Source of the DNA: an uncultured Synechococcus sp.
GTDB lineage: Bacteria; Cyanobacteriota; Cyanobacteriia; PCC-6307; Cyanobiaceae
DNA: 42,278 nucleotides
NCBI GenBank assembly: GCA_903855705.1
Contig: CAINZT010000072.1
Location: 1 to 42,278, forward strand
Direction of reading: 5' to 3'
The position numbers and the translations under genes are program-made. Shown one piece after another: positions 1 through 42,278 of this stretch; positions within the stretch are counted from its first letter, which is position 1; each line of letters opens with the position of its first letter. The notes under the pieces are model-generated. The model saw nothing but the letters and a program-made list of their open reading frames with translations, made no database searches and was not told where the DNA came from.

Positions 1-930
1 ACCCCGAAACGGTTCCAGTTGCAGGGTGCTATGGGCAATGCCCAGTTCGGCCAGCCGCTGTTTGGCCTGGTGGAGCAACTGCATGTCGTCGGTGCTGCCG
101 AGGCGGCGGCTGAGGTGGGCGGTGAGGGCGTTCTGGGAGGTGCTCATCGCCCAGACATGCAAGTGATGGACCTCCACCACCCCCGGCAATTCGATCAAGG
201 CCTGGCTGACCTCCTCGAGGTTGAGACCCAGGGGCACCGCATCGAGGGCGACGGTCAAGGCTTCGCGCAACAACTGCCAACCGCTCCAGGCCACGGCCAG
301 GCCCACGGCCATGGCAGTGAGGCCATCAAGCCGGTTCCAGCCGGTAACTCCAACCACTAGGGCACTGAGCAGAACGGCGGCAGACACCGCCGCATCAGTG
401 AGGAGGTGCAGCACCGCCGCGCGTCGGTTGAGGTCGTGCTGGTGGGGGTCACCAAACAGGCGGGCCGAGAGCAGGTTGACCACCACGCCAGCGGCTGCCG
501 CCCAAGCCACCGGGGCGCTTTGGAGGATCACCGGTGCCAGCAGTCGCTGGAGCCCTTCAACAAACACCACACTGGCGGCCATCAGGATCAGCACCGCATT
601 CAGCAGGGAGGCCAGCTGGGTGCTCCGGCCAAAGCCGTAGGTGAAGCGCTGATCGGGCGGGCGACTGCTGAGCCGTTCGGCCCCCCAGCCCAGCAGCAGG
701 CCCGCCACATCACCCAGGTTGTGGACGGCATCGCCGACCAGGGCCATGGAGCCAAAGCCAAAGCCGATCACCAATTGCAGGCCCGAAAGGCCGCTATTGA
801 GAATCACGCTCCAGCGAAAAGCGGTGGCGGGGCCGAAGCGATGGACGTGCTGGCTGGGATGGGGCAGCCGTTGGATCACCACAGCCGGATGGCAGGTCTG
901 GCGGCCGCAGGGGTGGTGATGGGCTCCCAT
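1..930 (-). CDS. CDF family metal cation exporter (zinc type), 3' end cut by window edge
   Basis: Cation diffusion facilitator, which exchanges cytoplasmic Zn2+ or a similar divalent metal for protons across the inner membrane. Reading from the ATG at 930, the frame stays open to base 1, so 310 residues are visible and the C-terminal end is missing. The N-terminus is rich in His and Cys (HHHPCGRQTCH near residues 4-14), a likely metal-binding tail. The transmembrane metal site is clear: SMALVGDAVHNLGD in TM2 (H70 and D74) and a second HxxxD, HLLTD, in TM5. HxxxD in both helices is the zinc-type signature of the family, as in CzcD/ZitB. A cytoplasmic domain with EVHHLHVW follows, as in other CDF proteins. 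No good ribosome binding site precedes the start. The gene lies 280 bases downstream of the EmrB-like gene on the same strand, so it may have its own promoter. Confidence 0.92.
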   Translation of the reverse strand, partial: MGAHHHPCGRQTCHPAVVIQRLPHPSQHVHRFGPATAFRWSVILNSGLSGLQLVIGFGFGSMALVGDAVHNLGDVAGLLLGWGAERLSSRPPDQRFTYGFGRSTQLASLLNAVLILMAASVVFVEGLQRLLAPVILQSAPVAWAAAAGVVVNLLSARLFGDPHQHDLNRRAAVLHLLTDAAVSAAVLLSALVVGVTGWNRLDGLTAMAVGLAVAWSGWQLLREALTVALDAVPLGLNLEEVSQALIELPGVVEVHHLHVWAMSTSQNALTAHLSRRLGSTDDMQLLHQAKQRLAELGIAHSTLQLEPFRG

Positions 931-1210
931 GGGGGTGGCAGCGGCAAGGGGGTGGCGTGATCGGTGACAGGATGGCTGGACCGATGGAGCTGACCCAGGG
1001 AGCTGGGCGGACCAAGGGGACAACGAACGCGATTGAATCCATCGAGGACGGAAAATCGCGAAGGCCACACAAGGCCTGGCCCAACTGTGGCAACTCTGGC
1101 GGCCCATTGACGAGGGTCCTGGCCAGGGGTGGGCGGCTCAGCAGCTCGTCCCGCCAGGAGTGTCAGCCCCAGGCCTCAACTGGACCACCAGCACTGATGG
1201 GTCCAACAGC

Positions 1211-2788
1211 TCAGCTGACCTGGCGAGCCTTGGGAGCCCGGAATAACAGAACCAGGGGGATGGCCGCCAGGAACAGAATCGCTAGCAAGTGGAAGATGTC
1301 GGCGTAGGCCAATAGGGAGGCCTGCAGGTCAACCTGGTGATCGACCAGCTCGAGGGCGCGGCGGTGGGCCAACTGGGGGTCGACTCCGCGGGCGTGCAGC
1401 ATTTGCTCCATCTGAAACAGGCGCATCCGCAACTGCAGGGAGAGGGCCCCAGCCGATTCGGTCAGGTAGGCCCGGTGGTGATCGCGGCCATGGGACAGCA
1501 GGGAGGTGAGCATGGCAATGCCGAAGCTGCCCCCCAGTTGGCGGGTGAGGTTGTAGAAAGCACTGCCGCCATTGATCTCCTGGGGGGAGAGGTCCCCTAG
1601 GGCAGCCAAGCTCAGGGGCAAGAACATCAAGACCGTGCCCACCCCTCGAAAGATAAGGGGCCAGAAGAGGGCATCCTCGCCGGTATTGGGGTTGATCCCG
1701 GCCAGGGAAAACATCACCAACGCAGTACAAATACTGCCAGCCGTAATTACACGGCGGGGATCCAATTGCTGCACTTTTTTGCTGAGCACAAGCATGGTGG
1801 CGCCAGAGGCAAGGGCCCCGGGGAGCATCAGCAAACCAGTCTGGATGGCCGTGAATTGCAATACCCCTTGGGCAAAGATTGGGATCAGAAAGACCGTGCC
1901 GTAGAGGCCGATCCCCACGATCATCGAGAGGATGCTGCCGGCGGCCAGGCTGCGGTGGCGCAACACCCGCAGCTGCACGGCCGGGTTGGGATGGCGCAGC
2001 TCCCACCAGATAAAGGCCGGACAACTCAAGGCTGCCGTAAGACTGAGGGCAACAATTCCTCGGTCGTCAAACCAGGCATATTGCTCCCCTTGCTCGAGCA
2101 CAATCTGCAGCGAACCCAGCCAGAAGATCAGCAGGAGAATCCCTAGCCAGTCAACTGAGGCCAGGGATGGAGCAGGCTTCTTCTGATCGGGCGGTAGGGC
2201 CCGCAGGGCCATCATCACGGCAAAGATGCCGAAGGGCAAGTTAATCAAAAAGATCCAACGCCAGCTCAACAGATCGGTGAGATAGCCCCCCACGGTGGGG
2301 CCTAGGGCCGGTCCGGAGATGATGCCCAGGCCGAACACAGCCTGGGCAAAGCCCTGGCGATCCTTGGGGATTGTTTCAAATAGAATCGCCTGGGATTTGG
2401 CCAGCAGCCCCCCTCCCAGCAAGCCCTGGATAATGCGAGCGGTGACGAGCAAGGGCAGGTTGGGGGCCATGCCACAAACCACCGAAGCGATCGTGAATCC
2501 TGCCAAGGAGAACACAAAATAGCCTCGGCGTCCAAAGCCATTGCCCAACCAGGCGGTGAGCGGCAGGATTACCACATTGGCCATGGCATAGCCGGTAACG
2601 ACCCAGCCCACCTCCGCCAGGGTGGCGCCGAGATGGGCCTGGATGCTGGTGAGCGCCACGTTAACGATGCTTGTATCGAGCACCTCGAGAAAGCCCCCCA
2701 GGGAGGCCGTGAAGATGATGGCCCAATGGGCTGGTGTCAGGGGTGTGCGGGCCGTGGCTGGCGCCGTCGCTGCTGGAGGACTACTCAC
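1211..2788 (-). CDS. MFS drug efflux transporter, DHA2 (EmrB/QacA) family
   Basis: Predicted proton-driven multidrug exporter of 525 residues, the usual size for the 14-helix DHA2 family. The first helix carries the family motif LEVLDTSIVNVAL. The motif-A-like loop is WLGNGFGRRGYF, and the motif-C-like stretch GIISGPALGPTVGGYL follows near residue 150. The GTG start is chosen because the stop of the upstream HlyD-like gene (TGA, 2792-2790) is followed by one base and then this GTG, an arrangement that implies translational coupling. The pair is therefore EmrA (adaptor) plus EmrB (inner-membrane pump). An outer-membrane TolC-type channel is not in the window. The substrate cannot be told from sequence. 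Confidence 0.93.
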   Translation of the reverse strand: MSSPPAATAPATARTPLTPAHWAIIFTASLGGFLEVLDTSIVNVALTSIQAHLGATLAEVGWVVTGYAMANVVILPLTAWLGNGFGRRGYFVFSLAGFTIASVVCGMAPNLPLLVTARIIQGLLGGGLLAKSQAILFETIPKDRQGFAQAVFGLGIISGPALGPTVGGYLTDLLSWRWIFLINLPFGIFAVMMALRALPPDQKKPAPSLASVDWLGILLLIFWLGSLQIVLEQGEQYAWFDDRGIVALSLTAALSCPAFIWWELRHPNPAVQLRVLRHRSLAAGSILSMIVGIGLYGTVFLIPIFAQGVLQFTAIQTGLLMLPGALASGATMLVLSKKVQQLDPRRVITAGSICTALVMFSLAGINPNTGEDALFWPLIFRGVGTVLMFLPLSLAALGDLSPQEINGGSAFYNLTRQLGGSFGIAMLTSLLSHGRDHHRAYLTESAGALSLQLRMRLFQMEQMLHARGVDPQLAHRRALELVDHQVDLQASLLAYADIFHLLAILFLAAIPLVLLFRAPKARQVS

Positions 2789-2789
2789 C

Positions 2790-3938
2790 TCAGGTGTGCA
2801 CCGAGGTCATCACCGAGAGCCCTGGCTTGAGCCGGCCTTTCCAGGGGGCGATGCTGCTGGGGTCGAAATCGATGCGCACGGTCACCCGTTGCACCACCTT
2901 GGTGAAATTGCCAGTGGCGTTATCAGGGGGCAGCAGGGCAAAGCGGGCGCCAGAGGCTGGGGAAAGGCTGGTGACATGGCCATGGAACCCAACCCCCGGC
3001 ACGCCATCGAGGTGCAGGTCAGCCCGGTTGCCGACGCGCATGCGGCTCACCTGGGTTTCCTTGAAATTGGCCTCCACCCAGACATCGCGCCCCACCAGGG
3101 TGAGCAGGCCCTGGCTGGGTTGGACGCCCTGGCCCGCCTCCACCTGGCGTTGGCCGACCACGGCGGCGGCAGGGGCCCGCAGGGTGGTGTAACTGAGCTG
3201 GAGCTTGGCGGTTGCCAGGGCTGCCTGGGCCTGGAGCACGCCCGCCAGGGCGGCGGCGGCCTTGCTGGCATCCACCTGGATATGGGCCTGGCGGGAGCGA
3301 GCCGTGGCCTGGCTTCCCTTGCTGCGGCTGAGCCGACCAAGGGATTGCTGATACTGGCTCTTGGCCAGATCTACCTGCTGCTGGGTCGCGGCGCCCTGGC
3401 GATGGAGGCTTTGATACCGCTTCAAATCGGCTGCCGTGCGCACCACCTCGGCGCGGGCATCGAGCTGGTCGCCATGGGCCTGGGATTCGCCGGCACTGGC
3501 GTCACTGCGATCGGCACCGACGGTGACATTGGCGGCATCGGCCTGGCGCCGGGCACTGATCAGGTCGGCTTCGGCCCGAAGCACCTGCATGCGCTGGTCA
3601 CCGGAATCAAGCAGGACCAAGGGCTGGTCAGGCTGAACCGGATCATTGGCATCGACTAACACCTTGTCGACGATGCCGGGAATCCGGCTGGAGACTTGAT
3701 AAATGTGGGACTGGAGCTGGGCGTCATCCGTCTGCTCAATTCCCCAGTTGGCCGCAATCCAGACGGACCCAGCCCCGGTGAGAACCACTGCCAGGGCAAT
3801 GCCGATCTTGCGTTTGGTCACACAGGTAGGCAGGTAAGTGATCCCATCGTCGCAAGCGACCGAACGGGTCGCGAGCCAGGGGAGCAGAGCGACCGGTCCA
3901 CCAGGAGTTGAACCAGCAAGGTACGAGCGTCTGATCAC
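2790..3938 (-). CDS. HlyD/EmrA-type membrane fusion protein
   Basis: Periplasmic adaptor that links the inner-membrane pump encoded next to it to an outer-membrane channel. One N-terminal membrane helix (IGIALAVVLTGAGSVWIAAN) is followed by EQTDDAQLQSHIYQVSSRI and a biotinyl-lipoyl-like segment. A long Ala/Gln-rich coiled-coil hairpin comes next, then the second lipoyl half (LRAPAAAVVGQRQVEAGQ) and a beta-barrel region. I chose the GTG at 3938 because AGGAGAGG lies just upstream, which gives 382 residues, close to E. coli EmrA. The frame is open further, to a TTG at 3989, and a GTG at 3821 just before the helix is also possible. It is one base from the EmrB-like gene and divergent from mgtA, with about 98 bases between the chosen starts. 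Confidence 0.9.
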   Translation of the reverse strand: MIRRSYLAGSTPGGPVALLPWLATRSVACDDGITYLPTCVTKRKIGIALAVVLTGAGSVWIAANWGIEQTDDAQLQSHIYQVSSRIPGIVDKVLVDANDPVQPDQPLVLLDSGDQRMQVLRAEADLISARRQADAANVTVGADRSDASAGESQAHGDQLDARAEVVRTAADLKRYQSLHRQGAATQQQVDLAKSQYQQSLGRLSRSKGSQATARSRQAHIQVDASKAAAALAGVLQAQAALATAKLQLSYTTLRAPAAAVVGQRQVEAGQGVQPSQGLLTLVGRDVWVEANFKETQVSRMRVGNRADLHLDGVPGVGFHGHVTSLSPASGARFALLPPDNATGNFTKVVQRVTVRIDFDPSSIAPWKGRLKPGLSVMTSVHT

Positions 3939-4036
3939 GGTGCCTCTCCTCGGCCCAGGCAAATCTGTAACGAGCAAACCAGAACCCAAACCCAGGGCGA
4001 GACTTGCACGGAGTAGCTGGTCAAAGGGGGTTTGCC

Positions 4037-6886
4037 ATGTCTGTGCCCCAGCTCAGGCGCCTCAGGCATCGACTTCATAGCTTGTGGAGCTGGCTCCAAA
4101 GGGCCTCAGCCAACCCAGTCGGCAAGCACAACCCCCGGTCCCGCCCAACGTCGTCGATCGGGGGGGGCGCGCCTGGCGACAACCATCTGGGGGCGATTGG
4201 CCAGCAGGCTCCCGAGCGGGTGCTGGCCCAGCTGGAAAGCACGGGGGAGGGCCTCAGCGAGCTGGAGGCTGACCGGCGCCGTTCCGAGTACGGCGCCAAT
4301 GAGATTCCCCGGCAAGGAACGCCCAGCTGGCCAGTGCAATTGCTGACAAGTGTGAGCAATCCGCTGGTGTTGCTCCTAACAGCCCTAGCCGCCATTTCCC
4401 TGGTGAGCGGGGAAGGGGAATCGGCCCTGATCATTCTCACGATTGTGATCTTCAGCGTGATCCTGCGCTTTTCCCAGGAGTATCGCTCCAGCCGGGCCGT
4501 CGATGCCCTACGCGATCTGGTGCATACCACCGCGACCGTGAGCCGACCGTTTCGGCAGGTGAAACAAGCTGGCGGCGAGTCCAGGAGCATGGTCCCGGAA
4601 TTAAACAGGACCCCGGAGTTAAACAGGGCCCCGTTAAACATGATCCCGGCCCTGGAGCTGGGGTTAGACCTGGTTCAGAGGTTGGAACAGGGCCAGCGGC
4701 AGGAAGTACCGATTCGGGATCTGGTGCCCGGCGATGTGATTCACCTAGCGGCTGGGGACATGGTGCCAGCGGATGTCCGCCTGCTCCATTCCAAGGATTT
4801 GTATGTCAGCCAGGCCACCTTGACCGGTGAATCTATGCCGGTGGAAAAACATGTCAACGGGGGAGCGATGGATTCTGCCCACAGCAGTCCCCTGGAACTG
4901 GAGAGTCTCTGTTTTCTGGGAACGGCCGTGGTCAGTGGCGCGGCCAGCGCGGTGGTGGTTCAAACCGGCGCCCACACAATCCTGGGGTCCATCGCCGAAG
5001 GGGTGATGGCGCCCAAGTCCAGCACAGGCTTTGACAAGGGTGTCAATGATGTCAGCGGCCTGCTGCTGCGCTTCATGCTGGCGATGGCGCCCACTGTGTT
5101 CCTGATTAATGGCCTACTTAAGGGCAACTGGGGCGAGGCCTTTTTCTTCGCCCTCTCGGTGGCGGTGGGCCTAACCCCAGAAATGCTGCCGATGATCGTG
5201 ACCGCCAACCTGGCCAGGGGCGCGATCGCCATGTCCAAACAGCAGGTGATTGTCAAAAATATCAATTCAATCCAGAGCTTCGGCGCCATGGAGATCCTCT
5301 GTACCGATAAAACCGGCACGCTCACCCAAGACCATATTGTCTTAAAACTTCCCCTCGATATCTTCGGACGTGAGCGCGAAGAGGTTTTGGAGTTTGCCTA
5401 CCTGAACAGCCGCTATCAAAGCGGTCTTAAAAATCTGTTGGATGTGGCGATCCTTGAGCACAGTGACTTGGAGACGAAACTGAACTTGGATCAGCGTTAC
5501 CATAAAATAGACGAAATCCCCTTTGACTTTGTGCGCAGGCGCATGTCCGTTGTGGTTGATGAGGATGGCCACCACCATGAACTCATCTGCAAAGGAGCCG
5601 TTGAGGAGATCGCCCAGATTTGTGAACGGGTCCGAATTGATGGCCAGTCGGTGGCCTTCGATGTGTCTCTGCGCAAGCAGTTGCAGCAACTCAACCACGA
5701 CCTCAACGATGACGGCCTGCGGGTGATTGCCGTGGCCTACAAGGAGTTACCTCCGGAGCAGGACACCTATGGGGTAGAAGATGAACGGGCCCTTATCCTA
5801 ATTGGCCTAATCGCCTTTTTGGATCCCCCCAAGGACTCGGCCCACCAAGCCATCGCCGCCCTAGCCAACAGTGGCGTGCAAGTGAAAGTTCTCACCGGCG
5901 ATAATGCCGTGATCACCCAGAAAACCTGCAAGGATGTGGGCCTAGCCGTCGGCGGAATCCTGCTGGGCGATGGGGTCGAAAGCCTCAGCGATCGGGAGCT
6001 AATGGCGGCGGCGGCCCACACCACAATCTTTGCCAAACTGACACCTCTGCAAAAGTCACGGATTATTCGTGTGTTGCGCAGCCAGGGCGCGATTGTGGGC
6101 TTCATGGGCGATGGCATTAATGATGCGGCGGCGCTGCGTGAGGCCGATGTGGGCATCTCGGTCGATACGGCTGTTGATATCGCCAAGGAGGCTGCCGATA
6201 TTATTTTACTGGAGAAGAATCTGATGGTCTTGCAGGCCGGGATCCTGGAGGGTCGGCGCACCTTTGGCAATATCGTAAAATACATTAAAATGGGCACTAG
6301 TTCCAACTTCGGCAATATGTTTAGCATGTTGGGAGCCAGCGCCCTTTTGCCCTTCCTGCCGATGTTGCCAGTGCAGATTTTAGTTAATAATCTGCTCTAC
6401 GACCTCTCCCAAACCGGCATTCCCTTTGATCGGGTCGATCGTGATTACCTGGCTAAACCACGCCAATGGCTGGTGGGGGACATCCAACGGTTCATGCTTT
6501 GGATCGGCCCAATCAGTTCCCTCTTCGACTATCTCACCTTTGGCCTGATGTGGTTTGTGTTCCAGGCCAACACGCCAGCCCAACATGCCCTCTTTCAGAC
6601 CGGCTGGTTTGTGGAAAGCTTGATGACCCAGGTATTGATCGTGCACATCATCCGTACCCCCAAAATCCCTTTCTTCCAGAGTCGGGCCTCCTGGCCCCTG
6701 GTGGGGATCAGCGCCACGGTGATGGCCCTGGCGATCGCCCTACCCTTCACGCCTGCCGGCCCGGGCCTGGGGTTGGTGCCCTTACCAGCCGCCTACTTCG
6801 GCTGGCTTGGGCTGATCCTGGCGGGCTATTGCCTGCTCACCCAGCGGGTCAAAACCTGGTTCATCCAGCGCTACGGCTACAACTGA
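4037..6886 (+). CDS. mgtA: P-type ATPase, magnesium-transporting (MgtA/MgtB type)
   Basis: P3B-type ATPase that uses ATP to bring Mg2+ (possibly also Ni2+) into the cell. The ATG at 4037 is preferred over an upstream TTG (4004) because AAAGGGGG lies six bases before it; this gives 949 residues. Visible motifs are the actuator TGES (263-266), the phosphorylated aspartate in DKTGTLT (D424), KGAVEE in the nucleotide domain, and the hinge GDGINDAAALREADVGISV (from 691), followed by AADIILLEKNL as in MgtA. Membrane helices lie on both sides, with four to six after the hinge. Compared with the MgtA family, an extra segment of about 40 residues sits in the actuator region before VPIRDLVPGDVI and holds a short repeat. 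The 3' end overlaps the convergent ABC ATPase gene by 10 bases. No leader element of the enteric mgtA kind was recognised. Confidence 0.9.
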   Translation: MSVPQLRRLRHRLHSLWSWLQRASANPVGKHNPRSRPTSSIGGGAPGDNHLGAIGQQAPERVLAQLESTGEGLSELEADRRRSEYGANEIPRQGTPSWPVQLLTSVSNPLVLLLTALAAISLVSGEGESALIILTIVIFSVILRFSQEYRSSRAVDALRDLVHTTATVSRPFRQVKQAGGESRSMVPELNRTPELNRAPLNMIPALELGLDLVQRLEQGQRQEVPIRDLVPGDVIHLAAGDMVPADVRLLHSKDLYVSQATLTGESMPVEKHVNGGAMDSAHSSPLELESLCFLGTAVVSGAASAVVVQTGAHTILGSIAEGVMAPKSSTGFDKGVNDVSGLLLRFMLAMAPTVFLINGLLKGNWGEAFFFALSVAVGLTPEMLPMIVTANLARGAIAMSKQQVIVKNINSIQSFGAMEILCTDKTGTLTQDHIVLKLPLDIFGREREEVLEFAYLNSRYQSGLKNLLDVAILEHSDLETKLNLDQRYHKIDEIPFDFVRRRMSVVVDEDGHHHELICKGAVEEIAQICERVRIDGQSVAFDVSLRKQLQQLNHDLNDDGLRVIAVAYKELPPEQDTYGVEDERALILIGLIAFLDPPKDSAHQAIAALANSGVQVKVLTGDNAVITQKTCKDVGLAVGGILLGDGVESLSDRELMAAAAHTTIFAKLTPLQKSRIIRVLRSQGAIVGFMGDGINDAAALREADVGISVDTAVDIAKEAADIILLEKNLMVLQAGILEGRRTFGNIVKYIKMGTSSNFGNMFSMLGASALLPFLPMLPVQILVNNLLYDLSQTGIPFDRVDRDYLAKPRQWLVGDIQRFMLWIGPISSLFDYLTFGLMWFVFQANTPAQHALFQTGWFVESLMTQVLIVHIIRTPKIPFFQSRASWPLVGISATVMALAIALPFTPAGPGLGLVPLPAAYFGWLGLILAGYCLLTQRVKTWFIQRYGYN
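4594..4642 (+). repeat. 18-base in-frame microrepeat inside mgtA
   Basis: Two adjacent 18-base units (4594-4611 and 4612-4629) differ at two bases. A third, shortened unit begins at 4630. They encode PELNRT, PELNRA and P-LNMI. They lie in the extra segment of the actuator domain, a place where related transporters have a short loop. Confidence 0.85.
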
Positions 6887-8238
6887 GCCACGCCCTCCTC
6901 CTCGGCCTCGAGGGCATCGCCAGCCCGGAAACGATCCTGCTCGCGGCTGTAGCGGAATAGGCCACAGGCCCGGATCCAGCTCACCAGGGTTTCGAACATG
7001 GCCTCGGCCTCTGGCTGGGTGAACTGCTCACTGAGAAGGTCAAGCACGAAGTCGCCATCCACCTCCGCCTTGGCGCTGGCCTCCAGGGCCTCCTGCAGGC
7101 GGCGCACCAGGGGCACATGCAGCAGCATTTGGCTGCGCAGCAGGCGCTGTTGCTCCTCCTCGCTGGCCTCGGCCAGGGCTCGGCCCACGGGGCTCAAGCC
7201 CAACCGGGCCCCATCGACGGCCATCAACTCCAGCAGTTCGCCGGCATCGAGGATTGGCAGCAGGTCATCGAGTTCCAGCACCAGCTCATCGGCCAGTTCG
7301 GCCACGCTGATGCCCTCCTGCTCCGGCACCAAGGTGAGCAGGTCGACCACGGCGCCCAGGGAAGCGGGCGGCAGGGCCAGGGCGTCCTGGCTGGTGGTCT
7401 GCTCCACCGCCATGGGGCTGGTTCCGACAGGCTTATCCGGATCGGTCATGTAGCTGTAAAGGGTATCGACTAGGGCTCGGAATGCCGGGGCCGTGTCGTC
7501 GCGGGGCCGGGGCAGGGGATTGGGCACCACGCCGCGAATGCGGCCGGGGTTGGCACTGAGCAGCACGACCCGATCACTGAGCAACACCGCTTCCTCAATG
7601 CTGTGGGTGACGATCACGATCGAGCCAGCCGGAAAGGTGCCGCCAGCCCAGAGTTCATCGATGTCGCGGCGAAGGTTTTCGGCCGTGAGCACATCGAGGG
7701 CACTGAAGGGTTCATCCATCAGCAGCAGGGCCGGCTCCATCACGAAGGCCCGGGCAAAGCCCACCCGCTGGCGCATGCCACCCGAGAGTTCGCGGGGATA
7801 GGCCTCGGCGCTGCCCTCCAAGCCCACCATGGCCAGGGCCCGCAGGGCCCGACGCCGCACCTCCTTCTCTCCGAGGCCACGGGCCTCTAGGCCCACGGCC
7901 GTGTTTTCCAGCACCGTGAGCCAGGGCAACAGGGCAAAGCTCTGGAACACGATCGCCACATCCCGGTTCACGCCCCGGAGCGGTTGGCCATCGCGCTCGA
8001 TCCGGCCTTCACTGGGGGCGATCAGCCCTGCCATCAGCCTTAGCAGGGTGCTCTTGCCACTGCCACTGCGGCCCAGCAGGGCCACAACCTCACCGGGCTG
8101 GATGTCGAGGTCGATGTCATCAAGCACCGCCACCCGGCTGCTGCCATCGGCGCTACGAAACAGCTTGGCGACGTGGCGCACCTTGAGCAGGGGCTGGGAT
8201 GTCACCTGTTGGGACCCAAGCAAAGCATCAGTTTCCAT
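6877..8238 (-). CDS. ABC transporter ATP-binding protein with C-terminal AAA-associated domain (nitrate/sulfonate/bicarbonate type)
   Basis: ATPase of an import ABC transporter, 453 residues, with two parts. Residues about 18-270 form a NrtD/SsuB/TauB-type ATPase: Walker A GRSGSGKST, Q-loop VFQSFALLPWLTV, signature LSGGMRQRVGFARA, Walker B LLLMDEPFSALD and the switch His in VTHSIEEA. Residues about 300-440 form an acidic, Leu-rich helical domain, as in the AAA-associated domain found on some transporters of this class. The start overlaps the end of the permease gene by 11 bases, so the two are co-translated. The 3' end overlaps mgtA tail to tail by 10 bases. I cannot assign a substrate: family membership suggests an anion such as nitrate, cyanate, sulfonate or bicarbonate, but no binding protein is encoded nearby. 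Confidence 0.9.
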   Translation of the reverse strand: METDALLGSQQVTSQPLLKVRHVAKLFRSADGSSRVAVLDDIDLDIQPGEVVALLGRSGSGKSTLLRLMAGLIAPSEGRIERDGQPLRGVNRDVAIVFQSFALLPWLTVLENTAVGLEARGLGEKEVRRRALRALAMVGLEGSAEAYPRELSGGMRQRVGFARAFVMEPALLLMDEPFSALDVLTAENLRRDIDELWAGGTFPAGSIVIVTHSIEEAVLLSDRVVLLSANPGRIRGVVPNPLPRPRDDTAPAFRALVDTLYSYMTDPDKPVGTSPMAVEQTTSQDALALPPASLGAVVDLLTLVPEQEGISVAELADELVLELDDLLPILDAGELLELMAVDGARLGLSPVGRALAEASEEEQQRLLRSQMLLHVPLVRRLQEALEASAKAEVDGDFVLDLLSEQFTQPEAEAMFETLVSWIRACGLFRYSREQDRFRAGDALEAEEEGVAQL

Positions 8239-10006
8239 AGCGTTCCTCGGCGAAGCGATAGAGGGGCCGCCAGACCAGCCGGTTGGTGCCCACCACGAAG
8301 AGGGCCATCACCACCAGGCCCAAGAACAGCCGGGGTTGGTCACCTTGGGCCGTGGCTTCAGCGATATAGGAGCCAATGCCAGGGGTCTTCAGGGTGTGGC
8401 TGCCCCAGGTCACCAGCTCGGCCACGATCGAAGCATTCCAGGCGGCGCCACTGGCGGTGACGGCCCCAGTGATCCAGGCGCTGAACATGGCCGGCAGCAG
8501 GAAACGACGCCAGCGCTGGCGGCCCTTGAGCTGGAACACCTGGCTCATCTCACGCAGGTCATTGGGGATGGCACTGGCACCGGCCGTGACATTAAAAAGC
8601 ACATACCACTGGGCCCCCATGGCCATCAGAACGACGCAGCCATAAAACAGGGGCATCCCAAAGAACAGGAACACCACCGTAAAAAAAGGAAAGAGCAAAT
8701 TAGCCGGGATGCTGGCGAGCATTAACATCACCGGCTGAAGAACGGCTGCCCAACGGGGCCGCAGGCCAATCACCACGGCCAAGGGCAAGAAGATCAACGT
8801 GCTGCCGCCAACCACGGCCAGCACCCGGCCAAAGGTCAGGAGGCCTTGGCCAAAGGCGTTGATGGTTTCGCCTGGGCCCACCTGTTGGATGCTGTGGTGA
8901 AAGGCCACAACCATGGCCACGGCACCGGCCAGCAAGACTAGGTTGTCGAGCCAGCGAGGATCCTGCTTTTGCAAGGGGGCCGGGCCATCGCGGCCGCGGC
9001 TGCGGGTCCAGCGGTTGAGCGAAGCGCCCAAGGGCATCAGGCTCGCGCCTAGCCAATGGCCCAGCTGGCGCAGCAGATCCGATTGCTGCAACATCTCCAA
9101 TAACCAGGACTGACTTGGCGCTGCAGCCGAATTGGTATCCAAGCGAAACTGCTCGCTCCAAGTGACAATTGGTCGCCAAAACAGCTGGTCGGTAATGACA
9201 ATCAACACCAACATCATCAAGAGGGCCCAAAGCACGTAATCGAGCCTTTGGCGAGCAATCGCAGCAGCCACATAGGATCCCAGGCCCGGCAATGTGTAAT
9301 TGGAATTATTGACGCTGATTGCTTCACTCTGGGTGGCAAAAAACCAGCCACCGGCAAAACTCATCATGCCGTTCCAGACCATCGGAATGGCGCTAGCCGG
9401 TAGCTCCAGGCGCACCATCTGCTGCCACCCGGTGAAGCCATAGACCCTAGAAGCCTCGCGCAATTCGGCTGGAATCGTACGCAGGGATTGGTGATAACAG
9501 AAGATCAGGTTCCACACCTGGCCGGTGACGATCGCAAACAGGGCCGCCGATTCCAGGCCCAACAGACTGCCGGGGAACAGGCCAATAAAAAAGGGCACAA
9601 TCACCGCCAGGAAGCCCAGCACCGGCACGGACTGGAGCACATCCACCAGGGGCAACACCAGCCGTTCAGCCACCGCCGAGCGGGCCGTGAGCGAGCCCAC
9701 CGCCACGGCAATCGTGAGCGAGATGGCTAGGGCAATAAACATCCGCAGGGAGGAGCGGGCGGCGTAATAGGGGAGTAGCAGGGGGTTGAGATCGACCCCC
9801 GTGAGCTGGGCCTGGGGATGGAAGCTGACGGCCATCTGGCTGCTGAGGCTGCCAATCCCCACCACCACGGTGAGACCGAGCAACAGCAGGGCGAAATCGA
9901 GCAGCATCGTGCGCGTCCGATCCGGCCGTTCCGCCGAGGCCGAGCTGGGCCTGGCTGCGGATCCGGCCAGTTCAAAGCGGGGAACCCTCCCGGCCTCCAG
10001 TGCCAT
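8228..10006 (-). CDS. ABC transporter double permease (anion-transport type, two fused membrane domains)
   Basis: Inner-membrane permease of 592 residues containing two copies of the binding-protein-dependent permease domain in one chain. Each half has about six helices and an EAA-like loop for docking the ATPase: EASRVYGFTGWQQMVRLELP in the first half and EMSQVFQLKGRQRWRRFLLP in the second. This layout matches the duplicated permease group (COG4986) usually paired with an AAA-associated ATPase, which is exactly the neighbour here. I chose the ATG at 10006; a GTG at 10018 is also in frame. The gene is divergent from pgaB with 122 bases between starts. One chain presumably replaces the normal permease dimer. 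No substrate-binding lipoprotein is in the window, so the importer is either incomplete here or uses a distant one. Confidence 0.88.
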   Translation of the reverse strand: MALEAGRVPRFELAGSAARPSSASAERPDRTRTMLLDFALLLLGLTVVVGIGSLSSQMAVSFHPQAQLTGVDLNPLLLPYYAARSSLRMFIALAISLTIAVAVGSLTARSAVAERLVLPLVDVLQSVPVLGFLAVIVPFFIGLFPGSLLGLESAALFAIVTGQVWNLIFCYHQSLRTIPAELREASRVYGFTGWQQMVRLELPASAIPMVWNGMMSFAGGWFFATQSEAISVNNSNYTLPGLGSYVAAAIARQRLDYVLWALLMMLVLIVITDQLFWRPIVTWSEQFRLDTNSAAAPSQSWLLEMLQQSDLLRQLGHWLGASLMPLGASLNRWTRSRGRDGPAPLQKQDPRWLDNLVLLAGAVAMVVAFHHSIQQVGPGETINAFGQGLLTFGRVLAVVGGSTLIFLPLAVVIGLRPRWAAVLQPVMLMLASIPANLLFPFFTVVFLFFGMPLFYGCVVLMAMGAQWYVLFNVTAGASAIPNDLREMSQVFQLKGRQRWRRFLLPAMFSAWITGAVTASGAAWNASIVAELVTWGSHTLKTPGIGSYIAEATAQGDQPRLFLGLVVMALFVVGTNRLVWRPLYRFAEERYGN

Positions 10007-10128
10007 TGGCCCCCACACAAGCTCTGCTCACTCTGTCACCGCAGGGTTGCGGATCAGCTGTGCCGCAGCGCACCTGGTGGGGGCTTCTCCTTGCCGTTTC
10101 CTTTACCCAGACCAGCAAGAATGGCTCA

Positions 10129-12177
10129 ATGACGACCCGCGACCGCCGCCGCCTGCCCCTGCTTGTGCTGCTAGGCAGCCTGCTTGTGGTCCTTCTCGGA
10201 GGACTGGGTTTGGGGGGTGGCAGCAAGCTGCTGGCCATGGGTTCGGCGGGCCCAAAAGCAACGGCTGGAAGTGATCCGCTGGGCAATTTGGTGGTGCTGG
10301 CCTATCACGACATTGCCGAACAGGATCAGGCTCTGATGCCTGATTTCGCCGTGACACCGGCCCATTTTCAGGATCAAATCGCCTGGTTGAAGGAGCACGG
10401 CAGACATTTCGTCTCCGTCGATCAGGTGATCGCTGCCCGGGCCGGCAGGGCTCCCCTGCCCAGCAATCCTGTGCTGGTCAGCTTTGATGACGGCTTCCGC
10501 AGTGTGTACACCACGGCCTTCCCGGTGTTGAAGCGCTACAAGGTTCCGGCTGTTCTGGGCCTGGTGGGCAGCTGGTTGACTCCGGAGTCGGGCCCAGTCC
10601 ATTTTGGCGATGACCTGGTGGCCCGGGAGCGGTTCCTCAGCTGGGAGCAACTGAGAACCCTGATGGCCAGTGGTCTGATCGAGCCCGCCAGCCACACCTA
10701 CGACCTCCATAAGGGCATCAACGGCAACCCCCAGGGCAATTCCGAGCCAGCCGTTACCACCCGCCTTTATCAGGCCGATCGGGGCTACGAAAGCGAATCG
10801 GCCTACCGCCAACGGCTACGGGCCGACCTGGCCCTGAACAGCAGCACCCTGGAGCGCCAGCTCGGCCGCCGCCCCCGGGTCGTGATCTGGCCCTACGGCC
10901 GCTACAACCAGACTTCTGCTGCCGTGGCCAGCGAACTGGGCATGCCGGTGGGCCTCAGCCTCGACGACGGAACCAATGGCAGCAAGGTGCCCCTCACCGC
11001 CCTGCGCCGCATCCTGATGACCCAGGAGATGGGGGCCACCGCAGGCCTGGCGAAGGAACTGGAATTTCGCCGCCGCGATCTCGGCGACACGGCCCGGGCC
11101 GTCAAGGTGATGCACGTGGATCTAGACACGATCCATGATCCCGACCCCAAGCAAACTGAACGCAACTTGAAGTTGCTGCTCGAACGCATCAATGCGATGG
11201 GGGTCAACACCGTGTATCTCCAGGCCTTCGCCGATCCCCAGGGGCGCGGCTCAGCGGAGGCCCTCTATTTCCCTAACCGGCACATGCCGGTCAAGGAGGA
11301 CCTTTTCAACCATGTGGCCTGGGAGATTCGCACCCGCACCCGGGTTCGCCGCCTCTATGCCTGGATGCCGGTACTGGCCTTCGAACTACCGGCCACCGAG
11401 CCAACGGCCAACCTCACTGTGGAGACCCAACCCAGCCACAACGGCCACCTGGCCATGGGGTATCACCGCCTCTCTCCCTTTGCCCCCAAGGCCATGCAGG
11501 TGGTCTCGGAGATCTATGAGGATCTCTCACGCCGAGCCACCTTCGATGGGTTGATCTTCCACGACGACGCCACCCTGTCCGATTACGAGGACGCCAGCCC
11601 CGGGGCCCAGGCCCAGTACCGCGCCTGGGGGCTGCCCACGGACCTGGCAGCAATTCGCGCCAGTGACCAACTGCTGGGGCGCTGGACCACCCTCAAAACC
11701 GAAGCGCTGCAACAGCTCACCTTGGACCTGGCGCGGAAGGTTGTTCCCAACCAGCCCCAGCTGCGCACGGCCCGTAACCTCTATGCCCAGGTTGTGCTCA
11801 ATCCCCATGCCGAGGCTTGGTTTAGCCAGTCCCTCGACTACGCCCTGCGCGACTACGACTTCACGGCCGTGGAGGCCATGCCTTACATGGAGCAGGCCAA
11901 CGATGCCCATGCCTTTTTCCTTGAGATGGTGAAGATGGTGAAGGAGAAACCCAAGGGCCTCAGCAAGGTGGTGTTTGAACTGCAAAGCACCGATTGGCGT
12001 ACCCACCAGGACATCCCCACTGCCCAGCTTGCCGGCCAGTTTGAGACCCTTTATCAACTTGGAGCCCAGCACGTGGGGTATTACCCCGACAGCCCCTTTC
12101 GGAATAATCCTGTGCCAGCCACTTTGAAACCCGTCTTTGACGCCCATTCCAGTGAACCGCTGCTGAAACCCTCCTGA
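10129..12177 (+). CDS. pgaB: Poly-beta-1,6-N-acetyl-D-glucosamine N-deacetylase (PgaB-like)
   Basis: Periplasmic enzyme that partly deacetylates the exopolysaccharide PNAG during export. A positive N-terminus (TTRDRRR) and a hydrophobic helix (LPLLVLLGSLLVVLLGG) form a signal or anchor; there is no lipobox Cys, unlike E. coli PgaB. The NodB-type deacetylase domain shows LAYHDI (H60, D61), SFDDGF (D120, D121), and SHTYDLH with H189 and H194. Its spacing of the metal-binding histidines matches E. coli PgaB. From about residue 325 a second domain begins (MHVDLDTIHDPDPKQTERNL, GVNTVYLQAFADP), corresponding to the glycosidase-like C-terminal domain of PgaB (GH153). At 682 residues it is full length. 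I chose the ATG at 10129; the frame is open to a TTG at 10000. It overlaps pgaC by one base (TGATG). Confidence 0.92.
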   Translation: MTTRDRRRLPLLVLLGSLLVVLLGGLGLGGGSKLLAMGSAGPKATAGSDPLGNLVVLAYHDIAEQDQALMPDFAVTPAHFQDQIAWLKEHGRHFVSVDQVIAARAGRAPLPSNPVLVSFDDGFRSVYTTAFPVLKRYKVPAVLGLVGSWLTPESGPVHFGDDLVARERFLSWEQLRTLMASGLIEPASHTYDLHKGINGNPQGNSEPAVTTRLYQADRGYESESAYRQRLRADLALNSSTLERQLGRRPRVVIWPYGRYNQTSAAVASELGMPVGLSLDDGTNGSKVPLTALRRILMTQEMGATAGLAKELEFRRRDLGDTARAVKVMHVDLDTIHDPDPKQTERNLKLLLERINAMGVNTVYLQAFADPQGRGSAEALYFPNRHMPVKEDLFNHVAWEIRTRTRVRRLYAWMPVLAFELPATEPTANLTVETQPSHNGHLAMGYHRLSPFAPKAMQVVSEIYEDLSRRATFDGLIFHDDATLSDYEDASPGAQAQYRAWGLPTDLAAIRASDQLLGRWTTLKTEALQQLTLDLARKVVPNQPQLRTARNLYAQVVLNPHAEAWFSQSLDYALRDYDFTAVEAMPYMEQANDAHAFFLEMVKMVKEKPKGLSKVVFELQSTDWRTHQDIPTAQLAGQFETLYQLGAQHVGYYPDSPFRNNPVPATLKPVFDAHSSEPLLKPS

Positions 12178-13445
12178 TGGCAGCAGCCCTCGGGCTCTTT
12201 GTGGTGGGCTATCCACTCATGATGGCCCTAGCTTGGATTGGCTTAGCCGTGGCCTACACCATCACCCGGGAATGGCCGGAGCGCTGGTTAGCCAGACCAC
12301 CGCAACTACCTGGAGCCCGTTCCCCCAGCGCGATTCCGGTGAGTGTGCTGATCCCCTGCTTCAACGAGGGGGACACCCTGGCCGAAACGATTGCTAGTGC
12401 CTGCAGGCTTGATTGGCCCGAATGGGAGGTGATCGCCATCAATGACGGCAGCAGCGATGACACCGGCTCCCAGCTGGAGGCCTTGACCGACCTGCAGCCG
12501 AGGCTGCGGGTGGTCCATCTGGCCAGCAACCAGGGCAAGGCCCTAGCCCTGCGGGCTGGGGCCCTCCTGGCCCGCCATGAGTTCTTGCTCTGCATCGATG
12601 CCGATGCCCTACTCGACCCCCAGGCCCTGGCCTGGATGGTGCGCCATCTGGAGGCCAATCCCCACATCGGCGCCGTCACCGGCAACCCCCGCATCCGCAA
12701 CCGCACCAGCCTGTTTGGTCGGCTCCAGGTGGGCGAATTCTCGATGATCATCGGCTTGATTAAACGGGCCCAATCCATGCTTGGGGGCCTGTTCTGCGTG
12801 TCTGGGGTGATTGGCCTGTTTCGGCGCAGTGCCCTCAGCAGCGTTGACTTCTGGAGCGCCGATTGCCTGACCGAGGACATCGACATCACCTGGAAACTGC
12901 AACGGTCCGGCTGGCAGGTGGCCTACGAACCCCATGCCCTGATCTGGATCCTGATGCCCGAAACCCTCGTCGGGCTCTGGAAACAACGGTTGCGCTGGGC
13001 CCAAGGGGGGCAGCAGGTGTTAGTCGCCAATGCCGATTTGCTGTTCAGGCCCCGCCAATGGCAGTTGCTGCCCTTACTGATTGAACCGCTGCTCAGCCTG
13101 ATCTGGGCCTATGCCCTGATCGCGGCGATCCTGCTCAGCCTGGCCGGCGGCTTAGGCAGTTTCGGCTCGGCCCTCAGTCCCCATGGACTGGCCCTGGTGC
13201 TGCTCTCGGTGTCTGCCCTTCAGTTCACGGTCAGCTTTTGGCTAGATCGCCCCTATGACCGGGGCCTGGGTCGCAACAGCGTCTGGATGATCTGGTATCC
13301 ATTCGCCTTCTGGCTGCTCTGTTTTTTTGCCTCGGTGGTGGCCCTACCCAGGGTGATCTGGGGACTGGTCCAGCAGCGTCGTAAGCCCGGCGCCGTCAGC
13401 GATCGGGCCCGCTGGGTGAGTCCCGACCGGGGCCGGCGCATTTAA
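12177..13445 (+). CDS. pgaC: PNAG synthase glycosyltransferase (PgaC-like, GT2)
   Basis: Membrane glycosyltransferase that polymerises UDP-GlcNAc into beta-1,6-linked poly-N-acetylglucosamine and passes it across the inner membrane. It has 422 residues. An N-terminal helix is followed by the GT2 domain: VLIPCFNEGDTL, the nucleotide-sugar aspartates in INDGSSDD and CIDADALLDPQ, the catalytic-base motif TEDIDITWKL (from residue 232) and the acceptor motif QRLRWAQGG (from 270, Q/RxxRW type). Three or four C-terminal helices follow. The start codon shares one base with the pgaB stop, so the two are translationally coupled. In E. coli the PgaC-PgaD complex is activated by cyclic-di-GMP; whether that holds here is inference. 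Confidence 0.92.
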   Translation: MAAALGLFVVGYPLMMALAWIGLAVAYTITREWPERWLARPPQLPGARSPSAIPVSVLIPCFNEGDTLAETIASACRLDWPEWEVIAINDGSSDDTGSQLEALTDLQPRLRVVHLASNQGKALALRAGALLARHEFLLCIDADALLDPQALAWMVRHLEANPHIGAVTGNPRIRNRTSLFGRLQVGEFSMIIGLIKRAQSMLGGLFCVSGVIGLFRRSALSSVDFWSADCLTEDIDITWKLQRSGWQVAYEPHALIWILMPETLVGLWKQRLRWAQGGQQVLVANADLLFRPRQWQLLPLLIEPLLSLIWAYALIAAILLSLAGGLGSFGSALSPHGLALVLLSVSALQFTVSFWLDRPYDRGLGRNSVWMIWYPFAFWLLCFFASVVALPRVIWGLVQQRRKPGAVSDRARWVSPDRGRRI

Positions 13446-13471
13446 GTCGATCTCTTACCGAAAACTTCACA

Positions 13472-13495
13472 GTTGTCCGTAACGATGGTGACAAC
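13472..13495. promoter_or_regulatory. Inverted repeat before the pgaD-like gene, possible operator
   Basis: GTTGTC and GACAAC form a perfect six-base inverted repeat with a 12-base spacer, in the only gap (70 bases) inside the pga-regulator gene run. Six-base arms can occur by chance, so this is only a candidate binding site. Confidence 0.25.
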
Positions 13496-13515
13496 CTTCG
13501 CGTTCTCCACCTACC

Positions 13516-14049
13516 GTGAGCGCCCTTTCACCGATAAAGGCCCTGCCAGCGCTGCGGTTGCCCCTGGGCAGCGATGGCCGACCCACGGTTGAACCGATCA
13601 TTGACCTGCGTCCAAGCCTGGGCTGGACAACCCGGCTACCGGCCCAGCTGCTCACGGTTGGCCTGTGGGGTGTGGGTCTCTACCTTGCGGCCGTGCCCCT
13701 AAGTCGGGTGCCAGCAACCCTGGCCACCGCTGCCGCCCTTACCGGCGTATCGGGCCTCCCCCTGGTGGGCCTGGTGGCCCTGCGCAGCGGTCGCACCAGT
13801 CAGCGAAGCGAGTCCAGGCAGTTGGTTGATGCAGCCAGGCAGCCCCTGCCCATTGCAGTGCATCGCGATCCGCCCCGTCAGGAGCTGGCGGCCTTGGTGG
13901 GCATTGATGAAGCCAGTCTGTTTCGTGGTCGCCATGCCCGGATTTGCACGGTGCACCACAACAGCGCTGGGGAGTTGGAAGCGATTCACGCCTGCCAACC
14001 GATGATCGGCTTTCGACTCGCCAGCCGTGATGCGCATCCTGTTGGCTGA
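13516..14049 (+). CDS. pgaD: Probable PgaD-like subunit of PNAG synthase
   Basis: The protein is 177 residues from a GTG start that lacks a clear ribosome binding site. Two hydrophobic helices (about 43-64 and 68-90) are followed by a soluble tail of about 85 residues. The N-terminal EPIIDLRPSLGWTTR resembles the segment before the first helix of PgaD proteins. The tail (ELAALVGIDEASLFRGRHAR, then VHHNSAGELEAI) can be lined up with the end of E. coli PgaD ([21 protein letters not shown], then SQGQIKMVV, as I recall it). Position after pgaB-pgaC also fits. PgaD is needed for PgaC stability and cyclic-di-GMP sensing in E. coli. It is about 40 residues longer than E. coli PgaD. The 3' end overlaps the response regulator gene by 20 bases. 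Confidence 0.7.
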   Translation: MSALSPIKALPALRLPLGSDGRPTVEPIIDLRPSLGWTTRLPAQLLTVGLWGVGLYLAAVPLSRVPATLATAAALTGVSGLPLVGLVALRSGRTSQRSESRQLVDAARQPLPIAVHRDPPRQELAALVGIDEASLFRGRHARICTVHHNSAGELEAIHACQPMIGFRLASRDAHPVG

Positions 14050-14710
14050 GGACGACATTCGCTTGGCCGAACCGCTGAGTGAATTTCTGACTCGGGAACA
14101 CCACAGCGTCACCTGGTTGAGCGATGGCCAGCAAGCCCTCGATAGCCTGCTGGACGGCGGCTATCAACTGGCCCTACTCGACTGGATGCTGCCCAGCCGC
14201 GATGGCCTCTCGATCGTGCGTGAAATGCGTCGGCGCGGCGACACCACGTTGGTGTTGATGCTGACGGCCCGCGATGGCCTCAACGACATGGTGGAGGGTC
14301 TCCAGGCTGGGGCCGATGACTATCTGGTCAAACCCTTTCGCATGGGGGAACTGGCCGCCCGGATCCGTTCCCTAGAGCGCCGCAGCGACCGCCCCTACCA
14401 ACCGAGTCAACTGGTCTGGAACGACCTGGAACTGGACAGCCAGGCGGGCCAGCTCTGGTGCCAGGGCAAGGCCATCCCCCTGACCAGCAAGGAACTGCAA
14501 CTGCTGGAGTGGTTTCTGCGCCATCCCGGCCAGCTGTTCAGCCGTAGCCAGCTGCTGGATCGGTTGTGGACTTTGGATGCTTCCGCTGGCGAGGACACGG
14601 TCAAAACCCACCTCAATAACTTGCGGCGCAAATTGCGAAGCAGCAGCGGCGTCGACCCGATCGAAACGGTGCACGGCCTCGGCTATCGGCTGCGGAGCTC
14701 CCAAGCATGA
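14030..14710 (+). CDS. OmpR/PhoB-family response regulator
   Basis: DNA-binding response regulator of 226 residues. Receiver domain: acidic pocket E7, D8, D9; phosphoacceptor D51 in LLDWMLP; T79; and K101 in DDYLVKPF. C-terminal winged-helix domain, about residues 125-225: LTSKELQLLEWFLRHPGQLFSRSQLLDRLW, ending VKTHLNNLRRKLRSS and ETVHGLGYRL. The ATG at 14030 is chosen over the GTG three bases upstream because it gives the usual MRILLAEDD start. It overlaps the pgaD-like gene by 20 bases and the kinase gene by 4 (ATGA), so all three are probably made from one message. The LLDWMLP pocket and the partner kinase recall the cyanobacterial ManR/NrsR/RppA group, but I cannot name the stimulus. Confidence 0.93.
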   Translation: MRILLAEDDIRLAEPLSEFLTREHHSVTWLSDGQQALDSLLDGGYQLALLDWMLPSRDGLSIVREMRRRGDTTLVLMLTARDGLNDMVEGLQAGADDYLVKPFRMGELAARIRSLERRSDRPYQPSQLVWNDLELDSQAGQLWCQGKAIPLTSKELQLLEWFLRHPGQLFSRSQLLDRLWTLDASAGEDTVKTHLNNLRRKLRSSSGVDPIETVHGLGYRLRSSQA

Positions 14711-16026
14711 TCGATCCCTTCCATCCCCAAGGCCCCACGGCTCGCCCTGCCACGCCATTGCGGCGCCAGCAGCGCGAGCTAATGCTCCTCTACTTAGGCA
14801 GCCTGGCAGGCCTGCTTTTGATTGTGGCTGCCGTCGTTCGCGGCGTCTACCGGGCTGGCGAATTGACCGACATGCGCAGCCGCCTGGTGGTAATCGCCGA
14901 AAGCATCGCCGACTTTCCCCTGCCGGCTTCGGGCTCAGAAGCCAATCTGCAGGAAGCCCGCAAGGATTTCGCCTCAACCCATCAACAACTGGAGTGGTTT
15001 TCCGGGAGACATCACCGCCCCCTGGCGCGCTTGGGGGAATTGCGCAACCTGGGCCCCCTGCCGAAACCCAATCTCCATAAAAAGATCTACTGGCAGCAAG
15101 GGAGCGATTGGCTGGCGGTGGTGCGTCCCGTGGATGCGGCTGGCAGCGAGTTCGATGGCACCCCCCGGATCTGGTTGCGGGTGAGTGAAAGCCTCGAACC
15201 CACCGAAGCCCGCTTACACCAACTGGATCTGGCCCTAGCCCTGGCCGTGATCCTGGCCTTTGCCCTTAGCGCTGCTGCCTCCCTATTGCTCACCCGCAAG
15301 GCCGTCCAACCGTTGGAGATGAGCCTGAGGCGGCTACGCCAATTCAGCCTTGATGCCTCCCATGAACTGCGAGGCCCCTTGGCCGCCCTGGCCGCCAATG
15401 CCGAGATGGGGCTGCTGGATGGGGGGGCTGAACCCTTTCAACAACGCAAACGCTTTGAGGCAATCGCCAGTGCCACAGGCCAGATGGAATACCTGGTGGA
15501 GGATTTATTGTTACTGGCTCGCCAAGATGAGGGTCGCCTCGACCACCCCAGATCCCTGGATCTTGCACAGCTATTAGAAGAACAATTAGACCTGCACCGC
15601 GATAGTTTTTCCTTAGGCCAGCAACAGCTGGACGTAGAGATTGAACCCCAACTCATGCTGCAGGGTCAGGTAACGCTGCTGCAACGGTTGCTTCGCAACC
15701 TGCTCGATAATGCCCAGCGTTATACCCCAGCCGGAGGGACTGTGACCGTGCAAGCCAGGCGTAGGGGGTCGTTGATCACGATCTCAATTGCCGACACTGG
15801 CATCGGCCTCAGCCCAGAAGAACTGCCCCGGGTGTTTGATCGCTTCTGGCGGGCCAGCGCGGACCGCAGCCAGGGAGGCTCAGGCTTGGGCCTGGCCATC
15901 GCCAATCGCATCTGCATCGCCCATGGTGGTTCGATCCGGGTCACGAGCCAACAGGGCAAGGGCAGTTGCTTTTTGGTGGAACTGCCGGCTTTGCCGATGG
16001 CGGCGGGACGCTCGAAATCCTCTTGA
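14707..16026 (+). CDS. Membrane sensor histidine kinase, partner of the preceding regulator
   Basis: Two-component sensor of 439 residues. TM1 lies at about 24-47 and TM2 at about 173-198, enclosing a periplasmic sensor of about 125 residues that includes LEWFSGRHHRPLARLG. This segment recalls the sensor region of cyanobacterial metal or redox kinases of the NrsS/RppB type, a weak resemblance. There is no recognisable HAMP beyond a short linker. The HisKA motif is SLDASHELRGPLAAL with phospho-acceptor H219. ATP-binding motifs are the N box NLLDNAQRYTP, DTGIGL, FDRFWRA and GGSGLGLAI. The start overlaps the regulator stop by four bases. Being behind pgaBCD, it may tune exopolysaccharide synthesis, which is inference from position. 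Confidence 0.93.
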   Translation: MIDPFHPQGPTARPATPLRRQQRELMLLYLGSLAGLLLIVAAVVRGVYRAGELTDMRSRLVVIAESIADFPLPASGSEANLQEARKDFASTHQQLEWFSGRHHRPLARLGELRNLGPLPKPNLHKKIYWQQGSDWLAVVRPVDAAGSEFDGTPRIWLRVSESLEPTEARLHQLDLALALAVILAFALSAAASLLLTRKAVQPLEMSLRRLRQFSLDASHELRGPLAALAANAEMGLLDGGAEPFQQRKRFEAIASATGQMEYLVEDLLLLARQDEGRLDHPRSLDLAQLLEEQLDLHRDSFSLGQQQLDVEIEPQLMLQGQVTLLQRLLRNLLDNAQRYTPAGGTVTVQARRRGSLITISIADTGIGLSPEELPRVFDRFWRASADRSQGGSGLGLAIANRICIAHGGSIRVTSQQGKGSCFLVELPALPMAAGRSKSS

Positions 16027-16189
16027 TTCCTTCAAGAAGCTAATAAAGGGACACACCTGAGTGAACAATCCAGCTGATTGGCGCAGGGCACCTGGCCAGT
16101 TGATCGTTAAATCGCTGCGACAGGAGCTGGCATGGGGCCATGGCCATCCCTAGGGTGCCAGCAGCTACCGCTCCCCTGGCATTCGTTGC

Positions 16190-17179
16190 ATGGCCGCGAT
16201 TTTCAGCGATAACAGCCTCACCATTGGTCACACCCCCCTGGTGCAACTCAACCGGGTCGTCGGCCCTGGCGGTGCCCGGGTGCTCGCCAAGATTGAGGGA
16301 CGCAATCCGGCCTATTCGGTGAAGTGCCGCATTGGTGCCGCCATGATCGCCCAGGCCGAAAAGGACGGGCTGCTGGGTCCTGGCAAGGAACTGATCGAGC
16401 CCACCAGCGGCAACACGGGCATCGCCCTGGCGTTTGTGGCGGCCTCAAAAGGGATCCCGCTCACCTTGACCATGCCCGAGACCATGAGCCTGGAGCGGCG
16501 CAAGCTGCTCACCGCGTATGGCGCCAAACTCGAACTGACGGAGGGTCGTCTGGGCATGACCGGGGCCGTCAACCGGGCCAAGGAGATCGCCGCCTCGGCC
16601 CCCGATCGCTACGTGCTGCTGCAGCAATTCATCAATCCGGCCAATCCCCAGATCCACCACGACACCACCGGACCGGAAATCTGGGCGGATACCGATGGCG
16701 AGGTGGACGTGCTCGTGGCTGGGGTTGGTACCGGCGGCACGATCACGGGGGTGAGCCGCTACATCAAGCAGACCCTGGGCAAGCCCCTGGTGTCAGTGGC
16801 GGTGGAACCAAGAACCAGCCCGGTGATCAGCCAACTGATGGCGGGCGAAGCACTCCAGCCCGGACCCCACAAGATTCAGGGCATCGGTGCTGGCTTCGTG
16901 CCCGGCAACCTGGAGGTGGCCCTAGTGGATCGGGTCGAACGGGTCAGTGACGAGGAGGCGGTGACCATGGCCCGACGCCTCATGCGCGAAGAAGGCATCT
17001 TGGCCGGGATCAGCTGTGGCGCCGCCACTGTGGTGGCGGTGCGCCTGGCCCAGGAGCCGCAGTTTGCCGGCAGCACCATCGTGGTGGTGTTACCCGATTC
17101 CGGCGAGCGCTACCTCAGCTCCGTGCTGTTCGAAGGGGTATTCAACGAAAAAGGCCTGGCGCCAGAGCGCCAGGCCTAA
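16190..17179 (+). CDS. cysK: Cysteine synthase A (O-acetylserine sulfhydrylase)
   Basis: PLP enzyme that joins O-acetylserine and sulfide to make cysteine, the last step of sulfate assimilation. It has 329 residues, the usual length. The PLP lysine lies in [11 protein letters not shown], which follows the E. coli CysK version of this motif and not the more usual VKDR version. Also visible are the substrate loop [13 protein letters not shown], the PLP phosphate loop [14 protein letters not shown], and [13 protein letters not shown] and GISCGAA near the active site. The gene is monocistronic by spacing: 163 bases follow the kinase gene and the next genes run the other way. A perfect hairpin covers the last codons. 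Confidence 0.96.
17152..17177 (+). terminator. Perfect 11-bp hairpin over the end of cysK, possible terminator
   Basis: AGGCCTGGCGC (17152-17162), a four-base loop CAGA, and the exact complement GCGCCAGGCCT (17167-17177) form a GC-rich stem that includes the first base of the cysK stop codon. No T-run follows on either side, so it is not a standard intrinsic terminator. It may act as an RNA-stabilising or pausing stem between convergent genes. Confidence 0.5.
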
Positions 17180-17242
17180 GGGACTGGCTGGCCCCCAAGA
17201 GAAGTCCAACCGAGCCATCTCGATCAAGCTTCGTCGGGTCGA

Positions 17243-17464
17243 TCAGTCCGGCAGGGCGTCAACCGACTGCAGGCGCTCGTTCAGCTGCATGGCCATGGTC
17301 TGCCGACCGACGGCCAGCACCTTGAGGGTGTCTTCGTGAAGACGCAGTTGGGCGTCAGCCACTTGCATGCCCCGAACCAGTTCTTTCAGCTCTTCAGGCA
17401 GGGTATTGAGGTCATAGCGCTTGCCCTCAAAGGTGAGGATCGGCTGTTGGGTCTCGTCAGTCAC
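17243..17464 (-). CDS. DUF6447-family small protein
   Basis: A 73-residue protein of unknown function from a GTG start. The core reads LTFEGKRYDLNTLPEELKEL, followed by VRGMQVADAQLRLHEDTLKVL and a C-terminal helix AVGRQTMAMQLNERL. I recognise this as the family labelled DUF6447, common in cyanobacteria and some proteobacteria. The protein is helical, with no membrane segment or signal peptide. It lies 26 bases downstream of another small conserved gene on the same strand, and converges on cysK. Function cannot be inferred. Confidence 0.82.
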   Translation of the reverse strand: MTDETQQPILTFEGKRYDLNTLPEELKELVRGMQVADAQLRLHEDTLKVLAVGRQTMAMQLNERLQSVDALPD

Positions 17465-17490
17465 GCGTAGGCAAGAGGGGGCGATCCAGA

Positions 17491-17829
17491 TTAGGGATCA
17501 ACAGGCGCTTTCGGCAGGGATGGTTGCCCAGCCTCCTGGGCGGATTCCCGGATAGGCCGTTTGAAGAAAAACATCAACAGCGGTCCTACTTGGCCGGTCT
17601 CGACCAACTCCCAACCGTCCTTTCCCAGCAGATTGAGGAAATACTGCAGCTGTTCTGCCGGGTGGCGAGGCAGGGGGGCTGCCTTGTATTGCTCGGGAAA
17701 CTCCCGGGCAATGAATTCGGGGCTGAGCACTCCCCCAAGGCGTTCGCTGGCCACCTGGGGATTGGGCGCCTGGGGGGGGGTGCCGCTCTCCAGGTTGATA
17801 TGGATGACGCGGTAGTCCCACTGGAGCAT
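17491..17829 (-). CDS. Conserved small protein with a DUF4177-like core
   Basis: A 112-residue protein from an ATG start. It opens WDYRVIHINLE and later has LNLLGKDGWELVETGQVGPLL and MFFFKRP. The pattern of a beta strand near the N-terminus, LG-x-x-GWELV and a final hydrophobic strand is that of the DUF4177 fold, here with a Pro-rich insertion (TPPQAPNPQVAS) between them. Function is unknown. It has no signal peptide or membrane helix. It is probably co-transcribed with the DUF6447 gene, 26 bases downstream. Confidence 0.75.
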   Translation of the reverse strand: MLQWDYRVIHINLESGTPPQAPNPQVASERLGGVLSPEFIAREFPEQYKAAPLPRHPAEQLQYFLNLLGKDGWELVETGQVGPLLMFFFKRPIRESAQEAGQPSLPKAPVDP

Positions 17830-18009
17830 GGATCAAACAGCTGACAGCCGTTCCCCAACCTAGATCGACTTCCGAACAGGAAACCTGCCCTGGCCAAGGC
17901 GTTTGGCACCGAGATCAGGATCGAGCGACGGGCCCAAAGCAAACACGATCGATCGGCCTGGCCAACCAACCTCCCAGCTAAGGACACTCAATTGTTGCTC
18001 TGATAACGT

Positions 18010-19755
18010 TCAGCGACTGCCACCGCCGCGGATCAACTGACGTTCGCAGAGATCCCTGTAGCGGCCGGGCCTACCGATCAGCTGGTCGTGGGTGCCCTGG
18101 TCGATCAGGCGGCCGCCATCGAGCACCAGGATCCGATCGGCCTCCTGGACCGTGGCCAGCCGGTGGGCGATCACCAGCACCGTGCGGCCGGCCATGGCCT
18201 GCTCCAGGCCCTGCTGCACCGCCGCTTCGGACTCGGCATCGAGGGCGCTGGTGGCCTCATCGAGGAGCAAGACAGCCGGATCGCCAAGCACGGCCCGGGC
18301 AATCGCCAGGCGCTGCAGCTGGCCGCCGGAGAAGTTGCTGCCCCGCTCCTCCACCCGGGCCTGGTAGCCCCCCGGCAGGGACTCGATGAAGCCATCGGCA
18401 TTGGCCAGTCGGGCCGCCCGGCGGATCTGGTCCAGGCTCACGTCCCGGCCAAAGGCAATCGCCTCAGCCACCGTGCCGGAGAAAACATTGCTCTGCTGGG
18501 GCACCAGGGCGATCGCCCGGCGCAGGTCTGCGGCCCGCAGCTCCACCAGGTCCTGGCCATCGAGTAAGACCCGGCCCTGTTGGGCGATGTTGAAGCGGAG
18601 CAATAGGGAAAACAGGGTGCTTTTGCCCGCACCAGAGGGACCCACAAGAGCCACGACCTGGCCGGGCTGAATGCGCAGGTTGAGCCCGTGCAGCACCGGG
18701 TTCTGGGGGTCGTAGCCGTAGACCACCTGATCGAGAACCAGTTCCCCTTGAACGGCTCCCAGGGCGCGGGCCCCAGGCTGATCCGGTGGTTCGATCGGCT
18801 CGGCCTCAATCGCCCGCAAGCGCCTCAGGGACGCCTGACCCTGCTGGAACTCGTTGAAGTTGGTGGTGAGGTGCGAGATCGGATCAATCAGCATCAGCAG
18901 GGCTGCCACGTAGCTACTGAAACCGGCGGAATTGAGGTCGTTGCTTTGAATCCGGGCCGCCCCCATCAGCAACACCGCCAAGATGCCGGCCGCCTCGATG
19001 AAACCCACCACGGGATATTGGAGGGCCAGCAGGCGCTGGGTACGGAAACGGGCCTGGCGGTGCAGGTCGATTTCGGTCTCAAAGCGGGCCTGCAGCCAGG
19101 GTTCGGCGGCAAAGGCCCGCACCAAAGGCAGGCCGGCGATCGCTTCGCCCAGTAGGGCCGCCAACTCGCTCACCTGCTTCTGGCTGCGTTCAGCGGCGCC
19201 CATCACCCGGGCGCCAAACAAGCTCACCAGCACGGCCACCAGGGGCGCCAACACCATGGTGCCGAGCGAAAGGCGCCAGTCGAGCCACACCATGTAGCCG
19301 AACACGGCCACCAGTTGCAACAGGCAGGGGGTGCTGTCCTGAATCGTTTTGTAGATCACCTCACCGACCCGGTCGGCGTCTTCGGTGAGGCGGTAGGTGA
19401 GGTCTCCGGCGGAGAGTTTTTCCAGGGCCCCGAATTCAAGCCGCTGCAGGCGGGCAAACAGCTGGCGACGCAGGTCCTGGCTCACCTGCAGGGCCGGGCC
19501 GGCTAGCAGGGTGTCCTGGCCGAACTGGGCAATTTTCTGCAGCATGAACACGGCGAGGGCCAAACCCACCACCTGCAACACCTTGGCCACGTCCCCAGCG
19601 CCAATTGCCGGGATCAACTGCCCCGCCAGCCAGGCCAGTAGGGGCCAGCAAGCGACGAACACCAGCATGCAGGCCCCACCGGCCCACAGCTGGCGTCGAT
19701 AGGGCTTCAGCAGGGGCAGAAGGCGCCGGAAGCCGGCCGGGGAAGGTGCGAGCAT
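18010..19755 (-). CDS. ABC exporter, fused permease and ATPase (MsbA/multidrug type)
   Basis: Half-transporter of 581 residues that would work as a dimer to export lipids, drugs or peptides. The N-terminal six-helix ABC membrane domain covers about 20-310. The ATPase domain follows from about 340: Walker A GPSGAGKST, Q-loop LVPQQSNVFSGTVAEAI, signature NFSGGQLQRLAIARA, Walker B VLLLDEATSALD and the switch His in VIAHRLATV. The ATG at 19755 is chosen over a TTG one codon upstream. It is divergent from the S4-domain gene with only about 20 bases between starts, so each promoter must lie inside the other's coding region or leader. The substrate cannot be told. Confidence 0.92.
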   Translation of the reverse strand: MLAPSPAGFRRLLPLLKPYRRQLWAGGACMLVFVACWPLLAWLAGQLIPAIGAGDVAKVLQVVGLALAVFMLQKIAQFGQDTLLAGPALQVSQDLRRQLFARLQRLEFGALEKLSAGDLTYRLTEDADRVGEVIYKTIQDSTPCLLQLVAVFGYMVWLDWRLSLGTMVLAPLVAVLVSLFGARVMGAAERSQKQVSELAALLGEAIAGLPLVRAFAAEPWLQARFETEIDLHRQARFRTQRLLALQYPVVGFIEAAGILAVLLMGAARIQSNDLNSAGFSSYVAALLMLIDPISHLTTNFNEFQQGQASLRRLRAIEAEPIEPPDQPGARALGAVQGELVLDQVVYGYDPQNPVLHGLNLRIQPGQVVALVGPSGAGKSTLFSLLLRFNIAQQGRVLLDGQDLVELRAADLRRAIALVPQQSNVFSGTVAEAIAFGRDVSLDQIRRAARLANADGFIESLPGGYQARVEERGSNFSGGQLQRLAIARAVLGDPAVLLLDEATSALDAESEAAVQQGLEQAMAGRTVLVIAHRLATVQEADRILVLDGGRLIDQGTHDQLIGRPGRYRDLCERQLIRGGGSR

Positions 19756-19775
19756 CAAGGAAAGCTATCAGCGTT

Positions 19776-20123
19776 GTGTTGTCCTTCCCCTCCGCCCCAG
19801 GCCCGAACGGGGAACGTAGCGGGGACGCCGACAGGAACGCAGCCGGCCCCTCGGAGCCGCCCACGACTGCGCCTAGGGACTGGCAGCCGCTAGCGACCGG
19901 TTCGGCGGGCTTAGATCAGCCGAGCGAGCTTCGCCTCGACCAATTCCTCAAATGGCAGGGCCTGGTAGGCACGGGTGGTGAGGCCAAATTCCGGATCCAA
20001 CAGGGCGACGTGCGCGTCAATGGCGAGCTGGAGCAACGGCGCGGCCGCAAATTGCAGCCCGGCGATCGGGTCACGCTGGCCGGCCAGGAGCTGGTGGTGC
20101 CTCCCTTTCAGGCCCGCCAATGA
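19776..20123 (+). CDS. S4-domain RNA-binding protein (YbcJ/RlbA-like)
   Basis: Small RNA-binding protein. The S4 domain fills the C-terminal half: ELRLDQFLKWQGLVGTGGEA, then KFRIQQGDVRVNGELEQRRG and RKLQPGDRVTLAGQELVV. This is the single S4 fold seen in YbcJ-like proteins, and in cyanobacteria it is common as a protein of about 75 residues. Here no ATG, GTG or TTG lies close to the domain. The nearest in-frame starts are a TTG at 19779 and a GTG at 19776, which give about 45 extra, Pro-rich and apparently unstructured residues. The frame is open further upstream, but that would overlap the divergent exporter gene. A non-standard start is also possible. The RNA target is unknown, perhaps a ribosomal or tRNA-related one by family. 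Confidence 0.8.
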   Translation: MLSFPSAPGPNGERSGDADRNAAGPSEPPTTAPRDWQPLATGSAGLDQPSELRLDQFLKWQGLVGTGGEAKFRIQQGDVRVNGELEQRRGRKLQPGDRVTLAGQELVVPPFQARQ

Positions 20124-20150
20124 AGCCCCTGCCAGGGCAGAGGCCAGCAA

Positions 20151-20282
20151 GCTTCGATCAAGACTGGCGATCAAGGCTTGCAATCAAGGCTTGCAATCAA
20201 GGGTTGCAATCAAAGCTGCCGATCAAGGCAGCTGATCAAGACCGCTGATCAGGACAGCGGCTCAGGGCCATCGATCAAGACC
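20151..20282 (+). repeat. Degenerate 13-base tandem repeat (GATCAAG-rich), about nine units
   Basis: Units of about 13 bases follow one another: GCGATCAAGGCTT (20167), GCAATCAAGGCTT (20180), GCAATCAAGGGTT (20193), GCAATCAAAGCT (20206), GCCGATCAAGGCA (20218), GCTGATCAAGACC (20231), GCTGATCAGGACA (20244), then more diverged copies to about 20282 and one before (from 20151). It fills half of the gap between the S4 gene and tpiA. Confidence 0.88.
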
Positions 20283-20384
20283 AAAGATCGAGCGGACTTG
20301 GGGCGGAAGGACACTGCGCCTTAGCCAGGGCAGGGGTCGCTGCCGATGGACCCTTAGGTTGGGATTTCATCACTCGGGAAGGCT

Positions 20385-21125
20385 GTGGGCAAGTCGGTGA
20401 TCGCAGGCAACTGGAAAATGCACATGACCTGCGCTGGGGCCCAGGCCTTTGCGAGCGCCTTCCTGCCCCTGGTCGCCAGCTTGCCAAGCGACCGGGAGGT
20501 GCTGCTGGCACCACCGTTTACGGCGATCGCCACCCTGGCCCAGGCCTTGGCGGGCAGTGGTATCAAGATCGGCGGGCAGAACGTCCATTGGGACCAATCC
20601 GGGGCCTACACCGGCATGATCTCGGCGTCGATGCTTCAGGAGCATGGCGTTACTCACGCCATCGTGGGCCACAGCGAACCGCGCAAGTACTACAGCGAGA
20701 CTGACGAGCAGATAAACCTTCGGGCCCGCACCGCTCAAAAAGCGGGCCTGATCCCGATCCTGTGTGTGGGCGAAAGCGACTCCCAGCGCGAAGGCGGCGA
20801 GGCCGAACGGGTGATCCGCCGCCAAGTGGAGCAGGGCATCGACGGGTTGGATCCGGCCAGGCTGGTGGTGGCCTACGAACCGATCTGGGCGATCGGCACC
20901 GGCAAAACCTGCGGCGCGGCGGAAGCCAACCGCATCTGCGGGCTGATCCGCACCTGGGTCGGCTACCCCGAGGTGGTGGTGCAATACGGCGGCTCGGTCA
21001 AAGCCGACAACATCGACCAATTGATGGCCCAGTCGGACATCAATGGCGTGTTGGTAGGAGGGGCGTCCCTCGATCCGGAGGGCTTCGCTCGGATCGCCAA
21101 CTACCAGGTGCCCGTGGCTGCCTAG
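20385..21125 (+). CDS. tpiA: Triosephosphate isomerase
   Basis: Interconverts dihydroxyacetone phosphate and glyceraldehyde-3-phosphate in glycolysis and the Calvin cycle. It has 246 residues, full length. Family motifs: VIAGNWKMH at the N-terminus (catalytic Asn and Lys), HSEPRKYY with the catalytic His, [13 protein letters not shown] with the catalytic Glu and the mobile loop, and [11 protein letters not shown] and LVGGASLDP at the phosphate site. HSEPRKYY replaces the more usual HSERRxxF, a small variation. Translation starts at GTG, with GGGAAGG close upstream. It is followed after 15 bases by folP, so the two probably share a message. Confidence 0.97.
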
Positions 21126-21133
21126 GAGGCAGC
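21117..21133 (+). promoter_or_regulatory. Small hairpin covering the tpiA stop and the folP ribosome binding site
   Basis: GCTGCCT, a three-base loop AGG, and AGGCAGC form a perfect seven-base stem. It spans the tpiA stop TAG (21123-21125) and contains AGGAGG (21124-21129), the only Shine-Dalgarno-like sequence before the folP ATG at 21141. Ribosomes ending tpiA would open it. Confidence 0.5.
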
Positions 21134-21140
21134 TCTGGAC

Positions 21141-22001
21141 ATGGCAGCTCAACCCTTTGAACGCCTAGGCCTGGCCTTTGGGGAGCGAACCCATGTGATG
21201 GGGGTGATCAACCTCACCCCCGATTCCTTCAGCGACGGGGGTCAAATCAAGGGCGCTGACCAGGCCTTGGCAGTAGCCCGGCGCATGGTCGCCCAGGGGG
21301 CAGCGGTGCTGGATCTGGGTGCCCAAAGCACCCGGCCTGGTGCCGAGGACATTGGCGTAGACGCTGAATTGGCCCGGCTCCTGCCGGCCTTGCGGCTGAT
21401 CCGCTCGGCCCTGCCCCAGGTGCTCCTTTCGATCGACACCTTCAGGGCCCCCGTGGCGGCCGCCGCCCTGGAGGCTGGAGCCGATTGGCTCAACGATGTC
21501 AGTGCCGGCCGCATGGATCCGGACCTGCTTGGGGTGGCGGCCGCCTGGGGCTGCCCGCTGGTGTTAATGCACAGCCGCGGCGACAGCCGCAGCATGGATG
21601 CCCTCACGGCCTATGGCGACCTGGTGGATGAAGTGGTCGGCGAACTCCAGGAGGCGAGCAGCCGGGCCCGGGGGGCCGGCGTGACCGCCAGCCAACTGAT
21701 CTGGGATCCGGGCCTGGGATTTGCCAAAAGCGAAGCCCAATGCCTGAGCCTGCTCGATGGCCTCGGGCGCTTGCGGGCCCAGGGCTATCCCCTGCTGGTG
21801 GGCCCCTCGCGTAAGCGCTTCATCGGTGCGGTACTGAACGAGCCCCGGCCGAGGGCACGGCTCTGGGGCACGGCTGCGGTGGTCTGTAAGGCGATTGCCG
21901 CCGGGGCCGATCTGGTGCGAGTCCACGATGTGGGTCCGATTGTCCAAACCGCCCGCATGGCCGATGCCCTCTGGCGCAGACCGGTTGGTTCCCCAAGCTG
22001 A
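21141..22001 (+). CDS. folP: Dihydropteroate synthase
   Basis: Joins 6-hydroxymethyl-dihydropterin pyrophosphate with p-aminobenzoate in folate synthesis and is the target of sulfonamides. It has 286 residues. Signature motifs are MGVINLTPDSFSDGG, DLGAQSTRPGA, LSIDTF, NDVSAG, LMHSRGDSRSM, DPGLGFAKS and VGPSRKRFIG, with the final RVHDVG. All expected pterin and pyrophosphate contacts appear present. It lies 15 bases behind tpiA; an AGGAGG 12 bases from the start sits in a small hairpin. The end faces the antiporter gene (tail to tail, 105-base gap without a clear terminator). Confidence 0.96.
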   Translation: MAAQPFERLGLAFGERTHVMGVINLTPDSFSDGGQIKGADQALAVARRMVAQGAAVLDLGAQSTRPGAEDIGVDAELARLLPALRLIRSALPQVLLSIDTFRAPVAAAALEAGADWLNDVSAGRMDPDLLGVAAAWGCPLVLMHSRGDSRSMDALTAYGDLVDEVVGELQEASSRARGAGVTASQLIWDPGLGFAKSEAQCLSLLDGLGRLRAQGYPLLVGPSRKRFIGAVLNEPRPRARLWGTAAVVCKAIAAGADLVRVHDVGPIVQTARMADALWRRPVGSPS

Positions 22002-22106
22002 CTCTCCTTCGATTCGATCCAGCTGGCAGCCCCGATCAAGTGAGGCCTCATCCAGTTATTGCAGGCCGCAGCCGGTTATCGGGGTAAGGGCAAGGGGCCG
22101 GCCTAA

Positions 22107-23378
22107 TTACAGCTCCGCAGTAGCCGCCCGCCTGTTAGGAGTCTGGACAACGCCGTAGCCGAGCCGGCCCAACAGGGGCCCGGTCATCACGGTGGTGGCT
22201 AGGGCCATCAACACGCCAATGGTGAACAGTTCCGTGCTGATGACGCCCTGGGCCAAGCCCACATTCAGCACCACCAACTCGGTGAGGCCACGGGTGTTCA
22301 TCAACCAGCCCAGGGCCTGGGCCTCGCGGCTCTCAACACCACTGAGCCGGGCCGTGGCCCAGGTTCCCAGAAACTTGCCACAGACCGCCACTAGCAACAC
22401 GGCCAGCAAGGCCAACCACAGGGCCGGACTGTTGAGGCTGCCGATGCGGGTGTTCAAGCCACTAATCGCAAAAAAGAGTGGCAACAGCAGCCTCAACACA
22501 ACCGTTTCCAATTGCTGCTCCAACTTGCGCCGGAGTGGCGCGTAGCGAGGCATGGCCAGCCCCCAGAGAAAGGCCCCAAAGATCAGGTGAACCCCTAACC
22601 ATTCGGTCACAACCCCACTGAAGAGGGCGCCACTAAACAGCACCGATTGCAGCAGGGGGCCCAGATCGCGGCCCTGTTTGTAGTGCTGTTCCAACCAGCG
22701 CCGTAGGGGCCTGGTTCCGACCAGCACCACCAGGGCCCAGGCAGCCGTGCCGAGAAAGGAGCCCAATGCTCCCCAGGCGGAAGAGGAGCGGGAAAGGGCC
22801 ACTACGGCAGCCAGCAGGATCCAGGCGAGGGCGTCATCGATGGCGGCGGTCGTGATCGCCAGGGCCCCCACGGGCTGGTGCTGGAGGCCCCGGTCCCGCA
22901 GGATCCGCGCTAACACCGGGAAGGCAGTGATTGCCATGGCGGTGCCCATGAACAGCGCCCCGGAGAGCAGGTGATGGCCAGGGAGTAGGTCGGGAAGCCA
23001 GGTTTCAAACACTCCAGCCAGGCCAACCCCCAGGGTCAAAGGGAGGAGCACGCCAACGGCGGTGATGCGACTGGCCAAGGGCAGGCGACCAATCAACAGG
23101 TTGGGGTTGAGCTCAAGCCCCACCAAAAACATGAAGAGCACCAACCCCAACTGGCCGAGCAGGTTGAGCTGCCCACGAACCCCAGTGGTGAACAGATGGG
23201 TTTCCAGGGCAGGCGCCAAGGCCCCAAGCAGGCTGGGGCCAAGAACAATGCCGCCCACAATTTCGCCGACGACCCGGGGCTGGTGACACCGCTGGGCCAG
23301 GGCACCAAACAGTTGGGCGGTGACCGTAATCACCGCCACCGCCAGCATCGGCGTTGCCAGATCGACAGGGGCTGCCAT
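22107..23378 (-). CDS. Cation:proton antiporter, CPA2 family (KefB/NapA-like membrane domain)
   Basis: Predicted Na+/H+ or K+/H+ antiporter of 423 residues with 11-13 membrane helices and no C-terminal TrkA domain. Family features: QPRVVGEIVGGIVLGPSLLG in the first helices, LFMFLVGLELNP, MAITAFPVLARILRDRGL, and the ion-binding pair in AAIDDALAWILLA (adjacent Asp residues, typical of electrogenic CPA2 members such as NapA). GLNTRIG and MNTRGLTELVVLNVG lie near the C-terminus. It probably helps pH and salt balance in the plasma or thylakoid membrane; the ion is not determined. It is 34 bases downstream of chlH on the same strand, so it may be co-transcribed with it. Confidence 0.9.
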   Translation of the reverse strand: MAAPVDLATPMLAVAVITVTAQLFGALAQRCHQPRVVGEIVGGIVLGPSLLGALAPALETHLFTTGVRGQLNLLGQLGLVLFMFLVGLELNPNLLIGRLPLASRITAVGVLLPLTLGVGLAGVFETWLPDLLPGHHLLSGALFMGTAMAITAFPVLARILRDRGLQHQPVGALAITTAAIDDALAWILLAAVVALSRSSSAWGALGSFLGTAAWALVVLVGTRPLRRWLEQHYKQGRDLGPLLQSVLFSGALFSGVVTEWLGVHLIFGAFLWGLAMPRYAPLRRKLEQQLETVVLRLLLPLFFAISGLNTRIGSLNSPALWLALLAVLLVAVCGKFLGTWATARLSGVESREAQALGWLMNTRGLTELVVLNVGLAQGVISTELFTIGVLMALATTVMTGPLLGRLGYGVVQTPNRRAATAEL

Positions 23379-23412
23379 GGTGATTACTCGATAGGGTTAA
23401 GACCGAAGCCGA

Positions 23413-26400
23413 TTATGCCTGGGGATTACTGACACCTTCAATACGGTCTTCGATCTCCTGATAGATCTCCTGAAGCTGGGAAATATTCTCATCGCTGGTC
23501 TCCCAGTAGCCACGGCCATTCACTTCCAACAGGGTGCCTACAATGCGGCGGAAACTGTGGGGGTTGAGCTCCAACAGCCGCTTGCGCATCTCCGGGTCGT
23601 TAATGAAGGTGTCGTTGGCCTCTTCATAGACGAAATTGTCAACGGCGCCGCTGGTGGCACTCCAGCCCAGGGTGAAGTTGAGGCGCTTGGCCACCTCTCG
23701 CACACCCTCATAGCCTGAATCGAGCATGCCCTCATACCACTTGGGATTGAGCAGCTTGGTGCGGGAATCGAGCCGAATCGTTTCACTGAGGGAACGCACC
23801 TGGGCGTTGGCCGTTGTCGTGTCGGCGATGTAGCTGGCTGGGGCCTTACCATCGTCGCGCAGGCCAGCGATCAACTTGGTGGGATCGGAGTCGAAGTAGT
23901 GACTCACATCAGTGAGTGAAATCTCAGCTGAATCAAGGTTCTGGAAGGTGACATCAGCCGTTTTCATCGCCGACTCAAAAACTTCGCGGTTTTGATTCAT
24001 CTCGCCGGGATTATCGGCGTTGAAAGCGAAGGTTTTGCGGGACAGATACATTTCCTGCAATTCGTTCTCCTCTTCCCAGGTGCTGTTCTCCACTGCCAGG
24101 TTCACGTTGGAGGAGTAGCTGCCGCTGGCATTGGAAAACACCCGGGTGGCGGCATCCCGCAAGGAAATGCCTTGGGCCGTGGCCTGCTCCTGGGCGTGGC
24201 GGCGCAAGAAATTCATCTCCAGGGGCTCATCAGCCTCCGCCGCCATCTTGACGCCCTGGTCGATCAGGGCCATCTGGTTGATGAACAGGTCGCGGAACAC
24301 GCCGGAGCAATTGACCACCACATCAATGCGGGGGCGGCCCAGCTCTTCGAGGGAAATCAACTCCAATTTGTTGACGCGGCCGAGGGAATCGGCCACCGGG
24401 CGCACGCCGATGAACCAGAGGATCTGGGCCAGGGATTCGCCGTAGGTCTTGATGTTGTCGGTACCCCAGAGCACACAGGCGATCGTTTCGGGCCAGGCAC
24501 CCTGTTCGGCCTTTTGGCGTTCGATCAGCCGATCCACCACCACCTTCGCCGCCGCAATCGCGGCACGGGTAGGAATGGACTGGGGATCGAGGGCGTGAAT
24601 GTTCTTGCCACTGGGCAGTACGCCTGGATTACGAATCGGATCGCCGCCGGGACCGGGCAGCACGTATTCACCATCAAGGGCCCGCAACAGGCTCTCCATC
24701 TCCATATCGGCGCAGATCTGCTGCAGGCAGAAGCTCAGGTAGGTGAAGAGCTTGTCCAGCTCGGCCTGATCGACGGTGGCAAAGCCTGCGGATTTGCAGG
24801 CCGAGAGCCAGGGGCTTGGGAACTGGACGCCAAAACGTTCGAGCAGGGCAAAGAACCAGCCAAAGTTCTGGCGCAGGGTGACGCGGCCATCGGCGCCGGT
24901 GACCTGGCGGACCATGGCGCCAACAGCTGCCCGGGAAGCTTCGGTGATGGTGCGGTTGAGCTCGACATCCGCCAGTACCCCCTGGTCGTTGCCCCGGTAG
25001 ATCTCGTCGATCGTGCGACCCAAACTCTCGGCCAGGAGCGCTGGTAAGGAGCGCAGGCCATCATCGGTCCGCTCTAGGGCGGCGATGCTCACCAAGGTGG
25101 CAATGGCCTCCTCGGCGGTGGGCGGCTTACCAATCGTGTGCAAGCCACAAGGCAGCAGGCGGCTTTCGATCTCCATCAACTGGCGATAGACCGCCCCAAC
25201 GACACCATCGCGGCCGCCGAGATCAAGCTCGGAGGCGTCAGCGTCTGGGAATTGAATGTCCTTATCGAGGTTGCATTGGCGTGCCGTTTCCACGATCGCA
25301 TTGACGATCTGCACACCACGGGAGCTCTCGCGCAGTTGCTGGTAGGAGCCAACCAATTCGCCCAACTCCTTGAGACCCTTGTAAAGCCCAGCATTTTCAG
25401 CAGGCGGGGTCAGGTAACTGATCGTGGAGGCATAGCCCCGGCGCTTGGCAATCGTGGCTTCTGAAGGATTATTGGCGGCGTAGTAATAAAGATTCGGCAG
25501 GGCGCCGATCAGGGAATCGGGGTAGCAGGTTTCACTCATACCCATTTGCTTACCGGGCATGAATTCGAGCGAACCATGGGTGCCGAAATGGAGCACAGCA
25601 TCGGCGTGCCACACCTTTTCCAAATAGGTGTAGTAGGCAGCAAAGCCATGGTGGGGGCTAGCGCTGCGTGAATAGAGCAGGCGCATTGGATCGCCTTCGT
25701 AGCCGAAGGTGGGCTGCACCCCCACGAACACGTTGCCGAAATGGCGGCCGTAGATCAGCAAATTGGTGCCGTCGGAATTGAGATTGCCGGGGGGCTTGCC
25801 CCAGTTCTCCTCGAGCCGCTGGGAATAGGGGGTGAGGCGCTCGTATTCCTCCACGCTCATGCGGTGGGCGATCGCCAGCTCGGGCGAACCGGCCAGGGCC
25901 TCAGGATCACTAAGCACCGCCTCCATCAAGGCCTTGGGACTGGACGGCATCGCTTGCACGTCGTAGCCCTTGGCCTTCATTTCTTCGAGCACCCGATAGA
26001 TCGAGCCGAAGACATCGAGGTAGGCGGCTGTACCCACGTTGCCCTTATCGGGGGGGAAGCTGAACACCGTGATCGCGAGTTTCTTCTCGGCGCGGGGCTT
26101 AATCCGCAGCGACGCCCAGCGGATCGCCCGCTCGGCAATCGCCTCAACCCGATCCTGGAGGGTGTGGGCCTTGCCAGTGGCATCATCACGGCCCGAAAGC
26201 ACGATCGGCTCAATGGCGCCATCGAGTTCTGGGATGGCGATCTGCAGGGCCACCTGCACTGGGTGGAGGCCCAAATCGCTCTCCTCCCATTCTTGGGTGG
26301 TCTGGAATACCAGGGGCAGGGCCACCATGTAGGGGCGGTTCAGGCTTTTGAGCACCTCAATCGCCTTGGGGTGGTCTTGGCGGGCCGGGCCACCCACTAG

Positions 26401-27423
26401 GGCAAAGCCGGTGAGGCTGACCACCCCATCAACCAGGGCTTGATCCGGATTGAGGGGATCGCGGAAGAAGGCATTCACTGGCTTGGTGAAATCCAAGCCA
26501 CCGCAGAAAACGGGAATCACGGTGGCGCCGCGATACTCCAACTCCTGGATCACGGCCACGTAGTGGGCTTCATCGCCGGTAACGATATGGCTGCGCTGCA
26601 ACACCAAGCCAATTACCGGACCCTTGCGGGCCTTCTCCGTGAGATCGCTGCGGCTGGCACTCCAGTTGAGGTATTCCTTGAGATCCTCAAACATGCCTGG
26701 GGCTAGGGGATGCCAGATGCCCAGGTCCGGGAAGACAACCGGCTCAGCGACGGTGAATTCAGCGCGACCTGAGTCGCCGCGGGGCAACACGTATTTGTCC
26801 GCCAGCATCAACAGGAAGTTACGCAGGTTCTCGGGCGTGCCGCCGAGCCAATACTGAAAGCTGAGCATGAAGGAGCGGGCGTCCTGGGCCTTCTCCACCG
26901 GCAGATACTTCAATACCGTGGGCAGGGTATTAAGCAGCTTGAGCATGGCGTCCTGGAAGCCGGCGCCGCCCGCCTCCTTGCGCTTTTTCATGAAGCTGGC
27001 GATGGCGCTCTTGCTCTGGCCCAGCTGGGCCATCGAAAAACTCCCCAGCTTGTTAAGCCGCATCACCTCGGGCATGGAGGGGAAAACGACCACGGCCTTG
27101 AGATGATCGCGGTGGGGTGCCACGGCATCCACCACCTTCTGGGCCAGATCTTCGATGAAGATCAGCGAGGCGATGAAGACATCGGCCTCGGCCACATCGG
27201 CACAAAAGGAGGCGTAGTTCTCGCTTTGGCGTAATTCCTCGATCAGGTAGCCGCTCAGCTCGATCGCCAGGGGACCATTCTGGTCGTTCAGGGAGGTGGC
27301 GGCCTGGGTGAGAGCGTTTTGGTATTGGGGCTCCAACACCACATACACCACCTTCATCACGGCGCGACCGTTCACGGCTTCGGGGGTGACCCTGCGGCTG
27401 GCGGAGCGGACCTGCGTGAACAT
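23413..27423 (-). CDS. chlH: Magnesium chelatase subunit H
   Basis: Large porphyrin-binding subunit that, with ChlI and ChlD, inserts Mg2+ into protoporphyrin IX, the first committed step of chlorophyll synthesis. From the ATG at 27423 the product is 1336 residues, the normal cyanobacterial length, and begins [15 protein letters not shown] as expected; the open frame extends 14 codons further upstream. CobN/ChlH family stretches include [38 protein letters not shown] (with R in place of the first H), [20 protein letters not shown] and the C-terminal [20 protein letters not shown]. ChlI, ChlD and the Gun4 homolog are not in the window. It diverges from the HD-GYP gene; the gap of 134 bases holds a nine-base inverted repeat. 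Confidence 0.98.
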
Positions 27424-27440
27424 CTGGACGGATTGAGCAA

Positions 27441-27491
27441 TGTGAAGCAGCCTACGAACCACCATGGCGAAGCGTGGGCTAGTGCTTCACA
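27441..27491. promoter_or_regulatory. Nine-base inverted repeat in the chlH / HD-GYP divergent promoter region
   Basis: TGTGAAGCA (27441-27449) and its exact complement TGCTTCACA (27483-27491) are 42 bases apart centre to centre, about four helical turns. They lie 18 to 68 bases upstream of the chlH start and 67 to 117 upstream of the divergent gene. This could bind a dimeric regulator. No regulator is assigned. Confidence 0.4.
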
Positions 27492-27557
27492 GCGTTACGA
27501 GCCCGACAGGGGCGCCCAGAACCGAGCCGAGCCGAGACCCCAGCCTGAGCGATACCA

Positions 27558-30539
27558 ATGCCTCTCCTAACCCTCGATCTCCTGCGTTCCTGGGCCCCAA
27601 GGTTCGGGAAAGCTGGCTCCTGGGCCCCTGGCGTCTGGGGGCTGCGGCGTCCCCGCTCCTTTCAGGTCACTGTGGTGATGCTGATCCTGCCCCTGATCCT
27701 GGGCACGGGCCTGTTGCGCTCGCTGATCTTCGCCGACCACGCCAAACGGCTGATCACCCGCGCCAATGACCAGCTCCTGGAGGCCATCGCAGGCGAGTTA
27801 GCCGCGTCCATGGGCCTGGCCCTCAACCCGGCCTTGACCAAGGCCCAGCTCGATCGGGTGGCCAGCCTGGCCCCCGCCGGGGCCATCGATGCGGCCATGG
27901 GCCAGTTGCCGGCCTTCCTCGAAACCCTGGAGCAGGCCCCCAATCTCACGGCCCTCTTTATCGCCAACGGCTATGGCGAAATGCTGCTGGTCTTCAGGGA
28001 TTCAGCGGCATCGCCCGGCCAAGCAAGGGCGCCGGAGGCCAGCTGGACTGTGGCCAGCCTTCGCCAGCAAGGCAAAAAGCTCCAGGCCCGGGAGTGGCGA
28101 CTCGGCCCTAACCAGCGGCCCCTGGCCGCTCACCAGCTCAAGCCAGTACTGCCGTCGGGCTTCGATCCACGCTTAAGGCCCTGGTACCAGTTGGCTCTTC
28201 GGGAGGGTCACCTGGTGATGGCCCCGGAGAGCGGCTTGGCCATTGGGGGACGGCCGGGGCTCACCCTCTCCCAACCCCTGGCGCACGGCAAAGGGGTGGT
28301 GGGTGCCGCCATCGATGCCGGCAACCTGGCTGCCGCCCTGGCCCACCACCGGCTACCGGCCGCCGCGGAGCTCGCGATTGTGGATCGCCAGGGGCTGGTG
28401 CTAGCCACCAGCCCCAACTTGACCAGTCCAGGGGGGAGCCCCCAAGGCCTCCCCCAGCTGGGCCAAGTGGCCAACCCGGCCCTGGCCCAGTTGGCCGCTG
28501 ACCTGCCCCGGGAAGCCCGCCAAGGCTTTCACGCCGGCCAATTTGCTGGCCAAAACTGGTTTCAGAAGGTGGTGCCGCTGCAACTACCCCTAACCAACCA
28601 ATCCCTTTATCTGGCCATGGCCGTGGCCGAGGCCGACCTGATGGCCGAGGCCCGTCAACAGCGTTGGCAAATCTTCTCGGCCACCTTTTTGTTGGTGGTC
28701 GTCACCATTTGGTTGTTGTTGAAGTTTGCCGGACTCCTGTCGCGGGATCTCAAACGCCTCACCCAGGAGGCGACGGCCATACGCGGCTTCCAATTTGAAA
28801 CGGGTCCACGCCTGCACTCGATGGTTCGGGAGGTGGACGACCTTTCTTTGACCCTCGATGGGATGCGGCGCACGATCGGCCACTTCCTCGAGATTTCGGC
28901 CTCGTTAGGAGCCGAAAGCAATGTTGATGATCTGTTGAGCTGCTTGCTCAAGGAATCGATCGGTGCCTCGGCCGCCAGTGCCGGTGCCCTTTACCTCGCC
29001 CAGGCCCCAGGCCAAGCTCCCAGCCCAGCTGCCGCCCTCTTTCAACCGACCCTGCTGATGGTGGGCGAACACCAGGGTGATTCCCAGGCCCTATGCCCCC
29101 TCGTCGAAGCGGACTTGGCCTCAATGCTGCACCGGGGACGCTGCGATCAGCTCGTGGGCGCCCTCGGCCCGGAGGCCCAGGCCTGCATCCCCCTGCCCCT
29201 GCGGCAACGGGATGGGTCGGTCCTAGGGGTGCTGGTGCTTTGGTTCCAGAACGATCCCGATACCAACCAGATCGCCTTCAGCAAGGCCCTTTCAGGTAAC
29301 GCGGAAGTAGCCCTACAAACCCGCCAGTTAATCGCGGACCAAAAGCGCCTGTTTGAAGCCTTCATCCAGGTCATTGCCGATGCCATTGACGCCAAGAGTC
29401 CCTACACAGGCGGCCACTGCGCCAGGGTTCCGGAGATCGCCAAGTTGCTGGCCACCGCCGCCTGTGAGGCCGGGGACGGCCCCTTTGCCGGCTTCCAACT
29501 TGATGCGGACCAATGGGAGGCCCTGCATGTGGCCGCCTGGCTCCACGATTGCGGCAAGGTCACCACCCCGGACCATGTGGTTGATAAGGCCACCAAATTG
29601 GAAACGGTGCACGACCGGATCCATGAGATCCGCATGCGCTTTGAACTGCTCAAAAGTGAGGCGGAAACCGAGCACTGGCGGCGGATCGCTAGCGGCGCCG
29701 CCCCGGAGACCAGCCAGCAGAGCCTCGACGCAAGCTGGAGCCGCCTTGATGACGACTTTGCCTTTGTAGCCACCTGCAACTTGGGTGGAGAGCGAATGGC
29801 ACCGGAGCGGATCGGGCGACTCCGGGCTATCGCCAGCCGCACCTGGCGCCGCAGCCTGGATGATCGGTTGGGGGTGGGGCCGGAGGAATTGCGGCGTCGC
29901 CAACGGCAACCAGCCCCGGCCTTACCCGTGCGGGAACCCTTGCTGGCCGACCGAGCGGATCAGCTGATCGAGCGGCCAGAGCGGGATCGGTTCGCGGATG
30001 ACAACCCCTGGGGCTTCGAGATGGAGGTTCCAGAGCACCTCTACAACCGGGGGGAACTCCATAACCTCACGGTCGAGCGGGGCACCCTCAGTAGCGAAGA
30101 GCGCTTCAAGATCAACGAGCACATGGTCCAGACGATCCGCATGCTCTCGGCCCTGCCGTTCCCTCGCCACTTGGCGGCAGTGCCCGAGATCGCCGGCGCT
30201 CACCACGAAACCCTCGATGGGCGCGGCTATCCCCGCCGTCTGCGCGGCGAGCAGATGGGGGTGCTGGCCAGGGTGATGGCAATCGCTGACATTTTTGAAG
30301 CCCTCACGGCTGCCGACCGTCCCTACAAAAGGGGGCTGAAGCTGTCTGAAGCCCTGGCGATCATGGCTCGCATGGTCACCGACCGGCACATCGATGCTGA
30401 GCTCTTCAGCCTGTTCCTGCGCTCCCAGGTGTTTCTGATCTATGCCGAACGCCACATGGACCCAGCCCAGATTGATGCGGTTGATCTTGAAGGCCTGCTC
30501 GAAACCGCCCTTGTGGCAACCCCTGAGCGGGAAGGCTGA
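27558..30539 (+). CDS. Membrane HD-GYP cyclic-di-GMP phosphodiesterase with Cache, HAMP and GAF regions
   Basis: Sensor enzyme of 993 residues, predicted to hydrolyse cyclic-di-GMP in response to an outside signal. Order: TM1 about 36-55; a large periplasmic double-Cache domain with FDPRLRPWYQLALREG and GGRPGLTLSQPL; TM2 about 370-392; a HAMP-like linker; a GAF-like domain about 455-590; then the HD-GYP catalytic domain. Catalytic motifs are YTGGHCARVPEIA, HDCGK (H663, D664) and HHETLDGRGYP (from H882), then ADIFEALTAADRPYK. HD and GYP motifs are about 220 residues apart, where the family usually has roughly 60; the extra stretch (about 690-840) is Arg/Glu-rich and probably helical. It is divergent from chlH; dapB follows after 41 bases. 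Confidence 0.93.
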   Translation: MPLLTLDLLRSWAPRFGKAGSWAPGVWGLRRPRSFQVTVVMLILPLILGTGLLRSLIFADHAKRLITRANDQLLEAIAGELAASMGLALNPALTKAQLDRVASLAPAGAIDAAMGQLPAFLETLEQAPNLTALFIANGYGEMLLVFRDSAASPGQARAPEASWTVASLRQQGKKLQAREWRLGPNQRPLAAHQLKPVLPSGFDPRLRPWYQLALREGHLVMAPESGLAIGGRPGLTLSQPLAHGKGVVGAAIDAGNLAAALAHHRLPAAAELAIVDRQGLVLATSPNLTSPGGSPQGLPQLGQVANPALAQLAADLPREARQGFHAGQFAGQNWFQKVVPLQLPLTNQSLYLAMAVAEADLMAEARQQRWQIFSATFLLVVVTIWLLLKFAGLLSRDLKRLTQEATAIRGFQFETGPRLHSMVREVDDLSLTLDGMRRTIGHFLEISASLGAESNVDDLLSCLLKESIGASAASAGALYLAQAPGQAPSPAAALFQPTLLMVGEHQGDSQALCPLVEADLASMLHRGRCDQLVGALGPEAQACIPLPLRQRDGSVLGVLVLWFQNDPDTNQIAFSKALSGNAEVALQTRQLIADQKRLFEAFIQVIADAIDAKSPYTGGHCARVPEIAKLLATAACEAGDGPFAGFQLDADQWEALHVAAWLHDCGKVTTPDHVVDKATKLETVHDRIHEIRMRFELLKSEAETEHWRRIASGAAPETSQQSLDASWSRLDDDFAFVATCNLGGERMAPERIGRLRAIASRTWRRSLDDRLGVGPEELRRRQRQPAPALPVREPLLADRADQLIERPERDRFADDNPWGFEMEVPEHLYNRGELHNLTVERGTLSSEERFKINEHMVQTIRMLSALPFPRHLAAVPEIAGAHHETLDGRGYPRRLRGEQMGVLARVMAIADIFEALTAADRPYKRGLKLSEALAIMARMVTDRHIDAELFSLFLRSQVFLIYAERHMDPAQIDAVDLEGLLETALVATPEREG

Positions 30540-30580
30540 CCCCATAGGCTCGGCCAGAGCTGAGCTGAGCGCCCCGAGCC

Positions 30581-31486
30581 ATGAATAGCGCCCCACCCGA
30601 GATGCCCCTGGCCGGTTCCAATCAGGAGGCGACGCCGACTTCGCCAGTGGCGGCGCCGATTCCGGTGGTGGTGGCTGGCGCCCTGGGCCGCATGGGTGCC
30701 GAAGTGATCAAGGCGGTGCTGGCGGCGGCGGACACGACCCTGGTGGCCGCCATCGACACCACCCCTGGCAAGGAAGGGGCTGATGTGGGTTTGGAGTTGG
30801 GCCTGGGGGAACTGGAGGTGGCGATCACGTCCGACTTCGAGGGGGCCCTCTGTGCCAGCAGCCAGGCGGTGCGCCAGGCCGGCCCGGGCGCCGGGGCGGT
30901 GCTAGTGGATTTCACCCATCCCAGCGTGGTGTACGAGCACACCCGCGCCGCCATCGCCTACGGAGTCCATCCGGTGATCGGCACCACCGGCCTATCGCCC
31001 CAACAACTGGCCGAATTGGCCGTGTTTGCTGAAAAGGCCTCCATGGGGGGCGCCGTGATCCCCAATTTCTCCGTGGGCATGGTGTTGCTGCAACAGGCGG
31101 CGGCGGCGGCGGCCCGCTTCTACGACTTCGCCGAACTGACTGAACTGCACCACAACCGCAAGGCCGATGCCCCCAGCGGCACCTGCATCAAAACCGCCGA
31201 ACTGATCGAAGAGCTGGGCAAGGACTTCAACCCCCTGCAGGTGGAGGAGCATGAAACCCTGGCCGGCTGCCGCGGGGGCCAGCGCCCCAGCGGGCTGAGG
31301 CTCCATTCGATCCGTTTGCCGGGGCTAGTGGCCCACCAGGAGGTGATGTTTGGTTCCGAGGGAGAGACCTACACCCTGCGTCACGACACGATTGATCGTT
31401 CCGCCTACATGCCCGGGGTGTTGCTGACCCTGCGGCGGGTGCGCCAGCTCACCGGGCTGGTCTATGGCCTGGAGCGACTGCTTTGA
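30581..31486 (+). CDS. dapB: 4-hydroxy-tetrahydrodipicolinate reductase
   Basis: NAD(P)H-dependent step of the diaminopimelate/lysine pathway. The protein is 301 residues, slightly long because of a 27-residue Pro/Ala-rich N-terminal tail. The nucleotide-binding loop is [13 protein letters not shown]. Further motifs are [27 protein letters not shown], the catalytic [20 protein letters not shown] (His pair and Lys), and [17 protein letters not shown] with the final [10 protein letters not shown]. The ATG at 30581 is the ORF's first start; a later start nearer the nucleotide loop cannot be excluded. It shares direction with the genes on both sides, and a membrane-protein gene starts 33 bases downstream. 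Confidence 0.96.
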
Positions 31487-31519
31487 TCGGCGCCAGCATG
31501 GGGGCCTGAGCGAGGAGCC

Positions 31520-32164
31520 ATGCTTCTTCCCCTTAAAGACGGCGAACTTTCGCGGTTGATCCCGGCAATTGCCACTGGACCCCAGTTCAACGCCAGCAGT
31601 GGCACCCCCCAACAGGTGCTTCAGCGGGTGCTGATCGCGGTGATTGGCGGGGTGCTAGCGCTGCTGATCAGCCAAAGCCAGTTCTCCACCCAATGGGGTG
31701 GGGTGTTCATGGTGGTGGGATTCGTCTTTTTCTTCTACCTGCTCTGGGGACCAATCCTGGCGGCGGGGCAGCGCAACAGCGCCCTGCGCCGCTATCCGGC
31801 GGCGGCGATCTTTGAGGGCCGCATCGCCGACCTGTTTACCCGCGAACGGCTGGAGGGGCGCCAGGAGCAGACCGATAAGAGTGGTCGCCTGGAGCTGGTG
31901 GAGAACCGCCGCACCTGGCTCTGCCTGGAACTGGAGGACGAGGACGGCTACCTGGGCCAAATCCGCTTCCCGTACGACAAGAAGCACAAGCCGATCCGGC
32001 CGGGCATGGTGATTCGCTGCCTGGTCTTGAGCGAGCGCAAGGACTTTTCCCGCATCAGCGCCCTCAGCGATGGCTGGATTCCCCAGCTGAAGCTCTGGGT
32101 GGGCGAGTACCCCTACCTGTTGCGTCCCGCCTTTGAGGAGCTCTGCCTCAGGCGCCTGCGCTGA
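31520..32164 (+). CDS. Conserved cyanobacterial membrane protein of unknown function
   Basis: A 214-residue protein with GAGGAG just before its ATG. Two closely spaced membrane helices (VLQRVLIAVIGGVLALLIS and GGVFMVVGFVFFFYLLWGPIL, about 33-80) are followed by a soluble domain with ALRRYPAAAIFEGRIADLFT, LCLELEDEDGYLGQIRFPYD and a C-terminal WIPQLKLWVGEYPYLLRP. I recall similar cyanobacterial proteins labelled, without basis I can see, as phosphate transporter permease; nothing here looks like a transporter permease. It lies 33 bases behind dapB, probably in the same transcript. Function unknown. Confidence 0.82.
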   Translation: MLLPLKDGELSRLIPAIATGPQFNASSGTPQQVLQRVLIAVIGGVLALLISQSQFSTQWGGVFMVVGFVFFFYLLWGPILAAGQRNSALRRYPAAAIFEGRIADLFTRERLEGRQEQTDKSGRLELVENRRTWLCLELEDEDGYLGQIRFPYDKKHKPIRPGMVIRCLVLSERKDFSRISALSDGWIPQLKLWVGEYPYLLRPAFEELCLRRLR

Positions 32165-32230
32165 GTGCGTCTCCCCCAGCCCCACCTGCGGAGCCGAATG
32201 GATCCCTGGGAGCCAATCGGGCACGGACCC

Positions 32231-32258
32231 GTTACATGGCGCAATATTGCGTTACAAT
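32231..32258 (+). promoter_or_regulatory. HLR1-like direct repeat (RpaB-type half-sites) and core promoter of the hli gene
   Basis: GTTACATG (32231-32238) and GTTACAAT (32251-32258) match the half-site consensus (G/T)TTACA(T/A)(T/A) at 7 and 8 of 8 bases. The known HLR1 element has two bases between half-sites; here there are 12, filled mostly by the perfect palindrome CGCAATATTGCG (32240-32251). TACAAT (32253-32258) can serve as the -10 box. It ends 25 bases before the hli ATG. Confidence 0.6.
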
Positions 32259-32283
32259 TCGTTCACACCACCCGAGGCACCCC

Positions 32284-32538
32284 ATGGCCCAAGCCACCGC
32301 CACCGCACCCGCCGTCATCCGCGGCGCCACCGTCACCACCGAAGACGGCGGTCGCCTCAACGCCTTCGCCACCGAGCCCCGCATGGAAGTGGTGAGCGTC
32401 GAGAGCAGCTGGGGCTTCCACAAGCGCGCCGAACTGCTGAACGGCCGCATGGCCATGCTCGGCTTCATCGCCCTGCTGGCCACCGAATTCGCCTTGGGCG
32501 GCGAATCTTTCACCCGCGGCCTGCTCGGCATCGGTTGA
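32284..32538 (+). CDS. High-light-inducible protein (HLIP/SCP), single-helix CAB-like
   Basis: An 84-residue thylakoid protein that binds chlorophyll and carotenoid and protects photosystem assembly under light stress. The CAB-type helix is visible near residues 45-70: WGFHKRAELLNGRMAMLGFI, with the chlorophyll ligands E and N-R of the ExxNGRxAMxGF motif, followed by ALLATEFALGG. The N-terminal 40 residues are Ala/Thr-rich and not conserved in my view. The ATG at 32284 is chosen; an upstream ATG at 32236 would run through the promoter. It is monocistronic, with its own promoter bearing RpaB-type half-sites and a strong terminator 100 bases downstream. Confidence 0.93.
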   Translation: MAQATATAPAVIRGATVTTEDGGRLNAFATEPRMEVVSVESSWGFHKRAELLNGRMAMLGFIALLATEFALGGESFTRGLLGIG

Positions 32539-32637
32539 GGCCATACAGCTCACCCCCCATAGTTTCCCTTCGATCGGATCCTGAGTAAAGGTTGAAAAAA
32601 CGTTCAATCCTTATCAAGGAAAGTTCTTTCTCTTCAC

Positions 32638-32670
32638 AACCGCGGTACCGTCTGGGCCGCGGTTTTTTCT
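32638..32670 (+). terminator. Intrinsic terminator after the hli gene
   Basis: AACCGCGG (32638-32645) pairs perfectly with CCGCGGTT (32657-32664) around an 11-base loop, and the stem runs into a T-tract (32663-32668, then CTT). This is the clearest intrinsic terminator in the window. Confidence 0.88.
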
Positions 32671-32725
32671 TGTCCACCGGAGGGATCCCGCGAGTGCGCG
32701 GCAACCAAGCACAATCTTGAAATCA

Positions 32726-32761
32726 ACATTGATCTCGACATTGATCTCGACATTGGCCACG
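32726..32761 (+). repeat. 12-base tandem repeat, three units
   Basis: ACATTGATCTCG occurs twice in a row (32726-32737, 32738-32749), followed by a diverged third copy ACATTGGCCACG (32750-32761). It lies between the hli terminator and the UbiH-like gene, so it is probably in or near that gene's promoter or leader. Confidence 0.8.
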
Positions 32762-32814
32762 ACCCGTCATCGGCCAGCCAATCCCATCACCATCACCACC
32801 CAAGGGCCGTGCCC

Positions 32815-34086
32815 ATGAGCCATGCCCGCGTACATGGGGCCGGTCCAACCGGCTGCCTGGCGGCCCTGGCCCTGGCCCAAGTGGGCTGGCAGGTGCACCT
32901 TTGCGACCCCCTAGACGCCCCCGGACTCCTGGGGCGCCAGCGGGCCTACGCCCTCACCCACTCCAGTTTTGCCCTGCTGGATCGCCTGGGTCTATGGCAG
33001 GCCCTGGAGCCCCAGCTGGTGCCCTTTGCAAGCCTGGAACTGTGGGACCAGGCCACGGGTCGCCAAAGCCACTTCACTGCCGCTGACCTGGGGCGAGGCC
33101 GGCGCCGTCAACCCGGGCCCTTCGGGGCTCAAGATGCCGCTGCCGCCGATGGAGCAAGGGGCCCAGGGTCTGGCGCATCCGGAACAACCGGACCCAGATC
33201 CGGGGATAGGGGCGAAGCCGTCGGTTGGATCGTGCAACACGGGCCCCTGATGGAGCTGTTGTTACACCAACTGCAGGCCCACCCCCAGGTGATCCTCCAG
33301 TTGGGCCGGCCTGGTCCGGGCGCCGGCTCAGCCCCAGCGGCCGGTCCAGCTGCCGACCCAGTTGTGGATTTGGTGGTGGGTGCGGACGGCAGCCAATCCC
33401 CGTGCCGCCAGGCCGCAGGCCTGGCCTGGTTTGAGCGGACCTACGGCCAGGCCTGCTTAACCGTGCAGGTTCGGCTCAGAGGTGGCAGGCCCGATCAGGC
33501 CTGGGAACTGCTGCGGCCCGAAGGGCCCTTCGCCGTGCTGCCCCTAGGCGGCGATGCATTCCAACTCGTCTGGAGTGCGCCGGCGCGGCGGTTGCGCCGG
33601 CTGGAGAGCCTCGATGGTGCCGCCTTCCTCGACCAGCTGGCCGGCGCCCTGCCAGACCAGCTCCAACCGGAAGCGCTGCTGGACCAACCGCGGGCCTATC
33701 CAGTGGCCCTAGCCCTGGCCTGGCCGTTGGCAAAGGCCCCCCTGGTGTTGGTGGGGGACAGCGCCCACCGCTGCCATCCCGTCGGCGGCCAGGGACTCAA
33801 CCTGGGCTGGCGCGATGTGGACTGCCTGCAACGGCTGGCTGCCCGTGTCAGCTCAGGACGCCTAGGGCCGGAACGGCTGGCGGCGGCCTATCGCTGGCGG
33901 CGCTGGCCCGACCTGCTCGCCACCCTGCTGGTTACCGACCTGCTGGTGCGTTTGTTTTCCAACCGCAACCGACTGCTGTTGCCCCTGCGCCGCCTAGCCC
34001 TCGACCTGCTGAATGGCTGGCCCCTGCTAAGGCGCCTCAGCCTGGCCGCCATGACCGATGGCCCTTGTCAGCCTGGGCGGCGCTGA
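32815..34086 (+). CDS. FAD-dependent hydroxylase, UbiH/COQ6 type
   Basis: Flavoprotein monooxygenase of 423 residues from the ATG at 32815. The N-terminal FAD loop reads VHGAGPTGCLAALALAQ, then the adenine-binding acidic region CDPLDAP and RAYALTHSSFALLDRLGLW. VVGADGSQSPCR is the DG motif. VLVGDSAHRCHPVGGQGLNLG is the GD motif that binds the FAD ribityl chain. WIVQHGPLMELLL is typical of the UbiH group. Between about residues 95 and 130 lies a Gly/Arg/Ala/Pro-rich stretch that the family lacks. The substrate is unknown; quinone ring hydroxylation is the family's usual role, but cyanobacterial plastoquinone synthesis does not follow the ubiquinone route. The DUF2949 gene follows after 13 bases. 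Confidence 0.85.
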   Translation: MSHARVHGAGPTGCLAALALAQVGWQVHLCDPLDAPGLLGRQRAYALTHSSFALLDRLGLWQALEPQLVPFASLELWDQATGRQSHFTAADLGRGRRRQPGPFGAQDAAAADGARGPGSGASGTTGPRSGDRGEAVGWIVQHGPLMELLLHQLQAHPQVILQLGRPGPGAGSAPAAGPAADPVVDLVVGADGSQSPCRQAAGLAWFERTYGQACLTVQVRLRGGRPDQAWELLRPEGPFAVLPLGGDAFQLVWSAPARRLRRLESLDGAAFLDQLAGALPDQLQPEALLDQPRAYPVALALAWPLAKAPLVLVGDSAHRCHPVGGQGLNLGWRDVDCLQRLAARVSSGRLGPERLAAAYRWRRWPDLLATLLVTDLLVRLFSNRNRLLLPLRRLALDLLNGWPLLRRLSLAAMTDGPCQPGRR

Positions 34087-34099
34087 TCAGCATGGCGCC

Positions 34100-34312
34100 A
34101 TGGTGATCCCAACCTCCCCCCAGCCCTTGCCAGCAGCCGAGCTCCTGGGCTATCTGCGCCAAGACTTGGGCCTGAGCGAAAACGCCCTCAGCCTTGGTCT
34201 CAAACAGGCCCAGCTGGAACAGGCTCCCCTGCCCGTGGTGCTCTGGCGCTTTGGCTTGATCAGCCTGGAGCAGCTCGATCAGGTGCTGGCCTGGCAGGAC
34301 AACCAACCCTGA
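34100..34312 (+). CDS. DUF2949-family small protein
   Basis: A 70-residue protein from the ATG at 34100; the open frame continues upstream into the hydroxylase gene. The core LPAAELLGYLRQDLGLSENA, then LSLGLKQAQLEQAPLPVVLW and RFGLISLEQLDQVLAWQ, matches the cyanobacterial family I know as DUF2949. It is mostly helical, with no membrane segment. It lies 13 bases downstream of the UbiH-like gene and converges on apt. Function is unknown. Confidence 0.8.
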   Translation: MVIPTSPQPLPAAELLGYLRQDLGLSENALSLGLKQAQLEQAPLPVVLWRFGLISLEQLDQVLAWQDNQP

Positions 34313-34404
34313 ACGATCGGCCCTCCAAGCCCCCCATCGAGTCGTTGGGCGCTGCAGTGATCCTTTTGGCGGGTGGTTTCGAGCGGCCTGTCTTTTGACT
34401 GCAA

Positions 34405-34932
34405 TCAGGAATAGATAATCAGGGACTCCACTGGCACATCACCCGGCAACTTGCTGCGGCCGCCGAGGTCAGCCAGCTCGGCTACGAAGGCAAAGCCGCA
34501 GAGGGCGCCACCCACCTTTTGCACCAGCTGGGAGCAGGCGCTGGCAGTGCCACCAGTGGCCAGCAGGTCATCAACGATGAGCACCCTGGGCCCCGTTTCA
34601 AAGCCATCGGCCAGGATCTCGAGCCGATCGGTGCCGTATTCAAGGCTGTAATCGATGCCGTGGACCTCGCCAGGCAATTTTCCCGGTTTGCGCACTGGGG
34701 TAAAGCCCAGCCGCCGATCCGTTGCCAGGGCCGTGCCGACGATGAAGCCCCGAGATTCAATCCCCACGATTAAGTCGGGCTGCAAGCGATCGCAGATGAC
34801 CGCGAGCTGGCGGACCACTTCCTGCCAGGCACTGGCCTGGCGCATCAAGGGGGTGAGGTCGCGGAAGAGAATCCCCGGCTTGGGAAAGTCAGGAACATCC
34901 CGCACCAACAGGCGCAGATCGATAGCAGACAT
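34405..34932 (-). CDS. apt: Adenine phosphoribosyltransferase
   Basis: Salvages adenine to AMP using PRPP. It has 175 residues, full length. It begins [20 protein letters not shown] with the family's FPKPGI(L)F motif. [16 protein letters not shown] contains the adenine-side [13 protein letters not shown] is the flexible loop, and [16 protein letters not shown] is the PRPP-binding motif. It is transcribed toward the DUF2949 gene (92-base convergent gap) and diverges from the DUF3038 gene. Confidence 0.97.
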
Positions 34933-35024
34933 GGGGGAAAGATGGTCGTCAGGGGCCCTGGGCTGGTCGTGGCAGCGACCCCCCCGGATGACGAAGTGGC
35001 TCGGGCACTGGCAGTATCGCAGCC

Positions 35025-35567
35025 ATGCCTAACGTTTCTCCTGCCTTGAGCCGTGCCACCCCTTTGCCAAGGAGGGGGCTGGAGCGCCTCGATCTGATGT
35101 TGCTGTGCGCTGAGGCCCTCGACCTCAACGGCGGCGAGGCCATGGTCTGGATGAGTGAGCAGCTGGGCTACCAGAGCCTGTTTCCCAACCGGGTGGAACT
35201 GTGGAAGCGCCGTTGTCACAACCCCCTGCGCCGCAACACCCGCCGGGGCCAGCTCCAGGTGGAGGACACCGATGCCCTGATCCGCATCCTCACCGCCATG
35301 GCCGAGCGGCTCTATCCGATGCTGCGCCAGCTGCTGTCGGCCGCCGAGCCAGCTGCCGTGAGCGAACAGCGTTGGGCCCTGTTCCGCTCCCGGCTGCAGG
35401 AGCTAATCCAGGAACGGTTGAACCTGCGCCGGGTCGGCGTGCGCAAACTGCTCGATCCGATCGAAGGGCCCCAGCTTTGTCACCAGATGATCTTGAGCCT
35501 GGCCCTTAGTGCCGGCACCGGCGGCGGCGATCGGCTCAAGGCCAGCCTGCTGGATCCCGAAGCCTGA
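35025..35567 (+). CDS. DUF3038-family protein
   Basis: A 180-residue soluble protein from an ATG. Conserved stretches: [39 protein letters not shown], then helices with [20 protein letters not shown] and [21 protein letters not shown] recognise the family as DUF3038, which in cyanobacteria commonly sits beside a DUF4335 gene, as here. The basic patch [16 protein letters not shown] could contact nucleic acid, but that is speculation. It heads a four-gene run in one direction (35025-37232). Confidence 0.82.
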
Positions 35568-35654
35568 CCCCAAAGGCCCTGGCAGCACCGCCAGCGCACC
35601 AAGCCCCGATCCGCCCAGACCCATCCCCCAGCAGCCCTCCCCCTGTAGTCCGCC

Positions 35655-36416
35655 GTGAACAAGATCAGCCTCCGCTACGAACAGATCAGCTGTCGCCTGA
35701 CGGTGGAAGGGTTACCCGATGTGTCCACCGGCCAGGGCGGCCAGGCGATCGGCATCCTCACGGGCTGGGGCCTGGCCCTGGCTGGTCACACGGAACTGGA
35801 GGGCAAACGGGAGCATCTTGAAGCCCTTCTGCAGGTGGTGGTTCCCTACGCCCGCCACCTGATCAGTGGAGCCCCCAGGCCCTTTGGCGATCTCGACAAC
35901 CCCGTGGCCATCCATCCCGATGGCCCCAGCCACCGGTTGGAGCTGCGCAGCAGCCAGCCCAACACCCCGCCCCTGACCCTCCAGCTCGACGACGCCGAAC
36001 TCGCCGACCTGGTGCGCTGCCTCGACCAACTGCGACTCGATTCGCGCCTGCAGCTGCCCCTACAAACGCCCCCACCCCAACCGCTGAAGCGCAGTGAACT
36101 GCGCCGGAGGGTGCCCCTGGGCCGGCGGGTCGCGGCGCCCCTCTGTGGCTTAGCTGCCCTGGGGCTGGCCGGTGCCGTCTCCTGGATGGTGCCTACCCCC
36201 AAACCGGGTAGCTTCAGCCCCTCCCAGGGCCAACGCAAGGGCGCTGATGCGGCCCTAGGCAAAGCCGCGGCAACCAAACCCCCAGCCAACCCGGCACCAT
36301 CCGGCCAAGCCTCCGCCAACCCGGCCAACGCAACCAGCGCCAACGCAACCAGCGGCTCAGCCCAGGCCCAACGGGGCCAATCCCCAACGCCAGCACCGGG
36401 CGGAACGCCCCGTTGA
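35655..36416 (+). CDS. DUF4335-family protein with one membrane helix
   Basis: A 253-residue protein from a GTG start. The N-terminal domain (about 1-125) starts ISLRYEQISCRLTVEGLPDV and contains LTGWGLALAGHTELEGKREH. After a Pro-rich linker and a basic stretch (KRSELRRRVPLGRR) comes one membrane helix (APLCGLAALGLAGAVSWMV, about 155-177). The last 75 residues are low-complexity Ala/Pro/Asn/Ser/Gln, likely a disordered tail outside the membrane. The N-domain matches my memory of DUF4335, the usual neighbour of DUF3038, 87 bases upstream. Function is unknown. Confidence 0.78.
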   Translation: MNKISLRYEQISCRLTVEGLPDVSTGQGGQAIGILTGWGLALAGHTELEGKREHLEALLQVVVPYARHLISGAPRPFGDLDNPVAIHPDGPSHRLELRSSQPNTPPLTLQLDDAELADLVRCLDQLRLDSRLQLPLQTPPPQPLKRSELRRRVPLGRRVAAPLCGLAALGLAGAVSWMVPTPKPGSFSPSQGQRKGADAALGKAAATKPPANPAPSGQASANPANATSANATSGSAQAQRGQSPTPAPGGTPR

Positions 36417-36573
36417 CGCCCTGGCTGCAATGGCCACACTGGAGCGACCGGTCCAGCTCCCCAGCGACGCCTGACTCCCATCCCCCGGCCAGGCCCCCGA
36501 CTCCAGCAGGACTCAGCCTGGACTCCCCCATCCTGGGCCCCCTGGCCCGCCCCTGCCCTTCGGCCCGAAAGCG

Positions 36574-36825
36574 ATGACCATCCCGTTGAGCTGGCCTGAA
36601 TTGCGTCGCCGCGTCACGCGCCTGGGGGCCTCCCTCGATGTGCTGGTGCGCAGTGATCCAGAGGTCTGTGGCCTCAGTGGCGACTCCTTTCGGTTGTCGT
36701 TGCACCACGGCGGCCATGGGGATTGCACCGTGGGGGACCTTTCCCTGGTGGATTGCCCCAATGAACTGGTGCTGATTGAGTTCGAGCGCTGGATGCGCGG
36801 CGCCGGGTACAGCATCAGCCCATGA
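36574..36825 (+). CDS. Small unknown protein
   Basis: An 83-residue soluble protein that I do not recognise. It starts MTIPLSWPELRRRVTRLGAS and contains SFRLSLHHGGHGDCTVGDLS and CPNELVLIEFERWMRGAGYS. The mix of strands and helices looks like a real fold, and the gene ends in an ATGA overlap with the next gene, which supports it being expressed. The 157 bases before it hold nothing I can identify. Confidence 0.65.
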   Translation: MTIPLSWPELRRRVTRLGASLDVLVRSDPEVCGLSGDSFRLSLHHGGHGDCTVGDLSLVDCPNELVLIEFERWMRGAGYSISP

Positions 36826-37232
36826 GCCGCGCCCCGAAACGATTGACCCTGGCCAGGTCAGGCCGCCTGGGCCGGATCGCCCGTCCGGGCTCCAGGCCCA
36901 AACGCCCCCCAGGCCGGATTCGTCAGCTGGCCGAGGCCGTGTTGCTCCTGGCTGGCGGGGTGGGTCTGCTGCTGGCCCTGATGCGACTGCCTGGCCGGCT
37001 CGACACCCTGCTGCTGGTCAGTAATGCCATTGCCAACCTGATCGCTGGCCTGTCAAAGCTCGGGCTGGGGCTGTTGCAGTTGCTGGGGGTGCTGTTGCTC
37101 GTTGGCGTGGTGCTGGTCGCCCTGGCCTTCCTGGCGGGGGGCCTGATCCGCCTGACTAGGGCCCTACTCAGGCCCCGCCCCCGCACAGCCCCGCCCCAAC
37201 AAAAAACCAAGCCCCTGCAAGCCAAATCCTGA
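36822..37232 (+). CDS. Small basic membrane protein of unknown function
   Basis: A 136-residue protein with a strongly basic N-terminus (KRLTLARSGRLGRIARPGSR), one helix at about 39-56 (AEAVLLLAGGVGLLLALM) and a longer hydrophobic region at about 74-107 (GLGLLQLLGVLLLVGVVLVA), then a basic, Pro-rich tail. I do not recognise the family. The start overlaps the preceding gene by four bases. The positive ends suggest both termini face the cytoplasm. Confidence 0.65.
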   Translation: MSRAPKRLTLARSGRLGRIARPGSRPKRPPGRIRQLAEAVLLLAGGVGLLLALMRLPGRLDTLLLVSNAIANLIAGLSKLGLGLLQLLGVLLLVGVVLVALAFLAGGLIRLTRALLRPRPRTAPPQQKTKPLQAKS

Positions 37233-37361
37233 GAGCCGGGCCTTCAAACCAACGCAAACGGTGCGCTGCCCCATGAAGCTATGGGCCAATCCCACTCTCC
37301 AGCAGGACATTCGGCTTAAAACGAACTGACGTCTTCCAGCCCGTGGGGCCAGGAGTGAGCC

Positions 37362-38309
37362 ATGGCCAAAAACCATCGCAAGCCCAAGGACATCAACCAG
37401 ACCACCGAGGCGAAGCGGCCCCGGGGCCAGGTCATCAGCGATCGTTACTTTCCCTCGGCCCAGCTCGATGATCTAGCCACTACCCAGGATCCTGCCCTGC
37501 TGGACAAGGGCGATCCACTCTCCAGCCTGGGCCGACTGGATCGACCAGTTTACGAAAAGGAATTAATGCATCTCCAGCAGGAACTGGTGAAGATGCAGTA
37601 CTGGGTGAAGGCGGAAGGATTTCGCTTGATTGTGCTGTTTGAAGGCCGTGATGCGGCGGGCAAAGGTGGAACGATTAAGCGGATCACAGAACCGATGAAT
37701 CCACGGGGCTGCCGCGTTGTGGCCCTAGGCAAGCCCTCCGACCAACAGCGCTCGCAATGGTATTTCCAGCGCTATGTAGAACATTTTCCAACAGCTGGTG
37801 AAATCGTGATCTTTGATCGCAGCTGGTATAACAGGGCCGGCGTGGAGCGGGTGATGGGTTTCTGTACGCCAGAGGAGCTAGAGGAATTCCAGCAATCCTG
37901 CCCGGAGTTTGAAAGAATGTTGGTGCGCAGCGGCATCATGCTGCTGAAATACTGGTTTTCCGTAAGTGATGAGGAGCAAGAAGCACGCTTTAAAGCCCGA
38001 ATCAACGATGGCACCAGACGCTGGAAATTGAGCGAGATGGATCTCGAATCAAGGGATCGCTGGGAGGATTTTTCCCAAGCCAAGGATGAAATGTTCGCCC
38101 ACACGAATATCCCCGAGGCCCCCTGGTTCACCGTAGAAGCGGATGACAAGCGTCGGGCGCGCCTGAACTGCATCCGTCACCTGCTCAGCAAGATCCCGTA
38201 TCACGACATGACCCCGCCAGCCCTGAAACTGTCGCCGCGCAAACCGGCAAAGCACTACAAGCGCCCCCCCTTCTACGAACAGTTTTTTGTGCCCAATGCC
38301 TACCCCTAG
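37362..38309 (+). CDS. ppk2: Polyphosphate kinase 2
   Basis: Transfers phosphate between polyphosphate and nucleoside diphosphates or monophosphates, helping to recharge ADP or GDP from stored polyphosphate. It has 315 residues. Walker A is EGRDAAGKGG (from E94), the lid and Walker B region includes IVIFDRSWYNRAGVERVMGF (D152), and the C-terminal part has DLESRDRWEDFSQAKDEMF and the final HYKRPPFYEQFFVPNAYP. This long C-terminus suggests a class I single-domain enzyme, which mainly makes NTP from NDP. Start supported by AGGAG six bases before the ATG. Base composition is less GC-rich in the middle than in neighbouring genes. Confidence 0.95.
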   Translation: MAKNHRKPKDINQTTEAKRPRGQVISDRYFPSAQLDDLATTQDPALLDKGDPLSSLGRLDRPVYEKELMHLQQELVKMQYWVKAEGFRLIVLFEGRDAAGKGGTIKRITEPMNPRGCRVVALGKPSDQQRSQWYFQRYVEHFPTAGEIVIFDRSWYNRAGVERVMGFCTPEELEEFQQSCPEFERMLVRSGIMLLKYWFSVSDEEQEARFKARINDGTRRWKLSEMDLESRDRWEDFSQAKDEMFAHTNIPEAPWFTVEADDKRRARLNCIRHLLSKIPYHDMTPPALKLSPRKPAKHYKRPPFYEQFFVPNAYP

Positions 38310-38342
38310 GCGGGATCAGGCTGAGAAAATGCGTGGCCTTCT

Positions 38343-38431
38343 GGGCCTGACCTGAGCCTGGGCCCTTGGCCTGAGCCCCTGGCCTGAGCCTTCCCCCTGG
38401 CCTGAGCCTTGGCACCTTCCCCGAGCCTTGG
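38343..38431. repeat. Irregular CCTGAGCC repeats after ppk2
   Basis: CCTGAGCC occurs at 38351, 38370, 38383 and 38401, each followed by T/C-rich spacers such as TTGG or CCTGG, with a diverged CCGAGCCTTGG at 38421. Spacing varies from 13 to 19 bases. It fills most of the gap between ppk2 and the convergent mntH-side genes. Confidence 0.75.
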
Positions 38432-38454
38432 CCCATAGACCCTGGCTGAGCTGG

Positions 38455-38568
38455 TTAGTGGTGCAGTTGCTGAAACCAGAAGCCTGCCAGTTGCCAGCTA
38501 CTGAACAGGAAGATCCCCAGAAAGAGCCAGTTCAGCCAGGGGGGCCTTTGGTTGTTATCGAAGTTCAT
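38455..38568 (-). CDS. Tiny Trp-rich membrane protein behind mntH (candidate)
   Basis: A 37-residue ORF from the ATG at 38568 to the TAA at 38455. It has a polar start (MNFDNNQRPP) and then one continuous hydrophobic helix, WLNWLFLGIFLFSSWQLAGF, ending WFQQLHH. Four of the 37 residues are Trp. It starts nine bases after the mntH stop on the same strand, so it would be on the same transcript. I do not recognise a family. The clean charge layout of a single-pass membrane peptide, and its placing, make it more likely than a chance ORF of this length, but no clear ribosome binding site is seen. Confidence 0.5.
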   Translation of the reverse strand: MNFDNNQRPPWLNWLFLGIFLFSSWQLAGFWFQQLHH

Positions 38569-38577
38569 GGGCAGAGA

Positions 38578-39900
38578 TTAGAACGCCAGGGATCCGGCCA
38601 ACGAGACCAACAGGGAGAGGTTGATCGAAACGATCACGCCGATGCAGAGCCAACTGACCAATTGCAAGACCACAGGCGAGCGCAGGTTGCCCATGGACTT
38701 GGCCTGGCCGCAGAACCAGACCAGGGGGATGGCCGCAAAGGGCAGCTGCAGGCTAAGCACCACCTGGGAGAGCACCAGCAGGCGATTGGTGGCCCCGTCA
38801 CCGAGAAGCAGCACCGTGGCCAGGGCGGGGATCAGGGCCAGGCCGCGGGTCAGCAGGCGCCGTTGCCAGAGGGGCAGGCGCAGATCAAGGAACCCCTCCA
38901 TCACCACCTGACCCGCCAGGGTGCCCGTGATCGTGGAGCTCTGACCGGCCGCCAGTAGGGCAACCCCGAAAACCAGGCTGGCAAGGGAAGTGCCCAGCAT
39001 GGGAGTGAGCAGCCGATAGGCCTGGCCCAGGTCGGTGACCACCGGCAGACCACGGCCATGGAAGGCCCCGCCCGCCAACACCAGGATCGCCGCATTGACC
39101 AGAAAGGCCATGGCCAGGGCAATCGCCATGTCGGCAGTGGCCAGGCGCAGGGCCCAGTGGCGGGCCTTGGGGTGGTCCGGCCACTGGCGGGTCTGCACCA
39201 GGGAGGAATGGAGATAAAGGTTGTGGGGCATCACCGTGGCGCCGAGGATTCCCGCCGCCAAGAGCAGCTGGTGGTGGTTGCCCATGGCCAGGGGATTGGG
39301 CACAAAGCCATGGGCCACGGCCCACCAATCAGGCTTCAGCAACACCAGCTCCACCAGGAAGCAGGCACCGATCAAAGCCACCAGGGCGATCACCAGGGCT
39401 TCAAGGCGGCGCAGGCCTTGCTGCTGCAGGACCAGGAGCAGCAGGGTGTCGGCAGCGGTGAGGGCCACCCCCCAGGCCAGGGGCAGGCCAAACAGAAATT
39501 GGAGGGCGATGGCACTGCCCACCAGTTCGGCTAGGTCGCAAGCGATGATCGCCAGTTCGGCCAGCAGCCAGAGGGGCAGGTGAAAGGCGGGTGGTAGAAG
39601 CTGGCGACAGGCCTGGGCCAGGTCCAAGCCAGTAGCAATGCCCAAGCGGCAACAAAGGGACTGCAGCACCATCGCCATGGCACTGGAGAGGGCCACCACC
39701 CACAGCAGGGCATAGCCGCTGCTCGATCCCGCCGCCAGATCCGTGGCCCAGTTTCCCGGGTCCATGTAACCCACGGCTACCAGGTAGGCGGGCCCCAGAA
39801 CCTTGAGAAAGGTTGCCAGCCCTGGCCGACCAGGGGGGACTCGTACTGACGCCCCCATCCCCAGCCGCGGATCTGGGGCCATCCTGGCAGCCGCTCCCAT
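38578..39900 (-). CDS. mntH: Nramp-family divalent metal transporter (manganese/iron)
   Basis: Proton-coupled importer of Mn2+ and Fe2+ in the inner membrane, with about 11 helices and 440 residues from the ATG at 39900 (an upstream TTG at 39930 is in frame). The metal site is intact: DPGN in TM1 (D47, N50) within YMDPGNWATD, and the TM6 motif GATVMPHNLYLHSSLVQTR with the metal-binding Met. ELVGSAIALQ and AGQSSTITGTLAGQVVMEGF are further family stretches. Manganese is needed for the photosystem II water-oxidising cluster, so such importers matter in cyanobacteria. A 37-residue membrane ORF follows after nine bases. Confidence 0.94.
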   Translation of the reverse strand: MGAAARMAPDPRLGMGASVRVPPGRPGLATFLKVLGPAYLVAVGYMDPGNWATDLAAGSSSGYALLWVVALSSAMAMVLQSLCCRLGIATGLDLAQACRQLLPPAFHLPLWLLAELAIIACDLAELVGSAIALQFLFGLPLAWGVALTAADTLLLLVLQQQGLRRLEALVIALVALIGACFLVELVLLKPDWWAVAHGFVPNPLAMGNHHQLLLAAGILGATVMPHNLYLHSSLVQTRQWPDHPKARHWALRLATADMAIALAMAFLVNAAILVLAGGAFHGRGLPVVTDLGQAYRLLTPMLGTSLASLVFGVALLAAGQSSTITGTLAGQVVMEGFLDLRLPLWQRRLLTRGLALIPALATVLLLGDGATNRLLVLSQVVLSLQLPFAAIPLVWFCGQAKSMGNLRSPVVLQLVSWLCIGVIVSINLSLLVSLAGSLAF

Positions 39901-40095
39901 CAGTGCAGGGCTGGTGCGCGACTCAAACAAGGATCGGCCTGGTCAGCGCCCTCCAACTGCCGAATCCACCAACGCCAGGGAAGGGCTACCAATGGACCGA
40001 TCCCTTGGTTAAGCCGGAACGGAAAATCATGGCCCAGGCCGATCATGCTCTGGGGCTGCTCCGCAGCGACAGAGAGTTCAGCCAGACAACCTGGT

Positions 40096-40305
40096 TCAGC
40101 GCAGGGCGGGTTGCGCCAGGGGGGTGGCGGGCCGATGGGTGCGGCGCAGGTCGTGGAGGCCTTCGAGCTGGTTGTAAACAGCCACCAGTTGGCGGCGGAT
40201 GTGATCCGTGTTTTCAAGCCGATCAAGGTTGAGCAACACGGCCTCGATCTGGGCCTTGCTGTCAATCAGCAAACGGCACTCACTGGATCCGGGTTCATAG
40301 CCCAT
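40096..40305 (-). CDS. Small helical protein of unknown function (candidate)
   Basis: A 69-residue ORF from the ATG at 40305; the frame is open up to 40437, but the upstream part looks like random Gly/Pro-rich sequence. The core LLIDSKAQIEAVLLNLDRLE, then NTDHIRRQLVAVYNQLEGLH, has a regular heptad-like pattern of a helical hairpin, followed by a short Pro/Ala tail. I do not recognise it. It lies on the same strand as the UPF0182 gene, 230 bases downstream of it, and upstream of mntH by about 195 bases. Confidence 0.5.
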   Translation of the reverse strand: MGYEPGSSECRLLIDSKAQIEAVLLNLDRLENTDHIRRQLVAVYNQLEGLHDLRRTHRPATPLAQPALR

Positions 40306-40535
40306 GGGGTGCTGCTCAAGAGCATTGGTGACTCCCCCATCAAAGGGCCGCCCGGCCGGATTTGTGGTCAGAACCGATGCAGTTTTGGGGGACTGTCCCA
40401 AATGGGTGCCAGGGCTACCGCAGGGAAACCCCAGCAAACGGTTAGAGGCGCTGGCTGGGAAGGGGAAAGGCCCTTGGCGTGGGGCTGGTTCGGAGGTGGG
40501 TGGGTTGGCCGGATCCAGGGGGGGATCTGGATTGT

Positions 40536-42278
40536 TCAGGGTGGGGGAAGCTCCTTGATGGGAGCGGCGACCAGCTTGCCGTCTTTTCGAACCAGTTGCC
40601 GAAGGGCCTCTTTGAGGTTGCGCTGCATCACAAAGGTGTGGCCATCTGTGACCACCACCCGCACCAAAGTTGGCAGTTCACTGTTTTTGGATTGCAAATA
40701 GATTGGTTCAACATAGAGAAGTCCCTCGCCAACCGGTAATACCAGCATGTTGCCATGCACCACCTTCGAGCCTTCGCGGCTCCAGAGACCGAATTGATAG
40801 CTGATCGCCGGATCCTGCTCAATCAGGGCTGAGACCTGCTGGGGACCAAGCAGCAGGCGTTGCTGGGGAAAACGCACCAACAGCTGTTCGCCGTAATTGG
40901 GCGGATCGTTGCGGGCCGCCAGCCAGCCCACCAAGTTGGAGCGCTTGGAGGGGGTGAAGGGAACAAGTAAGACAAATTCAGGCTTCTTTTCACCAGGCAA
41001 CTGCAAGGTGGCGTGATAGGGCTTCACCTTGACATTGGTGGAACCATAGATTTCCAACGGCAGGGACCAGGCATCATCACCATCATAGAAGCTGCGCACG
41101 CTTTTGACGTGGTATTGAAGCAACCTTTCGGCTTGGATCTCAAACTGATGCTGGGGCACCTGAATATGACTCAACAAGGCCTTTGGCATGGCCGAAAGGG
41201 GGTTGAAGAGCTCCGGGAAAACCCGCTGCCATGTTCGCAGTATGGGGTCATTTGGATCACTCACATAAAGCCAAATTCTGCCATTATAGGCATCAACAAC
41301 AGCTTTTACCGGATTGCGAAAATAGCGAATCCCAGCTGGATTAGCATCAGAATAGGGATAGCTACGGCTACTAGTATAGCCATCTAAAAACCAGTATTGA
41401 TGCTGCTCTTCCCGATAGCCATTGCCATCCTCAACCCTGGCTGTCACTAAATAAGGCTGGCTTTCAAAGTGCAAAAAGGGGGCAAGGGCTGTTAGACGTT
41501 GGTTCACCTGGCGCCGAATCAGCAACTTTGATTCAGGCTTCAAGGTGGAGAGGAATAGCAGCCTGGGATCGCCGAGGTAGATGGCGGCCATCAACCGATT
41601 GAGAGGCCGATAGAGATTGATGCCATTTCGACGCACGTAATTAGTATGAATGCGACCCAGCTCGGCATCGGGATAGTCAAATTCCTTGACCAGGCTTGGG
41701 GCAATGGCGAAGGGCTCATTTGTAGTGCCAAAATAGAAGCGTGGTTGCCCCACAGGAAAGGCCCTTTGCACCGAAGCAGTGTCAATTCCTAACTTGGCTA
41801 TGCCCTCCACCTTGGCGCTGCGGCCAATGTCCTTAACGAAATAGAGGGGCAAGCCATCGACACCAGCCGCGTTGACGGGCGAGACCGTGAAGCCGTAGCC
41901 ATGGGTGAACACCATGTGGCGATTTAGCCAGGAGCGGGATTTCTTCGGCAAGCTGGCCGTATCCAATTCCCGGGCCGCAATCAGCACCTGTTGGGATCCC
42001 CATTTGGCGAGATCAGCCGCAAGCGGATAGCGATCCACCGCCGCCGAAGGGAAGCGGTAGTAAAGGCGTAATTGCTGCAATTCACGGTTGGTGCTGAGCA
42101 GGGGTTTGCTGTCCCAGAGGCGGATGTTGGCCAGGGTGCCTGGATCCTCGGCCAGATCGGCGGCGGAGAGGTGCTGCTTCGGTTGCAGGGTGCGCTCATG
42201 CACCGCTTCAAGCCCAAAGGCCGATCGGGTGGCCCGAATACTGCGGGCCAGGTAGGGCGTTTCCACCGCCAGTTCCCG
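40536..42278 (-). CDS. UPF0182 family membrane protein, N-terminal part outside window
   Basis: The visible 580 residues are the large soluble part of a UPF0182 (COG1615) protein. The frame is open through base 42278 (reading RELAVETPYLARSIRATR), so the membrane-spanning N-terminal half lies beyond the edge; the GTG at 42266 is not the real start. Recognisable family stretches are PYLARSIRATRSAFGL, HMVFTHGYGFTVSPVN, PRFYFGTTNEPFAI, YWFLDGYTSSRSYPYSD, the run from NPVKAVVDAYNGRIWLYVSD, and FTPSKRSNLVGWLAARND. These proteins are widespread in cyanobacteria and actinobacteria; no biochemical role is established to my knowledge. Confidence 0.93.
   Translation of the reverse strand, partial: RELAVETPYLARSIRATRSAFGLEAVHERTLQPKQHLSAADLAEDPGTLANIRLWDSKPLLSTNRELQQLRLYYRFPSAAVDRYPLAADLAKWGSQQVLIAARELDTASLPKKSRSWLNRHMVFTHGYGFTVSPVNAAGVDGLPLYFVKDIGRSAKVEGIAKLGIDTASVQRAFPVGQPRFYFGTTNEPFAIAPSLVKEFDYPDAELGRIHTNYVRRNGINLYRPLNRLMAAIYLGDPRLLFLSTLKPESKLLIRRQVNQRLTALAPFLHFESQPYLVTARVEDGNGYREEQHQYWFLDGYTSSRSYPYSDANPAGIRYFRNPVKAVVDAYNGRIWLYVSDPNDPILRTWQRVFPELFNPLSAMPKALLSHIQVPQHQFEIQAERLLQYHVKSVRSFYDGDDAWSLPLEIYGSTNVKVKPYHATLQLPGEKKPEFVLLVPFTPSKRSNLVGWLAARNDPPNYGEQLLVRFPQQRLLLGPQQVSALIEQDPAISYQFGLWSREGSKVVHGNMLVLPVGEGLLYVEPIYLQSKNSELPTLVRVVVTDGHTFVMQRNLKEALRQLVRKDGKLVAAPIKELPPP

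Follow-up and report, generated by a model that had tools for sequence, protein, structure and literature searches.

A conserved HLR1-type element with three candidate half-sites in the core promoter of an HliA/B-type gene of an uncultured Synechococcus sp.

How is the promoter of the small hli gene organised in the DNA analysed here (the window, that is, the whole stretch of 42,278 nucleotides from an uncultured Synechococcus sp.), and does it carry a site through which the response regulator RpaB could control the gene? The RpaB site HLR1 is known as KTTACAWW-N2-KTTACAWW and represses when it is located between -38 and +23, and both hliA and hliC belong to the RpaB-repressed set (PMC13421787, PMC6331805); published HLR1 sites also include degenerate first halves (PMC6331805 Table 1). 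In the first-pass annotation of the window two RpaB-type half-sites had been proposed upstream of hli, one turn of the helix further apart than in HLR1 and arranged around a perfect palindrome. The two GTTACA units are real and their starts are exactly 20 bases apart, but the view that they are just two half-sites moved apart by one turn finds no support: at a 10-base period, the middle slot is taken up by a third unit, conserved though degenerate.

Starting at 32231, the promoter reads GTTACATG GC GCAATATT GC GTTACAAT TC GTTCACAC, after which comes the hli ATG at 32284 (Table 1). The gap between the two GTTACA units is 12 bases long (GCGCAATATTGC, 32239-32250), as had been described, but the palindrome does not lie within this gap, because it overlaps the second unit by a G. 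Compared with HLR1, slot 3 matches at 8/8 positions, slot 2 at 5/8 with the canonical spacing and slot 1 at 7/8 with a spacing of 12 bases; slot 2 stands in the canonical HLR1 register, with a 10-base period and a 2-base gap before slot 3. Both strands of the window were scanned for pairs of half-sites matching at 7/8 or better: a single case exists at a spacing of 20, and none at a spacing of 10. A pattern search with the core returned exactly one match in the genome, and the Rfam scan gave no match at the gathering threshold.

Table 1. Features of the hli promoter and of its immediate surroundings (window coordinates)
Feature	Position	Strand	Description
Slot 1, GTTACATG	32231..32238	+	HLR1-type candidate half-site, extra, 20 bases upstream of slot 3
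Slot 2, GCAATATT	32241..32248	+	Degenerate middle candidate half-site; consensus of the relatives GCAAYAWT
Slot 3, GTTACAAT	32251..32258	+	HLR1 candidate half-site containing the -10 box TACAAT (32253-32258)
Palindrome CGCAATATTGCG	32240..32251	.	12 bases, perfect; judged incidental
Probable transcription start, A	32265	+	Proposed from a conserved column; 7 bases past the end of the -10 box
hli, HliA/B type	32284..32538	+	84 aa; PF00504; Psb34-like N-terminal arm and chlorophyll-binding helix
Intrinsic-terminator-like stem-loop with T run, after hli	32647..32671	+	From a consensus scan only, which gave 2 sites against 1.3 expected by chance

The protein encoded by the gene combines a Psb34-like N-terminus with an ExxNGRxAM chlorophyll-binding helix, as HliA/B proteins do. 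Pfam places PF00504 (chlorophyll a/b-binding helix) on residues 46-70, and the protein contains ELLNGRMAM; with the NCBIfam model NF033486 (Psb34) it scores 41.1 bits, below the cut-off of 45, and this match comes largely from residues 18-40 (34 bits). HliA/B and Psb34 have a common N-terminal arm and are thought to compete for a site on CP47 (PMC9458560), and because of this common arm we consider the gene an hli of the HliA/B type. A separate Psb34 gene of the genome (L002, G000:C23:3364-3543) reaches 57 bits with NF033486 (cut-off 45); its N-terminal arm, EDGGRLNAFAxEPRMEV, is nearly identical to that of the window Hli, and inspection by eye showed no HLR1-like pair upstream of this gene. 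The 214-aa gene directly upstream of hli (window 31520-32164) has no Pfam or NCBIfam match, and 2.5 copies of ACATTGATCTCG form a short tandem repeat between hli and the next gene (window 32726-32755).

We collected 80 loci with related hli genes; these are contig loci only, and the other loci are not all oriented. With the window counted in, 79 promoters were aligned by their core and then reduced to 57 at 75% identity, with weak anchors in about nine of the aligned rows. The same gene lies upstream of hli in 65/79 loci, which supports the orthology of the loci. It should be noted that the rows are kin, so that the counts given below are not counts of independent events, and that the core served as alignment anchor, so that the conservation of slots 2 and 3 is somewhat flattered, slot 1 being outside the anchor. 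An alignment of the regions upstream of orthologous hli genes had been named as a check on the proposed element, and in the 57 deduplicated relatives an HLR1-type element is indeed conserved. It consists of three blocks that coincide with the three slots: GTTACAWT, of weak to moderate conservation, then GCAAYAWT, whose columns reach up to 2.1 bits and rank with the best conserved of the promoter, and finally GTTACANT, in which TTAC and the last T are invariant (57/57). Downstream of these blocks one column stands alone as conserved (1.78 bits), the A at 32265, present in 54/57 relatives, which is probably the transcription start. With the start placed there on the basis of conservation, the array would extend from about -34 to -7, and for this reason it would fall within the zone in which RpaB represses.

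The extent to which each block resembles a half-site can be followed through the mean number of HLR1 matches by start column, which is 7.39/8 at 32251, 5.33 at 32241 and 4.86 at 32231, against about 2.3 in the flank. Slot 2 has between 4 and 6 matches out of 8 in all 57 rows. In the case of slot 1, the comparison within the genus is informative: the upstream flank has diverged (12-17/31 bases the same), while slot 1 keeps 5-6/6 bases and the core 20/20, and the unit is retained in 4/4 genus members, in one of them as GTTACG. The spacing of 20 bases that had been pointed out for the window also recurs in the relatives, since KTTAC is found at exactly 20 bases upstream of slot 3 in 20/57 promoters, once at -30 and at no other offset, whereas in 2000 shuffles no offset ever collected more than 3. 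With the relaxed pattern KTYAC the counts are 24 at -20, 3 at -30 and 1 at -11. This register is not built into the alignment, because the anchor excluded slot 1. Slot 1 (scored as KTTAC) requires at least 7 changes when placed on the tree of the neighbouring gene, and it therefore appears to come and go. We also considered a compensation between slot 1 and base 32245; its Fisher p of 2e-4, obtained without the tree, was no longer significant after pairing on the tree, and the candidate was discarded.

Judged by these sequence comparisons, the conserved element is real and appears to be a variant of the known HLR1 with three slots. The reading that we prefer, and that we hold to be fairly probable, is that the HliA/B-type gene has a core promoter with an extended HLR1 made up of three head-to-tail half-sites, a candidate RpaB array (GTTACATG-gc-GCAATATT-gc-GTTACAAT). 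What stands of the original proposal is the RpaB-type (HLR1) character of the element, to which both its conservation and the presence of an RpaB gene in the genome (L120; NF045944 392 bits, cut-off 330) point, while the simple model of two half-sites finds no support. RpaB protomers would occupy the slots in head-to-tail order, lined up along one face of the helix; in low light RpaB would cover the region from -35 to -10 and keep RNA polymerase off, and in high light its release would switch hli on. The pattern of conservation suggests that slots 2 and 3 form an ordinary HLR1 pair whose first half is weak, and that slot 1 is an extra unit, located at -35 and present in part of the lineage only. 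The weakest point of the three-slot reading is slot 2 as an RpaB half-site, since it is never KTTAC (0/57 relatives).

It is precisely at slot 2 that a different organisation could be proposed, a split HLR1 in which the contacts of RpaB are limited to the two GTTACA units at their 20-base spacing and another protein occupies the middle GCAAYAWT. The 20-base register gives the strongest repeat signal (the correlation of the slot 3 columns is 0.87 at 20 bases upstream, 0.48 at 10 bases upstream and at most 0.37 at other shifts), and slot 2, besides lacking KTTAC, shows a constant departure from HLR1 at its second and third positions, with GCA or GAA in place of KTT. At positions 4-8, however, slot 2 fits HLR1 and varies as HLR1 permits (A-Y-A-W-T). 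Moreover slot 1 is absent in about half of the relatives and slots 2 and 3 are kept there, therefore the only possible pair in these promoters is the canonical one, and a similar first half, TAAATATT, occurs at canonical spacing before another hli gene of the genome. We consider the split arrangement unlikely.

The other hli promoters of the family help to place the middle slot within the three-slot array. In the short hliC-type promoters (23 after deduplication), first halves of the kind TTCACAAT or TTTACAAC stand 10 bases upstream of slot 3; KTYAC occurs at this offset in 14/23 (table read by hand) and in few at -20. The genome of the window has TTTACAAC-CT-GTTACAAT at 39 bases before another hli start, and a further hli gene is preceded by TAAATATT-TC-CTTACAAT, in which the first half is degenerate. 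From these promoters it follows that the middle slot fits the weak first half of an ordinary HLR1, and that the unit at -20 is an addition. The two-unit HLR1 of hliC-type genes (e.g. TTTACAAC-CT-GTTACAAT, L138/L142) resembles the window promoter in having slot 3 on the -10 box, near the start codon, but it has a strong first half at offset -10 (of the TTCACAAT type) and little or nothing at -20, whereas in the window promoter the situation is reversed. A canonical HLR1 with one mismatch, TTTACATCACGTTACAAA, was also seen at L137 (G000:C155:7483-7500), with no identified gene directly downstream. A bolder version of the three-slot reading, possible but doubtful, is that the array is specific to this promoter, has been gained or lost several times at the exact 20-base register and tunes the light threshold of HliA/B apart from that of hliC, the middle slot either staying weak or serving a second factor as well.

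The conserved blocks could also belong to an ordinary sigma-70 promoter, with unit 1 as -35, unit 2 as -10 and a coincidental likeness to HLR1. TACAAT is the only sigma-70-like -10 found between 31400 and 33200, so that the overlap of the second unit with the -10 box, already claimed in the first description, holds; the first unit is at the same time a -35-like hexamer, a point that was absent from it. The promoter scan reads GTTACA(32231-32236)-16-TACAAT as the one promoter of the region, with 9/12 matches, and the hexamer's T, A and final T, all invariant, suit a -10 box. Slot 3 doubles as the -10 box, and its conservation is thus partly due to RNA polymerase. Nevertheless TTAC is invariant in 57/57, which fixes a C as third base of the -10 hexamer where the T of TATAAT would be better, and this exceeds what a -10 box alone requires. 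The spacer 32240-32250 is strongly conserved, which is unusual for a plain promoter, and no conserved hexamer exists at the -35 position of the 23 deduplicated hliC promoters. A consensus -35 was considered as the cause of slot 1 conservation and rejected: G is found at position 3 of the -35 hexamer in 2/57 relatives, and TTGAC is absent at that register. We accept the -10 role of slot 3, and slot 1 may have a -35 role, which does not explain its conservation; a plain sigma-70 promoter with accidental HLR1 likeness is quite improbable.

The palindrome, which had been presented as part of the site, raises a further alternative, in which a different regulator, one that binds dyads, has its operator in the middle CGCAA-N2-TTGCG and HLR1 has no role there. 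In the window the 12-base palindrome is perfect, and its outer arms are largely conserved in the relatives. However, the window contains 13 such palindromes, and this one is perfect in only 11/57 relatives. It is broken on one side without compensation, by C at 32245 in 26 relatives, A at 32247 in 19, A at 32242 in 9 and T at 32250 in 15, and the information of its columns is asymmetric (r = -0.32). Given the conservation pattern across the 57 relatives we reject the palindrome as an operator, and we regard a dyad-binding regulator in the middle as very unlikely.

Least probable of all is that an RpaB paralog occupies the array, either by itself or jointly with RpaB: of the two further RpaB-like response regulators, L123 (G000:C86:7495-7728) passes the RpaB cut-off of 330 with 359 bits and L124 (G000:C139:1150-1383) falls just under it with 320 bits, but L120 is the best RpaB match and in model strains the protein bound to the HLR1 sites of hli genes is RpaB (PMC13421787, PMC6331805). 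The window also encodes a response regulator close to RppA (L125, window 14465-14692; 228 bits, cut-off 250), whose gene is immediately followed by one for a histidine kinase.

Searches for HLR1 have used a strict motif of two units with a two-base gap, derived from Synechocystis (e.g. PMC11633204). A strict pattern of this kind would miss the HliA/B promoter of the Synechococcus/Cyanobium-type family or give it a low score. The three-slot version with a weak middle would offer a simple way to set different light thresholds for each hli gene. Earlier descriptions of a three-unit HLR1 may exist, as our coverage of the literature consists of open papers.

Among known systems, the closest is the RpaB-bound HLR1 of hli/scp promoters in Synechocystis 6803 and S. 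elongatus 7942, which shares with the window promoter the GTTACAWW-type direct repeats with a 10-base period and the location inside the hli core promoter, adjoining the start site (PMC6331805, PMC13421787). It has two slots, while the window has three, the middle one being the degenerate GCAATATT and the extra consensus unit lying one turn upstream. In the Synechocystis psaAB region, as cited in PMC6331805, three separate HLR1 motifs act on two promoters; going by this description, more than one HLR1 is found at one gene, as here, but as separate motifs and not as one array. The other comparison is with ArcA of E. coli, of the OmpR family, whose sites have from two to five repeats, mostly more than two, which become weaker as their number grows, and mostly overlap promoters (PMC3798270). 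The three-repeat sites of ArcA, like the window array, are head-to-tail and about one turn apart, add a third repeat to a core pair, overlap a sigma-70 promoter and have weaker repeats when these are more numerous. Their period is 11 bases against 10 in the window array, and both the sequence and the regulator are different; by analogy, ArcA may be taken as an OmpR-family precedent for three-repeat sites placed over a promoter.
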